Source: a virus. Taken from it: a stretch of DNA of 64,000 nucleotides. The first letter of the stretch is position 1. The number at the start of each line of letters is the position of its first letter. A model generated the notes under the pieces. The model searched no databases, was not told where the DNA came from, and was given only the letters and a program-made list of their open reading frames with translations. The translations under genes were made by a program, and so were the position numbers. This document shows, in pieces, positions 1 through 64,000 of the stretch. The stretch is from IMG/VR virus record IMGVR_UViG_3300034062_003964, positions 1 to 64,000 of that record; one strand, given 5' to 3'.

Positions 1-3000
1 ACTTCCATAAATAAAATGGAACTTCCTGAGTTTTAGGGTAACCAAAATAATTTGTTAGTGTTGGTGTAAATGTTGTTATACCAGGAGTTAGTTTAATTCG
101 GTTTTCGGTATTACCCGTAAAGAAGACGCCAACTAACGCATCACCTGAACCGGCAACATATAGTGTATCATCATCGTAGACATCATCACTAAATCCTTCG
201 ACACCATATTCTGAGTTAATACTGAATAATTGTGCAATATCACCATCAATTCTATCTTCACTTCTTGAGAACATTCTGTTGATTGACGCATCTCCAATAC
301 CTAACATTTGACCTAAGAAATTGGAATTTATCAATCGTGAAATAATAAACAATTGTAATAAATCTGATGTATCATTAAACGACGTAGATTGGAAGGTTTC
401 CATTAGGTACCCTTCAAATTGTGGGTTAGCACATATTTCTTTTGTAAATTGGTCTCTCGGACCTAAATCCATTATTGTTGTTGGGAAATATAAGTTCCTT
501 TCATTCATACCTCCATATCCGGCAGGTACAAATGGTGTTAATGGTACAAGTTTTCTTTTTGGCATTTGACCAACAAATTGGCTACCTGTGTAAGGTGTTG
601 CCCGATAATACAATCCATTTGTTTTTCCTTCGGCATAAAATACAGGTCCTTGACCAGGTCTAAAGACGCTATCATAACTACCACAGAATTGATATTTTTT
701 GGGTTGTCCTGTAATATTAAAAATTGTTTTTTTCTTAAACGAGAACATATATAAAGAACCGTTTACCCAATTATTCTGAAATACTTGTGAAAACACACCC
801 CTACAAGCCCCAAACATCATTCTAAATCTAGCCTTCCACTCAATAAAATATTTAATATCCTTAGGTATTGAAATAATTAATGGTTTGTCCACAAAATAAT
901 AACACCCACCACTTACTCGTTTATTATCTAAATTTCCATCACAAGGGTCATTAACACCAAAACTTGTACCCGTACCACTATAACATTCTAAAAGTGTTAA
1001 GTTCTCACATTGTAAAGAACCGATAACAGCATCTGTAATGGCGTTAGAAGTGTCACCAGTTAAATCCGCTAAATTATTAGTCGTATCTGTTGGTTGTAAT
1101 GAAACAAAAGGAGCCACCGTTCCATTACCATCTTCACCAACCAAATACACCGCAAAATTATCATTAAGGTGTAAAGAATATGATGTATTACCACTTGTTT
1201 GTGTTTTTGTTGATGTTGGTAACCTATCGGACCTTAACACCATTCTATTATTATTTGTAATTGTTACATTAGCATTTAACTGTAAATGGTACGCCGGTGA
1301 CATTAATCTTGCTTGACTATTAGGGTTAGCAATAGGGTTAAAAGGTGTTCCAGCAGGTATACTGGAAGTTAATAGAGTACCCCCTTCAAAATTACCTTGT
1401 CCGATAAATGCGTTAGTTATGTAATTATACTGAAAGGTAAAATTATTAACAGTGTTATTACTAATAGCTCCTCCGTTATTTGAATAATGACCTAAATTAT
1501 AACTGTCACCATTAAATGATTTATGAGTTGTTTGACTTTTATCAGTTGAGTTATAGTAGTAAACTGAATTATTTGTGAATGAAGTAAACTGAGTTGGGTC
1601 CACAGTAAATCCATATGGTTCAAAGTATAGGTTAGCTCCATTATATGGTGAGGTTGTGGTATTATCTGTAACTTTATGTGTTTGTGGTGTCACATATGAA
1701 CTATACCAAGGATACATACCTTGTCCAAATGATTGTGGACCCGAATTTGGTTGTATAGGTATATTCAAATGATATATACCCTCTACCGTAGGTCCATTTG
1801 ATAATGCGTAACCAAATAATTTTGAGAGGTCATATTTTATTTTTTGTTTCTCAGTGTAAGGGTCAACCCCTCTACTAAGAATTAAAATTTCCATTTCTAA
1901 AAATCCATCTAAGAATTTCCACGGAGTGATATAATCATTATGATTAAATGATGGTGGTAATCCATAATTATATGTTTGTGTTTTTCTAAACAAATACTGA
2001 TTTAATAAACCAGTTGTTCCACTTGTTATACCTGAAAATTGCTGAGTGGTGGCACCTGTAATAAGTTGGAAGTACTCGACCCCAGCTTTAAATTTATATT
2101 CTTTTCCGTTTTCAGTGATTTTTAATTTTAAAGTCCCACTTTGTACGTTACCGTTTGTATCAACCCAACTAAATTGTTTGTTATATAAACTGTTTGGACT
2201 ATAAGGCGTTGAACCTGTTATATTATTTGTATTATACTGATTAATTGTCGTTAACCCTGTAGTGTTTGGGTCATTGATTGCACTTAAATCCGTAAAGGTT
2301 AATAATTGTCCTGGAGGCATATTTGATATGGTTCCTGAATCACATAACATAACAAGAACACTATCATCAAAGGTTGTTGATGGGTCAACCGTATTAGTAA
2401 GCGGATTAGTATTATTTACAGTAACTTTGATATGATTTAACCCGTCAAAATATCTTTGTCTTACGTTTGCTAAATTCATTGATTGAGCTAAATGAACGTC
2501 ATATCCTATTGAAGGTATTCCCCCTTGTACTAAAAATTGCGTCACAGGAACTTTTAATAGTTTATCTAAGTTGTTTCCTGAATTCAGTACTTGATATCCT
2601 GCATATGCTTGTCTAATCGCATTATTATAACTTTCAGGACTACTAGATGTTGATGCATATGAACTATTATATGTTTCAAATGAAGATATAGAATTTAAAT
2701 CCGCCAATGGGCTAAAATTACTTGCTGATATTGTAACAGTTGCACTTTGTTGGAATGACGATTCATCCGGAGGTAATGCAACATCTTCACAAGGACACGC
2801 TTCACAATCAGGATAAGACATCATAGGTAAAGAAATTCTTTTAAATGGATTTTCTTTATCTAATGGGGTTATGTTTTCTTGTTTACAATCTTCTTTTTTC
2901 TTTTTAGTTGATATTGCAGCAATAATTAAACAAATCCCATATATTACTACGTTTATTATCCATATTATAAGATTTATTATTATTCGAATTACAGGGTATA

Positions 3001-4579
3001 GTAATGCTAAAACATGTAATATTATAATTAAAGACACAAAAACAGGTGTTAAAATTGTAACAAGTAAGTTTAATATGAATACCAAGAAATCAAAATTTCT
3101 AACACCATCGTTAACCGGAAACTTATTAACCGTATTAACACAAGTCCTATCTGTAATATCTTTAATACCTAAATGTCGTAATCTATTTGAACCCCATTTC
3201 CATCTATCGACTAATCCCGATATCGTATAAACTTTATTATAATTAAATTGGTAGAACCTATCTTCACAATCAATAGCTTCTTGTATCATTTGTTGACCTA
3301 TTGTTGTTGTTGGGTCCCCGTATTCAGTCCAATCTAAACTAAAGGCGTATGAGTATAACTGAGCGTCGGTATCGGTTGGCTCGTCATTGTTATTAGATGA
3401 CCAACCCCATTCTTTAACATTAGGAACTAAATAATCACCACGCATAATACTATTTTCCATACCAGCCTCATTCTGATATTGAATTCTAAATCTGTATTTA
3501 CCTTTTGTTGGGATTCCTACTGATGGGTCATTTGATAATACTTGTTCCCCAAATTCATTAGTTGTGACATAATCTAAGTTCATAGGAACTTCAATTAACC
3601 ATGTTCCGTTGTCATCAATTACTTTACCACCTTCAGGTAATGTGTATTGTTCTAAAACAGGTCTTCCATCATTATCGTAATTAATTGTTTGTCTAACCGC
3701 TAAAATTCTACCAGGAGCAGTTACTAAACTACATAGATTACCTGTTTCTTTTCCGGGTTTACAATTTGTTTTCAAATAGTCTTCATCGGCCGATGAAAAA
3801 ATTGACCCCATAAAAACAGCGTGAGGTTTAATATCAATTCCAAAATCTCTTAAATCAAAATCGGCCCTTGTAATCCCAACATTACATAATTCGGTTTCAC
3901 CCCAAAATGAAGTAACATCAACATCTTGTTTGATGTTAACAATTTGTGGTAAGGAATTTAAATCTGTTGATGATTTGAATTGGTCTCCGTCAAATTGCTC
4001 AGTAGTTGCTAAACCCGCTCTTATTAAATCTGCAGGTCTTAAAGAAAAACAACCAATGTTTGATAAATCTAAATCTAAAATTAATGTTTGAATTCCAAGT
4101 GGGGCTCCGATTATCATAAAGTCACCACTTTCATTAGTTTTAACGGTAAACTTATAATACTTTTCGTATACCTCTAAAACTTCAGTTCTTGTTAAAACAT
4201 CATTTTTATCAGGAAAAGTTCCAGTTGCAGTATGCCCATCATATTCTTTTACGTAAGGTAATAGGTTATATCTATAACCATCTTCATTTTTTTGTTCTAC
4301 GTTTTTATAAGGATAAAGTGTGGATATTACCGGGTCATTTTCATCAATTGCATCAAGAGGAATAAATATAGATACATTTGCGTTTGGTACACCATATCCA
4401 CCGTTAACAATTACCCTACCAGCAACTACACCATAATCAGCACAAAACCTCGTATAAACGTCTTCTTGTCTTAATTTTAAAGACAGCATTTCTAAAAAAT
4501 CAAAATCCTGAGTGACGTTAATTCGTATACTTCTTTCTTTTTTTCCTGGTGTTGATTTTATCCTATAACTTTTGGTCAT
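1..4579 (-). CDS. Giant baseplate/tail structural protein (3' end outside window)
   Basis: An open minus-strand frame starts at the ATG at 4577-4579 and runs without a stop to base 1, giving 1526 visible residues. It directly follows the gp6-like gene, the position held by gene 7 in T4, so a baseplate wedge or peripheral baseplate role is inferred; I see no clear homology. The middle (about residues 500-562) is almost purely hydrophobic and could form two or three membrane helices, followed by KKKK and, near residue 590-600, a cysteine cluster (C-x2-C-x-C). The remainder is Asn/Thr/Gly-rich, beta-type sequence typical of tail appendages. A TATTTAT motif lies 13 bases before the ATG and there is no Shine-Dalgarno sequence. 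Short plus-strand frames in this stretch look like shadows. Confidence 0.8.
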   Translation of the reverse strand, partial: MTKSYRIKSTPGKKERSIRINVTQDFDFLEMLSLKLRQEDVYTRFCADYGVVAGRVIVNGGYGVPNANVSIFIPLDAIDENDPVISTLYPYKNVEQKNEDGYRYNLLPYVKEYDGHTATGTFPDKNDVLTRTEVLEVYEKYYKFTVKTNESGDFMIIGAPLGIQTLILDLDLSNIGCFSLRPADLIRAGLATTEQFDGDQFKSSTDLNSLPQIVNIKQDVDVTSFWGETELCNVGITRADFDLRDFGIDIKPHAVFMGSIFSSADEDYLKTNCKPGKETGNLCSLVTAPGRILAVRQTINYDNDGRPVLEQYTLPEGGKVIDDNGTWLIEVPMNLDYVTTNEFGEQVLSNDPSVGIPTKGKYRFRIQYQNEAGMENSIMRGDYLVPNVKEWGWSSNNNDEPTDTDAQLYSYAFSLDWTEYGDPTTTIGQQMIQEAIDCEDRFYQFNYNKVYTISGLVDRWKWGSNRLRHLGIKDITDRTCVNTVNKFPVNDGVRNFDFLVFILNLLVTILTPVFVSLIIILHVLALLYPVIRIIINLIIWIINVVIYGICLIIAAISTKKKKEDCKQENITPLDKENPFKRISLPMMSYPDCEACPCEDVALPPDESSFQQSATVTISASNFSPLADLNSISSFETYNSSYASTSSSPESYNNAIRQAYAGYQVLNSGNNLDKLLKVPVTQFLVQGGIPSIGYDVHLAQSMNLANVRQRYFDGLNHIKVTVNNTNPLTNTVDPSTTFDDSVLVMLCDSGTISNMPPGQLLTFTDLSAINDPNTTGLTTINQYNTNNITGSTPYSPNSLYNKQFSWVDTNGNVQSGTLKLKITENGKEYKFKAGVEYFQLITGATTQQFSGITSGTTGLLNQYLFRKTQTYNYGLPPSFNHNDYITPWKFLDGFLEMEILILSRGVDPYTEKQKIKYDLSKLFGYALSNGPTVEGIYHLNIPIQPNSGPQSFGQGMYPWYSSYVTPQTHKVTDNTTTSPYNGANLYFEPYGFTVDPTQFTSFTNNSVYYYNSTDKSQTTHKSFNGDSYNLGHYSNNGGAISNNTVNNFTFQYNYITNAFIGQGNFEGGTLLTSSIPAGTPFNPIANPNSQARLMSPAYHLQLNANVTITNNNRMVLRSDRLPTSTKTQTSGNTSYSLHLNDNFAVYLVGEDGNGTVAPFVSLQPTDTTNNLADLTGDTSNAITDAVIGSLQCENLTLLECYSGTGTSFGVNDPCDGNLDNKRVSGGCYYFVDKPLIISIPKDIKYFIEWKARFRMMFGACRGVFSQVFQNNWVNGSLYMFSFKKKTIFNITGQPKKYQFCGSYDSVFRPGQGPVFYAEGKTNGLYYRATPYTGSQFVGQMPKRKLVPLTPFVPAGYGGMNERNLYFPTTIMDLGPRDQFTKEICANPQFEGYLMETFQSTSFNDTSDLLQLFIISRLINSNFLGQMLGIGDASINRMFSRSEDRIDGDIAQLFSINSEYGVEGFSDDVYDDDTLYVAGSGDALVGVFFTGNTENRIKLTPGITTFTPTLTNYFGYPKTQEVPFYLWK

Positions 4580-4592
4580 TTGTGCTTTTAAA

Positions 4593-4599
4593 ATAAATA
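4593..4599 (-). promoter_or_regulatory. Late-promoter-like TATTTAT motif
   Basis: Sense-strand TATTTAT sits 13 bases upstream of the start codon of the giant baseplate gene, preceded by AAC and followed by TTAAAAG. It is one of a recurrent set of such motifs in the window. Promoter function is inferred from position only. Confidence 0.4.
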
Positions 4600-4650
4600 G
4601 TTATTTTACCCATTTTAAAAATAGGTAAGTAGTTTAGGAAATAAATAATC

Positions 4651-6489
4651 TTAGGAGAAATCTACGGTCGCAAGATTTTTAACATACACTCGTATGTCTT
4701 TATTATCAAAACGTATTTGATAAACCTGTGAAGGTTCTGCGTAAATATTATCGTCAATTAATCTAATCTCACGAGTTGCTTTATTGATATACGACTGTGA
4801 CGTTTCTGATGTTGAATATTGTCCACCTACTAAGTTAAAAACTTGTAAATTAGATAAACTTATCACACCTGCGGTATTTTGAATTAACCTTCTTACATCA
4901 GATATGTTTACGTTTTGTCCCATATCACGATTTCCTGGTGTCATATAATTTGAAACTTGATTAATAATTTCAGTAATAACTTGACCTCTATTAACATTTG
5001 ATTCCACAACCACATATATATCAAAAGCTAAGTCGATAACTTTAGCTACATCAATTTGTATGTAGTCATTTATCATTCTATATTTTGAAAGGTAAGTTGC
5101 TAAGTTTGTCTTAAGATTATTAGAAACCGTTTGTGTCAATTTACCATTTTCATCATAAGCTAAAATTTGAACGGTGATTTTATTATCTAATTCAGTAATT
5201 GCAACTTTTGCGGGTGCTCCAAATTTTCCTGGCATCGTATCAATTAATGATTTATAATCGTTTACAGTTACTGCTCTTTTTTGTGCCGCAAAATTAAATG
5301 CCACCATGTTTCTCACTTCTTCTGTTGTTGGTGGGTTTGACCCTCCAATCGCTGCAGTTACATTATTAACCGTTAAAGAATCAATTACATTTGAGTTAAT
5401 TGAACTTGATGGACCATTTACCGAAAAATCAATTGTTCCTACTTGATTGATTACCCCAACACCAACATTTGACGCTAAACCACCACCTGTTCTATATTGG
5501 ACAAAAATTGTTGTATTTGGTTGAACCGTTAACCCTAAACCAATGTTATTTTGGTAATTAGCCAAGTCTAAGTTTATACCTAACTTAGCAAAGTTAGCCA
5601 ATTGAATATTTGGAGTTGTCGTTCCTCCTCCAAATTGAACTTTTAAAAATCCTTCGGGTGTGTATTCGGTAATGAATCTATTTTCAGTTTTAATATATTT
5701 TCCAACTTTAACACCAGCATTATCCACAGGTTTTGTTGGGTCTTCTATGAATACCGTATCTTCAGCCAATGCATCAACTTCATACCATCTATTTGTAGCC
5801 GTTACAAATTCAGTATAATCGGGAACGTTTGGATATCCAGTTCCGTCTTTTTGAATTATAGAATTAACACCTAAAACGTTTCTTTCAGGTAAAAAGAAAT
5901 TAAAGAAAGGAACCACATCGGATGGGTTGATTACTCTTTTAAAAACTTTGGTTGTTCCGTTAACCACAACCTCTTGTTTTGTGATTACGTAATTAATGAT
6001 TTTTTGGTTAGCATCAAAAGTAGGTACTTTAGTTCTATTAACTTCACCTTCTTGGTTATATTGATTAGTGAAGTCAATATCATAAACCGTTTCGAATGAA
6101 TTTCCTCCTCCGTTAAATTGTGAACCCGCTCTTAAAATTCCTAAATATCTAAAATCTTCAGCATCACCTAATGGTGGGACTGTGATTGAAATATTAACCA
6201 CGGCAACGGATGGTCTGTAACCAGGTATTTTTAAACCATAAGTTCTTGCAATATTAAAGATTGAAGACTTCTGTTGGGCATATTGTAATACAGTCTCTTG
6301 TACACTTCTATCAATATGATAATGTAAATTATCGGCAACCGCAGCATTTAAATCCATTAAAACAGAGAATACAGATGCATCATTAAAATTTTGAACGAGC
6401 TCAGGATAATACTGTTTAGTGTAATTAATTAAACCATCTCTGATTGATTCAAAATCCCTATCGGTATAGTTAATTTTATTATTAGCCAT
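4651..6489 (-). CDS. Baseplate wedge protein gp6-like
   Basis: This 612-aa protein resembles T4 gp6 and the phage gpJ family of baseplate wedge proteins, which form the inner ring joining the wedges around the hub. It begins with the family's typical opening (NKINYTDRDFESIRDGLINY) and an early conserved stretch in which a helix packs against the particle core (NDASVFSVLMDLNAAVADNL). The C-terminal half has the expected pattern TVNDYKSLIDTMPGKFGAPA, followed by repeated alpha/beta segments. T4 gp6 is 660 aa, so the length fits. The gp25-like stop codon lies one base upstream of its ATG, so the two are translated together in one late operon. The product acts in virion assembly in the cytoplasm. 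No unusual feature was seen. Confidence 0.9.
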   Translation of the reverse strand: MANNKINYTDRDFESIRDGLINYTKQYYPELVQNFNDASVFSVLMDLNAAVADNLHYHIDRSVQETVLQYAQQKSSIFNIARTYGLKIPGYRPSVAVVNISITVPPLGDAEDFRYLGILRAGSQFNGGGNSFETVYDIDFTNQYNQEGEVNRTKVPTFDANQKIINYVITKQEVVVNGTTKVFKRVINPSDVVPFFNFFLPERNVLGVNSIIQKDGTGYPNVPDYTEFVTATNRWYEVDALAEDTVFIEDPTKPVDNAGVKVGKYIKTENRFITEYTPEGFLKVQFGGGTTTPNIQLANFAKLGINLDLANYQNNIGLGLTVQPNTTIFVQYRTGGGLASNVGVGVINQVGTIDFSVNGPSSSINSNVIDSLTVNNVTAAIGGSNPPTTEEVRNMVAFNFAAQKRAVTVNDYKSLIDTMPGKFGAPAKVAITELDNKITVQILAYDENGKLTQTVSNNLKTNLATYLSKYRMINDYIQIDVAKVIDLAFDIYVVVESNVNRGQVITEIINQVSNYMTPGNRDMGQNVNISDVRRLIQNTAGVISLSNLQVFNLVGGQYSTSETSQSYINKATREIRLIDDNIYAEPSQVYQIRFDNKDIRVYVKNLATVDFS

Positions 6490-6490
6490 A

Positions 6491-6955
6491 TTATATGTTA
6501 ATTATAACAAATTGTCGACTACCAAATGCTCTTGCATCATTTGTATAATCAATTTTTATTTTTGCACTATATTCTGCGGTGTTTGCTCCCGGTATACGAT
6601 AAATACTCGCCTGACCCAATAATTCATAGTCTAATTGACCTGAAGTTTCTCCAGCATCGGTATACGATTCTACAGTTATACTATTAATAGTAATATTTGG
6701 GATATACTTACTAATTTGTTCTTCTATTTCAGATTTAATCTCTTCAAAGGTTGCCCCATCTAATGGTTCAAAAATATATTCATACATTCGAGTACCAAAA
6801 TCAGGTAAAAAATACCTAGAACCTCTCCTTGTTAATAACAAGTGAACAAGATTTGCCCTTATTTCTTCATCCGTAGTTTCAGTTAATTTTAAATAATTAC
6901 CCTTTTCACTTTGTATGAATGGAAAATTTATACCATATGTTATTCCGTTAGCCAT
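6491..6955 (-). CDS. Baseplate wedge protein gp25-like (GPW/gp25 family)
   Basis: A 154-aa protein of the gp25/GPW family, part of the sheath-initiating baseplate wedge core (gp25-gp6-gp53 in T4). Family marks are the N-terminal NGITYGINFPF, the central LLLTRRGSRYFLPDFGTRM and the EPL...EEIKSEIEEQISKYIP segment. The RG-R-PDFG motif is the most diagnostic. T4 gp25 is 132 aa. The gene lies just upstream of the gp6-like gene with a one-base gap. TATTTAT motifs occur at 6961-6967 and 6987-6993, and the nrdA terminator lies beyond them, so this is probably the first gene of a late transcript running left. Confidence 0.92.
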   Translation of the reverse strand: MANGITYGINFPFIQSEKGNYLKLTETTDEEIRANLVHLLLTRRGSRYFLPDFGTRMYEYIFEPLDGATFEEIKSEIEEQISKYIPNITINSITVESYTDAGETSGQLDYELLGQASIYRIPGANTAEYSAKIKIDYTNDARAFGSRQFVIINI

Positions 6956-6986
6956 ATTACATAAATATAGTGTCTCGATATTTTCA

Positions 6987-6993
6987 ATAAATA
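6987..6993 (-). promoter_or_regulatory. Late-promoter-like TATTTAT motif before gp25
   Basis: AACTATTTATTGAAAA in the sense of the gp25-like gene, between the nrdA terminator and the gp25 start. A second copy (TATATTTAT) lies at 6961-6967, only five bases from the ATG. Either could start the gp25-gp6-giant protein transcript. Confidence 0.4.
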
Positions 6994-7007
6994 GTTATAA
7001 AATAAAA

Positions 7008-7030
7008 AATCCCGACATAGTGTCGGGATT
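7008..7030 (-). terminator. Rho-independent terminator after nrdA
   Basis: A perfect 10-bp inverted repeat (AATCCCGACA / TGTCGGGATT) with a 3-base loop lies 11 bases past the nrdA stop. Read on the minus strand it is followed by TTTTTATTTTAT. It ends the replication/nucleotide operon and insulates it from the gp25-like transcript. Confidence 0.85.
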
Positions 7031-7040
7031 AGTGTCGCGA

Positions 7041-9467
7041 TTAAGATGAACAACCAAAACATTCAAAATCAGTATTTGTTGGTTTTGGTGGTAAGTTCAT
7101 TGTCGAGTAATCAACTTGTGGCACCTCAACCTTTTTAGGTTTTTCTCTTTTACTCATGTCAAGTGCCAAATGTTTCGCTCCCGTTGAGATAGCTTTGGTT
7201 CTTACATAATAACAAAGAGTCTTTAAACCTTTTTCCCAAGAGTGGAAGTGTGATGATGTAATTTTAGATAGGGTTGGGTTACCCATATAGATATTCATTG
7301 ACTGTGATTGGTCGATGAATGGTGCTCTATCGGCAGCCATATCAATTAATTGTTTCTGTGAAATCTCCCAAATAGTTTTATACTTAGGTATTAAGTGTTC
7401 AATTCTTTTTACTTTTTTCAAATAATTTTTGTCTTCAGAATCTAAGTAATTATTAAAATTAATATTTTGAATCGACCCTTCATTTAAGATAATTTCATTT
7501 TTTAAATCTTCAGACCAAATACCAATCTTTTCAAAATCATTGATGAGGTATTTGTTAACAATCATAATTTCTCCGCCAACAACTCGTCTATTAAATATTG
7601 CCGAGTGTGCTGGTTCTGTCATTTCATATGAACCTGTTATTTTCGCTGAAGAGGCAACTGGCATCTGTGCGGTAAATAATGAATTACATATACCATAGTC
7701 AGAAACACTTTTCTTTAGTTTGTTCCAATCCCACATTCCTGAAAGTTCTGTTTCATTAACTCCCCACATATCGAATTGGAAAATACCTTTTGACATTGGT
7801 GAATCTTTAAAGAATGAATATGATTCATATTTACCGTTCATACATAACTCATTACTTTCTGTAATCGCAGCGTAATAGATAGTTTCAAAAATATCTTTAT
7901 TTAATTTTTTAGCTTCATCAGATGTGAAAGTATAGTCCATTAAATAAAATACGTCAGCCAAACCTTGTGTTCCAATAGCGATTGCTCGTTGTTCTAACCC
8001 ACCTTTTAATCCTTTTTCGGTTGAGTAATTATTAATGTCGATAACTTTGTTTAGTCCCTTAACGACTTTACGTGTTTCTTCATATAATAAATTGAAATTA
8101 AACTCACCATCTTTAACAAAGTTTTTCAATACCATAGATGATAAAGTACAAATCGCAGTAGTCTTTTCATCGGTATATTGGTAAATCTCATTACACAAGT
8201 TAGATTGTTTAATTACACCAATATTTTGGTGGTTAGTCTTTCTATTTGCATTGTCCTTAGAACATAGATAAGGAACTCCCGTTTCTACTTGTGACTCAAC
8301 AATTTTAGACCATATGTCTTGTGCTTTAACTTTTTTACCAAGACCCATACTTACTGCGGTGTTATATACTTCTTCGTATTCTTCGCCATAACATTCTTGT
8401 AAACCTTTTAATCCCGCCTTTTTAATATCATTAGGACAGAACAAATACCATTCAGCATTATTTTTAACAGCCTTCATAAAATTGTCAGGAATCCAAAGTG
8501 CCGTAAATAAATCACGAGCTCTCAATTCTTCGGCGCCTGTGTTCTTTTTAATATCTAATAAATCAAAGATGTCTTTGTGCCATGGTTCAAGATAGATAGC
8601 AGCACTACCCGGTCTACGTCCTTGCTGATTAAAGAATCTAAGTGATTCATTAACAATCTTTAAGTATTTTAAAAGTCCACCCGCATAACCACCTGAAGTT
8701 GATATTCTACTTTCTTTACTACGGATGTTTGACATTGAAAGTCCGATACCCGCGGCATCTGAAGAGAACGTTGAAATGTCTCTTAGAGTTCCTAACAAAC
8801 CTTCTCTTGAATCCGAGTCGTTATAATGTAATACACAAGATGCTAATTGTGGCACTTTAGTACCTGAGTTAATCATGATTGGTGTTGCCTTAGAAATAAG
8901 TTGATTTGATAAAGAAGTATAATATTCTTTAGCCTGTTCCAACGTTTCTGTAACCCACAATGCAACTCTCATATACATATGTTGTGGTCTTTCAATAACC
9001 TGACCTGTTGGTCTTTTTAACAAATACATTTCTTGTAATGACCTCCAAGCAAAATAATCAAAGTTATAATCATTTTCATGTCTTATAATCGCATCGATGT
9101 TTTCTTCACCATATTGATTTATTTTATTCATCAATTCTTCATGAACTACACCATCTCCGTATAATACTTTCATAGTATCACAAAAACTATCTGAAGTTTC
9201 TTTATGGTAAGATGAAATAGCAACAGATGAAGCAAGTCTTGAATAGTCGTGATGACTTCCGGTATACGCCGCAGCAATTTCATAAATCAACTTATCCAAC
9301 TCTTTAGTTGTGACTTTACCTTCTGTTGGTACAGAAGTAATAACTTTGATGAAAATCTCATCAGAGTTAACGTTTAATCCTTTTGCGGAACGCTTTACTC
9401 GGTTGTAAATTTTTTGTGGGTTAAAGGCCACAAGGTCTCCGTCTCTTTTAATTATTTTTAATGACAT
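7041..9467 (-). CDS. nrdA: Ribonucleotide reductase class Ia, large (alpha) subunit NrdA
   Basis: An 808-aa catalytic subunit that reduces ribonucleoside diphosphates to deoxy forms for phage DNA synthesis. An ATP-cone allosteric domain occupies about residues 1-90 (IIKRDGDLVAFNPQKIYNRV). Active-site residues are visible: Cys211 (LASCVLHY), the N-x-C-x-E motif with Asn423, Cys425 and Glu427, and Cys440 (ICTLSSM). Near the C-terminus is YVRTKAISTGAKH-like sequence with radical-transfer tyrosines. The protein ends in a mobile C-x2-C tail (Cys803, Cys806; CFGCSS), like the eukaryotic-type CLMCGS ending rather than the E. coli C-x4-C. It lies 10 bases after nrdB and is the last gene before a strong terminator. 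Length is normal. Confidence 0.97.
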   Translation of the reverse strand: MSLKIIKRDGDLVAFNPQKIYNRVKRSAKGLNVNSDEIFIKVITSVPTEGKVTTKELDKLIYEIAAAYTGSHHDYSRLASSVAISSYHKETSDSFCDTMKVLYGDGVVHEELMNKINQYGEENIDAIIRHENDYNFDYFAWRSLQEMYLLKRPTGQVIERPQHMYMRVALWVTETLEQAKEYYTSLSNQLISKATPIMINSGTKVPQLASCVLHYNDSDSREGLLGTLRDISTFSSDAAGIGLSMSNIRSKESRISTSGGYAGGLLKYLKIVNESLRFFNQQGRRPGSAAIYLEPWHKDIFDLLDIKKNTGAEELRARDLFTALWIPDNFMKAVKNNAEWYLFCPNDIKKAGLKGLQECYGEEYEEVYNTAVSMGLGKKVKAQDIWSKIVESQVETGVPYLCSKDNANRKTNHQNIGVIKQSNLCNEIYQYTDEKTTAICTLSSMVLKNFVKDGEFNFNLLYEETRKVVKGLNKVIDINNYSTEKGLKGGLEQRAIAIGTQGLADVFYLMDYTFTSDEAKKLNKDIFETIYYAAITESNELCMNGKYESYSFFKDSPMSKGIFQFDMWGVNETELSGMWDWNKLKKSVSDYGICNSLFTAQMPVASSAKITGSYEMTEPAHSAIFNRRVVGGEIMIVNKYLINDFEKIGIWSEDLKNEIILNEGSIQNINFNNYLDSEDKNYLKKVKRIEHLIPKYKTIWEISQKQLIDMAADRAPFIDQSQSMNIYMGNPTLSKITSSHFHSWEKGLKTLCYYVRTKAISTGAKHLALDMSKREKPKKVEVPQVDYSTMNLPPKPTNTDFECFGCSS

Positions 9468-9477
9468 GTTATAAAAT

Positions 9478-10425
9478 TTAAAAATCGTCTGTGAATGCTA
9501 TAGTTTCGTTTAACTTCGCTTTTTGGTATTCCATCGTTCTAGATTCAAAGAAATTACCTTTAGTTTCAACCGCAATTTGTTCCATGAACTTAAACGGTTG
9601 TTCTACATTAAATTCTTTACTACATCCGAATTTAAGTAAGAGACCATCAACAACAAACTCCAAATATTGTTTCATCAAGTTTGAATTCATACCGATTAAA
9701 GATACCGGTAAGGATTCAGTGATGAATTCTTTTTCGATTTCTAAAGCCGATAATAAAATCTCTTTAATTCTTTTTTCAGATGGTTTTTCTTCCAAGTGGT
9801 TATTCAGCAAGTGAATTGCAAAATCACAATGTAAGTTTTCATCTTTAAAGATAAGTGAGTTAGCATTACATAGTCCTTGCATAATTCCTCTTGATTTCAT
9901 CCAGAAAATAGAACAGAATGAACCTGAAAAGAAGATACCTTCAACAGCCGCAAACGCAACCAATCTTTCTGCGAATGATGCATTTTCAATCCATTCTAAT
10001 GCCCATTTAGCTTTCTTTTGAACCGCAGGTAGTCTATCAATCGCATTGAAACACTCGTCCTTTTCTTTAGCGTTTGAGATGTATGTATCAATCAATAATG
10101 AATACATTAATGAGTGAATGTTTTCCATAGCCAATTGGATTCCGTAGAAAAACTTAGCTTCAGGATACTGTACTTCACGATAGAAGTTTTCGGCCAAGTT
10201 TTCATTTACAATACCATCTGAAGCCGCAAAAAATGATAATACGTTCTTAATAAAGTATTTTTCATTGTCTGTTAGATTTTCCCAATCTCTGATGTCATTG
10301 GTTAAATCTACTTCCTCTGCCGTCCAAAATGCGGCTTGGTGTTGTTTGTAAAATTCCCATATATCGTTGTGTTCAATAGGGAAGATGACGAACCGACCAG
10401 GATTTTCTGTTAATATTTTTTCCAT
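9478..10425 (-). CDS. nrdB: Ribonucleotide reductase class Ia, small (beta) subunit NrdB
   Basis: A 315-aa radical-generating subunit partnering NrdA. The di-metal ligands match the class Ia pattern: Asp40 (AEEVD), Glu101 and His104 (ENIHSLMY), Glu162 (VEGIFFSG), Glu196 and His199 (KDENLH). Tyr108, seven residues after Glu101, is at the position of the stable tyrosyl radical, so this is a conventional tyrosyl-radical enzyme. The C-terminal tail AFTDDF resembles the short acidic/aromatic peptide that docks into NrdA. The gene is in the order dnaB-nrdB-nrdA with gaps of 15 and 10 bases, indicating one operon. Confidence 0.97.
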
Positions 10426-10440
10426 AATTTTTTAATTAAT

Positions 10441-11820
10441 TTAAGATTGTTGTTCTTTTTGCTTTTTCTTTTCTAAAAGCTCTTTGATTCTATTTCTGTT
10501 TCTATCTTCTTTCTGTTCTTCTAAACCTAAGAAAGTAACACTTTGTTCTGTATCTATTTCAAGCATTGCATTGTCAAATTTACAATTTTCAAACACAATA
10601 CCGTCTTTTCCGATTCTTGATTTTGTAATCGCTATGGTTGCCAAGTTCATTTCTTTTTGTTGTAATGATTTAGCAATCGTAATGATTACGTGACCAACTT
10701 GAGCCTTTTTAATTGACCCCCCCATTTGGTCTGTGGTTACGACATCTGATGAAATCGAATTACGATTTCCTTGTGTTGCCGTCCATCCTGCGATATCCAA
10801 TTCGTGACACATCGCCTCAAATGCTCTCATAACCGAACCTTCACTTTTCCACTCATCTGCCAACATTTTATCAGGAACTACACAATCAATGTAGTCTAAG
10901 ATAATCATATCTACTTTATTACCCTCAGCAATCATTTTTCTAACCTGATTTTTAATCTGATTCATAGTTACTGTATCTGAAGGTAACTTTTTCATTATCA
11001 ATTTATTTTTTCTTGTAGATTGGATGTGTCTTACTTTTTCAATAACATCTTCTCTATTTTCTGTTAAATCGTCAGGGTGAATTCCAGTCCAAAGAGTGAT
11101 GTGTTTTCTTTGGATAATTTTAGGATTGTCTTCAAAAAATATTTGTAAAACATTGTATCCCAAATTAAACGCGTGGTTTGCAATCTTTGTCGTAAATGTA
11201 GACTTACCAACCCCTGTAGGTGCTAATATAACACCAATTTCTCCTTTTGCCAAACCTCCACGAAGAAGATTGTCAATACCGGGAATTCCAATTGGAACTG
11301 GATGTCTATAGTCGTCATCTAAAACCTCTTCAAGGTTAAAGAAAACGTCGGTTGTTCCTTTATCGACCTCACCAACCTGTAACGCTCCTCTTACCATTTC
11401 TTCTAAGTGGTCATAACTTTCAAACTCACCTTTATCAATGATTGATTGAGCCTTTGTCATAACCTTCTGTAATTCTTGTTGTTTACAGAATTTTAATGAC
11501 TTCTCTTGAACAAAGATTGAACCTTCATCAGATACGTCTTTTACTTGTTGTAGTGTGTCCAAAACACTCTTCTGAGCCATTGGAGAGGATATTTCTGACT
11601 TTGTTAGTTGTTCTAAAGTATCAAATGTAGGAGTATGTTCATATTTTGAATAATACTCCTTAATCATTTGACAAATGATACGAAAATACTGGTTATCAAA
11701 GTAATGTGGGTCAATGACTTCGAGAATCGAATTTGAGAAATCCTTGTATACTATGATGTTATTTAACAACTGAATTTGAAAGGTATTTCCTAAGTATCCG
11801 AAGCTTTTTTTGTCTGACAT
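10441..11820 (-). CDS. DnaB-type replicative helicase (gp41-like)
   Basis: A 459-aa hexameric 5'-3' DNA helicase of the DnaB/T4 gp41 family that unwinds the phage replication fork. The N-terminal about 150 residues form the helical collar (HTPTFDTLEQL is typical). The RecA-like core starts with a PIGIPGIDNLLRGGLAKGEI linker. Walker A is APTGVGKST (residues 200-208) and Walker B is VDMIILDYID. The conserved TATQGNR segment and a DQMGGSIKKAQVGHVII segment follow. The C-terminus is a charged KK/EQ tail. No primase was recognised in this window. The gene lies in the uvsX-exonuclease-helicase-nrd operon, with a TATATTTATC-like element 29 bases upstream that could be an internal promoter. Confidence 0.93.
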   Translation of the reverse strand: MSDKKSFGYLGNTFQIQLLNNIIVYKDFSNSILEVIDPHYFDNQYFRIICQMIKEYYSKYEHTPTFDTLEQLTKSEISSPMAQKSVLDTLQQVKDVSDEGSIFVQEKSLKFCKQQELQKVMTKAQSIIDKGEFESYDHLEEMVRGALQVGEVDKGTTDVFFNLEEVLDDDYRHPVPIGIPGIDNLLRGGLAKGEIGVILAPTGVGKSTFTTKIANHAFNLGYNVLQIFFEDNPKIIQRKHITLWTGIHPDDLTENREDVIEKVRHIQSTRKNKLIMKKLPSDTVTMNQIKNQVRKMIAEGNKVDMIILDYIDCVVPDKMLADEWKSEGSVMRAFEAMCHELDIAGWTATQGNRNSISSDVVTTDQMGGSIKKAQVGHVIITIAKSLQQKEMNLATIAITKSRIGKDGIVFENCKFDNAMLEIDTEQSVTFLGLEEQKEDRNRNRIKELLEKKKQKEQQS

Positions 11821-11849
11821 ATTATATGATTTTTTTATTTTTGTATATG

Positions 11850-11856
11850 ATAAATA
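11850..11856 (-). promoter_or_regulatory. TATTTAT motif upstream of the replicative helicase
   Basis: Sense-strand CATATTTATCATATA in the 39-base gap between the 150-aa ORF and the helicase, 29 bases before the ATG. It could be an internal promoter. Evidence is positional only, and the helicase is not a typical late gene. Confidence 0.25.
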
Positions 11857-11859
11857 TGA

Positions 11860-12312
11860 TTAAACTAACGAATAGTTTAAGTAATTGTAAGATAAATTTT
11901 TAGCTGAAAAAATGTCAGTAAGCTCTCTTAATATGTTTTTTATGGATGGCCTTACGTCCAGCGTATATCTTACCTTCGGTGGGTATAATTTAGCGTCGAT
12001 GATATGGTGACAAATTGTCTCATTACCTACCCTTAAAATAATGTTAAATCTTTCAGGACCATCAGTATTAGATGTCTCTAACACATTTGAGTCCTCCTCA
12101 ATTTGAAATCTATTTTCCAACATATAAACAACACACTTATTTCTAAGTTTGGTTTGTAAATCGGTTTTTAGTTCGAACATGTAGCTCATCAACTCTACAC
12201 TACTTTTTGCTTTTGGGTTAAACCCTTTGACATTAAAGAATCTTTGAACCACAAAATTATCATTTAATGTGATAAGGAATTCAACTTTAGTTACGTCATT
12301 TTGTTCTTTCAT
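11860..12312 (-). CDS. Conserved-looking hypothetical protein in the replication operon
   Basis: A 150-aa protein I do not recognise. It is a compact alpha/beta sequence with no signal peptide or membrane segment, containing KVEFLITLNDNFVVQRFF near the start and a C-terminal helical part (RPSIKNILRELTDIF). It sits 4 bases after the 5' exonuclease and 39 bases before the replicative helicase, so a role in replication or repair, such as a helicase loader or nuclease partner, is a guess from position only. The helicase loader gp59 of T4 is larger (217 aa) and I see no specific similarity. Confidence 0.75.
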   Translation of the reverse strand: MKEQNDVTKVEFLITLNDNFVVQRFFNVKGFNPKAKSSVELMSYMFELKTDLQTKLRNKCVVYMLENRFQIEEDSNVLETSNTDGPERFNIILRVGNETICHHIIDAKLYPPKVRYTLDVRPSIKNILRELTDIFSAKNLSYNYLNYSLV

Positions 12313-12316
12313 AATT

Positions 12317-13324
12317 TTACTTTTTGTTTTTGAATTTTGACTTTTCTTTTCTTGTTAACTTTAAAAACGGTTTTAAAAAATAAGTCCAATTATCATCTGT
12401 TTTTGGTAGGTATTTAAATATCCCGTCTTCCATCATCATACGAATTAGGTTTTTATATCCCCTACCATCAGGGTCTAATGATTCTGAATAATACGCATCA
12501 ACTAATTCTTTACCTTTTTGATTTATAAGTGGTTGACTTAAATCAACAAGTTTTCTGTTTATCACATAATACTCATCACCAAATACACCCTCTTTTGTTT
12601 TTCCAGACAAAAGATTTTGTAATGATTTGTTGTCCTTATTTTCTTTAAGGAGTTCTTCCCCTTTAGATAAAATATCGGATAACTCAACCTCTTTTTCAAG
12701 TAGCTCAGGAAAAAACTTAAATAAAGTCTTTTCACCTAAATAAAAAATACCGTCGATGTTATCGGATGAATCACCTGTAAGGATTTTAATAGTTTTGACA
12801 TTATAATGGGGAACTTCAAAATCGCTCATTTTGATTGTATCCCCATTCTTATAATATCTTTTTGTGGATGGTGAATAGATAGTTACCCTTTCAGAAATTA
12901 ATTGTGTAAGGTCTCTATCACTCGAGAATATTGTTTTATCCTCGTCTTCAGAAATTTGGCAGTAATAAGCAATTAAATCATCAGCCTCTGAATGGTCAAT
13001 TTCAACTTGTCTAACAAACATTTCTTCAAGGTATTGTTTAACTCGTTGTTTCTGACTTTCGTAAGAAGCTTGTTTGAACTCATTAGAATCGTTCCTACGG
13101 TTTAACTTATACTTGGGGTATATCAACCTTCTCTGTGATGAGTTCGTGTTGCTATCCCAAAATACAACAACTTTATTATAGTTGGTTTCTTCCAAGAACT
13201 TTCTTAAAGTATTCAAAAAGTGCCAAATCGCACCGATATGTTGTCCATTGTGAAAGTAATCTTTCACTCCGTGAAAACCAATTTTTATCAAATTGTTTCC
13301 ATCAACCAATAAGGTTTTCGTCAC
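12317..13324 (-). CDS. 5'-3' exonuclease / flap endonuclease (T4 RNase H-like)
   Basis: A 335-aa FEN-family nuclease that removes RNA primers and 5' flaps from lagging-strand fragments. Metal-binding acidic residues appear in the usual order: Asp8 (LLVDGNN), Asp57 (VVFWDSN, followed by the RRLIYPKYKLNRR helical-clamp region), Glu113/Asp115/Asp116 (SEADDLIAYY), Asp136/Asp138 (SSDRDLTQLI), and Asp185/Asp188 (TGDSSDNIDGI) in the helix-hairpin-helix. T4 RNase H is 305 aa, so the size fits. It lies between uvsX (21-base gap) and the 150-aa ORF. The 5' exonuclease, RecA-like protein and SSB together form the recombination-replication core. Confidence 0.95.
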   Translation of the reverse strand: MTKTLLVDGNNLIKIGFHGVKDYFHNGQHIGAIWHFLNTLRKFLEETNYNKVVVFWDSNTNSSQRRLIYPKYKLNRRNDSNEFKQASYESQKQRVKQYLEEMFVRQVEIDHSEADDLIAYYCQISEDEDKTIFSSDRDLTQLISERVTIYSPSTKRYYKNGDTIKMSDFEVPHYNVKTIKILTGDSSDNIDGIFYLGEKTLFKFFPELLEKEVELSDILSKGEELLKENKDNKSLQNLLSGKTKEGVFGDEYYVINRKLVDLSQPLINQKGKELVDAYYSESLDPDGRGYKNLIRMMMEDGIFKYLPKTDDNWTYFLKPFLKLTRKEKSKFKNKK

Positions 13325-13345
13325 TTTTTTCTTTTTTAATTATTA

Positions 13346-14353
13346 CTACTCTACTTCTTCTCTTTCTGCTTTCAAATCAAAGTCACCATCAACTCCGATT
13401 ATCTCTTTCCAATACTCAGCATGTTCTTTCTTATACTTTTCAATGGATGCTTTCTCCTCAGTTGTATCTTTACCAGGAAGAAAACCATGTGGTGTTACAA
13501 TTATTCTTCCATCTTCAAACCCAAGTCCGTTGATGTGGTTTTTCATAACGGATACTTTTGTTCTTGATGCAAACTTAACCGTTCGCTTGTCTTTGGTTGC
13601 GGTAATCTTTGTCGTTCCCGCACCTTTTTGATTTCCAAATAAGAAAACCAAAGAAGAGTTTAACCAAATTGCTTCACCACCTTTTGCTTTAATTTTAGGT
13701 TGACCGAATGGATTATCAGGTAATTCAACCCACGGCTGATTTACGATGATTAAAGTATTTTCAAACTTAGAATCAGATTTACGTGAACCTGAAATACGTT
13801 GGTTAATACCCATACCAATCTTGTCTGCCAATGTAGAAGCGTTGTGTTGTTTACCACCTTTACCTTCATAAGTCATCTTACAAGGAACAGAACCAACTGA
13901 ATCCCACAAGAAACATAATGAATAATCCAATTCACCTTTTTCTTGTGCATCTAACAAACTATTAATGTAATCTGTAATTTGTTCGATGTATTCAAAGTTG
14001 TTATTAAAGATAAAGAATCCGTCCCAATCAAGTTCACCCGTTTCAGTATCAACAACTTCTTCACATTCAAATCCCATTATCTTTGCATGTTCGAAAGACC
14101 ATTTTTGTTCTGTAATAATAAACACAGGTAAAATACCTTTCTTTTGTGCATCGACAGCGGTTTTAACAAGTGCTGTTGTTTTTCCTGTATCGGAGTGACC
14201 CAATAACATATTTAAGTGTCCAATCGCAGGACCTGGTAAACCAACCGCATCTAAAAAATCAGAACCTAAATCAAAGAATCTTTGAGGTTTGTACTTTGCA
14301 GATGTAGAGAATTTTTTCTTTAGTGAACTAAAATCGTTCTTTTTAATAGCCAT
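13346..14353 (-). CDS. UvsX/RecA-like recombinase
   Basis: A 335-aa RecA-family strand-exchange ATPase that would pair single strands with duplex DNA during recombination-dependent replication. Walker A is GHSDTGKTT (about residues 52-60). A Walker B-like strand is LCFLWDSVGSVP near residue 150, and loop regions contain INQRISGSRKSDSKFENTL and KGGEAIWLNSSLVF. T4 UvsX is about 390 aa, so this is somewhat short but complete through the core. Its ATG overlaps by one base the stop codon of the small ORF upstream (TAATG-type coupling), so the two are translationally linked. The gp32 and 5' exonuclease genes on either side support the assignment. Confidence 0.93.
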   Translation of the reverse strand: MAIKKNDFSSLKKKFSTSAKYKPQRFFDLGSDFLDAVGLPGPAIGHLNMLLGHSDTGKTTALVKTAVDAQKKGILPVFIITEQKWSFEHAKIMGFECEEVVDTETGELDWDGFFIFNNNFEYIEQITDYINSLLDAQEKGELDYSLCFLWDSVGSVPCKMTYEGKGGKQHNASTLADKIGMGINQRISGSRKSDSKFENTLIIVNQPWVELPDNPFGQPKIKAKGGEAIWLNSSLVFLFGNQKGAGTTKITATKDKRTVKFASRTKVSVMKNHINGLGFEDGRIIVTPHGFLPGKDTTEEKASIEKYKKEHAEYWKEIIGVDGDFDLKAEREEVE

Positions 14354-14574
14354 TATAGTTCGTAAATTTTAAAATTTGTTATAGTCTCCAACTTGTCTTT
14401 TGCGTCTGTAAGTTGTGTAACTAAATTATCCATTTCTTCGGTGTGTTGTGGGTGCTCTCCAATCCCAACAGGGTTTACAAAATAAACATAAAGTCTTGCT
14501 TCTGCATCTGCAATCTCTGCTTCATATTTTTTTATAAGAGCGTCTTTTAATTTTTCAGCTAAAAAAGGTTTCAT
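14353..14574 (-). CDS. Small hypothetical protein coupled to uvsX
   Basis: A 73-aa, mainly helical protein. Two charged helices (residues about 5-28 and 45-65) flank a short turn containing NPVGIGEHPQHTEEMDNL. The stop codon overlaps the uvsX start by one base, so expression is coupled. Position between gp32 and uvsX suggests an accessory to recombination or a mediator, but no family is recognised and no cysteines or catalytic motifs are present. It lies downstream of the gp32 terminator, so it may rely on read-through from the gp32 promoter. Confidence 0.75.
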   Translation of the reverse strand: MKPFLAEKLKDALIKKYEAEIADAEARLYVYFVNPVGIGEHPQHTEEMDNLVTQLTDAKDKLETITNFKIYEL

Positions 14575-14592
14575 TTTTTTTTGATTTTAAAA

Positions 14593-14627
14593 AACTTGGA
14601 CACTTAGTCTGTCTGAGTGTCCAAGTT
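14593..14627 (-). terminator. Strong terminator after gp32
   Basis: A 12-bp perfect stem (AACTTGGACACT / AGTGTCCAAGTT), extended by three further pairs including one G-U, starts about 10 bases past the gp32 stop. On the minus strand it is followed by TTTTTTAAAATC. It should partly uncouple abundant gp32 mRNA from the downstream uvsX operon. Confidence 0.88.
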
Positions 14628-14636
14628 AAAGTTTAA

Positions 14637-15491
14637 TTAGAATGGCAAATCTTCTGCCGGTTCTTCGTTTGCTTGTGGGTCAACAGGGGTTGGTGTTTCT
14701 TGTTTTGCTCCCCCAAGAGAAATGTCTGCAGTTTCACCGTAAACATATTTTTTAAGTTCAGATGACCACATTGGTGTCTCACCAACTGCAACCGCCTCTA
14801 AATACTCAACAGGTTTTTTAGAATATACATCATTCCATGTCAACTCATCTTCCAACCATCCACTCATGATTCCTTTATCTTCGTGAAGTAATGCTGGGTC
14901 GTCATACATAACCGTTTGAATTACGGTATACTCTTTTCCTTGTGGAGTTTTAGCTTTCTTAAGTTCGATGATTAGGTCACGTCCTTTTTCAGCGTCTGTG
15001 ATATCACCTTTAGCTTTCCAAATAGGAAGGATTTTATCCAAAATACCTTCGTTTTTGTAATTGTGTTTGAATCTCCAAAATTTAACACCATCTTGTTCGT
15101 TGTCACGGTCAATTACTCTAACAATGTAGAATAAACGTGAACGGTATTGTGATGCCAATTCTTTGTCTTCTTTTTTACCCGTTTGGATAAGTTCGTTATA
15201 AACTTCTGTAAGTGGAGAACGTTCGTTGTCGTTTTTCTCAGGGTCGTATAATTTAACCCATTGTCCGTTAACTTGGATTTCGTGATACCAAACCTCAACA
15301 AATGGTGACGAACCATCTTTAGTTGGTAAGATACGAACTCTACGTTGTGCAGAAGTTTCGTTTTTCATTAAGATTGCCGAAAAATACTTCTTTAATCTGT
15401 CTTCTTGTGAGATACTTGTTCTCTGTGAACCACCTGGTTGTGCGTTCTTTTCGTACTGTGCTAGTACTGAATCTAATACTGAATTTGCCAT
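14637..15491 (-). CDS. Single-stranded DNA-binding protein (gp32-like)
   Basis: A 284-aa gp32-type SSB that coats single-stranded DNA at the fork and in recombination. The N-terminal basic region and OB-fold core are suggested by RRVRILPTKDGSSPFVEVWYHE, and the later YRSRLFYIVRVIDRDNEQDGVKFWRFKHNY segment closely follows the gp32 family pattern. T4 gp32 is 301 aa. Unlike T4 gp32 there is no cysteine at all, so the zinc-binding site is absent. The C-terminal tail is acidic and ends EEPAEDLPF, close to the bacterial SSB tip (DDDIPF) that recruits host replication proteins. A Bacteroidota-type promoter and a dedicated terminator flank it, matching high expression. Confidence 0.92.
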   Translation of the reverse strand: MANSVLDSVLAQYEKNAQPGGSQRTSISQEDRLKKYFSAILMKNETSAQRRVRILPTKDGSSPFVEVWYHEIQVNGQWVKLYDPEKNDNERSPLTEVYNELIQTGKKEDKELASQYRSRLFYIVRVIDRDNEQDGVKFWRFKHNYKNEGILDKILPIWKAKGDITDAEKGRDLIIELKKAKTPQGKEYTVIQTVMYDDPALLHEDKGIMSGWLEDELTWNDVYSKKPVEYLEAVAVGETPMWSSELKKYVYGETADISLGGAKQETPTPVDPQANEEPAEDLPF

Positions 15492-15526
15492 AAATAAATT
15501 TTTAATTATTACTCTTTTATCTACAA

Positions 15527-15557
15527 CAAATATAGGTGAATATTTAAGTTTGTCAAA
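15527..15557 (-). promoter_or_regulatory. Bacteroidota-type promoter of gp32
   Basis: On the minus strand TTTG (15554-15557) is followed after exactly 19 bases by TATATTTG (15527-15534). This is the consensus for the Bacteroidota housekeeping sigma factor (TTTG-N19-21-TAnnTTTG). It lies about 36 bases upstream of the gp32 ATG and just downstream of the previous terminator, so an independent host-polymerase-driven transcript is likely. Confidence 0.8.
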
Positions 15558-15564
15558 TAAAAAA

Positions 15565-15581
15565 AGGGGGCAGAACCCCCT
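15565..15581 (-). terminator. Terminator after the proline-rich head/tail protein gene
   Basis: A G5/C5 stem with an A-T base pair (AGGGGG / CCCCCT) and a five-base loop, followed on the minus strand by TTTTTTATTTGAC. It ends the leftward late transcript and lies immediately upstream of the gp32 promoter. Confidence 0.8.
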
Positions 15582-15610
15582 CTTTTATTACATTATTTTT
15601 TTTATGTTTC

Positions 15611-16294
15611 TTACATATTATCTTCTTCCTTATCGTAAATATTAAATGTTTTTTTTACCTCGTTTGGGGAAAAGTTTTCAACTTCGTCAGATGTTAAAAC
15701 ATATTCATTTTTTCCAGTTTTTTCCATTTCTTCTTCTTTATCTTGGAAGAAATCTGTTAGTTTTTGATTATAAGGATAAGAATCTAAAGAACGTAACATT
15801 AATTTCTCTTCAGGTGTTTTCTCTCTATACTTATCAAATTTAGCTTCTAAGTCATTTATCTTAGACATGATTTGGTCCATGTTTTCTAATTTTGATGATA
15901 AGTCGTCTAATTTAGAAAACATATTATCCATAAACTCATCTTGTTTTTGTTGGATTTCTTGTTGTGAAGTTACAAGGTCAGTGATATCAATTTCCTCAGT
16001 TTCTTCATCTTGAGTTTTTTCACCTCCAACTTCCTCAACATCCGGGTCGTTTTCAACATCTACCGGTTCAGGAATTGCATCACCTGCCGGTGGAGTTTCG
16101 CCCGCTGGTGCGGCTTCTCCTGCCGGTGGAGCTATGTCTCCTGCCGGTGGAACACCACCTTCGGGTGCTCCCGCATCAGGAACCGGTGGAACATCACCTT
16201 CGGGTGCCGGAACTTCCGCCTGTTCATTTAAAATATAAGAATTAATTTGATTAAATCTTCTTAACTCTTCTAATATTTTTTTTTCTGTATTCAT
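15611..16294 (-). CDS. Proline/alanine/glycine-rich virion-type protein with coiled coil
   Basis: A 227-aa protein of unknown function. Residues 1-24 form an amphipathic helix ending ILNE, which fits the (L/I)xE cleavage rule of T4 prohead protease gp21. Residues about 26-80 are a low-complexity Pro-Ala-Gly linker with repeated PPAG(D/E) units. Residues 80-110 are very acidic, and about 110-160 form a heptad-like coiled coil (IQQKQDEFMDNMFSKLDDLS and following). The C-terminal third is charged. It ends a late operon that starts with tail genes, and a terminator follows. A head-internal, scaffold or tail-accessory role is possible, with none proven. Confidence 0.75.
   Translation of the reverse strand: MNTEKKILEELRRFNQINSYILNEQAEVPAPEGDVPPVPDAGAPEGGVPPAGDIAPPAGEAAPAGETPPAGDAIPEPVDVENDPDVEEVGGEKTQDEETEEIDITDLVTSQQEIQQKQDEFMDNMFSKLDDLSSKLENMDQIMSKINDLEAKFDKYREKTPEEKLMLRSLDSYPYNQKLTDFFQDKEEEMEKTGKNEYVLTSDEVENFSPNEVKKTFNIYDKEEDNM
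16060..16216 (-). repeat. Tandem PPAG-coding low-complexity repeat
   Basis: Degenerate 12- to 18-base units containing TGCCGGTGGAG-like sequence encode repeated PPAG(D/E) within the 227-aa protein. This is a local GC-rich island in an AT-rich genome and codes for a flexible linker. Confidence 0.75.
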
Positions 16295-16306
16295 TTTGAT
16301 TATTCT

Positions 16307-16531
16307 TTACCCGTTTAGTAATGTTTTAACCCCTTGTGGTGTTTCAACTTTTAATGTTCTATTTGTTTTAAGAGTATTGTCAACTCTTTCTATTAGTCCA
16401 TCTTTCATTCTAATAGTATAACAATCCCCTGTGTCTAAATCACAAACTTCTTGGTAACCATTACCACTATCTTTTTTTGTAATTCTTGTATCTTTTTTAA
16501 GATAATCGTCTAAAAGTCCTTTCATATCCAT
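16307..16531 (-). CDS. Small hypothetical protein
   Basis: A 74-aa soluble protein with no recognised family. It has a charged N-terminal helix (DMKGLLDDYLKKDTR), a central beta-type part containing two cysteines (VCDLDTGDCYTIRMKDG) and a basic C-terminus. It lies 12 bases upstream of the 227-aa ORF and 32 bases after the 2321-aa gene. A TATATTTATATATAAAA element 14 bases before the ATG could provide its own late promoter. Its function is unknown. Confidence 0.7.
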   Translation of the reverse strand: MDMKGLLDDYLKKDTRITKKDSGNGYQEVCDLDTGDCYTIRMKDGLIERVDNTLKTNRTLKVETPQGVKTLLNG

Positions 16532-16545
16532 AATTTGTTTTATAT

Positions 16546-16552
16546 ATAAATA
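16546..16552 (-). promoter_or_regulatory. Late-promoter-like TATTTAT motif
   Basis: Sense-strand GATATATTTATATATAAAA lies 14 bases upstream of the 74-aa gene, in the 32-base gap after the 2321-aa gene. It matches the other TATTTAT elements in spacing. No TTTG box is seen at the usual upstream distance. Confidence 0.4.
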
Positions 16553-16563
16553 TATCGTTATTG

Positions 16564-19500
16564 TTAATTGTTAAAAAGTTCGTAGGCTTGGGTAAAAATT
16601 TCAACAGTTTGGTTGTATGATGGTAAAATATTTCCATCTTTATCAGTAAACGCTAGTTTTGTCTTATCCATAATTTCAGTTGCCGTTAATTCTGGTGGGC
16701 CAAAAGCAATTGGTGTTAACCAAGTGGTAAATGCTAATTGAAAAAGTGCCTTTCCATAACTTCTATTTAAATCGGTATCTACATTAATGGTAACTAATTC
16801 AGGAATCATATTAATTAAACTTAACATAAAAGAATTAACAAACTCAATGGATTTTTGTAATGTATTAAATTTAACCAATGATTTTGATTTATTGTTAATT
16901 AATACACACGATTGAGCGGTTATCAAACTTGGTAAATTACCCTTAAATACATTTCCAGTGTTAATTTCATATGGGTTATTATTTATACAATTGAATACCC
17001 CATCATTTAAAGTTGTAGATGGCATCACTTGTAATAAACCATACAACAATGACCTCATTCTGACATCATTAGTTACAGCCTTTATTAATGGAACCACCTC
17101 ATCTTTAGTAAATGTAGTTTGTACTAAATCAACAAAAGGGATTGTTTTAAACATATCCTCAGGTGAACACTGATTTTGTGGACTTACTAATGTTGTTATC
17201 GTTGGGTTTTGACTTAATAATTTTTCGGATTCTAATACTTCGGGTTGTTTAGGTTTTTTGTCTTTAGCCGCAATTGCCTTTATTTCACTTAACACATCTT
17301 TATTTACGGATGCCAAAAGATTATCAACTTTAGGTAATGCGTATTTTGGTATTCTGGTACCTTTGAAATCGGTATCAAATCCACTTTCACTTATGTTATG
17401 ATTTACTTCCGTTATCCAATAAGGACCATAAAACATTGGTACGTGTCTTAATATAAAATACATTGTCGGTTGTATCATAGCATTACCCATAGATGTTACC
17501 CCACAACTGTACGACCTAGATTTATAAATACTATATAAAGACTGTGATTGTTGCCCAACCTTATCACCAGCAACTGAACTACCCATATCGGCAAAAACTT
17601 GGAAAGATTCAGATGTATTTTTCATTTCAGACATATCTAAACTTAAACTTTTAAATATGTTTTGATTTCTAATTCCAAAATCAACTGCAAATCCAACAAC
17701 TTTATTATTTAAAGAATAGTTTCCTTTAGGGTCAGAAACTCTTAGTGGGTTATCAGGAACTCTTAAATCAAAACTATCGTCTCCAAATCTATTAAACGTG
17801 TTTTCTTTTGGTTTTGGGTATTCAGAAGGATTCCCAATATATAAACATAAGAATTTAGGGCTTGATTTTGTGTAATCAACTTCAAGATATGTACCAAAAA
17901 GAGTATTACCTATTTCACTATCTTTTAATGGTTCTCCATTTTTTAAAGCCTCCTGTATACCATAAAAGTTTATGTAAGATGGCATTGCCATGAAAATAAA
18001 ATAATTATCTTCTAATATACTACTTATCAAAGACATTAATGATTGGTTTTGATTTGTATCCAATCCTATTCGTTTTACTACCTTTTCAACATCAACGGTG
18101 TAACTATTACCTAAATCAGAGTTAGCCCTATCCATAAAAAGAAAATCTTCAAATAAAGTAACAGTTTTTAAATCAGACCCCGCAATCCATTTATCGTTAA
18201 ATGTTTTTAGAGTATTATATAGTGAAAGTTTTGTTGCGTCCCCATTCATTGCGGTTTTTGGTAATCCATCATCTACTTCAATATTTTTTAATATAATATT
18301 AAGATTACTGAAAGTTTCATTAACCATTTTATCTTGCAAGTCATACCTATCTAACAAATAATTGTTAATATATGTTGTGAATTTATTTTTATCAAAACTC
18401 GAATCACTCCTTTTTTGTTCCACATACAACCTAATTAATGGATAAAGTAATTCTACATTAGTTTTTGTAAAATCAATATTGTTATCTATGAAAAAGTCAG
18501 CAACTAAAGATTTTTCAGTATTAGGTAAAGCTTGTGGTATAGGTACAAAGTTTGTTGGTTGTGTTGTTGTTTGCGTATTTTGGGGTGATGTAGAAACATT
18601 AGCAACTAAATCAATTTTATTATTTGTAAATCCACTCGGGTAATACTCAACAACCATAGTATAATTTGAAGGTGCGATATCTTGTACCGTACAAACAAAT
18701 GAGAAGTTTGTTGTAAAATTATTTTCATAAGATGACGGAACTTCATTTGTTGAATCTTCAATATTAGTGTTTGGTTGGTAGAATTTAATAAACCCTACTT
18801 TAGTAGACGTACTAACATTAGGGTCACCCACTATTTGGTAAACTTGGTATTGTCCATTTGTTTTTGTAACATTTATATATTCACCTGCGGTCGTTCCTGT
18901 TGTAAATAAAGATGAAGAGTCACCTATAAATTTAATTTGTATCGATGGTGTATTCGCAGTGGGTGTTGGTACACTATACGATGGGAATACAGGGTCGACT
19001 TGTGTCGGGTAGTCAATATTTTCAATTGTTGAAAACCCTAAGTATTTTCTTAATGTCTTCCAAGCTTCGGTATTTTTAATAATACTTTCAATTAAAGTTA
19101 CTGCAGAATTATCACCAGGTAAATTTGTTACCCGATAAGGGTTAAAAGTATATTTATCGGTGACTTGAAATTGTTGTAAATTAGAAAAAGAATCAAATAA
19201 TTTTCTTTCATATTTTGTTGGGTTTCCAATTTTCAACACACAATCAAAATTTAAAAATTCTTTAAGTGATGAATACATACTAACTAATTGGTTTTCACCT
19301 AATTGGTTTCCGTCGACATTTTCATCTACCTGGTCAAAAAATGCATCTTGTAGACTAAATATTTTGGATATTTGCCCCTTTAAAAGTTTTAAGTTTGAAT
19401 TTTTTAACCCACCAGGATTTGTATATGTACTTGTAATTGACTCATCATTTAAAATTAAATCTTTGGCGTTTGGTGTTAAACTACAAAAAGTTAAAAACTT

Positions 19501-22500
19501 TTGTTCCATTTTATCCAATAACTTAATATCAAATACATTAAAAATTTCATCTATTTTTGAATAGGTCGCATCATTATTAATTAAATCAAAATCATTTTGT
19601 AATGACTCATTTGTTTTTATCACTTTAAGATATTCTGTCGGTAATGGTTTTTTTATTAAGTTAGTATTGTAATAACCAAAATTCGACATCCCCCATATTG
19701 ACCTAACCGAACCATTGTACATAGATTTGTTATCATAAATGTCTTCGGTGATTTTATTATCCTCATTAAAACATTCAAATATAGATTGGTCAAATGGAAT
19801 ACCCCCTGTTGACGGGTATAGAATAATTTTTTTATCTTGAGCGGCACCTGTTGTATTGGGAACTTCTCTATAGACATATAAATTATTTTTAGATAAAGAC
19901 CTAATAGAGTTATTCGTATCAAACCCTTTTGGGTACGCATTAGATGCTTCTCCATTAATTCCAATACGAAGACCTTTTGTTTCACAAAGACCGGTATAGT
20001 TAGAACCGGTATATCCGGTTATTAAATCTTTTCCATTAACATAATACTCAATTGAGTTAATGACTTCCGGATAAAACCCAACATTAAATAAATCAAGTCT
20101 GTCTGTTGGTACACTTATTAATGGGAACCCAGCTGGAAAACTAAGGTTCACATCTTGTAAACTAAATGTGAATGGTTCTTTATCATAATTTAAAACGGTA
20201 TAGCTTCTATTTGTTGTTCCTGATGTCGGGTCGTATGCATTTTTATAATCAAAGTCTTTCCAAACATCATCTAAAATGTCTATTTTGTTTTCTATATAAT
20301 TTTTATATCTATGCCAAATTGAACCGTATTTTAAAACCCAAGCATAAGGGACTTGGTGTATAGATGAAAACTTATTTAGTGATGATGCCAAATAATCTAA
20401 ATCGGTTAATGTTTGGTCATCTGTAAAATCTTTAATTTTTTCTTTTGTAGTAATAAGTGGTAGTGAATTTAAAAACAAATATCCTAACGACACAAATGGA
20501 TTTTTTTTAAATGCTTTTTGTTTTTTAACTCCATCTATAATTGAGTTAACAAAATATGGGGTATTCAATAATGATGTAGTCTGAATAAATGTTCCTATAT
20601 TTCCACTATAGCTGTTACCATAATTTATGTATGATTCAGTTAAGTATAAATTTTTAGATTTTCTATTTTCAAAATAATTTTTAAGTGATAGCCTTGAATT
20701 GATTGGAGTAGGTCTTTCTGACGTTTCATTAGAAAGATAAGCTTGAGCAGTAGTATTAAAAACTGTGTTTTTCGTAAACAGTTTAATATTACTATAATTT
20801 TCAGAAGTTGTAACCCTACCAATTAATTTTTTATCTTCAATAAAAGAATATGTATTCGTTGTATTATTAAAATCTTCGTAAGTCCCGATAGATTCCCCAT
20901 TAGCCATGTTATTTTTCAACCAAGTTAAATCGGTAAATGGGTATGTATCTAATGTGTTTTTTTCTGAAGTTTGGCTATCTTTTAAAAATTCTTTTACATT
21001 TTTTACTAAAGGTAAATCTGCCGATATTTTCTTAGATTCTGATGATATTGTATCTATAGAATATATTTCATTATCATTTTTTAACTCATTAATCAAATAT
21101 TCAGTATTATAAAAATCTCTTATATACCTTTGCCAACTTTCACCTTGTCCGTCATTTGAAATCTGTTTCATGTATTCAACTAACTTAGTAAATGTGTATT
21201 TGAAATTTTTTAAATTCTGATTTATTGTAATATCTTCAGGAGCAATTAAACTTAAATTTAAACTCTCTATATCTCCAAAAAATTTATCCACTTGATTTTT
21301 GGTTGCCGCGTCTGTTGGTATATTTCCGTAGTGTGAACTTATAAAAGTTCTTTCAAATAATTCATAAAATATTTTAATAGCATTTAAATCTTGGTATGGT
21401 GCCTGTTTGAAGGGAAACTCAACAGTACTTGATGGTACGTATTTTGTAACGTCTGAAGGATTGTCATATGAGTAATTACTTGTTGGTTTTTCTTTTTCCA
21501 AACTAGCTTTAATATACGACTCAACAAAACCAACTTCAGGCCAAATTTTATAATCATACGCATTTGTCTGTTGAATGTATCTAGCGTCTCCAGGGTATTG
21601 TATTACATACAATTCTGAATTATTTTCTTGTTTTTCTAAAGTAAAATATAATGGCCAAGGATAAACAACATTATCACTATTAAGTTCCGTACTAGATTTT
21701 TGTAATGCTTTTTGAGCGTCAACTGAAAAGTTTTTATTTTCAGGAATAACAGCTAACAATCTATTTTTATTAGATTTTACGTTCCAAGCGTCTGTATGTG
21801 TTTCATCCATTAAACGATAGAACGCATCCGCACCGGCTAGTATAATTGCAAAAATATTTCTAATTGTTGGTTTAAACCCTAAACCTCCTGATGCCGGGCT
21901 TTTTAATTGTTGTTGTGCGTAAAATTTAGTTAATTCATCTTCAATGACTTTTTGTTTAGCCTCTAAACTCTTATTCATGGAGTCTAACTTATCTAAGTAA
22001 GAATTTTTTACATAGGTTCCATCACCAATAGTTTTATCACCAAAAACTAAATAATCTGGAGTATCTTCAACCCATTGCCCATTTTCATCTTGGACTTTAG
22101 TTTCAAAAACTGCAGTTAATGTTTCATCACTCAAAAATTTACGATACTCGTCACTATTTGTAGTTGATAGTTGTCTATTATACCTAGCAAAGTATGTGTC
22201 TCTAACATCTGTTTGATTTTTTTGCCAAATATTAAAATCTAATTTTTTAATAACGTCTTTTTGGTTTTTTATTAAAGTATTAATTTGATACTTAGCATTT
22301 GCATTTTCACCAAATGATGCGTTATTTTTTAAATTATTTGTATAATTTTCAATTCTTGCTTTAATCTTAGTTTTAAAATCTTCTCTTGATTGGAATGTAA
22401 CATCTTTTCTAAAAGGGTAGTAGATTTCCCCACCGGCAACGTAGTAACTAGTTCTATCGCACACCGTTGATAACGCATACTCATAAACTTCTTTATTAAG

Positions 22501-23529
22501 TTTACTTAAGTTTTCAGAAAAATCTTGTAAATCATTTAATTTAGTAAAATCTTCTTGTTTAGTTAAATCCGCTTTTAGTGCTGTTTTATAATTTTCAACT
22601 TTTAAAACAAAATCCTCAATTGATAAATGTGGAAAGGTTTCAGGTAATAACCCTTTTCTTTTATATATTTTATAAACCTCATCTAACTTTTGTCTACCTT
22701 TATATGTGTTAAAAAAACTTTTATTACCATTGGGTTCTGTTACCGTTATTTGTGTGTTATACATTTTTGGTGCGTTAACAGCATACGCCAATGGAGTGTC
22801 AAAAAGTAATGCAGTAAATTTACCAATTAACTTTAATGAAATATTATAATTCCCACTATCAGCATCAAATGACGCATTAAAAGACATAAGAGATAATCTA
22901 TATCTAACGGCCTTTCCGTAATAACCTTTAAGTGTTAAATAAAATAATGGGTATGGAAAATTAAAAAATGCAGAATATAAAGAATTTTCACCTTGTTCAA
23001 ATAATGACCTTCCTTGTATGTCTACAAGTTCGATGTTAACTTCAGGGACACCAGTTCCTTTTATATTAACCTTAATTGATTTAATCCCTAATAATTGGGT
23101 GTCTTCGTATTTCCCAACAGAACGTTCAAATGTTTTTCTACCTTCAAAATTTACAACTTTTTCTTTGTTTTGATTAATTGCAACACCTTGTCTTGAACCT
23201 TCACCGGTTAATTGGTTGGACCAACTAGTGTCAAAATCAGACTTCCCTCTTGGTTTTAAAAAATTAATTTTTAAATCTTCTTCACCCCCAAAAATAGTTG
23301 CAATGGTTGTATTAACTACAGGGTCGGTAAAACTTTGACCTATAGCTAATTTTGTTCTAGGTATAATAAAAGTTTCTAAATTGGCGTAATAAACCAAATC
23401 TTCATGGTCAACCAATCGTTCTTCATTCTTTCCTTCTGAATTATAGACTTCATTAGGATTAACAATAACTATATTATCGTATTCGGTTTCAATAAATATT
23501 TTTTTATTTTGTCTTTGTCTAACGGCCAT
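16564..23529 (-). CDS. Giant baseplate hub/wedge-associated protein (2321 aa)
   Basis: One uninterrupted 2321-aa frame. The N-terminal about 250 residues are mixed beta (IKSIKVNIKGTGVPEVNIEL, then a LTLKGYYGKAVRYRL segment), like hub or tube-type tail folds. The central region is long and Asn/Lys/Tyr-rich with no recognised domain. Near residue 2035, WITEVNHNISESGFDTDFKG resembles the C-terminal strand pattern of gp27/gpD-type hub proteins. The last about 200 residues include a helical segment (VVPLIKAVTNDVRMRSLLYG). No complete lysozyme catalytic motif was identified. It overlaps the gp53-like ORF by 11 bases, so it belongs to the baseplate operon. It may be a structural fusion of several smaller T4 baseplate genes. 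Confidence 0.75.
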   Translation of the reverse strand: MAVRQRQNKKIFIETEYDNIVIVNPNEVYNSEGKNEERLVDHEDLVYYANLETFIIPRTKLAIGQSFTDPVVNTTIATIFGGEEDLKINFLKPRGKSDFDTSWSNQLTGEGSRQGVAINQNKEKVVNFEGRKTFERSVGKYEDTQLLGIKSIKVNIKGTGVPEVNIELVDIQGRSLFEQGENSLYSAFFNFPYPLFYLTLKGYYGKAVRYRLSLMSFNASFDADSGNYNISLKLIGKFTALLFDTPLAYAVNAPKMYNTQITVTEPNGNKSFFNTYKGRQKLDEVYKIYKRKGLLPETFPHLSIEDFVLKVENYKTALKADLTKQEDFTKLNDLQDFSENLSKLNKEVYEYALSTVCDRTSYYVAGGEIYYPFRKDVTFQSREDFKTKIKARIENYTNNLKNNASFGENANAKYQINTLIKNQKDVIKKLDFNIWQKNQTDVRDTYFARYNRQLSTTNSDEYRKFLSDETLTAVFETKVQDENGQWVEDTPDYLVFGDKTIGDGTYVKNSYLDKLDSMNKSLEAKQKVIEDELTKFYAQQQLKSPASGGLGFKPTIRNIFAIILAGADAFYRLMDETHTDAWNVKSNKNRLLAVIPENKNFSVDAQKALQKSSTELNSDNVVYPWPLYFTLEKQENNSELYVIQYPGDARYIQQTNAYDYKIWPEVGFVESYIKASLEKEKPTSNYSYDNPSDVTKYVPSSTVEFPFKQAPYQDLNAIKIFYELFERTFISSHYGNIPTDAATKNQVDKFFGDIESLNLSLIAPEDITINQNLKNFKYTFTKLVEYMKQISNDGQGESWQRYIRDFYNTEYLINELKNDNEIYSIDTISSESKKISADLPLVKNVKEFLKDSQTSEKNTLDTYPFTDLTWLKNNMANGESIGTYEDFNNTTNTYSFIEDKKLIGRVTTSENYSNIKLFTKNTVFNTTAQAYLSNETSERPTPINSRLSLKNYFENRKSKNLYLTESYINYGNSYSGNIGTFIQTTSLLNTPYFVNSIIDGVKKQKAFKKNPFVSLGYLFLNSLPLITTKEKIKDFTDDQTLTDLDYLASSLNKFSSIHQVPYAWVLKYGSIWHRYKNYIENKIDILDDVWKDFDYKNAYDPTSGTTNRSYTVLNYDKEPFTFSLQDVNLSFPAGFPLISVPTDRLDLFNVGFYPEVINSIEYYVNGKDLITGYTGSNYTGLCETKGLRIGINGEASNAYPKGFDTNNSIRSLSKNNLYVYREVPNTTGAAQDKKIILYPSTGGIPFDQSIFECFNEDNKITEDIYDNKSMYNGSVRSIWGMSNFGYYNTNLIKKPLPTEYLKVIKTNESLQNDFDLINNDATYSKIDEIFNVFDIKLLDKMEQKFLTFCSLTPNAKDLILNDESITSTYTNPGGLKNSNLKLLKGQISKIFSLQDAFFDQVDENVDGNQLGENQLVSMYSSLKEFLNFDCVLKIGNPTKYERKLFDSFSNLQQFQVTDKYTFNPYRVTNLPGDNSAVTLIESIIKNTEAWKTLRKYLGFSTIENIDYPTQVDPVFPSYSVPTPTANTPSIQIKFIGDSSSLFTTGTTAGEYINVTKTNGQYQVYQIVGDPNVSTSTKVGFIKFYQPNTNIEDSTNEVPSSYENNFTTNFSFVCTVQDIAPSNYTMVVEYYPSGFTNNKIDLVANVSTSPQNTQTTTQPTNFVPIPQALPNTEKSLVADFFIDNNIDFTKTNVELLYPLIRLYVEQKRSDSSFDKNKFTTYINNYLLDRYDLQDKMVNETFSNLNIILKNIEVDDGLPKTAMNGDATKLSLYNTLKTFNDKWIAGSDLKTVTLFEDFLFMDRANSDLGNSYTVDVEKVVKRIGLDTNQNQSLMSLISSILEDNYFIFMAMPSYINFYGIQEALKNGEPLKDSEIGNTLFGTYLEVDYTKSSPKFLCLYIGNPSEYPKPKENTFNRFGDDSFDLRVPDNPLRVSDPKGNYSLNNKVVGFAVDFGIRNQNIFKSLSLDMSEMKNTSESFQVFADMGSSVAGDKVGQQSQSLYSIYKSRSYSCGVTSMGNAMIQPTMYFILRHVPMFYGPYWITEVNHNISESGFDTDFKGTRIPKYALPKVDNLLASVNKDVLSEIKAIAAKDKKPKQPEVLESEKLLSQNPTITTLVSPQNQCSPEDMFKTIPFVDLVQTTFTKDEVVPLIKAVTNDVRMRSLLYGLLQVMPSTTLNDGVFNCINNNPYEINTGNVFKGNLPSLITAQSCVLINNKSKSLVKFNTLQKSIEFVNSFMLSLINMIPELVTINVDTDLNRSYGKALFQLAFTTWLTPIAFGPPELTATEIMDKTKLAFTDKDGNILPSYNQTVEIFTQAYELFNN

Positions 23530-23836
23530 AATAGAAAATGTGTGTATCTAAAGCCGCTTTATAATCTTGTAGTGATGCGGTTAATGGGAAAGGTATAATT
23601 AAAATTGTTCCATCAGGAATATTTTGTTCCAATCCACCATACATCGGGTTTGCGGCTAAAATCAACCAACCAAAATATGGTGTTCCATATTTTTCAAAAC
23701 TTATTTTATCTAATCTACTTTTACCTGTTCTATAAAGATATTGTTGGTCCGATACTCTTGGTGGAATAGATAAAAATGGGACTACAGTTTGTTGCCCATT
23801 AATTAAAAAATCTTTATATCTGTTATAGTAATCCAT
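23519..23836 (-). CDS. gp53/LysM-like baseplate wedge protein
   Basis: A 105-aa protein resembling the gp53-type baseplate component that bridges neighbouring wedges. The central section YRTGKSRLDKISFEKYGTPY, then GWLILAANPMYGG, then a PDGTILIIPFP ending, follows the gp53/LysM-like pattern (a Y-G-x-P-x-W-x-I-L-x-AN motif and a closing I-x-IP strand). T4 gp53 is 196 aa, so only the core is present. Its ATG overlaps the stop of the 2034-aa gene (TAATG), and its end overlaps the 2321-aa gene start by 11 bases. All three are translationally coupled, which supports a common baseplate role. Confidence 0.8.
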   Translation of the reverse strand: MDYYNRYKDFLINGQQTVVPFLSIPPRVSDQQYLYRTGKSRLDKISFEKYGTPYFGWLILAANPMYGGLEQNIPDGTILIIPFPLTASLQDYKAALDTHIFYYGR

Positions 23837-26800
23837 TAATTAAATTTTTTTTTCAAGTTAAATTTATCACCTGATGAGTTTCTACTAGAGTAAATGTTTG
23901 TTAAATCCCTGTCATATGGAGACGTTGCCGGTACTTGAGATTCATACCACATTAATCTTTGCTTATCTATATTATAAGGCTTATAATTAGTAAATGTAGA
24001 ATTAAAGTATTGAGTTTTAAAATCCTCTACATTTTTATCAACTATTGTTTTAGATGTTAAGTAAATAGATTGTAATCCCGTTTCGGGAGATTTTAATTTA
24101 TTATCAAAGAATGTTTTCCATTTACCCTTATCTTCAGAGTTCGCGTTTGGTAACGCTTCATTTATAATAATATCGGCAAAACTATCGGGGTCATCACATA
24201 TTGGTTTACCGAACATCATAAAGAATCTTGTTTCATTCTGTGTTGTGTTGTTATTTGGTAAGTACATGTCTTGTGTAAAGTTATCGCTATAATCATATAC
24301 CCCCGTCGGTATTAACCCAAAGTCTATTAATTTTTGGTAATAAGTATTTAAATCATCTTTGATGAGGTAAGAATCTTGAATTAATTCTTGTAGTGTATCG
24401 ACCGCAGTTGTTGGTTGGGTCACTTCAGTTGTTCCTGATACATTATATACAATTACAGAATTATTCTTTTTAATAAACCCGTCATGTGAATTGGAAACAT
24501 AATTAATTTTATCTATTAAACTTACAAGAGTTAATTCGTTAGTGGATATTTGGTCTGAATATCCTTGTAACTCATACGCAATAACTTGAGCTCTATTATC
24601 GATTTCAATTTTAATTTGTCTTTTAATCTTTCTTATTTGTACGTCAATAAATGGTTCATTATTTAAACCTGCTAATAATGGACATAAGCCATTATCAACA
24701 TCATTTTTAGTTTGGGTTGTTAAATTTTCAATTTTTGTTTGAAATGAATCTGAGTAACCAAAAATATTTGCAGTATTCGATAGATTACCGCCTAAACTAT
24801 TAAAATAACCTTCAGTAAATTTTCTATCTTTTGTAAGAATTTGAAGACCTCCAAGTAAAAAGTCATCATTAACTTTAGATAACGTAGCGGTTGTAGTTTC
24901 AAAATACGATTTAGATATGTTTGCAAATTCTGTCATCACATCTTTATATTCAATCGTACCCGTAGTTTGTGTTGTATCTATATTTAAAACATTCGTTAAC
25001 GTTTTACCAATAGTAACACCACCATTATTAATTTCGGGTCTTGGGGCCTTTGTATCAATAACATTTAATTCATCTCTTACTTGACTTAAAACTTGAGCAT
25101 CGTAAACACTTAAATCTAAATTATCAGTAGCTTCAGCCCTTTCATCATACATTTCTGTATTCGCATAATAATTAAACGATAATGCGTTTTGTAATTTTGC
25201 AACAGGTCCCGCTAAGCCATGAGCACCAATAAATGAGAAACTAATGTCCACAGATGCAATCATTGGTTGTATACCTATACCTTCAGGGTTCAAGTCAAAC
25301 TTACCATCGTCATATTTTAAACTTATCGAATCAATAGCCACTTTTGTATGGAAAAAGTCACCAACTCTTAAAATACAAATAGGTGGAGCCCCAAATGCAC
25401 TATTCGATACATCATTATATAATAAACTTTGTTGTCCACTATCCGATTGAGAAACTGTAGGTATTGTATCACCAGGTCTCATACATTGTTGTAAGAATAC
25501 TAATCTAGCATTTAACCCTTCAGGTGTTATTGAATGGAAAGCCGGATGAAACCCTTTAATTTTAGATTTAATACCATCATAAACCATTGGGTCCGTTTGT
25601 TTTATATATTCAAAATAGTTGCACTCTGTAAGTAATTTTCTTGCTAATCGTTTTGTAATATCTTTTCTTTGTTGTAATTGTTGTGTTTGTACTTCTTGTT
25701 CCCTTGTATTAGGTGGGGTATTAGAAGATGGTGTTGAATTCTCCGGTTGATTAACTCTAGGGTCTGTAGAAACATTTGGTTGTTGTGGTGTTGTAGTCGT
25801 AGTTGTTGTTTCAGTTACTTGACCCGTTACTTGATAATCTTGGCCAGATAATTCTTGGTTGGTTTGCGTATTAGGGGTTTCTTCAGGTGGATTTTGTGTT
25901 TGTGATATATTTTCACTTGGTAATATATTTGAAATCTTTGTTCTACGGCAAGCCATAGCGTTTACAGAAACGGTCCCTTCCTCTTTTGTAGTCTCAAATG
26001 GCTTATTACAATCAACAAATTTATATTTTGTATCTTGGATTTCTACATTGTTCCCTGTATATTTTTCTGTAATTTTTAATTTAGTCCCTTTAAAGTCGTT
26101 AAATGATTTTCCTTGTGGCGTTTTTTGTTTATATAACCATTGTAAAACACTATCACCTCTTCTTTTTGATAAATTCAAGTTATAATTATTTGCACTACTA
26201 TTAACCGAAGACGCACTCGCTTCTAAATCAAACGAAACATCTCTACCTTCATCTAAAAGTTTACCAATATCTTGTACAAAATTTGTTAATAGTGTGTAAT
26301 TTTCTTCAATGTAATTAAAGAATTTTTCTACATTTTCTTTTGTAGTATCAATAAAATCTGACAAATATTTTATTTTAGCGTTTTCAGTTAAACCACTACC
26401 TAATACATATGATGTTCTATCAACCTTAGCAGAATCATTATATGCAAATATTTTATTTAACGCCTTTGCGTATTTTGAACCATTACCATCATTTAGGTAT
26501 TTGTTTTTAGAACCAATGTAAAGGTCATACCAATATTTATAATCGTTACTTACTGTTGTATCGTAAGTACTTGTACCATCTGGAAAATTATTATCAAAAT
26601 AAAATGCTAAATCTTTATATTTTTCTTTTATAGTTGTTGGTGTTTCATTATCATCTGTGGTACTTGATGATGTTGTAGTCTTTTTACATGCCTTACCTGT
26701 TGGTATTAAGGTATTTGATGTGTCACTTATCTGAAAGAATGGTTTTGATTTTGTAACCGAACAAAAACTTCCCGTTTTACCTGAAGTTAAAAGTGTAATG

Positions 26801-29800
26801 GTAACATTTGTTTCACCACAACCCGTGTAATTTAAAGTAGCCCCTGTTGATGCACCGATATTATAATTATATTCTATACAATCGTCAACAACTGTAGTTG
26901 TTGTAGTTGTGGTGTTAATATCAACTTCTTGTTCGATTATTGAAAAATTATTTTCCTCAACCACAGTAACAATGTCTTCAGTGGTTAGTATTTGCGCTTC
27001 AAAAATATCGTTTGGTGTAAACATAGGGAATTTAGTAACTAAATCCCATAAATCGTATTTTGTACATCCAGCATAGAAAGAATCAATAATTTGAGTTATT
27101 TCTCCGTTATTTGAAACATTTGCTAATTCTTTTTCAACCAATAAATTCATTATTGATGGGTGGTCAACAATTATTTTAAAACTTACATTACCCTTTCTTG
27201 TTGAATTAGTATACGTGTATATTGGTTCAGTTCTACCTAAAAAAGTATTGTCCTTCCACCCTGTTGAAATATTCTCATTAAATGATAAGTCATAAGGCGG
27301 GAACCACATAATCCTACCACCATTAGGACCTTTTTCACAAGCCGGTAAATCATCATAAGTGTAACCTTTTTTATTTGATGTTCTCCATGCTAAGTTTTCT
27401 AATGATAACATGTATTTTTTTACACGACCATCTTTAATACTATACCCATCAACAGGCGCAATATTTAAATTCCAAGTATTATCTAAAACTGAATTTCCAT
27501 AACCTCTAATGTTTCCATCACGTTTTTGAAGTTCGTCGTAAGTGTAGTATGGTCTATCTTTTGTAAAGACTCTACAATATTCATAACCTTGTGGTGTGTT
27601 AGTTCCTTGTGGTTTAGAATTTGGTGTGGTATATCTCACAACTCTTGAACCTTTTGTTAATTCTTGATACCCGTCATTAAATACTTTAGATACCTGATTG
27701 ATTGCCGTACCAACGTGTTCTTGGGGTTTTGTACTTCTTTGTCCCGCATCTACTAATTTTTGAGTAACATCTAAAATAGACCCCGGAGTAAAACTCTTAC
27801 TAGTTGATTTACTACTATCAAATCCAACTAAACTACCAAAATTAAATTCACTATTATCTTCAAATTGTTCACCTCCTCGACCTACTAATTTACCAATACC
27901 AGGATTATTATCTTTTTCAGGACTTTTACTACCCGTCCAAGTTAAACCTCCAAAAATGCTAGCACCAATCCATTTTACACCATCTTTATTAGCACCAGCA
28001 CCATAAAAGTTTCTAGTATTTATACCAAACTGTGTTTCATCTAACTGGTCACCTTCATATAGTTTACCCATACTTGAGTAAGATAGAACAGGTCCCATTG
28101 CTGAGGTTTTTCCGTCTTTCGCATATGGTAATTCTGAAGCCGGAGAAACTAACTCTATAATGTGATTTTTTCTATCTCCAATATAAAATACACCAGCAGG
28201 TGCTAGTAGGTTGTTACCAATTTTATAATTTGGCCTATATGGGTTATATTTTAATTGGTCATAAAGAAGTTTTCTTGTAGCTATTGATGTATATTCAACA
28301 AGTAATTCTGAAGATGATTGATTTGCAGGTTGTAATGCACTAAACAAAGAACCTAAAGCCCCACCAATTAAAGATAATGGATTTTCATATGGTCCATTAC
28401 CTATCGGGTCAGGGTAGTCAAAAATTTCACCAGGTATATATGAATACGGTGAATATAGGCCTGCAAGTTTCGCTGCAAAATTAATACCTTGACCAAATAA
28501 AAAGTCGGGTGTTGTGATATTATATTTTCTAGCAATTATTGGCACATTACCCGTAAGCAATCCAATAGCGTTAAACGGGTCTGTGTTTGGTTTTGCCGAT
28601 ATTTCACCCGTTTCAGGATTAACGTTACCACTAAATAAATTTATTTGACCTAACGTCTGTTGGTACAGTTCTAATGCGACTCTATGTTTGAACTCTTTAT
28701 TTAAACTTTTTGCGCCAATATTAGCCAAATCAGAATCTTGTGTTAATGAACCATCAGACCCTGAAGGGTTATCACTTAATAAAATACTATATGGAGTATA
28801 TGTTGAAGGTAAGAATATAAATGTATTATCTGAATTAGCATAAGGTAATTGTAAAGCTACCGTTTGGAGTGTTTTAAACTCAGTAGGGTCATATTCACCG
28901 TCCCCTGTTGCGTATTTGTTAGATAGGTATGCTTGTGTTTCTTTTACTCCACTTACAAACTCTAATTCATTACCATACGTATCGGTTTCATCTAAATAAT
29001 TTCCTTGTGGTATTATTAAATTTTTTTGTTTTCTATAAGGGTCTACCTCTTCGGTACTTTGACTTCCTTCGGGACCCCATGGATTTTGTAAAAAGTTTGG
29101 TTTTCTTTCATCAACACCAACCATTTCCAACTGACTATCTACAGTATCAGGATAACCATACTCACCTTCATTTGAATTTGTTTGTAAATTTTGGTTAATT
29201 ACTACCGACGTGTTTGGTAGATTATCGGGTCCGTATTGATTTATAGCAAATAATACCGGTCTATCAGTTTCACCTTTATTTTCTAATTCACTATTTACCG
29301 TATCAGGATAACCATACTCACCTTCATTTGGATTTGTTTGAAGATTATTGTTGATTGGTACTTGAGTGTTTGTTTGTATCTCAGGACCATATTGGTTATT
29401 AGATATCAATGAAGGTCTATCTAAATTAGCGGTAGTTTCTAAACCACCTCCAACCGTATCTTGAACTGTATACTCACCCTCACCAATAGTACTAATTACT
29501 TTATCGTTATTTATATACCATGCGGTTGAGCCAAAATCGGATAATCCGTTTTCAGGTCTATAAACATTTTTAATAATAATTTGTTTTTCGGTGTTGTTTC
29601 CAATAACTTCTAAATCACTTCCGATTGAATCAGGATAACCATACTCACCTTCATTTGATTTATAATTTTTATTATTATTGATTGGGACTATATCGCCATA
29701 ATCTTTTGCATTGGTTTGTGGACCATATTGATTAATTGGTAATAAAACTTTTTCTTGTTGATTTCCTATTTGTTCAACACTTGGGGAATCTATCGGTACT

Positions 29801-29940
29801 AAATCATTTATATTAAATTCGTTAGAGCCAGGTTTTCCATCTTGTGAAAAGGCATTCTCTATCTTATATGGTGGAAGATTTCGCACCAAAAGTTTTTTTC
29901 TAAAATTTTCACTTGAATTAAATGATAGTGGACTCTCCAT
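23836..29940 (-). CDS. Giant multidomain baseplate/tail protein with OmpA-like domain (2034 aa)
   Basis: A 2034-aa protein. Residues about 62-330 hold five 52-56-residue repeats (NQYGP...NEGEYGYPDTV). Around residue 880-960, WKDNTFLGRTEPIYTYTNST and the following FKIIVDHPSIMNLL resemble tube-like baseplate proteins (the F-x-GR-x-EP-x-Y-x-Y motif). Near 1220-1280 is an OmpA/MotB-like peptidoglycan-binding segment (VSFDLEASAS, then NNYNLNLSKRRGDSVLQWL). Short Thr-rich linkers (TTTTTT) flank it. Around 1520-1580, a second beta domain (VGDFFHTKVAIDSISLKYDD) appears. The C-terminal part is helical. It is co-transcribed with the tape measure gene upstream and the gp53-like gene downstream. A hub or cell-wall-contacting baseplate role is inferred. 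Confidence 0.75.
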   Translation of the reverse strand: MESPLSFNSSENFRKKLLVRNLPPYKIENAFSQDGKPGSNEFNINDLVPIDSPSVEQIGNQQEKVLLPINQYGPQTNAKDYGDIVPINNNKNYKSNEGEYGYPDSIGSDLEVIGNNTEKQIIIKNVYRPENGLSDFGSTAWYINNDKVISTIGEGEYTVQDTVGGGLETTANLDRPSLISNNQYGPEIQTNTQVPINNNLQTNPNEGEYGYPDTVNSELENKGETDRPVLFAINQYGPDNLPNTSVVINQNLQTNSNEGEYGYPDTVDSQLEMVGVDERKPNFLQNPWGPEGSQSTEEVDPYRKQKNLIIPQGNYLDETDTYGNELEFVSGVKETQAYLSNKYATGDGEYDPTEFKTLQTVALQLPYANSDNTFIFLPSTYTPYSILLSDNPSGSDGSLTQDSDLANIGAKSLNKEFKHRVALELYQQTLGQINLFSGNVNPETGEISAKPNTDPFNAIGLLTGNVPIIARKYNITTPDFLFGQGINFAAKLAGLYSPYSYIPGEIFDYPDPIGNGPYENPLSLIGGALGSLFSALQPANQSSSELLVEYTSIATRKLLYDQLKYNPYRPNYKIGNNLLAPAGVFYIGDRKNHIIELVSPASELPYAKDGKTSAMGPVLSYSSMGKLYEGDQLDETQFGINTRNFYGAGANKDGVKWIGASIFGGLTWTGSKSPEKDNNPGIGKLVGRGGEQFEDNSEFNFGSLVGFDSSKSTSKSFTPGSILDVTQKLVDAGQRSTKPQEHVGTAINQVSKVFNDGYQELTKGSRVVRYTTPNSKPQGTNTPQGYEYCRVFTKDRPYYTYDELQKRDGNIRGYGNSVLDNTWNLNIAPVDGYSIKDGRVKKYMLSLENLAWRTSNKKGYTYDDLPACEKGPNGGRIMWFPPYDLSFNENISTGWKDNTFLGRTEPIYTYTNSTRKGNVSFKIIVDHPSIMNLLVEKELANVSNNGEITQIIDSFYAGCTKYDLWDLVTKFPMFTPNDIFEAQILTTEDIVTVVEENNFSIIEQEVDINTTTTTTTVVDDCIEYNYNIGASTGATLNYTGCGETNVTITLLTSGKTGSFCSVTKSKPFFQISDTSNTLIPTGKACKKTTTSSSTTDDNETPTTIKEKYKDLAFYFDNNFPDGTSTYDTTVSNDYKYWYDLYIGSKNKYLNDGNGSKYAKALNKIFAYNDSAKVDRTSYVLGSGLTENAKIKYLSDFIDTTKENVEKFFNYIEENYTLLTNFVQDIGKLLDEGRDVSFDLEASASSVNSSANNYNLNLSKRRGDSVLQWLYKQKTPQGKSFNDFKGTKLKITEKYTGNNVEIQDTKYKFVDCNKPFETTKEEGTVSVNAMACRRTKISNILPSENISQTQNPPEETPNTQTNQELSGQDYQVTGQVTETTTTTTTPQQPNVSTDPRVNQPENSTPSSNTPPNTREQEVQTQQLQQRKDITKRLARKLLTECNYFEYIKQTDPMVYDGIKSKIKGFHPAFHSITPEGLNARLVFLQQCMRPGDTIPTVSQSDSGQQSLLYNDVSNSAFGAPPICILRVGDFFHTKVAIDSISLKYDDGKFDLNPEGIGIQPMIASVDISFSFIGAHGLAGPVAKLQNALSFNYYANTEMYDERAEATDNLDLSVYDAQVLSQVRDELNVIDTKAPRPEINNGGVTIGKTLTNVLNIDTTQTTGTIEYKDVMTEFANISKSYFETTTATLSKVNDDFLLGGLQILTKDRKFTEGYFNSLGGNLSNTANIFGYSDSFQTKIENLTTQTKNDVDNGLCPLLAGLNNEPFIDVQIRKIKRQIKIEIDNRAQVIAYELQGYSDQISTNELTLVSLIDKINYVSNSHDGFIKKNNSVIVYNVSGTTEVTQPTTAVDTLQELIQDSYLIKDDLNTYYQKLIDFGLIPTGVYDYSDNFTQDMYLPNNNTTQNETRFFMMFGKPICDDPDSFADIIINEALPNANSEDKGKWKTFFDNKLKSPETGLQSIYLTSKTIVDKNVEDFKTQYFNSTFTNYKPYNIDKQRLMWYESQVPATSPYDRDLTNIYSSRNSSGDKFNLKKKFN
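28950..29757 (-). repeat. Five diverged 52-56-codon tandem repeats
   Basis: Protein repeats start at about residues 62, 118, 174, 226 and 278 of the 2034-aa protein. Conserved marks are NQYGP and NEGEYGYPDTV, with degenerate versions VYRPE and NPWGP. At DNA level a shared stretch reading atcaggataaccatactcac recurs near 29147, 29306 and 29629. The repeat is in frame and probably forms an elongated beta-rich arm. Confidence 0.8.
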
Positions 29941-29954
29941 TCAGCCTTTTTATG

Positions 29955-29961
29955 ATAAATA
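29955..29961 (-). promoter_or_regulatory. Late-promoter-like TATTTAT motif before the 2034-aa gene
   Basis: Sense-strand CTATTTATCATAAAAAGG lies 14 bases before the ATG, in the short gap after the tape measure gene. Spacing matches the other copies. Confidence 0.4.
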
Positions 29962-29978
29962 GATTGTTTTAGTTTTTT

Positions 29979-31781
29979 TTAGGATAGAACCCCTTGTTGT
30001 TTTTTATATTCATTCATCTTATAAAGGACCGTATCCATTATTTGTTTTTGGACTTGTGGTGAATTAAACATTTTTGTTATTTGTCCCGGGTCTCCACCAA
30101 TAGAGCCAGTCAGATTAATATTTATATCTATTTTACCACCAATACCTCCACCACCACCTTTATTAAGTGCATCTGTTAAATTAGTACCCATAGCAACTTC
30201 ATCCCCAACAATCCCTTCATATAATTTACCTTTAGCTAATAATTGTGGGGCGTCACCAGTTGCGCCATATAATAAATCTTTTGTTTTAATTTTAACTTTA
30301 GCCTCGTTTTCTGACTCCGATTTTTTTGTAGCCTCGTCGGCAATATCTTGAGGGGACTTATTTTCCTTAAAATCTTTGTTTGCATAATAATCTGCAATAT
30401 CTGACACACTTTGGGTAACTGCGTCGGTACTAGTTGTTGCCACTTCACCCGCACCTTTACTTCCTTTTTTAATTTTTTCTTCTAAATCTTTTCTTTCTTG
30501 TGGAGAAAGATTTTTCATTATTGTTTCTTTAATCGTTCTAATATCAATAGCTTGGTTTTCAGCTATAGTAAGTTGGTCTACGGCTAATTGTTTATCATCC
30601 ATTTTCATTTTTTCTTGATACTCAGCAAGAGCTTTGTCTAATTCGGCTTTTTTACCTGTATCTTTCAGAATTTCATCAAGAGTTTTACCTTGTGTGTCAA
30701 ATCCGGGTACATCAACCATAATTTTACCAGAACCTTTTTGTATGGTTGTAAGACCTGCTAATAATCCTTTACTTTCCTCAGAAACCTTTGATAAGTCAAT
30801 CGCATTTTCAATAAATTCTAATTTTGCAGCTTCTCTACCCGCTTCTGCCATTTTTTCAAAATCACCACCAACAATATTAGCCTGTTCACGTAATCTGTAT
30901 AAATCCTGTGTTGACGCCTCAAACTGACCTGTACTTTTATTAAACGCATATGCGGATTTTGTCGATTTAACTAATTCTTCTTGTAACCCTTCCATATTTG
31001 TTTGAGCCATGTGAAGAAGTTGGAATGGGTCTCCTAATTTACCAACAGCCCCACCAAGCATTTGAAAACTTGCTGCAGCTTGCATAGCACCCTCAGGGTC
31101 CAAAACTTTACTTTGTAATGATGCGGCACCAATGTCCTGAATTGATGTTCTTAACATTTGAGCTTGTTTAACCATTTTACTTAAACCTTCTACCCCGTCT
31201 TTAAAACCAAAACCAGATAATTTTTTTAAGTTAGTGTTAACTTCACCAATAAATTTACTAGCATTAAGACCAAGTTTTATAGCCTCCTTTCGCATTTTGT
31301 TCATTTCTTCTAATGCTTCTTGTTGGGTTCCACCATATCTAATCATTTCGGCCACCATTTTTCCAACTGATTCTGCCGTCATCCCCGCCAATTTTGAAAA
31401 CTGAACCATATTTGAAATATTTTCAGTACTACTTCCAACCATTCTACCCATTTCTCCTGACATTCCTTGTATAACATCTAGTGAGTCTTTGAATGTGGCG
31501 CCAATATCTAAATTTGTTTTATATGCTTCGTAAAGTTGTTGATTAAAATTTGCAGAGTTGAAGGCGACTCCCCCCATACTTCTTTGTAAACTCTTTGCAG
31601 AGTTTTCCATTGAAACTATTTGTTGGGAAACATTTTCAAAAACTGTTTTAACGTTTGGTCCAACAAAATTAGTTACCGCATCTTTTAATTGGTTAATTTG
31701 GTCTAATACGTCTCTACCGCCAGTGTATTCTGATGCATTACCAGCTGAGGTGGTATCGGTAGATTGGTCTATAAAAAACAT
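29979..31781 (-). CDS. Tail tape measure protein (gp29-like)
   Basis: A 600-aa, largely helical protein, close in length to T4 gp29 (590 aa), which sets tail length and is ejected ahead of DNA. It shows long amphipathic helices (residues 20-330) with alternating Gln/Ala/Met/Gly repeats. Near residues 540-565, a Gly-rich stretch (KGGGGGIGGKIDININLTGS) precedes a C-terminal helix. Position is diagnostic: after a gp26-like gene and the start-less frame described separately, and before the baseplate hub genes. The gp19-type tube has a modest tail module around it. A TATTTAT element precedes the ATG by 12 bases. No membrane segment is obvious. Confidence 0.85.
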   Translation of the reverse strand: MFFIDQSTDTTSAGNASEYTGGRDVLDQINQLKDAVTNFVGPNVKTVFENVSQQIVSMENSAKSLQRSMGGVAFNSANFNQQLYEAYKTNLDIGATFKDSLDVIQGMSGEMGRMVGSSTENISNMVQFSKLAGMTAESVGKMVAEMIRYGGTQQEALEEMNKMRKEAIKLGLNASKFIGEVNTNLKKLSGFGFKDGVEGLSKMVKQAQMLRTSIQDIGAASLQSKVLDPEGAMQAAASFQMLGGAVGKLGDPFQLLHMAQTNMEGLQEELVKSTKSAYAFNKSTGQFEASTQDLYRLREQANIVGGDFEKMAEAGREAAKLEFIENAIDLSKVSEESKGLLAGLTTIQKGSGKIMVDVPGFDTQGKTLDEILKDTGKKAELDKALAEYQEKMKMDDKQLAVDQLTIAENQAIDIRTIKETIMKNLSPQERKDLEEKIKKGSKGAGEVATTSTDAVTQSVSDIADYYANKDFKENKSPQDIADEATKKSESENEAKVKIKTKDLLYGATGDAPQLLAKGKLYEGIVGDEVAMGTNLTDALNKGGGGGIGGKIDININLTGSIGGDPGQITKMFNSPQVQKQIMDTVLYKMNEYKKQQGVLS

Positions 31782-31793
31782 AATTTTTTATTT

Positions 31794-31800
31794 ATAAATA
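31794..31800 (-). promoter_or_regulatory. Late-promoter-like TATTTAT motif before the tape measure gene
   Basis: Sense-strand AACTATTTATAAATAAAAAATT lies 12 bases upstream of the tape measure ATG and just after the stop of the start-less frame. It also contains TATAAATA, the T4 late-promoter box, as part of a partial palindrome. Confidence 0.45.
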
Positions 31801-31805
31801 GTTAT

Positions 31806-31979
31806 TTAAGATTTTTTGAATGAATCTAATAACTTTTCAACAAAATATTTCCTTTCAAAAACAGGCATTTTCATTATATCAGAATATGAAAAATTACCAT
31901 ACTTAACTAAAAAGAAAATTTCATCTAAAACAATTTGTTTATATTGTAAAGAAAGGCCGAAAAAATTCAGCCCCAAAGG
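31806..31979 (-). CDS. Start-less frame before the tape measure gene: candidate +1 frameshift extension of the gp26-like chaperone
   Basis: In the +1 frame relative to the gp26-like gene, an open frame begins after a TAG at 31980-31982 and ends at TAA 31806-31808. From 31958 it encodes 50 residues beginning GLSLQYKQIV and containing DEIFFLVKYGNFSYSDIMKM, then PVFERKYFVEKLL. The first ATG is too late to include the conserved-looking part. The overlap contains GAA TTT TTT CGG: slipping from TTT to TTC by one base, at a rare CGG codon, enters this frame. An overlapping start-less frame immediately before the tape measure gene matches the classic tail-assembly-chaperone frameshift layout. An alternative is re-initiation at the TTG at 31974-31976. 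The frame itself is seen; the frameshift is inferred. Confidence 0.65.
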   Translation of the reverse strand, partial: PLGLNFFGLSLQYKQIVLDEIFFLVKYGNFSYSDIMKMPVFERKYFVEKLLDSFKKS

Positions 31980-32697
31980 CTAACTCAACGCTTACCTTTT
32001 CTCCTGACGGGGCTATTACTGTTTTTTTAACATCTAATTTAGGTTCACATTCATTAATAAATTTTCTTAATGATTTAGAGTCTGAAATTGGCATTTGATT
32101 AACGAATCTAGATATTTTTTCTCTATCGGTGTCATTTTCTATTGATATGATGTGTTTTTCTATTCTCTTAGTTACTATTGGAACTACCATACCAATAGGG
32201 TATTGTTCATTGATTTTATCTAATTCTCTAGTGTCAGATAATGTTAAAAGTTTTAATTCAACTTTTTTATTTGTTTTAGGTAAAACGTATTCAAAATTTC
32301 CATTTGAATTTTTTTTATGTGCGGAGTATATGTAATTAATTTCATCAAATAAAAGGGTAACTTCAAATCTATCACCTGTTTTAGGGTCGGATAGTGAATA
32401 TGTATAGTCTGAACCAAATGCGGTATTTCTTAAAAATAATAATATCGCCTTTACATCACTATCTATTAATTGACTAATGTCAAAACCCGGCTCATAAATT
32501 TTATTTTTTAATAAATTATATATTAAACCTTCTTTAGCGGTGTTTTGAGAAAGAATTAAATTTTCGTCAGAAGCTGTTAAATAACCAACTTTTAATGATT
32601 CTTTTTTAGGCTTATAAGATTCACCACCACTAGGTAATTTAACTATATCATGTGGAAGATTGAAATCCATTTGTCCGTATTGTGTACTTTGGTCCAT
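31939..32697 (-). CDS. gp26-like baseplate/tail assembly protein (T4 baseplate family)
   Basis: A 252-aa protein whose opening (FNLPHDIVKLPSGGESYKPK, then LKVGYLTASDENLIL) matches the T4 gp26-type baseplate or tail-assembly chaperone family. The middle has a beta-rich part (TYSLSDPKTGDRFEVTLLFD) and the C-terminal half is charged and helical. Located right before the tape measure gene, it probably chaperones the tape measure or initiates hub assembly. Its last codons, GCT GAA TTT TTT CGG, contain a candidate +1 slip site leading into a 50-codon extension. Without slipping the protein ends RPFFTI. The tail-tube gene and a terminator lie upstream. Confidence 0.8.
   Translation of the reverse strand: MDQSTQYGQMDFNLPHDIVKLPSGGESYKPKKESLKVGYLTASDENLILSQNTAKEGLIYNLLKNKIYEPGFDISQLIDSDVKAILLFLRNTAFGSDYTYSLSDPKTGDRFEVTLLFDEINYIYSAHKKNSNGNFEYVLPKTNKKVELKLLTLSDTRELDKINEQYPIGMVVPIVTKRIEKHIISIENDTDREKISRFVNQMPISDSKSLRKFINECEPKLDVKKTVIAPSGEKVSVELAFGAEFFRPFFTI
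31957..31968 (-). promoter_or_regulatory. Candidate +1 ribosomal frameshift site
   Basis: On the minus strand the codons read GAA TTT TTT CGG. A Phe tRNA on the second TTT can re-pair with TTC one base forward. The following CGG codon is rarely used in this AT-rich genome and would pause the ribosome. The +1 frame then reads GGC CTT TCT and remains open for 50 codons. The minus-one frame stops after 11 codons. Confidence 0.55.
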
Positions 32698-32744
32698 AGT
32701 TTTTTTCTTTAAAAATAACTTGACTTTATCTTATGTAAATAAAA

Positions 32745-32769
32745 AATCCCACCTAAAATAGATGGGATT
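32745..32769 (-). terminator. Terminator after the tail tube gene
   Basis: A 7-bp stem (AATCCCA / TGGGATT) with an 11-base loop lies 22 bases beyond the gp19 stop. On the minus strand it is followed by TTTTTTATTTAC. This suits a highly expressed tube gene that must be produced separately from downstream genes. Confidence 0.75.
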
Positions 32770-32790
32770 AAATAATATTTTATTTTGTTT

Positions 32791-33279
32791 TTAGTATACC
32801 AAGATACATCTATCAGGTCTCAATGTTGCTTTAACAGTAATCAAACCATCTTCACTATAACCTAATGAGTCAAAATCAACATTTGTTAAGAAACATCCTT
32901 GTAAAATCCATTTCTCAACAGCAACACCAGTTGGGTCTAACATTTCAAGGTCAACATCTTTTTTGTAACCTGCAGCATAACCCATACGTCCTGTTACTGA
33001 TTCAGCATGTAAACGAACCCATTCCATAAGTGCTTGTGATGCAGAAGGACCAATTGGGTCACGGAATGTAACATCTATTGAACCCCATTTAAATTGACCT
33101 GCAACATATGTTTCAGTATTTAAGAACGGAATTGGAACTTCTTTAATTTCAATTTTTGGTCTTGAAGCACTTTCAACATACCAAGAATTAATTCCCAAAG
33201 AAGATGGGAAAGTTATAATAAACCTATTTTTTCTTTTAGGTTCATATTGAAAGGGCATTTTCATTAACAAATCAGCCAT
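32791..33279 (-). CDS. Tail tube protein (gp19-like)
   Basis: A 162-aa protein of the T4 gp19 tail-tube family (T4 gp19, 163 aa), which polymerises as stacked hexamers to form the DNA conduit inside the sheath. Family features are PFQYEPKRKNRFIITFPS at the N-terminus, IPFLNTETYVAGQFKWGSID in the middle, the FRDPIGPSASQALMEW helix, and the closing GCFLTNVDFDSLGYSEDGLI strand pair. It has its own terminator and an upstream TATTTAT motif, as expected for an abundant structural gene. The HAD phosphatase gene lies upstream in the same direction. Confidence 0.95.
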   Translation of the reverse strand: MADLLMKMPFQYEPKRKNRFIITFPSSLGINSWYVESASRPKIEIKEVPIPFLNTETYVAGQFKWGSIDVTFRDPIGPSASQALMEWVRLHAESVTGRMGYAAGYKKDVDLEMLDPTGVAVEKWILQGCFLTNVDFDSLGYSEDGLITVKATLRPDRCILVY

Positions 33280-33313
33280 GTCTATTTATTTTTTTGTTTC
33301 TTTTATTTTTATT

Positions 33314-33320
33314 ATAAATA
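33314..33320 (-). promoter_or_regulatory. Late-promoter-like TATTTAT motif before the tail tube gene
   Basis: Sense-strand GATATATTTATAATAAAAA lies 34 bases before the gp19-like ATG, within the 108-base gap downstream of the HAD gene. No TTTG box is seen 19-21 bases further upstream. Confidence 0.45.
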
Positions 33321-33387
33321 TATCCAACTAAATTTTTTTCTATTTACTTTGTAATATTTAAAAATTATTCTTGCATTATAAGTATTT

Positions 33388-34260
33388 CTAGATTTCCTTT
33401 TTTTCTCCTCCTTTAGTTAAATAAGTTTTTACTAGTTTTTCAGTATCTTCATCATCTAAAAATTCTTTCATCTTATCTATATTTCTAGGGTCATCATCAG
33501 AAAAACCTATATTTGGTAGTATTTCATTGTTTTCTACATCATTTTTGAAAAATGCTTTTTCACCTATTTCTTGAGCCATTTCTTTACAGTAAGATATAAA
33601 CTCCCTCATCGCTTTGATTTTCCCCTCTTCAGGATTAGTCGCAGACCCCTCACCGAAAGACACAGGATAAAATCTACAAAGGTCCAAATACTCACGTAAT
33701 TCTTTTGGTGTCAGAGCCTTTGCTTTGTTTTCACCAGTAACTTCATTACCAATATTTCTATATCTATAAAGGTTTTCAGCTAATGTTCTACTATTAAGAC
33801 CATTCTTATTAGCCATTATTAAATTATAAACACCTTCTTTTAAAGTCTTTGGGTTGTGACCTCTTGCTGTGATGATTGAAAAAATGGAACCTCCATTAAT
33901 ACACTCAACAAAATCATTCCAAGATGGTCCAACAGACGCAACCATTGCATCCAATACGAATCTCTTATCACCTTTAACTCCAAAATTTCTAAATGGGTCT
34001 GGTGCAAAATCTACAACAGTAGTTCCCTTATAACTAAAAGGTTCTTTTCCTATTTGGTGTCTGTGGTCTGCAAAGTCTTCAGTAGACATCGGTACTTCTT
34101 CGTCGTTTTCACTAAGAACTATGATTGATGTCGGCATAAACATTATATTATCATCCCAATCAAATGCATAGTATTTCGTGTCGGGGTTACCTTCTTCATT
34201 AAACCCTTCATTCAATCTTTTGACTCTTATGAAATCTTCTATAACTTTTTTAATTCTCAT
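33388..34260 (-). CDS. HAD-superfamily phosphatase in the tail module
   Basis: A 290-aa HAD-like hydrolase. Motif I is AFDWDDNI (Asp-x-Asp), the second motif is SIITARGH near residue 148-155, and motif IV is FSDDDPRNID near 261-270. Size and motif order fit a phosphatase acting on a small phosphoester or a nucleic-acid end; the substrate is unknown. The N-terminal helix ends KRLNE at residues 14-18, an (L/I)xE site like T4 capsid-targeting leaders, so the mature protein might begin at Gly19 and be packaged. The 45-aa ORF upstream overlaps its ATG (TAATG), so both are coupled. Its place between sheath and tube genes is unusual. Confidence 0.8.
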   Translation of the reverse strand: MRIKKVIEDFIRVKRLNEGFNEEGNPDTKYYAFDWDDNIMFMPTSIIVLSENDEEVPMSTEDFADHRHQIGKEPFSYKGTTVVDFAPDPFRNFGVKGDKRFVLDAMVASVGPSWNDFVECINGGSIFSIITARGHNPKTLKEGVYNLIMANKNGLNSRTLAENLYRYRNIGNEVTGENKAKALTPKELREYLDLCRFYPVSFGEGSATNPEEGKIKAMREFISYCKEMAQEIGEKAFFKNDVENNEILPNIGFSDDDPRNIDKMKEFLDDEDTEKLVKTYLTKGGEKKEI

Positions 34261-34397
34261 TATTTTTTAAGTTTTTCTAAAAGTTTTTCTAATTGTGATT
34301 CTGTAATGATAATATTTTGTTTTTTATCAGCAAAAGTTTGTTTTCCTTTAGTGTTATATCCTAAAGATTCTTTGATTAATTTTTTTTCTATTTTCAT
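34260..34397 (-). CDS. Small basic protein (45 aa) coupled to the HAD gene
   Basis: A 45-codon ORF with ATG at 34395-34397. It encodes a lysine-rich peptide beginning MKIEKKLIKES and ending in a helix with ITESQLEKLLEKL. Its TAA overlaps the HAD start codon (TAATG), which strongly suggests real, coupled translation. The opening contains I-K-E, an (L/I)xE site similar to other leaders in this window. No known family. It could be a chaperone-like or packaged basic peptide. Confidence 0.6.
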   Translation of the reverse strand: MKIEKKLIKESLGYNTKGKQTFADKKQNIIITESQLEKLLEKLKK

Positions 34398-34420
34398 AGT
34401 TTTATGTGTTAAATAATTTA

Positions 34421-34442
34421 TGGGGGATATTTCTACCCCCCA
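34421..34442 (-). terminator. Stem-loop after the tail sheath gene
   Basis: TGGGGG / CCCCCA stem with a 10-base loop, 14 bases beyond the sheath stop. The following minus-strand sequence (TAAATTATTT) is only moderately T-rich. It is probably a partial terminator that lets some transcription reach the 45-aa and HAD genes. Confidence 0.6.
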
Positions 34443-34455
34443 CTCATTTTATTTT

Positions 34456-37400
34456 TTAGATATTGTCAAAAGACGCGCCTGTTGGTGTAATGACAAACTC
34501 GATGTCGATGTATTCTAACGCTCTTGTTGGCTTCAAGAAGATTTTACCTGTCAATGTATTTGAATCTAAATCTTCAGGTGTGTTAGATACTTGAACTCTA
34601 AAGTCAATCAAACCCCTATCTCTTCTAATTTGGTCTAAGATTGGGTTAACTGAATCCAAGAAGTCTTGTCTTACTTTGTTATCGTTTTGTTCGAACAACA
34701 ATCTGATGGCTACCGCTGAAATCAATTTACGTGCTTGTAGTAACAATCTTCTTACGTTGATTCTGTCAAGTGCAGATTCTCTAACTTGCATTGTTTTGTT
34801 ACCCCAAATCACTGTACCCACATCAGAGAAAGTTGCAATTGGGTTGATTCTACCTTTGTATAATACATCTCTATCTTCTTGTGTCAACTTACGTCTTGCT
34901 CTAATAGCATTTACCAAACCTCTTGTGTAACCCGCTGATGCGAACCAAGGGAACGCTATGTTATCAGTTAACGCTAAGTTTCTAACAACTTCTGAAGTTG
35001 CTGGAATATAAATTTGTGTGTTATTAACTGTATCTCTTGTTAAAATCCAAGGATAGTAAGTTGCTGTGTAATTTGAATCTATACCTGTTGTATCTAAATT
35101 ATCTACCGCCTCTTGTGGGTAAATTAAACCTTCAGAGATGTCTTGGTAAGATGGTAAGAACATATTAAAGTCAGGTGTTGTTGCAATGTAAATTGAATCT
35201 GCTCTATCTGTTTCAATCATATCAATAGCATCTTCAACCAAGTTTGAGTTATTAACATAATCAATACCAGGTGTTGCAAATACGTTGATGTTTGTTGATT
35301 CAGGGTTTGCAAAAGTTGATTGACCCCATTTGTATGCGTAGTAGTCAGTATTAGCCCAAGTTTCTTGGTTAGGTCCTGAAATTTGTTTGAACGCCCCCCA
35401 TCCTGTTGCTGTTGGGAATGTTACTGAACTTGCTGCCCCAAATTTAAATCCTGTTTGACCTAATGCGAATGTGTCACTATTAGTTCTATATTCTCTATAG
35501 ATATCCCAACCATCAAATCCACCATATGCTAATAAAGTAAATTTACGTGAAATTAAATTGTAGTATGGATTAGTATTATCACTAGGTTCAGAATTAAATG
35601 ACCCCGCACCTACTTCAAATGCCGATTGACCTGAAGTTACATATGAACTTGATACCGTTACAACAGTAGCTCCGCTATCCATGTGGAATCCTTTAGTTAA
35701 ATAACCCCAAGATGGTCCTGTTGTATCAGTAGCGATATTATTTGGTATTTGTTTTCCTTTATATTGAAAGAAGTCGTAGTCAAAACCTGATATATTAGAT
35801 ATACCTAAGTATGCTCTTCTTTTATTTTCACCACTTGAGATAACTGGGTTATCACCTCCACTCGTCGAACCAAATGGTGGGTTATAGATAACTTCACCTG
35901 CTGTGTAGTATTTAGTTTTGTAAGGTACAAATGGTGGAGTTGCGTTAGCATATTGTCTCATAATGTAACCCTCAAATCCACAAGGTAGTGCGTTTGTAGG
36001 AGCTTCATCACTCATTTCTAACATTATATATTTAGACTTAACTTCATATTCACCGTTAGATGTTCCAATTTTATTAGCAACATAATTATTTTGAGTTGGG
36101 TCCAATGAACAATTTGTAAAACTTTCTAAAACTCTAACATTTTGGTCGTTATCAAAAAAGTCTCTTACAAACACATCAAATGTTCCATTAGCAAATGATA
36201 CATTTCCGATTGAAAGTTTAACGTATGTGTTAGCAGAATTACCGTCAGAAATAAGAACAAATTTAAATAATTTATAAACTGTATTACCTCTTAACTCAGA
36301 TACAACAAAAGGTGTTTCTGGAGTTTGGAATTGTTCTAAATAGAATGCAATTGATTCTGTAGTTGGTGAATATCTAACACCAGGTAAATCAACTAATTCA
36401 CAATATAAACCTCTAATTTGACCTGCTCTATATCCTGTTTGTAAAAGTGCGGGATATGTCTCTTCGATAAATAAAGGAACTTCAGTTCTGTTTTTACCAA
36501 AATTAGTTGCTCCAAATACATTACGTAAATAATTTTTAGATGTCGATAACATAGAAGTTTCAAAAGAGAAATCATTACCGTCATATGTCACACCACTAAT
36601 TTGGAATGTTTCATAAGGGTTTTTAGTTACTGCCGAGTAAGCTCCCGTACAATTCATAGTAACGTCAGTTAAACCTGATACTTGATAGGAAGGTCCTTTT
36701 ATTGTACTACTATATGTAGACACCCCTCTTGACCTTAAAGTTGCAACAACCATATCATCGTATGTTGTGTAAGGTGCCCCTGAATAAGATGTAGTAAAGA
36801 AACTTACTGAACCTGAATATACACCTGTTGATGAACTACCTGATATTGTTGACATAGTTGCCCCCATACCTTGTCCAAAATATGTGTTAACGTCATTTGT
36901 ACCTTGATAGTAATTAAATAACCCATAATACCATGAGTCATTTACTGTTTGAGCACTTAATGATGATGCTGTTGCTCCCGTTATATTTCCAACACCAAAG
37001 TTTTCACTGTAAGATGTTACTACACCAGTACCATTTAATGTTACACCGGTTGTACTAGTAAATGTTGATGCGGTTACTGTCCCCCAGAATACTGAAGTTG
37101 AACCTGAAGTTGCGGCACTTGTAGAGTAAAGATTTATTTGACTGGAAATATAAGTTTGTAAATCTGATGCTATTGTTGAGGTTCCCCCATTAAATTCCGT
37201 GTAAGGTAAATAAAAATTACCATTAACATTAAGTGTTGATGGGACTGACAATAATGTTACGGTTCCTCCTGTATTTCCTGAGAATAATACAGTAACAGGT
37301 CCTGTTGTTCCAGTTACTTGTATAGTTGCGGGGTTAACGTTACCTATTGTTACAATAGACCAAGATGGTCCAGCGTCGTAACCTGATAAACCTAAGACTC

Positions 37401-37683
37401 TTGTCACAAATAATTGATTTGATTGTGATAAGTAAGATTTAGCAATATATGCCAATTCGTATTTTGGAATTTGTGTATTAACAAATTTTTCAGGACTTGT
37501 TCCTCCAAAATAAGTTTGGAACTCGTCAAAATTTGTTATAAAAATAGGTTCAAATGCGGGTCCTTGTAGGGTTTCACCTACTACACCTAAAGTAGTTACA
37601 CCAACACTCTGAGCCACAAACGTTAAGTCTCTTTCTGATGTGTAAACACCTGGAGAAACGAAAACCTTATTAGATGATGCCAT
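34456..37683 (-). CDS. Tail sheath protein (gp18-like), enlarged
   Basis: A 1075-aa contractile sheath subunit, against 659 aa for T4 gp18. The N-terminus VFVSPGVYTSERDLTFVAQS and the next VGVTTLGVVGETLQGPAFEP are diagnostic of phage sheath proteins. The conserved C-terminal core is present, including PWFASAGYTRGLVNAIRARR, the INPIATFSDVGTVIWGNKTM segment and LDRINVRRLLLQARKLIS. Between residues about 110 and 600 lie several hundred Gly/Ser/Thr-rich beta residues not needed for the core, probably surface-exposed domains. A stem-loop follows, and a TATTTAT motif lies 34 bases upstream, opposite a divergent copy facing the small plus-strand gene. Confidence 0.95.
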   Translation of the reverse strand: MASSNKVFVSPGVYTSERDLTFVAQSVGVTTLGVVGETLQGPAFEPIFITNFDEFQTYFGGTSPEKFVNTQIPKYELAYIAKSYLSQSNQLFVTRVLGLSGYDAGPSWSIVTIGNVNPATIQVTGTTGPVTVLFSGNTGGTVTLLSVPSTLNVNGNFYLPYTEFNGGTSTIASDLQTYISSQINLYSTSAATSGSTSVFWGTVTASTFTSTTGVTLNGTGVVTSYSENFGVGNITGATASSLSAQTVNDSWYYGLFNYYQGTNDVNTYFGQGMGATMSTISGSSSTGVYSGSVSFFTTSYSGAPYTTYDDMVVATLRSRGVSTYSSTIKGPSYQVSGLTDVTMNCTGAYSAVTKNPYETFQISGVTYDGNDFSFETSMLSTSKNYLRNVFGATNFGKNRTEVPLFIEETYPALLQTGYRAGQIRGLYCELVDLPGVRYSPTTESIAFYLEQFQTPETPFVVSELRGNTVYKLFKFVLISDGNSANTYVKLSIGNVSFANGTFDVFVRDFFDNDQNVRVLESFTNCSLDPTQNNYVANKIGTSNGEYEVKSKYIMLEMSDEAPTNALPCGFEGYIMRQYANATPPFVPYKTKYYTAGEVIYNPPFGSTSGGDNPVISSGENKRRAYLGISNISGFDYDFFQYKGKQIPNNIATDTTGPSWGYLTKGFHMDSGATVVTVSSSYVTSGQSAFEVGAGSFNSEPSDNTNPYYNLISRKFTLLAYGGFDGWDIYREYRTNSDTFALGQTGFKFGAASSVTFPTATGWGAFKQISGPNQETWANTDYYAYKWGQSTFANPESTNINVFATPGIDYVNNSNLVEDAIDMIETDRADSIYIATTPDFNMFLPSYQDISEGLIYPQEAVDNLDTTGIDSNYTATYYPWILTRDTVNNTQIYIPATSEVVRNLALTDNIAFPWFASAGYTRGLVNAIRARRKLTQEDRDVLYKGRINPIATFSDVGTVIWGNKTMQVRESALDRINVRRLLLQARKLISAVAIRLLFEQNDNKVRQDFLDSVNPILDQIRRDRGLIDFRVQVSNTPEDLDSNTLTGKIFLKPTRALEYIDIEFVITPTGASFDNI

Positions 37684-37717
37684 GTCAATAAAAGTATTTT
37701 AAATTTATTTTTTATAT

Positions 37718-37724
37718 ATAAATA
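37718..37724 (-). promoter_or_regulatory. Late-promoter-like TATTTAT motif before the tail sheath gene
   Basis: Sense-strand GATGTATTTATATATAAAAAA lies 34 bases upstream of the sheath ATG, a similar distance to that of the tail tube gene. Thirty-six bases away a divergent TATTTAT faces the plus-strand 53-aa gene. Confidence 0.45.
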
Positions 37725-37760
37725 CATCGCCAAATAACAAAAAACTTTACATTCCTATAA

Positions 37761-37767
37761 TATTTAT
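37761..37767 (+). promoter_or_regulatory. TATTTAT motif facing the small plus-strand gene
   Basis: CCTATAATATTTATTAGGG on the plus strand, 39 bases before the 53-aa ORF, back to back with the sheath-gene copy. Confidence 0.4.
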
Positions 37768-37806
37768 TAGGGAGTAAGAATAAATTCTGCCTTTTTTCTA
37801 CCTACT

Positions 37807-37968
37807 ATGAAAAAACCTGTTAAGAAAATAAAAAACCTAAAAATTGATTCAGAAATACACAATCAGTTAAAAAAATATTGTGATAAAAACGGTTTAAAAA
37901 TTTACAAGTTTTTAGAAAAGTTAATTATGGAAAATTGTAAAGAAACAAAAGATATCTACGGAGAGTAG
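37807..37968 (+). CDS. Ribbon-helix-helix-like small DNA-binding protein (53 aa)
   Basis: A 53-aa ORF from ATG 37807 to TAG 37966-37968. After a basic tail (MKKPVKKIKN) comes LKIDSEIHNQLKKYC, then DKNGLKIYKFLEKLIMEN. This is one beta strand followed by two helices, the layout of ribbon-helix-helix (Arc/CopG/omega) repressors. It is alone on the plus strand inside a long minus-strand tail block, diverging from the sheath gene and ending one base from the stop of the convergent gp15-like gene. Lacking other evidence, a transcription regulator of the flanking tail genes is the best guess. Confidence 0.6.
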   Translation: MKKPVKKIKNLKIDSEIHNQLKKYCDKNGLKIYKFLEKLIMENCKETKDIYGE

Positions 37969-39009
37969 TTAAACCAAATAAGCTACTGTTTTTATTTTAG
38001 ATTCTAAAATTAAATTTGATTTGGTCACAACGATTAAAAAAGTGTCCCCATCATTTATTTGTATTGTTGTTAAACCACTACCTACATAGTTTGAATTTAA
38101 ATAGATGTCATAAGAACTTATGTTTTCAATTTCAGTAACTTTTAAATCTACGGTGTATCTAAATGTTTCAGTTAATTGATTGTTTCCTGCAACAAACAAT
38201 AAATCTAAATCAAAATTGTCAGGTCTTGGTGGTTCTATTTTAACTCGTTTAGAAGAAGTTCTAGTTTCAGTTTCAAATAAAGACACTTGTCTTGTAATTG
38301 CGGGTGACACTTTAAATTCGGCTTCATCTATTAACAGACCTTTCATAATAAAGGTATAATTGGCGATGTAATACTTTCTTTTTTCTAATTCTTTAACAGA
38401 CTCATCGGCAACACCTTCCATAACAATTGGAATATAGTGACCTTTGATTTGTGTGTAAGCCTGTTTTGATGTAAAAGTTTGCATTATAATTTTATTGAAC
38501 TCATTAAGTTCACGCATCCTATTACAAAATAATTTTACATTGTAAGTTATATCAACAGGAATTGGTTGGGGTATCGTGTAAACATCAGCACCTTTTCTTT
38601 GACCATCCCAAGTTGGAACAGTGTAATAAAAGAATTGCCTTCTATTTGGTATGTTTGCTGCACCTCCTTGAAAAGTTCCATATTTAACTTCAGGTGTTCT
38701 TACCGTCGCAATAAAAGGTAATGAAATGTTTTTATCTAAATCTTGAAAGTTCCAAGTCTCAGTAAATTGAGACCAGTTTTGAGTTGTTATAATTTTATCA
38801 ACGGTTGGTACTGTTTTTTCTGTTACAACCAATTTTAGTCTTTCTTTAACAAAATCCAACATACCCAAATCTAAATCGGCATGTAACACACCTTTAGGTA
38901 AAAAAGTTCCATAGTCAGTAATGTCGTCCAACATTTCTTGTCGTCTTTCTCTACCTACTTTTTCAGGTATTAATGGTAAATTTTTTTTAACTTTTGATGG
39001 TAATGCCAT
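37969..39009 (-). CDS. Tail terminator / sheath stabiliser (gp15-like)
   Basis: A 346-aa protein probably equivalent to T4 gp15 (272 aa), which caps the tail and joins it to the neck. Shared pattern: a strand PFIATVRTPEVKYGTF, then IPVDITYNVKLFCNRMRELN followed by NKIIMQTF (T4: IKMIYELSIFTRYEDDM, then a helix), and VMEGVADESVKELEKRKYYI followed by YTFIMKGLLID. The C-terminal about 90 residues look like an added beta domain. It lies 2 bases after the 171-aa ORF and both point left toward the sheath gene. Identity is judged on pattern and position, not on a search. Confidence 0.7.
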   Translation of the reverse strand: MALPSKVKKNLPLIPEKVGRERRQEMLDDITDYGTFLPKGVLHADLDLGMLDFVKERLKLVVTEKTVPTVDKIITTQNWSQFTETWNFQDLDKNISLPFIATVRTPEVKYGTFQGGAANIPNRRQFFYYTVPTWDGQRKGADVYTIPQPIPVDITYNVKLFCNRMRELNEFNKIIMQTFTSKQAYTQIKGHYIPIVMEGVADESVKELEKRKYYIANYTFIMKGLLIDEAEFKVSPAITRQVSLFETETRTSSKRVKIEPPRPDNFDLDLLFVAGNNQLTETFRYTVDLKVTEIENISSYDIYLNSNYVGSGLTTIQINDGDTFLIVVTKSNLILESKIKTVAYLV

Positions 39010-39011
39010 TA

Positions 39012-39527
39012 TTATAATCCTTTAAATTCATTGTCTGTGACAGGAGAAGCCAATATGGAACGATAGAAAGGTTTATACCCCCCGTATGTATGTTTATTAT
39101 CACTTAACACACGACCATCATTCACAACAGTATAGTATCTAACTCTATCTTCTGTTTCATAATAACCAATATAGTCTCCAAAATTAATATCAATATCCAA
39201 CTCCTCAAGTTGTTTTTGATAAACACCAACTTTAAGATTTCCAGGTTCTGATTGTGATAATCTTGATGACCCGTAATCAACATTAGTTGAAGCTTCAATT
39301 TGAACATACCCCTTAAACTCAATAGGTGGTAAGAATTGAATTCCGTCTTCTAATGTTTCACCGTACACATCATCACTAATAGTTCTTTGTCTATCGATGC
39401 GGTATAAAACAAGGGTAAAATTCATATCTCCACCTAACCATTCGTCGCCTATAGAAATATCTAAGTTAAAGTCTTCTTCAGAGAAAAACTTATTAAGTCT
39501 GGTTATTGGAACTCTATTATCTGCCAT
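39012..39527 (-). CDS. Neck / head-completion protein (gp14-like candidate)
   Basis: A 171-aa soluble protein, strongly acidic, rich in beta segments (DMNFTLVLYRIDRQRTI, then FKGYVQIEASTNVDYGSSRL and YVGVYQKQLEELDIDINFGD-like stretches). It lies just upstream of the gp15-like gene in the same operon, with a gp13-like gene on the opposite strand nearby. T4 order gp13-gp14-gp15 makes a gp14-like neck role likely, though T4 gp14 is longer (256 aa). A TATTTAT element is only 4 bases before the ATG. It could instead be another small head-tail joining protein. Confidence 0.5.
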   Translation of the reverse strand: MADNRVPITRLNKFFSEEDFNLDISIGDEWLGGDMNFTLVLYRIDRQRTISDDVYGETLEDGIQFLPPIEFKGYVQIEASTNVDYGSSRLSQSEPGNLKVGVYQKQLEELDIDINFGDYIGYYETEDRVRYYTVVNDGRVLSDNKHTYGGYKPFYRSILASPVTDNEFKGL

Positions 39528-39531
39528 ACCT

Positions 39532-39538
39532 ATAAATA
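39532..39538 (-). promoter_or_regulatory. TATTTAT motif before the gp14/gp15-like operon
   Basis: Sense-strand AAAGTATTTATAGG ends 4 bases before the ATG. Such close spacing means a transcript starting here would be leaderless or the motif acts in translation instead. Confidence 0.3.
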
Positions 39539-39582
39539 CTTTGATTGATTTTTTGTTTAATTTTATTATATTATATTATATC

Positions 39583-41346
39583 ATGGAAGATTTTGTGCCT
39601 AAAACACCCGAATCAAAAGCCCTTTTAATATTAGACGATTATGAAGGGTCAAATAACTACATCCTTAATTTAAAACACAAAAAACAAAATAGTAAGTCTT
39701 TTGTACCTACAAGACCTCAGGCGGATTACATCAATAATTATCACACCCTACAACCAAAAGTTGCTAAAAAATGGGTCAAGTTAGACTCTTATTTTGGTAA
39801 AAAACTGATGGAAGATAAGATGTATACCAAAGAACCATCAGAAATTTATGTCGAGAAGTTGTTAGTTGAAAAGGATAAGGCTTATCATATTTGGGGTAAA
39901 ATCTTTTCGGGAGAAACTTTACACGACTTTTGGATGCCAAAATCTGCATTACTAAAAGATAACGAAGTCAAAAACATTTCTATCGATTATGAAAAATATA
40001 CCCATAGACCACCTATGGAACACCAAAAAGAAGCAATTGAGAAACTTGTAAAAAATAAAAAGTTTATTTTGGCGGATGATATGGGTCTTGGTAAAACTAC
40101 ATCAACAATCATCGCAGCTTTAGAAACGGGAGCCAAAAAAGTTTTGATTGTGTGTCCAGCATCTTTAAAAATAAATTGGGAAAGGGAGATTGCAAATTAT
40201 TCAGATAGAACCGTATATATTGCAGAAGGTAAGAAATTTTCAGATGAACATGATTTTGTTATTGTTAACTACGACATCTTAAAAAATTTCCATGACGCTA
40301 AAGAAACCGAAAAGTCAGAAATAATGAAAATTAATTTTGATTTGGTAATCATGGATGAGGCACATATGATTTCTAATCCACAAGCACAAAGAACAAAAAT
40401 CGCTAACGACATTGCAAGTAAATCAAATAGAGTATGGTTATTATCGGGAACACCAATGACTTCTCGACCTATGAACTATTATAATTTATTAAACCTTGTT
40501 GATAGTCCCGTAGCAATGAATTGGATGGCTTACGCTAAAAGGTATTGTAACGGATTCCAATTTAGTGTTGGGAAAAGAAAGGTATGGAATGTTACAGGAG
40601 CATCTAATCTTGATGAGTTAAGGGAAAGAACCCAAACACATATTCTACGAAGATTAAAAGAAGAGGTTTTGGATTTACCTGAAAAAATTATTACTCCCGT
40701 TTATTTAAGACTAAAATCAAAAGACTACGAAGAGTTAGTTGGTGAATATTTTGATTGGTATGACCAAAACCCTGAAGAGTCGACATCACTTACCATTCAG
40801 TTTTCAAAACTAATGAAAGTAAGAAAAGTAATCGCTAAAGAAAAAATTAAAAACACAATCGAGTTAGCGGAAAACATTATAGAGCAAGGTAAAAAAGTTA
40901 TCATATTTACAAACTTCACGGACACATTAAATGAAATCTATAACCATTTTGGTAAATCTGCAGTTTATTTAGATGGTAGTTGTTCTAAGTTTCACAGACA
41001 AAATTCTGTTGATGAATTTCAAACAAACGATAAAATCAAAGTATTTGTTGGTAACCTTAAAGCTGCTGGTGTTGGTATCACTTTAACCTCAGCGGAAGCC
41101 GTAATTATGAATGATTTATCTTTTGTTCCTGCCGAACATTCGCAAGCCGAAGATAGGTCACACCGTATTGGTCAAAAAAATTCAACATCAGTTTATTACC
41201 CTTTATTTGAAAACACAATAGAAGGAGCCATTTACGACATATTAAATAGAAAAAAGAAAATCATTTCAACAGTAATGGGTGATGATATGTTTGATGAGGC
41301 ATCTTCAATAGAAGAAATGTTAAATATGATTTCCGGCATCCGATGA
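39583..41346 (+). CDS. SNF2-family DNA helicase/translocase
   Basis: A 587-aa superfamily-2 ATPase of the SNF2 class. Motif I GLGKT is at residues 168-172 (ADDMGLGKTTST), motif II DEAH at 258-261, motif III LLSGTPMTSRP, a IIFTNFTD strand in the second domain, motif V GVGITLTSAEAV, and motif VI QAEDRSHRIGQ. Fork-remodelling SNF2 enzymes such as SMARCAL1 share this motif set, and T4 uses UvsW for a comparable job. An upstream in-frame ATG at 39397 would overlap the gp14-like gene on the other strand by over 100 bases, so the ATG at 39583 is preferred. The SOD fusion follows 12 bases later. Confidence 0.88.
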   Translation: MEDFVPKTPESKALLILDDYEGSNNYILNLKHKKQNSKSFVPTRPQADYINNYHTLQPKVAKKWVKLDSYFGKKLMEDKMYTKEPSEIYVEKLLVEKDKAYHIWGKIFSGETLHDFWMPKSALLKDNEVKNISIDYEKYTHRPPMEHQKEAIEKLVKNKKFILADDMGLGKTTSTIIAALETGAKKVLIVCPASLKINWEREIANYSDRTVYIAEGKKFSDEHDFVIVNYDILKNFHDAKETEKSEIMKINFDLVIMDEAHMISNPQAQRTKIANDIASKSNRVWLLSGTPMTSRPMNYYNLLNLVDSPVAMNWMAYAKRYCNGFQFSVGKRKVWNVTGASNLDELRERTQTHILRRLKEEVLDLPEKIITPVYLRLKSKDYEELVGEYFDWYDQNPEESTSLTIQFSKLMKVRKVIAKEKIKNTIELAENIIEQGKKVIIFTNFTDTLNEIYNHFGKSAVYLDGSCSKFHRQNSVDEFQTNDKIKVFVGNLKAAGVGITLTSAEAVIMNDLSFVPAEHSQAEDRSHRIGQKNSTSVYYPLFENTIEGAIYDILNRKKKIISTVMGDDMFDEASSIEEMLNMISGIR

Positions 41347-41357
41347 TATTTATTTAT
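41347..41357 (+). promoter_or_regulatory. Overlapping TATTTAT motifs before the SOD-fusion gene
   Basis: GATATTTATTTATC holds two overlapping TATTTAT copies (41347-41353 and 41351-41357) ending 1-5 bases before the ATG. The spacing is shorter than at most other genes. Confidence 0.25.
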
Positions 41358-41358
41358 C

Positions 41359-42447
41359 ATGGAAGTGAATATTGAATATATTGGAGTTGAACCTACAAAG
41401 GGTGATAAAGTATTAATTGACGATTTTATAACTCAACTAAAAAAAAATTATCCATTAAAGGATGATATTGATATTCTATTTCAAAATAAAAGAACTGGCG
41501 AAATGACAACTGGTTCAAGAACCAACAAAAACAAACTTAAAATTTTAGTTAAAGGTAGATTGAATCGAGATGTTTTAAGAACATTGGCGCATGAATGGTC
41601 ACATGAACACCAAAGAACTATTTTGAAAAGAAAAAAAGGAAAAGATATCGGTGGAAAAAATGAAGATGAAGCAAGTGCACAAGCATCACAAGAAATGAAA
41701 AAGTTTGAGAAAAATAATAAATCAAAAGAAAAATCAATATACAAACCTTTTTCAAAAAAAATTAATGAGATTGAATCTTTGTTGGAGGTTGAGTTTAATT
41801 CCAAAGAAACGTTAATTAGTGAAATAAAAAAAATAAGTATCGATAAACTACCTTACAATTATGATGAGTTAGAAAGATTTATTGACAGTGAAACGATGAA
41901 AACCCACTACAACAAACACTACAAAGGATATGTTGAAAAACTTAATGTTGAATTAGAAAAAGTTAAAGGTAAGGATTTAGACCTTGAGGAAATTATAGAA
42001 AAGATTTCTAAATTTAATAAGGTAGTTAAAAATAATGGTGGTGGTGCGTTTAACCACGCTTTGTTTTGGAAAATGTTATCTCCAAAAAAACAAGAAATAT
42101 CTGGCCCAATACTTTCTAAAATAGAAAAAGATTTTGGTTCATTTGAAAAATTCAAAGAACAATTTAGTGAAGAAGCAAAAACTAAATTTGGTTCAGGATG
42201 GGCTTGGTTAATTTTAACAAAAAATAATAGATTAAAAATTGTTACAACATCCAACCAAGACAATCCCTTAATGAATACCGAAAAAGAAAATGGATACCCA
42301 TTATTAGGTTTAGACTTATGGGAACATGCGTATTACTTAAAATACAAAAATAAAAGAGATGAATACATTTCAAATTTTTGGAAAGTTGTGAATTGGGGGT
42401 TTGTAAATGACCTATACACTACTCAGTTAAAAATTAGAAAATCGTAA
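41359..42447 (+). CDS. HExxH metalloprotease-like domain fused to Mn-type superoxide dismutase
   Basis: A 362-aa two-domain protein. Residues about 1-115 carry HEWSH (78-82) followed by NEDEASAQA (third-ligand Glu candidate near 104), the pattern of small gluzincin-like zinc proteases. Residues about 160-355 are an Fe/Mn-type SOD: LPYNYDELERFID, then ligands His183, His233 (FNHALFW), Asp319 and His323 (LDLWEHAYY), plus Tyr191 and Gln300 (NQD). The GGG before NH and Gln300 indicate the Mn subtype. The domains are joined by a Lys/Glu-rich helix (residues 112-160). It would dismutate superoxide, possibly in the virion or infected cell. The partner domain's substrate is unknown. Confidence 0.85.
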   Translation: MEVNIEYIGVEPTKGDKVLIDDFITQLKKNYPLKDDIDILFQNKRTGEMTTGSRTNKNKLKILVKGRLNRDVLRTLAHEWSHEHQRTILKRKKGKDIGGKNEDEASAQASQEMKKFEKNNKSKEKSIYKPFSKKINEIESLLEVEFNSKETLISEIKKISIDKLPYNYDELERFIDSETMKTHYNKHYKGYVEKLNVELEKVKGKDLDLEEIIEKISKFNKVVKNNGGGAFNHALFWKMLSPKKQEISGPILSKIEKDFGSFEKFKEQFSEEAKTKFGSGWAWLILTKNNRLKIVTTSNQDNPLMNTEKENGYPLLGLDLWEHAYYLKYKNKRDEYISNFWKVVNWGFVNDLYTTQLKIRKS

Positions 42448-42465
42448 CATAAATAATTTATAAGA

Positions 42466-42472
42466 TATTTAT
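42466..42472 (+). promoter_or_regulatory. Late-promoter-like TATTTAT motif before the gp13-like gene
   Basis: AAGATATTTATATTAAAAAATC ends 12 bases before the ATG. Spacing and flanking A-run match copies upstream of tail genes on the other strand. Confidence 0.45.
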
Positions 42473-42484
42473 ATTAAAAAATCT

Positions 42485-43606
42485 ATGTCAAACGTTGTAA
42501 TCATAAATGAGCCCGACAGAAGTAAACTTTATAAAAGAATACGAAATCTTTTAGGGGCACCATTACGTTCTGTAGAGTTAGAGGACGAAATGATGGATTC
42601 TTTATTAGAACTTTCAATCGAAGATTATGAACAGCACGTCCAAGATTGGTTAATAGAATCTCAGTGGTCTTCTGTTTATGGATTAAACCTTGATGAACAA
42701 TCAATTACAAGAGCATTATCCACTCGTAGTATGGATTGGGAAACTCAATACACATATGCGTATTCAAAAATCGTGGGTTTACAAGCTGGTGGTGATTGGG
42801 TTTTAAAGAAAGATTATATTGAATTAATTGATAACCAACAAATTTATGAAATACCTGCAGGTAGAGAAATAAATGAACTTCTTTGGTTTGCTCGTTCAGA
42901 ATTAGATGCGGCATACTTTGACCCATTTATGGGTGGATTTGGGGGTATGGGTGGTATTGGTTTAGGTGGTGGTGCTGGGTTTTCACAACTCGGGACTACG
43001 GGTAACTATTTCATTACTCCAGCATTTGATATCTTATTAAGGATGTCAGACATCAGTATTAAAAGAAGAATTATTACAGGTGATTTAACATATAGAATTA
43101 CAGCGTTACCTGAAGGAAAAAAGGCGATTCACTTAATGAATGTTCCTGGAGGTAAATTTGATTTTGGTAATATGAGAAGAAATCGTAATAGAGTTTGGTA
43201 TTGGTATTATGATACGTTTGATAGAGAAGATTGTTTAGCAAAAAATCCAGACGTAGTAAGACTCCCATCTGATGTCCCATTAGATAAAATGAGATGGGAT
43301 AAACTTAATCCACCTGCACAAACGTGGGTTAGGAGATGGTTTACCGCATATTGTAAAGAAACTTTAGGTAGAGTTAGAGGTAAGTTCAGTGGTAATCTTA
43401 AAACACCTGACTCTGAATTAACTATGGATTATACGTCTTTGGCTACAGAAGCGAAAGATGAAAAGGCTATGTTGTGGGAAGAACTTAAAACAAGACTCGA
43501 AAGATTACGTCCGGAAAAAATGATGGAACAAAAGGCTTTACAAGCGGAGAACTTAAACAAATTATTAAAGTTAAGAGCTTTCCAAAGCCCATACACAGTA
43601 ATTTAA
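42485..43606 (+). CDS. Neck protein (gp13-like)
   Basis: A 373-aa protein resembling T4 gp13 (309 aa), a head-completion/neck protein. It starts with a structured alpha-beta part (KLYKRIRNLLGAPLRSVELE, then DEMMDSLLELSIEDYEQHVQ) that is typical of this family. A Gly-rich insertion (residues about 150-175: GGFGGMGGIGLGGG) separates it from the second half, which has WVRRWFTAYCKETLGRVRGK and a helical, acidic C-terminus. It is on the plus strand although gp14- and gp15-like genes are on the minus strand 3 kb away. A TATTTAT lies 12 bases before the ATG, matching the late elements elsewhere. Confidence 0.75.
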   Translation: MSNVVIINEPDRSKLYKRIRNLLGAPLRSVELEDEMMDSLLELSIEDYEQHVQDWLIESQWSSVYGLNLDEQSITRALSTRSMDWETQYTYAYSKIVGLQAGGDWVLKKDYIELIDNQQIYEIPAGREINELLWFARSELDAAYFDPFMGGFGGMGGIGLGGGAGFSQLGTTGNYFITPAFDILLRMSDISIKRRIITGDLTYRITALPEGKKAIHLMNVPGGKFDFGNMRRNRNRVWYWYYDTFDREDCLAKNPDVVRLPSDVPLDKMRWDKLNPPAQTWVRRWFTAYCKETLGRVRGKFSGNLKTPDSELTMDYTSLATEAKDEKAMLWEELKTRLERLRPEKMMEQKALQAENLNKLLKLRAFQSPYTVI

Positions 43607-43611
43607 TTTTT

Positions 43612-43944
43612 ATGTCAGTATTTAGGTCAATTCCATCAAAAAGAATAATTAATGGTCATGAAATTGTGACTTCAGATGTTGCGGTAGTAACTAATAAAAC
43701 TTATTCAACAAACGGAGAATCTGCAATTGTTATAAAAGACGTTGATTCTTGTGAATTATTTTTAGATTCTAAAACAACAGACCATATAGTTATAAAGGCA
43801 CTTACAGTTGTAAACGTTAGTGCCGATTCTTTAATTGATGAAGAATTTGACGTTATTGAGTTAGATAAAGGTGCTTGTGTTGAATACAGAAAAATAGGTG
43901 ACTTTTGGTATATTCTTTCATCTGACGGATTGAAGGACTCTTAG
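43612..43944 (+). CDS. Small virion-type protein of unknown function (110 aa)
   Basis: A 110-aa, all-beta-looking protein with a compact pattern of alternating hydrophobic strands (SAIVIKDVDSCELFLDSKTT, then HIVIKALTVVNVSADSLI) and no membrane segment. It follows the gp13-like neck gene by 5 bases in the same operon, so a head-tail connector, decoration or fibre-attachment role is possible. It converges with the DNA polymerase gene, with the two coding ends overlapping by 4 bases, and no terminator is visible between them. Confidence 0.65.
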   Translation: MSVFRSIPSKRIINGHEIVTSDVAVVTNKTYSTNGESAIVIKDVDSCELFLDSKTTDHIVIKALTVVNVSADSLIDEEFDVIELDKGACVEYRKIGDFWYILSSDGLKDS

Positions 43945-46769
43945 TCGAAACTAAGAGCCATTAAATCACCATCAACATCAAATTCATAATACTCATCAGC
44001 GTCTACTTTCTTTTGTTGTTGAACATATTTCTCCATTAAAACTCTGTTATTTTCAACCCATTTGGTATCTACTAAATCTACCGTTCCATCCAAATACATA
44101 TAGTAAGGGTCAATGCCCACATTCTTCCAAAACGTTAATTCTGTATCAGATAACGTTAATACTTCTTCTAATGTGTCTTGGTGAACCTCTTTCATAGGAT
44201 ACCCACGTACTAATTCAGTTTGAGTCTTAGTGAAGATAGGTCTATCTTTTGGGTCTTCGATTAAAATGTCTTTTCTGATTTCAGGTCTATAAACAACAAG
44301 TAATGGTTCGATTCTTTTGTTAAATGCTGCAATATATCTTGGAACATTATACTCACCCAATAAGTCTGGATTCATTTCAATATCACGTTCGTCAATCATA
44401 TAACAATTTAAAACTAATTCATCTTTTTTCTTTTGAACGTCACCATGTGATTTTTTTTCACCATTATTAACATAAAAGATTGTGTCACCAAGACCGGGAT
44501 TTTTACCTTCTTTAATTAAAAGTTCCATATGTGCTTGACGGGACATCATATTACCAGCTATTGTGGTTTTAGTAATGTGAACTTTGTAGTCATCTATTGA
44601 TTGTTTAACACGAGCTTTGTTTGCGATTTTAGCCAAAGGGATTTGTCGGTTATAAAGTTTGTCAACATACTCATAGTAGAAATCCAAGAACTCACCACCC
44701 TTACCATCTAATAACATTCGAAGTCCTTTATCCAAAAATTCAGCAACATAGGTTTGAAGTTTTTTAGATTTAATACTATTACCTGTTAGTTTTACTTTAC
44801 CCTTATCTGTAAGAAGAGCATAGTTTTTACGAGCCACATTAATTGTTGAAGGCCAAACCCCATCAATATCTAATCCCATTTCACCTCTTAAAAATAAATC
44901 ATTATATTCGGCAACATCCGCTTCTGCTCCAATATATTCCTTACCTTCTTTAACCAATCCATTCAATCCCTTTCCAATATACTTATATTCTTCTCTATCT
45001 TCTGGGGTTTCAAAGTTTACACCATCCGTGTCCATTACAAGTGGAACATAACCTCTTTTCATAAAGAACATAATCATCTGTCTTAAATATTGTCTACCCG
45101 TACAAGTAATCTGTTCACCCATATCGATATCACCCCATGGAAATACTTGTGGAGCTGATAATGAACCAAAGAATGCGTTGATAAAGATTTTAATTGGTAA
45201 TTGTTTACGGTCATAAGAAATTGCAAGTTTAGGGTCAATAGACTTATATTCACTTGCTAAGTTCTTATATTTAATACGAGTATCACGGAAATACTTTAAC
45301 ATACTTTTCATCGCTCCTGTTACGTCACATTTAGGGAATACGTCGTGAACCAACTGAATAGATGGGTATAGTGAAGAGTAGTCAAGTTTCAATACGTTCT
45401 TAGAGAACCCAACCTGAACCAAACGAGAAAGTCCTCCTGTAAACTTTCTTTTTTCTAATTTTCTTGGTAATGCCAAGTTATGTTTATATGACCATGAGGA
45501 CATAATCATTTTCCATAATGTTGCGGTCCCCATAGTTGAAAGTCTCTCATACGTTGTTGGTACAAGTTTAGACAACAAGAAGTTTGCTTGATTAAACTGC
45601 TCATCAACTATCATCGTTTCATAAAGGTCATCGTCCAAGTAGTCCTCAATAATTTTTGAACCCGTAACTAGTTTATAAACATCATCTCTTCTTTTACAGA
45701 CCTCATCTATTTTTGAATCAAACCCAACTTTTTTGTAAGCTCCGTTTTCTTTGTTCATCCAATATTCAAGATTATCAAAATAGATTTTACCAATCTTATC
45801 CCCTTCAACATAAACGCGATTTGGTTTTTCCGCTTCAATAAATTTGGTAATATACTTCAAAGACCAACTCTTAATGTCTGAGTTAATCGCTTGTGCTCTA
45901 CGAACTGCGTGAGCAATATCCACAATGTTATACCCCCACATCTGAGTCTGAACGTATGGTTCCATTTCGTTTGCTAACTTTAGGATACCATCTTTTTGTT
46001 TCAATGTGTAATCAGGATGTAAGGTCTTTGATATTTTTTTAATGTTTAAATTTAATATTTCCGCTCTTTTCAAAATAAACGGGAAGTCAAAGAATGCTGA
46101 GTTGTAACCCCCAATCAAAGATGGTTTTAACTCATCAATAGTCTTAAAGAAGTCGACAATCATTTGTCTTTCTTCATCTTCATTTTGTGCTGATAATAAT
46201 TTTAGAAAACCACGATTGTCTTTCATCCCTATCAAGAATATCTTACTTGTTTTGGGGTCAAGACCTGTGGTCTCGATATCGAATACAAACCTGTGGATTT
46301 CATCATACTCATCAAAACCTTTGAAAAGTCTTTTACTTTTTTGAATTAAGTATTGCTCAACTGGCGATAATATCTGAATTGAGTCTGTGTTGTCTCTACC
46401 CCACGGGTCTAAACCACCCCCCTTAAAAAAGTTTACAAGATTGGAATACGATTTTGTTGTTTTAACCAAATACTTCAATCCGTTCTCTAAACGTTCATCA
46501 CCGTGAGTATCAAGCCTTTCTATGATAATACCATTTTCACTCATCGCACGTTTTTGTGCGTGTTTATCGTTCTTGTAAAAGTTTTTACCTTTCAAGTCAC
46601 CAACCCAAGCAAATGGAATAAATGTGTCGGGACGTAACATTTTACCCTTAATAGGGTCTTGTATTACTTTATAAATCTTTGAGGATTTGTAATCGTATTC
46701 GAGTGATACGATATATTTTTCGTCGTCTTCGCCTAATAGGAAGCGTTCAATTTCTTCTTGTGGAACCAT
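43941..46769 (-). CDS. Family-B DNA polymerase (gp43-like)
   Basis: A 942-aa replicative polymerase with 3'-5' proofreading. Exo I is FDIETTGLD (Asp164, Glu166) and Exo II is GGYNSAFFDFPF (Asn223, Asp228). Motif A is KLDYSSLYPSIQ (Asp463), motif B is the KIFINAFFGSLSAP helix, and motif C is VMDTDGVNF (Asp580, Asp582). Motif C reads DTDG where most family-B enzymes have DTDS. T4 gp43 is 898 aa. The frame is intact. A Bacteroidota-type promoter and a hairpin lie in its leader. It is convergent with the neck operon and separated from the replication operon by 28 kb. Confidence 0.97.
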   Translation of the reverse strand: MVPQEEIERFLLGEDDEKYIVSLEYDYKSSKIYKVIQDPIKGKMLRPDTFIPFAWVGDLKGKNFYKNDKHAQKRAMSENGIIIERLDTHGDERLENGLKYLVKTTKSYSNLVNFFKGGGLDPWGRDNTDSIQILSPVEQYLIQKSKRLFKGFDEYDEIHRFVFDIETTGLDPKTSKIFLIGMKDNRGFLKLLSAQNEDEERQMIVDFFKTIDELKPSLIGGYNSAFFDFPFILKRAEILNLNIKKISKTLHPDYTLKQKDGILKLANEMEPYVQTQMWGYNIVDIAHAVRRAQAINSDIKSWSLKYITKFIEAEKPNRVYVEGDKIGKIYFDNLEYWMNKENGAYKKVGFDSKIDEVCKRRDDVYKLVTGSKIIEDYLDDDLYETMIVDEQFNQANFLLSKLVPTTYERLSTMGTATLWKMIMSSWSYKHNLALPRKLEKRKFTGGLSRLVQVGFSKNVLKLDYSSLYPSIQLVHDVFPKCDVTGAMKSMLKYFRDTRIKYKNLASEYKSIDPKLAISYDRKQLPIKIFINAFFGSLSAPQVFPWGDIDMGEQITCTGRQYLRQMIMFFMKRGYVPLVMDTDGVNFETPEDREEYKYIGKGLNGLVKEGKEYIGAEADVAEYNDLFLRGEMGLDIDGVWPSTINVARKNYALLTDKGKVKLTGNSIKSKKLQTYVAEFLDKGLRMLLDGKGGEFLDFYYEYVDKLYNRQIPLAKIANKARVKQSIDDYKVHITKTTIAGNMMSRQAHMELLIKEGKNPGLGDTIFYVNNGEKKSHGDVQKKKDELVLNCYMIDERDIEMNPDLLGEYNVPRYIAAFNKRIEPLLVVYRPEIRKDILIEDPKDRPIFTKTQTELVRGYPMKEVHQDTLEEVLTLSDTELTFWKNVGIDPYYMYLDGTVDLVDTKWVENNRVLMEKYVQQQKKVDADEYYEFDVDGDLMALSFD

Positions 46770-46802
46770 ATTTTATATTTTTTAGTTTTGGGTTATTGTT
46801 CT

Positions 46803-46818
46803 CACGAACTAAGTCGTG
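46803..46818 (-). promoter_or_regulatory. Hairpin in the DNA polymerase leader
   Basis: On the minus strand a 5-bp stem CACGA / TCGTG closes a 6-base loop (CTTAGT), 33 bases upstream of the polymerase ATG and downstream of its promoter. T4 and RB69 polymerases repress their own translation by binding a leader hairpin. This is a positional parallel only, as the T4 loop sequence is not conserved here. Confidence 0.35.
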
Positions 46819-46833
46819 GTTTCCCTTTTTCAA

Positions 46834-46865
46834 TAAATATAAAAATGAGTTGTGTTAATGTCAAA
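46834..46865 (-). promoter_or_regulatory. Bacteroidota-type promoter of DNA polymerase
   Basis: On the minus strand TTTG (46862-46865) is followed after 20 bases by TATATTTA (46834-46841), one mismatch from TAnnTTTG. The predicted start gives a leader of about 58 bases containing the hairpin. The TTTG overlaps the stop codon of the 117-aa gene. Confidence 0.65.
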
Positions 46866-47214
46866 TAATATTGATGTAAAGATTTTCTCTAATCGGTGAA
46901 ATTAATTCTCCACTTTCTAATACAACTAAAAACTGACCTAAAAATCTACCTTTCTTGTTTGTGTCTTTTGCTCCCCACTTATAGTAAATGTAGTATTCCC
47001 ATGGTGCGTCAGGATTTCTTTTATCTTTTGCAACAATATATGCTTGTTTCATACTAACTTTTGGAATTCCATTATCTTCATTAATCATAGAAAATCTTAA
47101 AGTCGCATTATCCATTATTGAGTAAAATTCTTCACCCGCATTAGTTCTACCGTCAAAAACTACATCCATTTTGACTATCGGTAAAGTTGTATTTTGTTTT
47201 ATAAAAAATTCCAT
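46861..47214 (-). CDS. Small protein next to the adhesin gene (117 aa)
   Basis: A 117-aa protein. The frame extends further upstream, but the ATG at 47212-47214 lies 10 bases past the stop of the adhesin-like gene and avoids a long overlap, so it is preferred. It looks like a compact beta protein (TLPIVKMDVVFDGRTNAGEE, then ATLRFSMINEDNGIP; WEYYIYYKWGAKD near the middle). It may be a partner or assembly factor of the preceding adhesin-like protein; no family is recognised. The polymerase promoter begins at its stop codon, so its transcript probably continues into polymerase only partly. Confidence 0.7.
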   Translation of the reverse strand: MEFFIKQNTTLPIVKMDVVFDGRTNAGEEFYSIMDNATLRFSMINEDNGIPKVSMKQAYIVAKDKRNPDAPWEYYIYYKWGAKDTNKKGRFLGQFLVVLESGELISPIRENLYINII

Positions 47215-47224
47215 TTTTTTAATT

Positions 47225-49666
47225 TTAACATGATGTACATCCTGAGTAAGTACCAGAACCAAAGTTGTTTATTAAATTTAATGTGTTACTTCCATTCCAA
47301 GTTAAAGTTGGTGTTGATGGGGTATTAAAGTATGTTCCTGTAATTGTCCAACAATTACCTAATGTGTCTCTAACCGCATAAGTATACCAAGTCGAAAACG
47401 CACCTGAAGTAACAGGTTGATAAGATAATGGTAATAACATAGATTGTGTTGGTTGACTTGGGTTACTACAACTTGCTAACGCCGCTAAAAATTGACCTGT
47501 CGGTGTTGGTGTAGGAGTCGGTGTTGGTGTTGGTGTAGGAGTCGGTGTAGGAGTTGGCGTCGGAGTTGCGGTAGGTGTTGGAGTTGGCGTCGGAGTTGGT
47601 GGTGTAGGTATTAAACAATTTGGGCACCAAAAATCAAAAAGATTAAATCTATCTTTTAAAATTCTAAAATTATGTTGAACCTGTGAACTATTAAACGCTT
47701 CGGTATACATTCTAAATTGTGATAATCCACCCATAAAGGTTCCACCAAAATTCTGTTCCATTAAAATTTGTGTTGTTAAACCACTATATGTTGTTGCTGA
47801 AAGTATTTCATTTGGAAATAACTCAGGGTCTTGACCGTATGGTCCTTCTAATGGTACGTAGTTTCCGGTATAAGTTAACGTACTAGCGGTTGATGCTGAT
47901 GTAAAATACGGTGTTGTATCAAATTTAGTATAAATTGTTCCTGATTGTCCTGTCAACCCTGTGAGAGTTATAACGTTTCCACTACAAGCGGTATAAATTA
48001 AATCGGTATCAATATTACCAACAGACCAATCCCAAGTGGAACACTCTTTGAATATTAAGTGGTCGTGAAGACCTTGAGAACCACCACCCCACGATATGTT
48101 AAATGGCACACCAAGTTGTTTTTCTTTTTCACAATTCAATTCTCTTGGTATAATCTCCTCAAAGTTTTCAATCACCATGAAGTAGTAACCATTTATATAA
48201 ATTTTCAATCTACCGAGTCTATACCAAGCATCGTCAAACCATTTTCTATCAAACACCACACGATAAACCTTATCTTCTTTAGTTCCTCCCGAATGTGTTT
48301 CAGGTGGCATTATTAGATTGTATGAGGTGTTATTTAATATTGATTGGTATGTGACTTGTCTAATGTCATTTAATCCACCTAAATTTAGTAAATCACATTC
48401 TTCTATCGTTGTGTACCTTTCAAATACTGCGGTAACCATCACCCATCTATCCTCTGTAATCGCAGAACATATGTAATCACATACGTCGTATATCGGAGGA
48501 CTACAAACTTCAGTTATAGTATAACCTGTTTGAAATGTTAATCCTGTCGTCGAACAACTTCCTGTTGTGACACAATCTCCGGTAATAACAATTGTTTTAA
48601 CACATAATCTTGGGTCCGCAGCACACCCACTAAACCTTATTGATAATGCATTTGATAACACATCAAACTTGGGGTCCAAAGGTGGTATTGGTAATTGTTC
48701 TGTACAAGCTCCACAACCACAACCAATATTGTGATATGCCGTTGTTGCGCTTGACGGATAAAGACTTACACAATTTGCATTCGTATATCCAGTTTCATTA
48801 CACGTACAACTACTTAAACTTGTTAATCCTGACGTTACTCTGGTATACCCACTATTACTTTCAGGATGACCATCGGCAAAATGATAATATTTGTTTTCAG
48901 CTCTTGTTCCAAAATAAAAGAAAGTTCCAGCATTTTTTGGATAACGAGTGTTTAAATATTCTTCAGTTGAAGCACTAATTGAAAATTCATCGGTTATTCT
49001 TGGTTTGATAACCGTCTCCATAGTCCAACCCTTGTTTAATCTTTCAGGAAAAACCTCGTAATCATAACCAAATAATTTATAAAATCCTTGATAAAATCCA
49101 CCATATAGTTCTTGGTAATACCCTATTGTTGGTTGGTTTTTAGAAACTATATTATATATCGCATTTTTTGGTCTACCTGAAAACACAGTATTAGGTGGTG
49201 TCGTATAACCTGTCACCATGTGTAATTTCATCCTTCTATCATAATAATGTGGGTGAAATTTATAATCGTCTCTCACACCCATTGTATAGTATAATGTTTC
49301 ACCAGTCAATCCCGTATATAAACCATTATCCGTCGCTGTTAACCCAATATCACAAGTTCCCGTAAATGCCGATAAACAAGATAAATCTAAATTATTTGGA
49401 TTGTAATAATTTTTTGACACAAGTGTTGCCCCCGTGTAAAAAACATCGAAAGACATAGAAAGTTGCGGACAGGAGTTAGTATCGTTTAAATCTAAACGTA
49501 TTGGTAATCTTGTTCCGTCATTTGCTGCAATAATGTCCGTTGAAAAGACCACTTCCTCATCATAATCCCTTTCATCCGCAACCAATGTTAAATCAAAATA
49601 TTGTCCCGTATTTAATAAACTTCTGTATTTAGGATAATAATATGTATTTAAATTTTGAGTTGGCAT
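47225..49666 (-). CDS. Cysteine-rich adhesin/tail-fibre-like protein with Thr-Pro stalk
   Basis: An 813-aa beta-rich, Thr/Gly/Tyr-rich protein without signal peptide. The middle carries many cysteines, such as SCTCNETGYTNANC and GCGCGACTEQ, which could form disulfides or metal sites. A segment around residues 440-500 (RLGRLKIYINGYYFMVIENF) resembles concanavalin/LamG-like repeats found in fibre or adhesion proteins. Residues about 686-722 are an uninterrupted Thr-Pro stalk, followed by a C-terminal about 90-residue domain (FLAALASCSNPSQ, ending SGTYSGCTSC). This layout suits a receptor-binding or fibre protein. A TATTTAT lies 11 bases before its ATG. Receptor and fold are unconfirmed. Confidence 0.75.
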   Translation of the reverse strand: MPTQNLNTYYYPKYRSLLNTGQYFDLTLVADERDYDEEVVFSTDIIAANDGTRLPIRLDLNDTNSCPQLSMSFDVFYTGATLVSKNYYNPNNLDLSCLSAFTGTCDIGLTATDNGLYTGLTGETLYYTMGVRDDYKFHPHYYDRRMKLHMVTGYTTPPNTVFSGRPKNAIYNIVSKNQPTIGYYQELYGGFYQGFYKLFGYDYEVFPERLNKGWTMETVIKPRITDEFSISASTEEYLNTRYPKNAGTFFYFGTRAENKYYHFADGHPESNSGYTRVTSGLTSLSSCTCNETGYTNANCVSLYPSSATTAYHNIGCGCGACTEQLPIPPLDPKFDVLSNALSIRFSGCAADPRLCVKTIVITGDCVTTGSCSTTGLTFQTGYTITEVCSPPIYDVCDYICSAITEDRWVMVTAVFERYTTIEECDLLNLGGLNDIRQVTYQSILNNTSYNLIMPPETHSGGTKEDKVYRVVFDRKWFDDAWYRLGRLKIYINGYYFMVIENFEEIIPRELNCEKEKQLGVPFNISWGGGSQGLHDHLIFKECSTWDWSVGNIDTDLIYTACSGNVITLTGLTGQSGTIYTKFDTTPYFTSASTASTLTYTGNYVPLEGPYGQDPELFPNEILSATTYSGLTTQILMEQNFGGTFMGGLSQFRMYTEAFNSSQVQHNFRILKDRFNLFDFWCPNCLIPTPPTPTPTPTPTATPTPTPTPTPTPTPTPTPTPTPTGQFLAALASCSNPSQPTQSMLLPLSYQPVTSGAFSTWYTYAVRDTLGNCWTITGTYFNTPSTPTLTWNGSNTLNLINNFGSGTYSGCTSC
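47500..47608 (-). repeat. Hexanucleotide repeat encoding a Thr-Pro stalk
   Basis: Tandem near-perfect six-base units (GGTGTNGGNGT-type on the plus strand) encode about 18 Thr-Pro pairs with a single Ala interruption. Copy number is likely to vary by slippage between relatives. Confidence 0.85.
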
Positions 49667-49677
49667 ACTTTTTTATG

Positions 49678-49684
49678 ATAAATA
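49678..49684 (-). promoter_or_regulatory. Late-promoter-like TATTTAT motif before the adhesin-like gene
   Basis: Sense-strand AAAGTATTTATCATAAAAAAG ends 11 bases before the ATG and is divergent from the copy at 49697-49703. Confidence 0.45.
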
Positions 49685-49696
49685 CTTTGTTTGGAG

Positions 49697-49703
49697 TATT
49701 TAT
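49697..49703 (+). promoter_or_regulatory. Late-promoter-like TATTTAT motif before the 246-aa gene
   Basis: Plus-strand GGAGTATTTATAGGTAAAAAG ends 14 bases before the ATG at 49718. Together with the divergent copy it defines a bidirectional promoter region of only 51 bases. Confidence 0.45.
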
Positions 49704-49717
49704 AGGTAAAAAGCTCA

Positions 49718-50458
49718 ATGAAGACATATAAATACTCTACAGAAGAAAGGGCGGAAAGAGTTGCTAAAACTTTGGGATGTGTTGGCTCTCACTATCACAA
49801 CGAAGATGGTGAAAGAAAATACATGCCTTGCAAGTCCCACGAAATATTTTTAAAAAAATTAAAATCTTCTGAAGATGAACCTACAGAACAGGAAGTCACT
49901 GAGCTTGTTGATGACGACGGAACGTGGTTATCATCTGATATTCCTATTCTTTCACCGGCAAGTGCTGGTATCGGAACTAAAACTACTGACCAAATTATAC
50001 CTGCAGCAAGAAACCCAAGAGACCCATTGTTAAGAGGTTGGTATGGGTACTATGGTGAAGGATATGTTAAAGAAACTGACATGTCTAAAGCTTTTGGTTA
50101 TAAGGACACTATGAATATGGATGCCGAAGAAACCTTGGATTATTTCAAAGATGAATTAGAAATGGATGATGAGTCGGCAGAAAAAAGAGTTGAAGATGAA
50201 TTTGGTAAAAGTCCTGAAAGAGATAAAAAATCACCGTACAAAAATGAAAAAGGATTTGTAGGAAGACCTATCTTAAAAGAAAAGGAAATTGGTGAGGATG
50301 TTATCATGGATAAAAATAAAGATGACGATACCGAAAAAAGAAGAATAAAAGATTTAATCAATCCATTATTAGTAAGAAACATTAAATCAATTAAAAAATT
50401 GGCTAAAGAACACGGTATTTCCGTAAAAGAATTAATTCAAATTATTAAAGATGAATAG
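49718..50458 (+). CDS. Hypothetical protein with an N-terminal Cys/His motif
   Basis: A 246-aa, very acidic and charged protein. Near the N-terminus CVGSHYHNEDGERKYMPCKS (Cys21, His25, His27, Cys38, with His41 next) could bind a metal. The middle contains PAARNPRDPLLRGWYGYYGEG and then long Asp/Glu/Lys-rich helices. The last 30 residues (IKSIKKLAKEHGISVKELIQ) form a helix-turn-helix-like or coiled segment. I do not recognise a function. It opens the plus-strand set of small structural-type genes, overlapping the next ORF by 8 bases. A TATTTAT lies 14 bases upstream. Confidence 0.7.
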   Translation: MKTYKYSTEERAERVAKTLGCVGSHYHNEDGERKYMPCKSHEIFLKKLKSSEDEPTEQEVTELVDDDGTWLSSDIPILSPASAGIGTKTTDQIIPAARNPRDPLLRGWYGYYGEGYVKETDMSKAFGYKDTMNMDAEETLDYFKDELEMDDESAEKRVEDEFGKSPERDKKSPYKNEKGFVGRPILKEKEIGEDVIMDKNKDDDTEKRRIKDLINPLLVRNIKSIKKLAKEHGISVKELIQIIKDE

Positions 50459-50915
50459 TAACTTATATAATAGAATTGCAATAATACCAGACTCATTGGT
50501 AAAACACCTTAATGATTGTTTTAATTCAGTCGAAGGGAATCAAAATGTGGAAGGGTATAATAGAAACCAACAATTAAGAAAAGGTAAACAAGCAACATAC
50601 CAACAAATAAAAAGAATTAAAAGTTGGTTTGAAAGTTATAGTGGTAATAAAGAAGACGCACCTTTTATTTTAAACGGTGGTGATAGAATGAAGGGTTGGT
50701 GTGATGAGGTTTTAAGAGTTTGGAGAGACAACGATAGTAGTGGTAAAAAAATAAAGATGGATGCAGGGATGCAAAACCAATTTATTGATAATCACACAAA
50801 AGACCAACTTATTAAAAATCCTTTAGATAGTCACTCAAAAACAAATAGTGACATTGATGTAAGGGTGGAACAAGAAATAAAATTAATGAATAAACTATAT
50901 CAAAAAATATTATAA
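50451..50915 (+). CDS. Hypothetical phage protein (154 aa)
   Basis: A 154-aa, basic, helical protein starting 8 bases before the previous stop and ending at a TAATG overlap with the next gene, so translation is tightly coupled. The central QQLRKGKQATYQQIKRIKSW and GGDRMKGWCDEVLRVWRDND segments look like packed helices of a DNA- or capsid-binding protein. No known family. Shared operon with other small virion-like proteins suggests a head-associated role, but this is only positional. Confidence 0.65.
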   Translation: MNSNLYNRIAIIPDSLVKHLNDCFNSVEGNQNVEGYNRNQQLRKGKQATYQQIKRIKSWFESYSGNKEDAPFILNGGDRMKGWCDEVLRVWRDNDSSGKKIKMDAGMQNQFIDNHTKDQLIKNPLDSHSKTNSDIDVRVEQEIKLMNKLYQKIL

Positions 50916-51208
50916 TGGCAGTCCAATCAGATAAAATGGATTTTTCGCAACCTGATAATCAATTAAGTAAGATTGCGGAAGAACAAAGAAAAAAGTTATT
51001 TCCAAGAAATGATTTTAATCCTGCAGACCAATATTCAACAGTTCACCCCGATGCTATCGCAAATGGTGATAAAATTGGTAGAGGTACAGGTGGTGAGTTA
51101 GATGTTTATAACCAAGCCGCGGGAACTTCTACAGATATTGCAGAAAGAAAAGACGATTTAAAAATAAATAAATTTTCACCAAATAACCCATATTACTCGG
51201 TATCGTGA
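50915..51208 (+). CDS. Small hypothetical protein (97 aa)
   Basis: A 97-aa, hydrophilic protein without cysteine or membrane segment, possibly disordered at both ends (MDFSQPDNQLSKIAEEQRKK, then GRGTGGELDVYNQAAG). Starts at the TAATG overlap with the upstream gene. The following gene begins with GTG inside its last codons (GTGA overlap). Function unknown. It is probably a co-expressed virion or assembly accessory. Confidence 0.6.
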   Translation: MAVQSDKMDFSQPDNQLSKIAEEQRKKLFPRNDFNPADQYSTVHPDAIANGDKIGRGTGGELDVYNQAAGTSTDIAERKDDLKINKFSPNNPYYSVS

Positions 51209-51603
51209 AGTTATTAAATAACCTTTCTCAACTTATACTTGAAGCCGCTAATCTAGATGTGGTTCAGGATAGTATTAGAAATAAAAAAGTAATTACAATT
51301 AACTACGATGGTGATGAGTATGGTAAAGGTTATCGTGATATCGAACCTGTTTGTGTTGGGTATTCTAAAAAAGGTGAGTTAGTATTACGAGCTTGGGAAA
51401 TACAGGGGTCTTCACATTCAAAGGTTACAAGAGATAACCCAATTCCTGGTTGGAGGTTTTTTAAATTAGTAAAGATATTGACTTATCAACCGCAAGGTGA
51501 TACGTTTTATGAAATGAGACCTAATTACAACCCTAATGGTGATAAACTAATGTCGAGTGTGATATTAAACGCAGTATTCGACAACACAGAAAATATAGCA
51601 TAA
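51205..51603 (+). CDS. WYL-like domain protein (132 aa)
   Basis: A 132-aa protein beginning at a GTG at 51205-51207, chosen because it overlaps the previous stop (GTGA) and no ATG is available early. After a helical leader, KKVITINYDGDEYGKGYRDI, EPVCVGYSKKGELVLRAWEI and PGWRFFKLVKILTYQ follow the strand pattern of WYL domains (small SH3-like modules that often bind ligands or nucleic acid in regulators). Here it stands alone with no helix-turn-helix. The leader (LILEA) has an (L/I)xE site. Its role is unknown, perhaps a virion or host-takeover factor. Confidence 0.6.
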   Translation: MKLLNNLSQLILEAANLDVVQDSIRNKKVITINYDGDEYGKGYRDIEPVCVGYSKKGELVLRAWEIQGSSHSKVTRDNPIPGWRFFKLVKILTYQPQGDTFYEMRPNYNPNGDKLMSSVILNAVFDNTENIA

Positions 51604-51604
51604 C

Positions 51605-52201
51605 ATGTCAGATTTAATGCAAAAATTAGCAATTTCAAAAAAAATTATGGATGCCCATAGTGGTATTAACAGAGGTTCGGTAGCTCCCAATCCAGTATTA
51701 GAAAATTTTGATACACCAAACGCATCATACAACATTCCACAAGAATATATGGGTGAAGTTGCTCAAGAAAGACCAAATTTTGACCCAACACAACCTTTAG
51801 AAGAAAGTAGAATTAAAAACTCAAAACTACCCGATGAAATCAAAAGATTAATGATAGAACAACCGATAGTACAACCAAGTTCTATGAATGGGGGTTCTGT
51901 AATTAGTAATGATATTATTGAGGGAGCCCAAAGATTAATGGGTATGGGTTCAAAACAACAACCACAGGTTGTTAATGAAACGGTAAAAACACAAAAAACT
52001 ACACAGAATTTTGACATGAACGAAATGAAAAATATGATACGTGATGTCGTTAGAGATACGGTTAAAGATGTAGTTAGAGAAGAATTAAAAGAAGCGGGTA
52101 TGTTAGTTGAGTCCACAAGTAATTCAAACGATACATTACAATTTAAAGTAGGTAATCATTTGTTTGTTGGTAAAGTTACGAAAATTAAAAAATTACAATA
52201 A
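51605..52201 (+). CDS. Hypothetical coiled-coil protein (198 aa)
   Basis: A 198-aa protein. The N-terminal about 120 residues are low in structure (NRGSVAPNPVLENFDTP and Met/Gln/Pro-rich parts). Residues about 138-163 are a strong amphipathic helix (NMIRDVVRDTVKDVVREELK). A beta-type tail with FKVGNHLFVGKVTKIKKL ends the protein. It follows the WYL-like gene by 1 base and is the last gene before a terminator. Assembly or scaffold-like roles are plausible but unsupported. Confidence 0.65.
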   Translation: MSDLMQKLAISKKIMDAHSGINRGSVAPNPVLENFDTPNASYNIPQEYMGEVAQERPNFDPTQPLEESRIKNSKLPDEIKRLMIEQPIVQPSSMNGGSVISNDIIEGAQRLMGMGSKQQPQVVNETVKTQKTTQNFDMNEMKNMIRDVVRDTVKDVVREELKEAGMLVESTSNSNDTLQFKVGNHLFVGKVTKIKKLQ

Positions 52202-52221
52202 AATAAAATTTATTCTAATGT

Positions 52222-52250
52222 AAATCCACTTCTGAAAAGGGGTGGATTTT
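52222..52250 (+). terminator. Terminator separating small-protein operon from glycan operon
   Basis: AAATCCAC / GTGGATTT stem (with an added T-G pair) and a 12-base loop, 21 bases after the 198-aa gene stop. It is followed by TTTTTATTTTATAT. It ends the 49.7-52.2 kb plus-strand operon. Confidence 0.85.
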
Positions 52251-52288
52251 TTATTTTATATATCTTACTTTTATGTAAAAAGTATCAA

Positions 52289-53503
52289 ATGAATAAAATA
52301 AAAGTTTTAGTATTACCATCAGACAAAACGGGAGTGGGTAAATTTAGAAGTGTGGACCCGCATGTTTGTTTACAAAATAACCACTCAGATGAATTCCATG
52401 TCGATATAGATTATGAACCAAAGGTAAATGATTTAAATTATTGGAAAAATTATGATATAGTTCATTTCCATAGAACCATTGGTCATGACTATGATAATTC
52501 AGTTAATTTAATCCAAAGATTAAATAAATTAGGAATTGTAACGATAATGGACTTAGATGATTATTGGTTACCAACAAAAGAACACCCCGTTCACCAAATG
52601 GTAATTCAAACACAATTACACAAAAAAATTATTGAGAACTTAAAAGTTGCGGGTCACGTAACAACTACTACATCATTTTTTGTTAATGAAATATCAAAAT
52701 TCAACAAAAATGTTTATGTGTTACCAAACGCAATTAATCCAAAAGAATCACAATTTAACTCCAAAACAGAACCTTCAGATAAACTAAGATTTGGTTGGTT
52801 AGGTGGTTCATCTCACTTACATGACCTTAAACTTTTAGATGGTACTATGAATAAGTTAACTCCACTAAAAGATAAATTTAGTATGTATCTTTGTGGTTTT
52901 GATATTAGAGGGACTGTGACCGAAATTAATCAACAAACGGGAGAACAAAAACAAAGAGATATTAAACCTGAAGAAACAGTTTGGGCTCGTTATGAGGAAA
53001 TTTTTACCGACAACTATAAATTAGTTGACGATAAACATAAAGACTATTTAATGAAATTCTCACAAGAGGATTATATTTCAGATACAAATCCATTCTACAA
53101 TCGTGTTTGGACTAAACCCGTAACAAGTTACGCTAATAACTACAAATGGTTTGACGTATCTTTAGCACCAATTAAAAACCATATTTTTAACAGAGTTAAA
53201 TCACAATTAAAAGTAATTGAAGCAGGTTTTTATAAAAAGGCAATCATAGCGTCTAACGTTGGTCCTTACACTGTAGATTTAAAACATGCGATGAAAAATG
53301 GTGAATTTACAGACGGTAATGCTTTATTAGTTGATGAGGCGAGAAGTCATAGTGATTGGGCAAAATACATGAAAAAATTAATTGATAATCCTAATTGGGC
53401 TTACGATTTAGGTCAAAGATTATATGAAACCGTTAAAGACACTTACGATTTAAATAAAGTTACAAGAGACAGAGCAGAACTATACAAATCCTTAATAAAA
53501 TGA
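52289..53503 (+). CDS. GT4-like glycosyltransferase
   Basis: A 404-aa protein with a GT-B fold pattern. The N-terminal domain has YDIVHFHRTIGHDYDNS and an IVTIMDLDDYWLP strand. The C-terminal domain has FGWLGGSSHLHDLK and a donor-binding region IEAGFYKKAIIASNVGPYTV (with a conserved E), as in GT4-type enzymes. It would transfer a sugar from a nucleotide donor; the sugar is not predictable. First gene of the plus-strand glycan operon, overlapping the exonuclease gene by 4 bases (ATGA). No signal peptide or membrane helix, so it is cytoplasmic. Confidence 0.75.
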   Translation: MNKIKVLVLPSDKTGVGKFRSVDPHVCLQNNHSDEFHVDIDYEPKVNDLNYWKNYDIVHFHRTIGHDYDNSVNLIQRLNKLGIVTIMDLDDYWLPTKEHPVHQMVIQTQLHKKIIENLKVAGHVTTTTSFFVNEISKFNKNVYVLPNAINPKESQFNSKTEPSDKLRFGWLGGSSHLHDLKLLDGTMNKLTPLKDKFSMYLCGFDIRGTVTEINQQTGEQKQRDIKPEETVWARYEEIFTDNYKLVDDKHKDYLMKFSQEDYISDTNPFYNRVWTKPVTSYANNYKWFDVSLAPIKNHIFNRVKSQLKVIEAGFYKKAIIASNVGPYTVDLKHAMKNGEFTDGNALLVDEARSHSDWAKYMKKLIDNPNWAYDLGQRLYETVKDTYDLNKVTRDRAELYKSLIK

Positions 53504-54228
53504 TAAACATACCTATTAACAAAATACTTTTCCTTGACATTGAAACTGTTGGTCTATGTAAAGACTGGCGTTCTTGTCAACAAAGTCATCCTAAAATTGC
53601 TGAACAATTTGTTAAATACTTTGATTGGTTCTTAAAAAGGTTTCCTGAAGACAATGTTGAAACAAATGGTCTTGAAGAAGAAATGCAAAAAATGGATGAT
53701 GTCTATGCTAAGCGAACAGCCTTGGTTCCTGAATTTGCTAAGATAGTTTGTGTGTCTATGGCATTTGTTTTAGATAATGGTGAGATTAAAAAACAAACTT
53801 TTTCTAACGATGACGAACACAAGTTATTATTAGAAGTAAGAGACCTTTTGAATAGATGTCATAAATTGGATTTTTATCTTTGTGGTCATAACCTTAAAAA
53901 CTTTGATATCCCCATGTTGGCAAAACGAATGATTATCAATGGGATTATGCCATCTAAGATTCTTCCTTCATACGATACGAAGCCTTGGGAAATTAAAGCC
54001 ATCGATACAAAAGAAATTTGGCAATATGGAGCATATACGGCAATTGGCTCATTAGATTTAATGTGTACGTGTTTAGATATACCTACACCTAAAGACGGAC
54101 CAATTAATGGTGGAATGGTTCATGAAGCTTATTGGAACCACAACAGACTACAAGAAATCGCAGAATACTGTGAAAAAGATGTAGATGTATTAATAAACGC
54201 AATTTTACAATTAAAATCTTTAAAATAA
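53500..54228 (+). CDS. DEDDy-type 3'-5' exonuclease
   Basis: A 242-aa RNase H-fold exonuclease (PolB-like proofreading clade). Motif I is FLDIETVGL (Asp13, Glu15), motif II is LCGHNLKNFDIPML (Asn131, Asp136), and motif III is EYCEKDVDVL (Tyr223, Asp227). It has no polymerase domain. It may process DNA ends or replication intermediates. It overlaps the glycosyltransferase upstream (ATGA) and the dUTPase downstream (one base), so two DNA-metabolism genes are embedded in a glycan operon. Confidence 0.85.
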   Translation: MINIPINKILFLDIETVGLCKDWRSCQQSHPKIAEQFVKYFDWFLKRFPEDNVETNGLEEEMQKMDDVYAKRTALVPEFAKIVCVSMAFVLDNGEIKKQTFSNDDEHKLLLEVRDLLNRCHKLDFYLCGHNLKNFDIPMLAKRMIINGIMPSKILPSYDTKPWEIKAIDTKEIWQYGAYTAIGSLDLMCTCLDIPTPKDGPINGGMVHEAYWNHNRLQEIAEYCEKDVDVLINAILQLKSLK

Positions 54229-54845
54229 TGTTTGATAGAATAAGAGAGGCTAAAGACCAATTTAAAATGTTAAAAGAACTACAATCCAAATTAGGAGATG
54301 TAGATATGAATAACCCATCAGAATTTTTAAAATCAATGGGGGTTAATCTTGATGATTTAAACACCCATTTTGAAAATTTGCACGAGTCAAATGAAGTTGA
54401 GTTTACTAAAGTCAACTTAAACTTTGTTAATGACTCTGATAATGAAAATCCTTCTTACGCTTACCCATCTGATTCAGGATTTGATTTAAGAGCGTCTGAA
54501 GAAGTTTGGATTCAACCTAATTCAAGGGCATTAGTCCCAACAGGAATACGATTAGATATTGGTGAAAACTACGAAGTCCAAGTTAGGTCTAAAAGTGGCT
54601 TAGCCCTAAATCAAGGTTTGTTTGTATTAAATTCACCAGGAACTGTTGATAGTGGGTATCAAGGTGAAATCAAAGTTATACTTTTTAATACCACAAACAA
54701 AAAAGTAAAAATTGAAAAAGGTCAAAAAGTTGCTCAGGCAGTTCTTTGTCCTGTAATTGGGGGTAGATGGGTAGACTTAGTTAAAGTTTCGGAAATCAAA
54801 GAAAAAGATAGAAATAGTAACGGTTTTGGTTCAACAGGACTTTAA
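54228..54845 (+). CDS. dut: dUTP diphosphatase with N-terminal helical extension
   Basis: A 205-aa trimeric-type dUTPase that lowers dUTP and supplies dUMP for dTTP synthesis. All five motifs are visible: I SDSGFDLRA (81-89), II RSKSGLA (120-126), III SPGTVDSGYQGEI (136-148), IV KGQKVAQAVL (164-173), V RNSNGFGSTG (195-204). Residues 1-56 form an added charged helical region (FDRIREAKDQFKMLKELQSK) vaguely like the N-terminal helix of YbaB-type proteins. Its ATG overlaps the exonuclease stop by one base. Extension function is unknown. Confidence 0.92.
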   Translation: MFDRIREAKDQFKMLKELQSKLGDVDMNNPSEFLKSMGVNLDDLNTHFENLHESNEVEFTKVNLNFVNDSDNENPSYAYPSDSGFDLRASEEVWIQPNSRALVPTGIRLDIGENYEVQVRSKSGLALNQGLFVLNSPGTVDSGYQGEIKVILFNTTNKKVKIEKGQKVAQAVLCPVIGGRWVDLVKVSEIKEKDRNSNGFGSTGL

Positions 54846-54867
54846 AAATATTATATAGAATAATTTA

Positions 54868-56508
54868 ATGATTACAATAGGATTCTCAACTAGAAAAATT
54901 GATAGTAGTTTTGTTGAACTATTAAAAAAATCATGTGGAGTATCAAACCCACAAATAATCCCAATAGAAAATGAGGGTAAATATTCATTACCTGAAGCTT
55001 ACAATATGATTTTAGAACAAGCAACAAACGATATTGTTGTGTTGTGTCATGATGATATCTATTTTGATAGTAAGAATTGGGGTAGTAAAATATTAAAACA
55101 TTTTAAAAGAAGTCCTGAGTATGGAATTTTAGGGCTTGCAGGTTCTACCCAATTACCAGAATCTGCAAAGTGGTGGGAAGACTTTTCAAAAATGAAAGGT
55201 ATTGTTAATCACGAACATGAAGGTAAAAAATGGGAATCCAAATATTCTGCAAGTTTAGGTAATCAGATTGATGATGTCGTTTTGGTTGATGGTCTTTTTG
55301 TTGTATTGAATAAGAAAAATATTAAACAAACATTTAACGAAGAAATTAAAGGGTTTCACTTTTATGATGTAGATTTTTCATTTAGAAACTTTATTGAAGA
55401 TGTGAAAATTGGCGTTATCTATGATGTCAGAGTTACTCACAAATCAATAGGTCAAACAAACGACCAATGGGAGCAAAACAGAATTAAGTTTGCAGAAAAA
55501 CATAAAGATAATCTTCCCGTTAAAATTAAAAGAAATCTTACTTTAGAATCGCCAATTAAAGTATTACTATCTTCATTATTTTTTAAAACTTTTACAGGTT
55601 CTGAAATGTATGTTTATGAATTAGCAAGAGGGTTAAAAAGTTTAAACTGTGATGTTACCGTTCTTTCAGATATCGAAGGTCCTTTATCTAAAATTGCAAA
55701 TCAACAAGGAATTAAAACATTACCATTCTCTAACCCACCGGGTTATAAATTAGGTGATGGTAAGTGGGGATTTAACACGCCAGAAGGTGTAATCGCTAGT
55801 CAACCAAATATGATGTATAAAATGTCAGATGTTAATTTTGATATTGCTCACGTTCAACACAACCCAATATCGAAACAAATATGTGAGATGTACCCAAACA
55901 TACCAAAAATTTCAACAATACATTCTGAAGTAATAGAGTTAGAAAATCCTTATATAGACGACTCAATTAAAAAATATATCTGTATCAGGCCTGAAATTCA
56001 AAAACATGTTGTAACGAATTTTAACGTAGTTGGGTCTGACACTGAAGTTATTTATAACCCAATCGACACAAAAAGATTTAACACTAATAACATAAAAAAT
56101 TACCCTTACGTTTTATTTGTTGGGACAATAGACTACCTGAGAGAAAAAACAATTAGGGACTTAGTTGAGTATTCAAAATCCATTAATAAAGAACTTTGGT
56201 TAGTTGGTGAAAACAAATCAAACTACCTACCGGAATTATTAGAATTTTCTCATGTTAAACATTTTCCAGCAACTAACAAAGTTGAAGAATATGTTAAAAA
56301 CTGTAGTGAGACTGCAGGTATTCTTTTAGGTAGAACAACAATTGAGGGTTGGTTATGTGGTAAATCAGGATGGATTTACAATGTCGATAATAGTGGTAAT
56401 ATTATAAACAAAAATAAACATGAAGTTCCGTCTGACGTTTACAAGTTTAACTCTATTGAAGTTGCTAAAAAAATAAAAGAGGAATATATTAAAATTTTAA
56501 ATGGTTAA
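54868..56508 (+). CDS. Two-domain glycosyltransferase (GT2-like + GT4-like)
   Basis: A 546-aa fusion. Residues 1-225 resemble GT-A enzymes: ITIGFSTRKID start, NDIVVLCHDDIYFDS with an acidic metal/nucleotide motif, and FHFYDVDFSFRN for acceptor contact. Residues about 226-546 form a GT-B domain starting SPIKVLLSSLFFKTFTGSEM, with YPYVLFVGTIDYLREKTIRD and a late GRTTIEGWLCGKSGWIYN donor-binding region. Such fusions make two successive linkages of one oligosaccharide. It follows the dUTPase by 22 bases and overlaps the GT2 gene by 8. Sugars are not predictable. Confidence 0.8.
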   Translation: MITIGFSTRKIDSSFVELLKKSCGVSNPQIIPIENEGKYSLPEAYNMILEQATNDIVVLCHDDIYFDSKNWGSKILKHFKRSPEYGILGLAGSTQLPESAKWWEDFSKMKGIVNHEHEGKKWESKYSASLGNQIDDVVLVDGLFVVLNKKNIKQTFNEEIKGFHFYDVDFSFRNFIEDVKIGVIYDVRVTHKSIGQTNDQWEQNRIKFAEKHKDNLPVKIKRNLTLESPIKVLLSSLFFKTFTGSEMYVYELARGLKSLNCDVTVLSDIEGPLSKIANQQGIKTLPFSNPPGYKLGDGKWGFNTPEGVIASQPNMMYKMSDVNFDIAHVQHNPISKQICEMYPNIPKISTIHSEVIELENPYIDDSIKKYICIRPEIQKHVVTNFNVVGSDTEVIYNPIDTKRFNTNNIKNYPYVLFVGTIDYLREKTIRDLVEYSKSINKELWLVGENKSNYLPELLEFSHVKHFPATNKVEEYVKNCSETAGILLGRTTIEGWLCGKSGWIYNVDNSGNIINKNKHEVPSDVYKFNSIEVAKKIKEEYIKILNG

Positions 56509-57229
56509 AGTTGTTAGTTGTTTTTGGAATGCCGAAAACTATATTGAGAAATGTATTAATTCAGTTAAAAATCAATTACATAAAAATTTCAAAATGTATT
56601 TGGTTGATGATGTTTCCACTGATAAAACAGTGGAGCAAATAAAAAAACTAATCGATGGTGATGATAGGTTTATACTAATAGAAAATAAAGTAAAAAAGTA
56701 TAAACTAAAAAATATGGATGATTTATTGATGGATGAATCTTTATTTGACGATGATGATATTATTATTGAATTAGATGGTGACGATTGGTTGTATAATGAT
56801 AAAGTCTTAGGGTTTATTAATGACAAATACGAAAAAAATAAAAATTTATGGTTAACTAACGGTAGCTTTGTTTATTCAAATGGTATGATTGGTTTTTCTA
56901 ATAGAGTTAATTATAAAACCGTAAGAACGGATATTTTTGCCTTTTCACATTTAAGAACTTGGAAAGTACATCTTTGGCGTAATATTGATGAGTCGTCGTT
57001 TACCGATGAAAATGGAGAATACTTTAAAGCCGCTCCGGATGTCGCATATTCATACCCTATGATTGAGATGTGTGGTGATAAACATTACGAATTTATACCG
57101 GAAATACTTTTAGTCTATAATGAAGAAAATCCACATAACGAACATAAAGAAAACGCCAGAGCGGGTCAAATGGAACAACAAAGATGCGCAAACATAATAA
57201 GAAACTTAAAAAAATATAAACCACAATAG
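56501..57229 (+). CDS. GT2-family glycosyltransferase
   Basis: A 242-aa GT-A enzyme. The opening VKVVSCFWNAENYIEKCINS, then MYLVDDVSTDKTVEQI and IIIELDGDDWLYND (Asp-x-Asp-type motif) are the typical GT2 pattern. A C-terminal part with HKENARAGQMEQQRC gives the acceptor half. It would add one sugar to a growing glycan. It overlaps the preceding two-domain enzyme by 8 bases and lies 1 base before the fucosyltransferase fusion, so the three are produced together. Confidence 0.82.
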   Translation: MVKVVSCFWNAENYIEKCINSVKNQLHKNFKMYLVDDVSTDKTVEQIKKLIDGDDRFILIENKVKKYKLKNMDDLLMDESLFDDDDIIIELDGDDWLYNDKVLGFINDKYEKNKNLWLTNGSFVYSNGMIGFSNRVNYKTVRTDIFAFSHLRTWKVHLWRNIDESSFTDENGEYFKAAPDVAYSYPMIEMCGDKHYEFIPEILLVYNEENPHNEHKENARAGQMEQQRCANIIRNLKKYKPQ

Positions 57230-57230
57230 T

Positions 57231-58877
57231 ATGGAAAATGTTTATTCAACAGCCTATTTAATGGGTGGGTTAGGTAACCAAATGTTTCAAATCGCACATG
57301 CGGTTTGTCAAGGATTAAAAAATAATAAAGAAAGTGTTTTTGAACCCGTGTCTTACACCCCAATGTCACAATCTAAACAAACTACTCATTATGTTGACAA
57401 TATTTTTAAAAATGTAAAATTTGTTGATAAAATTATTAACAAAAAAAGAGTTTCTGAAGAAACCTGGAATAAACCTAATTTAAATTTTTCTTGGGATAGT
57501 AATATAGAATTCTATGGGTATTACCAAAGTCTAAACAATTTTTTAGGGTATGATGAAAACATAAAAGAAATGTTCGGTCCTGATGATAATTTTATTACAA
57601 AATTAAAATCTTTGTACCCAAATTTTAAAAATCAAAAATCTACTTCGATACACATTAGAAGAGGTGACTATCTAACTATAAACGATATACTACCATCTGT
57701 AGATTTAAGTTATATTGATTATTGTATAAATCTTTTAGATGACTTAACTGAAGTATTTTATGTTTTTAGTGATGATATTAATTGGGTTAAAAATAATATT
57801 AAATCTTCTAAAGTGGTTTTTGTTGACCAGTTACAAGATTATGAAGATTTATGGATGATGAGTTTATGTGAAAATAACGTAATATCAAACTCAACATTTT
57901 CATGGTGGTCAGCCTTTTTAAATAAAAATGAAAATAAAAAAGTTTTATGCCCAAGTATGTGGTTTGGACCTAAAGGATTTCAAGATTACGATAACATATA
58001 TGTAGATGGATGGATTAAAGTAAACGTAAATTACAATAATGGGTTATTAGTAAAAACAAAAAACGACACTATTAATCTAATAGACTCAACATTCTCACAC
58101 TCAAAAATAGGTTACTGTAGTGATTACCAAGACTCATTATTTTTTAAATGGAAAAGAGAAAATTTTAATAAAAATGGTAATGATTTTGTTGTTTACACCG
58201 ATGCGAGATTGGGGGAAGTCACAAATAACCATAATTCAATTGCTTGGTTAATCGAACCAAAAGAAATCGCACCATATACCTATGATTTTATTGTTAATAA
58301 CAATAATAAATTTAAAAAAGTATTCACACATGAAAAGTCACTATTAGACAAGGGTGGAAATTATGAATTATTACCATTCGGATGTTGTTGGATAAAACCT
58401 GAGGACCAAAAAATTTACAATAAATCAAAAATGATAAGTATAATATCATCAAATAAGACTCAAACAAATGGTCATAGATTAAGACACGACATTATTAACC
58501 AATTAAATGGTAAAATAGATGTATACGGTAGAACTTACAACCCAATAGATTATAAACTTGACGGACTAAAAGAATATAAATTTCACATTGTGGTGGAAAA
58601 CACTAAAAGAGATTATTGGTTTACTGAGAAACTAATTGATTGTTTTGTGACAGGAACAGTACCAATTTATTGGGGGTGTCCTTCAATAGGTGATTTTTTT
58701 GACACTAACGGTATGATTATTTTTGACAATGTTGGGGAGTTAGTGGACATCGTAAATAATTTATCTATAGATGACTATATAAAAAGACTAGAAAGTATTA
58801 AAAATAATTTTAATAAATCAAAAAAATATTTGTTACCAGATGATATTATTTACAAAAAACTTACTTTAGAAATATAA
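57231..58877 (+). CDS. GT11 alpha-1,2-fucosyltransferase / GT10 fucosyltransferase fusion
   Basis: A 548-aa fusion. Residues 1-260 match GT11: GGLGNQMFQIAHA (12-24), HIRRGDYL (141-148), SNSTFSWWSAF (219-229) and the following LCPSMWFGP. Residues about 290-548 match GT10 (alpha-1,3-type fucosyltransferase): FHIVVENTKRDYW (451-463), then TEKLIDCFVTGTVPIYWGCP (465-484). Both use GDP-fucose. The pair would place two fucoses on an acceptor, as in Lewis-type or related structures. No membrane anchor is present. It follows the GT2 gene by 1 base. Whether both domains are active, and the donor specificity of the second, are inferred. Confidence 0.85.
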   Translation: MENVYSTAYLMGGLGNQMFQIAHAVCQGLKNNKESVFEPVSYTPMSQSKQTTHYVDNIFKNVKFVDKIINKKRVSEETWNKPNLNFSWDSNIEFYGYYQSLNNFLGYDENIKEMFGPDDNFITKLKSLYPNFKNQKSTSIHIRRGDYLTINDILPSVDLSYIDYCINLLDDLTEVFYVFSDDINWVKNNIKSSKVVFVDQLQDYEDLWMMSLCENNVISNSTFSWWSAFLNKNENKKVLCPSMWFGPKGFQDYDNIYVDGWIKVNVNYNNGLLVKTKNDTINLIDSTFSHSKIGYCSDYQDSLFFKWKRENFNKNGNDFVVYTDARLGEVTNNHNSIAWLIEPKEIAPYTYDFIVNNNNKFKKVFTHEKSLLDKGGNYELLPFGCCWIKPEDQKIYNKSKMISIISSNKTQTNGHRLRHDIINQLNGKIDVYGRTYNPIDYKLDGLKEYKFHIVVENTKRDYWFTEKLIDCFVTGTVPIYWGCPSIGDFFDTNGMIIFDNVGELVDIVNNLSIDDYIKRLESIKNNFNKSKKYLLPDDIIYKKLTLEI

Positions 58878-58885
58878 AAAATATT

Positions 58886-59605
58886 ATGAAAAATTTAAAA
58901 GATATTATAAACCTTGAGAAAGACAAAACATCATTTGTTTGTGGTTTAGGTCCTTCTCTTTCGGACACTATAGGACACATTATAAAAGAAAGGAAAAATA
59001 TAGTTTTAGTTTCTTGTAACGATATTGATTTGATAAGTGATTTACAACCTAACTATTGGGTTTGGGCGAATACGCAACAAGTTGGTAGTTTAATTGATAG
59101 ATTAAAAAGAATGCCTAACACATCACTTGTACATGCAGACTCAGTAGACTCAACACCTAGATGGTGGATTGAAAAAAATTTAGGAAATTTAAATTATGTG
59201 GGTTACGACCAAAGACACTTTGATAATAAAACCTGTTATAGTTGTGCAAACGGATGTCAAAATTTTATTAGTGATAGATTAACAATACAAGAAGAGTTAC
59301 AAAAATTTACAGGTAATGATGAGAAATATAGTGCAGGGGATACTGTTGCTGTACATATGTTAGCACTATCTATATTATTGGGGTGTAAAAAAATATACGT
59401 ATCAGGGGTAGATTTAGACTATAAAAAAGGTTATTTTGGTTCTTATATGGCCCCAATATCGGCAACGGAATTTGACTCAACTATACCTAATATGTTAAAT
59501 GATTTTAGAATTATTAACGATAGTGCTAAAAAAATTGGGGTTGAGATAATAAACACAAGTGTAGATTCACGTCTAAGTGAAATTTTAAAAACTGAAAAAA
59601 TATGA
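58886..59605 (+). CDS. DUF115/MptE-like Rossmann protein
   Basis: A 239-aa protein with CGLGPSLSDTIGH near residues 19-31 and a late VHMLALSILLGCKKIYVSGV followed by DLDY. These are the two signatures of the DUF115 (6-hydroxymethylpterin diphosphokinase MptE-like) family and of related nucleotide-sugar-handling proteins in flagellin and surface glycan clusters. In this setting glycan transfer or activation is more likely than folate synthesis. Its end overlaps the methyltransferase start by 4 bases. Confidence 0.6.
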   Translation: MKNLKDIINLEKDKTSFVCGLGPSLSDTIGHIIKERKNIVLVSCNDIDLISDLQPNYWVWANTQQVGSLIDRLKRMPNTSLVHADSVDSTPRWWIEKNLGNLNYVGYDQRHFDNKTCYSCANGCQNFISDRLTIQEELQKFTGNDEKYSAGDTVAVHMLALSILLGCKKIYVSGVDLDYKKGYFGSYMAPISATEFDSTIPNMLNDFRIINDSAKKIGVEIINTSVDSRLSEILKTEKI

Positions 59606-60300
59606 GTTCAATATTTAATCCTAATTATGTTCAAAAAACATATAAAGAAAATAAATCAGATTACCCAAAAAAGTTAGTTAACTATATTATAAAAAAATAT
59701 AACATAAAAGAAGGGGCTAAGATTTTAGATATTGGATGTGGTGATGGAGTAATAACAAAATGTTTTATTGAATGTGGTATAGATGCTTATGGAATGGACA
59801 TATCAAATTCCTCAAAAGAAAACATACCGTCAAAAAAATTTAAATCTTATGATTTAAACGAAAAAAAATATCCGTTTAAAGATGAAAAATTTGATTTTAT
59901 TTTTTCAAAATCTGTTGTTGAGCATCTACAAAATCCGGATATTTTATTAGATGAATCATATAGAATGTTAAAAAAGGGTGGCGTATTAATTTGTATGGCT
60001 CCGAGTTGGAAACATTCGTATAAGGAGGCTTTCTATATTGACCACACACATGTTACACCTTTCACTAGATATTCATTAGAAACCGCTTGTGACCTATCTG
60101 GGTTTGTTTCTGAGTGTGAATATTTTTATCAGTTACCATTAACATGGAAATATTCATTTTTAAACATTTTTAGATACATCATTCAAAAATTACCATTACC
60201 ATACTCACCATTTGAAAAAGTATTATGGGGTAAAAAAACAAACAAGATTATTAGATTCTCAAAAGAGGCAATGTTAATTTGTAAAGCGGAAAAAAAATGA
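59602..60300 (+). CDS. Class I SAM-dependent methyltransferase
   Basis: A 232-aa methyltransferase: motif I AKILDIGCGDGVITKC (residues 39-54), an acidic second strand AYGMDISNSS, and FIFSKSVVEHLQNPD as motif IV. The C-terminal third is a substrate-binding cap. In a glycan cluster it probably methylates a sugar or an amine on the product, although the acceptor cannot be read. It overlaps neighbours on both sides by 4 bases (ATGA). Confidence 0.85.
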   Translation: MSSIFNPNYVQKTYKENKSDYPKKLVNYIIKKYNIKEGAKILDIGCGDGVITKCFIECGIDAYGMDISNSSKENIPSKKFKSYDLNEKKYPFKDEKFDFIFSKSVVEHLQNPDILLDESYRMLKKGGVLICMAPSWKHSYKEAFYIDHTHVTPFTRYSLETACDLSGFVSECEYFYQLPLTWKYSFLNIFRYIIQKLPLPYSPFEKVLWGKKTNKIIRFSKEAMLICKAEKK

Positions 60301-60965
60301 TATCCTTAATTTTAGCAAGGGGTGGAAGTAAAGGCGTTCCAAAAAAAAACATAAAACAATTAATGGGTAAACCTTTAATTGAGTATGTAATTACTTCGGC
60401 TAAAGAATCAAAAAAAATTACAGATGTATATGTTTCTTCTGATGATGAGGAGATAATTGAAATCTCAAAGAATCTAGGATGTAAAATCATTGTAAGACCT
60501 AATGAATTGTCAACTGACACATCTTTAGATATAGATTCTTTTAGACATTTTTGCAAAGAATTAAACCATACTGAACCAATAATACATTTAAGAGCAACAA
60601 CCCCTTTAGTAAATCCATTAGTCATTGATAACGCTATTGAAGTGTTTTTAAAAAATAAAAAAAACATAACAAGTCTTAGGTCTGCACATGAAACTTCAGA
60701 ATCTGTATATAAGTTTTATACAAAAAATGGTGAGTTTTGGCAACCTATAGTTGATACTATGGATACTAATTTACCTAGACAAAGTTATCCTAAAACATAT
60801 TCACCTAACGGATATGTTGATATAGTAACCCCTGAAATTTTTATGGATTCAGATAGTTTTTATGGTGATAAAATTTATTCATTTATTACTGATAAAACTT
60901 ATGAAATTGACACTATTGATGATTTTAATTATATTGAGTATATTTTAAGTAAAAAAAATGTATAA
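60297..60965 (+). CDS. CMP-nonulosonate (sialic acid/Kdo-like) cytidylyltransferase
   Basis: A 222-aa protein of the NeuA/KdsB-like cytidylyltransferase family. The CTP-binding loop is LILARGGSKGVPKKNIKQL (residues 4-22), followed by GKPLIEYVI, YVSSDDEEI and HLRATTPLVNP. It activates a nine- or eight-carbon acidic sugar, or another CMP-linked group, by joining it to CMP. No synthase (NeuB-like) is in this window, so the exact sugar is unknown; such a gene may lie beyond the right edge. It overlaps the class III aminotransferase by 8 bases. Confidence 0.8.
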   Translation: MISLILARGGSKGVPKKNIKQLMGKPLIEYVITSAKESKKITDVYVSSDDEEIIEISKNLGCKIIVRPNELSTDTSLDIDSFRHFCKELNHTEPIIHLRATTPLVNPLVIDNAIEVFLKNKKNITSLRSAHETSESVYKFYTKNGEFWQPIVDTMDTNLPRQSYPKTYSPNGYVDIVTPEIFMDSDSFYGDKIYSFITDKTYEIDTIDDFNYIEYILSKKNV

Positions 60966-62292
60966 GTTCCAGTTAACACCGGTTAAATGTGATTCTGTAA
61001 AAACACGTTATAGAAACATTACAACATCAATTCCATCTCCACAATCATTAGAGTATTTAAATAATTGTATCAAGTATGAGCCAAATTCAATGAATGACCA
61101 ACTACCCGTAGTGTGGGATTCGGCATTAAATTATTCAATTTATGATATATCAGGTAATAAATGGATAGATTTTACCTCATCAATATTTGTCACAAATGTA
61201 GGGCACTCAAACCCAAAAGTAAAAGAAGCTATTATCTCTACGACTAATAAAAATTTATTAAACGCTTATTATTACCCAACCAAAGAAAGGTCTGAATTTT
61301 CTAAACTATTAGTTAATGTTTCACCTAAAAATTTAGACAAAGTTTTATTTTTATCTACCGGTTCTGAGTCTGTTGAGTGTGCAATTAAAATGTCAATTAA
61401 ACATACAGGTAAAAACAAAATCATCTCATTCAATAATGGTTATCATGGCAAAACTATGGGGTCGGCAATGGCAGGTGGTAAATTTAAATCACAAGAATGG
61501 ATACCCGTTAAAACATATGTAACTCATTTACCTTACCCTGATACTATTACATTAGAAAAAGAAGGGTTGTTACCACAAGAACTTTTTGAAAAATATTTTA
61601 AAGATATAAATCCTTCTGAGTATTCCTCAGTAATCATGGAACCATATCAAGGATGGTCAGCCGAATTTGCGTCAAAAGAATATGTTAAATTATTAAAAAA
61701 ATGGTGTGAACATAATAACGTCTTATTAATAATTGACGAGATACAATCAGGGTTTGGTAGGACAGGTAAATTATTCGCTTATGAACATTTTGATATTACT
61801 CCCGATATAATTGTTTGTGCTAAAGGGATTTCATCATCATTACCATTATCTTGCGTAATAACTAATAATAAAATTATTAACAACGATATGTCATACAACA
61901 GCACACATGGGGGTAACCCTGTTGCGGTTGCCGCGTCAAAAGCTTCTGTAGAATATCTTTTAGATAATGATTTGATTAACGAATCATATCGGAAAGGTAA
62001 GATAATGGAAACGGAATTATTAAAGTGGAAAGAAGAAATGCCTGATTATGTAAAAAAAATAAACTGTAAAGGATTATTGGCGGGGGTTTTCATCAAATCA
62101 CCAAATGGAAATGACGTTGATTTTGTTGATATGATAATAGAAGTTGCAATGAGAAAAGGTTTATTATCAATTAGGACACAATCAGGAACATTAAAAATAG
62201 GTCCTCCATTAACTATTGATGATGATGCGTTAATTGAAGGTATTGGAGTTTTAAAAGAAAGTTTGATAGAATGTTTAGGCACGTTGGTATAG
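60958..62292 (+). CDS. Class III (PLP) aminotransferase
   Basis: A 444-aa pyridoxal-phosphate enzyme. The cofactor lysine is Lys289 (IVCAKGISSSLPLS), and NNGYHGKTMGSAMAGG and LLIIDEIQSGFGRTGKLFAY are typical class III marks, as in glutamate-1-semialdehyde aminomutase and ornithine/acetylornithine-type enzymes. In this cluster it probably adds an amino group to, or rearranges, a sugar-like or small acid substrate. Length is normal. It overlaps the cytidylyltransferase (8 bases) and the VOC gene (22 bases). Confidence 0.85.
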   Translation: MYKFQLTPVKCDSVKTRYRNITTSIPSPQSLEYLNNCIKYEPNSMNDQLPVVWDSALNYSIYDISGNKWIDFTSSIFVTNVGHSNPKVKEAIISTTNKNLLNAYYYPTKERSEFSKLLVNVSPKNLDKVLFLSTGSESVECAIKMSIKHTGKNKIISFNNGYHGKTMGSAMAGGKFKSQEWIPVKTYVTHLPYPDTITLEKEGLLPQELFEKYFKDINPSEYSSVIMEPYQGWSAEFASKEYVKLLKKWCEHNNVLLIIDEIQSGFGRTGKLFAYEHFDITPDIIVCAKGISSSLPLSCVITNNKIINNDMSYNSTHGGNPVAVAASKASVEYLLDNDLINESYRKGKIMETELLKWKEEMPDYVKKINCKGLLAGVFIKSPNGNDVDFVDMIIEVAMRKGLLSIRTQSGTLKIGPPLTIDDDALIEGIGVLKESLIECLGTLV

Positions 62293-62684
62293 TCGTAAAC
62301 GACTTGGATAAAATGAAATGGTTTTATCAAGATGTAATTGGATTGGAAATTCTTTATGATAAAATAGAAGAAGGTCGGTTTTTAAATCATATACTTAATT
62401 CTGTTAATAAATCTCCAAGAATTATTAAATTGGGTAAAGATAATAAAACAATAGTTGAATTGCTTTATTTTGGAAGTTGTGAAATAAATAAAAAAAGTCT
62501 TTTTGAAAACGGGTACACTCATTTTGCATTTACTATAGATAATGTTAAAACTCTTTACGATAAGTTTATTGATAATAATTTACCTATCATTAATACTCCG
62601 ACAATTTCTGATGAAAAAACGGTTAAAGTTTTTTTTGGTTCGGACCCAGAAAATAATATTATAGAATTTGTTGAGTTATTATGA
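62271..62684 (+). CDS. VOC (glyoxalase/dioxygenase-fold) metalloenzyme
   Basis: A 137-aa single VOC module pair. Likely metal ligands are His4 (FRHVGIVV), Glu63 (TIVELLYF), His84 (YTHFAFTI) and Glu132 (NNIIEFVE), the H-E-H-E set of glyoxalase I-like enzymes. The substrate is not predictable; a sugar- or amino-acid-derived epimerase or isomerase is possible. ATG at 62271 is within the aminotransferase 3' end, a 22-base overlap. It overlaps the next gene by 4 bases. Confidence 0.8.
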   Translation: MFRHVGIVVNDLDKMKWFYQDVIGLEILYDKIEEGRFLNHILNSVNKSPRIIKLGKDNKTIVELLYFGSCEINKKSLFENGYTHFAFTIDNVKTLYDKFIDNNLPIINTPTISDEKTVKVFFGSDPENNIIEFVELL

Positions 62685-63448
62685 TAGTAGGAGTTTTACA
62701 AGGTCGTCTTAGTGAGCCGGTCAATAAAAAAATGCAAGAGTTTCCACTTAACTGGAAATCCGAATTTAATGTTTTAAATCATATCGAGTTGAGTGGTATC
62801 GAATGGTTAATAACTCCAAACGATAACTTAAATAATCCATTATTTATTGAATCTAATTTACCCACTAACATCTTATCGGTTTGTGTAGATACTATGGTTA
62901 ATAATTCATTTTACAAAGATGAATTTATGAATCAAAATTTAGTACCTGTTTTAGATAAAATGGTAGAACTAAAATTGAATAAAATAGTAATACCACTTTT
63001 AGAAGATAGTTCAGTGGAAAATGAATATATCAGATATGAATTTTTAAAAAACATAATTCCAATATCTGAAAAATATCCATCAATTAATTTTTGTTTTGAA
63101 TTTGAATGTGATAAAGAAATTGTGATGGATGTCGTAAATAATAAAGACAATTTTTTTATTACCTATGATACCGGTAATTTCACCTCAACATATAAAGAAA
63201 AAATAGACCATGAAGAATTAATAAATTACTTCGGGTCAAAAATAAAAAATGTTCATTTTAAAGATAGAACTTTTAATGGTGAAACAAAACATTTTGGGTT
63301 AGGCGATACCAATTTTAAAACTATAATTGATTCATTAAAAAATATTAATTACACTGATAACATCATATTGCAACTTGCAAGAGATGTGGATGGTGATGAA
63401 ATAAATTACATAAAAAATACATACCAAAAAATCAAAACATTATTATGA
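62681..63448 (+). CDS. TIM-barrel sugar phosphate isomerase/epimerase-like protein
   Basis: A 255-aa protein of the xylose isomerase-like TIM-barrel family. The start VLQGRLSEPVNKKMQEFP, then NWKSEF, is typical of members in surface-polysaccharide clusters. Metal/substrate residues are suggested by FCFEFECD, FITYDTGNF and IKNVHFKDRTF. It probably isomerises or epimerises a sugar intermediate. Overlaps the VOC gene (4 bases) and the SDR gene (4 bases; ATGA). Confidence 0.78.
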   Translation: MIVGVLQGRLSEPVNKKMQEFPLNWKSEFNVLNHIELSGIEWLITPNDNLNNPLFIESNLPTNILSVCVDTMVNNSFYKDEFMNQNLVPVLDKMVELKLNKIVIPLLEDSSVENEYIRYEFLKNIIPISEKYPSINFCFEFECDKEIVMDVVNNKDNFFITYDTGNFTSTYKEKIDHEELINYFGSKIKNVHFKDRTFNGETKHFGLGDTNFKTIIDSLKNINYTDNIILQLARDVDGDEINYIKNTYQKIKTLL

Positions 63449-64000
63449 GAAACTTATTTGATTTAGATGGTAAGGTTGCTTTAATTACCGGCGCGGGTGG
63501 ATTATTAGGTCCAAAACACGCCGAGGCTCTTTTAGAATATGGGGCTAAAGTAATTCTTACAGATGTCGACATGGATATGTTATCTAAAAAACACAAAGAA
63601 CTTTCTTCAGTTTATGGGGAAGAAAATGTGTTTATGGAATACATGAATGTTACAGACAAAAAAAGTGTAAATGAGGTGTCAAACAAATATGAAAGAATCG
63701 ATATCCTTATTAATAACGCGGCTAAAGACCCAAAAGTCACAAAAGACGATAAAAGTTTAACGCCTGAAACAAGATTTGAGGTGATGACTGAATCGTATTT
63801 TAAAGAAGGTATTGATGCAATTATAAACGGAACTTTTATTACTTCACAAGTAATTTGTAATAAAATGTTAGAAACGGGTGGTGGTGTTGTATTAAACATT
63901 TCGTCTGATTTGGGTGTGATTGCACCTGACCAAAGAATCTACAGAGATGAAACAAAATCTGAAAACGAACAGAATGTAAAACCAATTACATATTCGGCAG
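63445..64000 (+). CDS. Short-chain dehydrogenase/reductase (3' end outside window)
   Basis: 185 residues are visible. The start has the NAD(P) site TGAGGLLG (residues 15-22), a following acidic VILTDVD strand that suggests NAD preference, INNAAKD, and a catalytic serine region VLNISSDLG. The window stops at ITYSA, just where the catalytic Tyr-x-x-x-Lys occurs. It probably oxidises or reduces a sugar or a derivative in the CMP-activated pathway. It overlaps the isomerase gene by 4 bases, so the operon continues to the right. Confidence 0.88.
   Translation, partial: MRNLFDLDGKVALITGAGGLLGPKHAEALLEYGAKVILTDVDMDMLSKKHKELSSVYGEENVFMEYMNVTDKKSVNEVSNKYERIDILINNAAKDPKVTKDDKSLTPETRFEVMTESYFKEGIDAIINGTFITSQVICNKMLETGGGVVLNISSDLGVIAPDQRIYRDETKSENEQNVKPITYSA

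Follow-up and report, generated by a model that had tools for sequence, protein, structure and literature searches.

A candidate +1 frameshift site in the gp26-like tail chaperone gene of uncultured T4-like phages

Between its tail tube and tape measure genes, an uncultured virus carries a gp26-like gene whose end is overlapped by a second open frame, which raises the question of how this frame is translated. We addressed it in a window of 64,000 nucleotides, positions 1 to 64,000 of IMG/VR record IMGVR_UViG_3300034062_003964 (121,467 bases). On the minus strand, the genes follow each other in the order sheath, tube, gp26-like and tape measure. The tail sheath gene (34456–37683; phrog_23, E=2e-54) and the tail tube gene (32791–33279; phrog_4542, E=4e-29) precede the gp26-like gene (31939–32697). 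The latter encodes a protein of 252 aa, referred to as TAC-N or the short form, which matches PF12322 (T4_baseplate, E=2e-7; 31.3 bits, above the curated cut-off of 24.5) and phrog_150 (E=1e-14). The tape measure gene (29979–31781, 600 aa) was assigned by comparing its family profile with the proteins downstream in immuto relatives (hhalign 98.7%), and the immuto reference record annotates the homologous gene as tail tape measure. Further downstream, a 2034-aa protein (23836–29940, minus strand) matches OmpA-like PF00691 weakly and short of the curated cut-off (E 0.0045), and it could be assigned to no PHROG family.

The zero frame of the gp26-like gene ends in ...FGAEFFRPFFTI*, with the stop codon at 31941–31939. 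Close to this end lies GAATTTTTTCGG (31968–31957, minus strand), which occurs only once in the 121,467-base record and contains the putative slip site UUU UUU CGG (31957–31965), with UUU 31962–31960 as the predicted P-site codon and CGG 31959–31957 as the presumably slow A-site codon. Five sense codons separate CGG from the zero-frame stop. The +1 frame runs from GGC (31958) to a stop at 31808–31806 and spans exactly 50 codons after GAA TTT TTT CGG (GLSLQYKQIVLDEIFFLVKYGNFSYSDIMKMPVFERKYFVEKLLDSFKKS; extension TAC-C, 31809–31958), so that the frame reported by the initial annotation can be read directly from the sequence. Its conserved part indeed begins before the first ATG, which falls inside it (MKMP). 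The description of the frame as start-less holds for ATG and GTG, neither of which is found upstream, but not for TTG: a single candidate start of this kind precedes the slip site by 11 nt in the +1 frame (31974–31976). The –1 frame of the window sequence stops four codons beyond the zero-frame stop; the conserved extension is the +1 frame. An open overlapping frame is thus combined with a slippery site that is conserved and close to the zero-frame stop, and the predicted frameshift product, TAC-NC, would comprise 296 aa (31809–32697).

T4 gp51 consists of a PF12322 domain (1–201) and a C-terminal tail, whereas T4 gp26 contains the domain only. With hhalign, the extensions of the window family matched those of the immuto/Mel-JY01 relatives (groups B/C) at 98.9% and those of cyanophages at 91.8%, and the cyanophage extensions in turn matched the C-terminus of gp51 at 96.4%; none of 60 column shuffles reached the scores of the extension comparisons. 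Because the direct match between window-family extension and gp51 is weak (10% probability, E 0.003), the link between the two passes through the cyanophage extensions. The window fusion scores 65.9 bits against phrog_150 over profile positions 10–273 of 282 and thus matches the gp26/gp51 profile nearly from end to end, compared with 50.8 bits over 10–228 for the part before the slip site. Fusing raised this score in all five proteins tested, with the smallest gain in L077 (49.6 to 52.7). A confident AlphaFold2 model of the fusion (pLDDT 83.9, pTM 0.73) shows three C-terminal helices, and a fold search of BFVD with this model returned T4-like baseplate hub proteins. Searches of the PDB by sequence and by fold gave no significant match, and Pfam gave no meaningful match to the extension alone. 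These comparisons suggest that the longer form carries a C-terminal domain homologous to the end of gp51, with the direct match being weak.

If the extension is translated, it should evolve as protein in the +1 frame only. Past the zero-frame stop, pN/pS is 0.25 in the +1 frame and 1.1 and 1.3 in the other two, values derived from overlapping pairs, so that the counts are not independent; substitutions in the +1 extension distribute over the three codon positions as 2558/1844/5179. Judged from these patterns, the +1 frame past the zero-frame stop is evolving as a protein. Ahead of the slip site, conservation lies in the zero frame, and the +1 residue at position –2 changes radically (L/W/R/Q/S); downstream of it, the +1 residues are conserved. 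Conservation therefore switches from the zero to the +1 frame at the slip site, as predicted if translation enters the +1 frame there. Together with the gene order and an extension homologous to the C-terminus of gp51, this frame-specific selection supports the view of the initial annotation that a pair like lambda G/GT is encoded in front of the tape measure gene.

The initial annotation had also named related phages as the place to check the site. A scan of viral contigs in IMG/VR yielded 80 relatives and, with one isolate added, 80 window-family loci with a complete junction. Every one of these 80 loci keeps the open +1 frame, and 79 of them carry the slip site TTTTTTCGN, in the form TTTTTTCGN CCT TTC TTY (TTT TTT CGN CCT TTC TTY); the isolate PQ819873 reads TTCTTTCGT, i.e. 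TTC TTT CGT CCC. An independent DNA pattern search matched at least 120 viral stretches, 80 of which were read, and an open +1 extension of at least 38 codons was present in all 76 that were not cut by a contig end. The same pattern, searched in bacterial genomes also as a route to the host, gave no match there. Being kept in all 80 complete junctions, the overlap is not due to chance. A sequencing or assembly artefact, or the decaying tail of a pseudogene, would have to recur in these metagenomic and isolate loci as well as in 171 distinct junctions of the wider +1 clade described below, and would not account for purifying selection on the extension. On these sequence comparisons, the artefact reading is excluded by conservation, and we give either variant next to no probability.

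Codon choice was analyzed in 30 representatives with less than 90% identity to each other. All of them carry TTT TTT followed by CGN, whereas at the other Arg positions of the gene CGN has a share of only 9.8%, with AGA and AGG accounting for 90%. The CGN codon is CGT in 13, CGG in ten, CGC in six and CGA in one of them. The upstream Gly codon is GGG in 30/30, against an expected usage of 12.7% (p=1e-27); it belongs to a GGGG element at 31971–31974, 8 nt from the P-site UUU. GGGG is invariant in the window family and also present in many immuto-type relatives. Downstream, CCT and TTC are conserved because the +1 residues L-S require them. In the window, the slip site holds the only CGG among the 4,759 codons of the seven tail-region genes analyzed, and the larger ORFs have five in 17,911 codons. 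The relatives thus bear out both the frame and the site, including slip-site codons that depart from usage. Site and codon constraint also support the slip of a Phe tRNA from TTT to TTC suggested in the initial annotation, with the amendment that CGN is conserved and not the rare CGG itself.

From the observed overlap, conserved site, codon constraint, selection, homology and gene order, we infer a frameshift event together with its level, exact slip codon and role in assembly. We consider it very probable that a single gene gives rise to a short and a long tail assembly chaperone (TAC-N and TAC-NC) by +1 ribosomal frameshifting at UUU_CGN. The majority of ribosomes would read the gp26-like TAC-N through to its stop. 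In a fraction of them, tRNA-Phe would occupy the second UUU while the A-site awaits the rarely used CGN, slip one base forward and re-pair with UUC, so that GGC would be read next. The resulting 296-aa fusion would end in a three-helix domain, the counterpart of the T4 gp51 C-terminus. By analogy to lambda gpG/gpGT, the short form may serve as a coat for the tape measure protein, and the long form, which would be rarer, may recruit tail tube subunits.

We also looked for elements that could assist such a shift. Around the slip site, GGGGCUGAA and UUCGGCCUU can fold into a hairpin in the window sequence. This hairpin was rejected, since it shows no covariation and 18 and 10 of 29 sequences disrupt its two middle pairs. 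A search for a stimulatory RNA structure downstream was negative, and Rfam gave no match. A phage-encoded tRNA as the reason for CGN was dismissed, as a search of the 121 kb record found no tRNA gene. A Shine-Dalgarno role, either for GGGG or for an internal start, was discarded as well, with an SD-like motif preceding only one of the 37 larger ORFs of the window.

The main rival to frameshifting is internal initiation at the TTG (31976–31974), by which the +1 frame would yield a separate small protein (M-G-L-N-F-F-G-L-S...) rather than a fusion. This TTG is present in 29 of the 30 representatives next to the invariant GGG, and several related phage records annotate the corresponding region as a small gene of its own. 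The remaining evidence points the other way. In locus L075, TTC GGG replaces the TTG while slip site and frame are kept, and the open stretch holds no ATG, GTG or TTG until a GTG located 31 nt beyond the slip. Among 113 distinct junctions of the sister groups in the wider +1 clade, 33 offer no start at the slip site or ahead of it and 69 lack an ATG. The +1 residues between TTG and slip site vary radically at one position, and T4 gp51 is itself a fusion of N and C domains. We therefore see only a small chance for internal initiation and retain ribosomal frameshifting as the preferred explanation.

A survey of the junctions in 307 loci placed the site in the wider phage family. The window family uses UUU_CGN, and the immuto/Mel-JY01 groups use UUU_UGG, UUU_CUU, UUU_CUA or UUU_UAC, all in the +1 direction; in three immuto/Mel-JY01 loci, the –1 frame is as long as or longer than the +1 frame. 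Flavobacterium phage immuto, an isolate of the +1 clade, reads UUU_CUU UGG at its site. An in-frame UUU_Y, as in a UUU_Ynn site, is found in all 171 distinct junctions of this +1 clade. These junctions also bear on RNA polymerase slippage, by which mRNAs lacking one U of the T6/T7 run would yield the fusion by ordinary translation. Most junctions do carry runs of six to seven T, but TTT_TTT is replaced by TTT_CTT or TTT_CTA in 33 distinct +1 junctions, and those listed with CUU or CUA in second position contain no T run longer than three. Moreover, CGN after the T run is invariant, although polymerase slippage would not need it. Its probability is slighter still than that of internal initiation, and a shift by the ribosome again fits the junctions better.

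Cyanophage relatives shift in the –1 direction at U_UUU_UUN in 61 of 61 loci, and ten further isolate records show the longer extension in the –1 frame. The –1 users comprise cyanophages, rhizobiophages, Ackermannviridae and Schizotequatrovirus, most of them with U_UUU_UUN. T4 gp26 ends with TTC TTT, and no extension frame is open there. In a quick tree of the N domain, which contains some long branches, one split with an SH-aLRT of 100 separates the +1 users from the –1 and two-gene users. In the cyanophage loci L083 (1475–1680) and L319 (2205–2400), annotation treats the gp51-like region as a gene of its own, which in S-H38 begins at an internal ATG. Since the –1 frame stays open from the gp26 end onward, the annotated starts of these separate genes are probably wrong. 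We tentatively suggest, as a possibility we would not yet favor, that the direction of programmed frameshifting switched once within this homologous chaperone family, leaving a large clade of uncultured T4-like phages on +1 UUU_Ynn, and that the GGGG invariant in the window branch acts, eight bases upstream, as a stimulator in hosts hardly using Shine-Dalgarno pairing.

As far as the papers citing it convey its content, Vladimirov, Gautam and Davidson (2022) identified T4 gp26 and gp51 as the tail assembly chaperones of T4-like phages; according to these citing papers, a short gene occurs along with a long fusion gene in some T4-like phages, and a 2025 paper among them mentions known poly-T –1 signals in TAC-N genes of T4-like phages. 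The statement that no such site had been described for T4-type gp26 genes accordingly does not hold for –1 signals; for +1 sites in the gp26/gp51 family, our literature search, in which Vladimirov et al. was covered through citing papers, found no description. The proposed fusion shares its family (PF12322/phrog_150) and its architecture of N domain and C-terminal tail with gp51, but T4 has two divergently oriented genes for the two forms, which in the window a single gene would produce by means of its +1 site. The –1 genes of cyanophages, rhizobiophages, Ackermannviridae and Schizotequatrovirus have a homologous N domain and an extension at the same place near the gene end, yet they differ in direction and lie on the opposite side of the well-supported split (SH-aLRT 100).

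In lambda, as in the window, a chaperone pair stands between tube and tape measure genes, and a rare shift close to where the short gene ends gives the lambda long form (PMC5009743). This comparison concerns arrangement and not sequence, and the lambda shift is –1, unlike the +1 site of the window. G-T frameshifting was reviewed in 2016 as widely conserved, T4 excepted, with UUU_Ynn being especially prone to +1 shifts in bacteria (PMC5009743). Because haloarchaeal HSTV-2 is listed there as very likely shifting +1, and +1 shifts are given for structural genes of Listeria phage PSA (PMC5009743), the –1 direction does not define all frameshift chaperone genes of the lambda G/GT kind. The influenza A PA-X site UCC_UUU_CGU and the amalgavirus site UUU_CGN share core and direction with the window; they belong to eukaryotic RNA viruses without homology to it, which makes this a convergent use of the site type.

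Taken together, and judged from the sequences compared, uncultured T4-like phages of a large group appear to make a short and a long tail chaperone from one gene, with some ribosomes skipping one base forward at an almost invariant site. Published members of the family shift –1 or rely on two genes; the site would add a natural and strongly conserved +1 case, and a bacterial counterpart to UUU_CGN as found in influenza A and amalgaviruses. It would account for the short ORFs currently annotated as separate hypothetical proteins in related phages, and +1 and –1 shifting within one family would offer a clean comparison for the evolution of frameshift direction.
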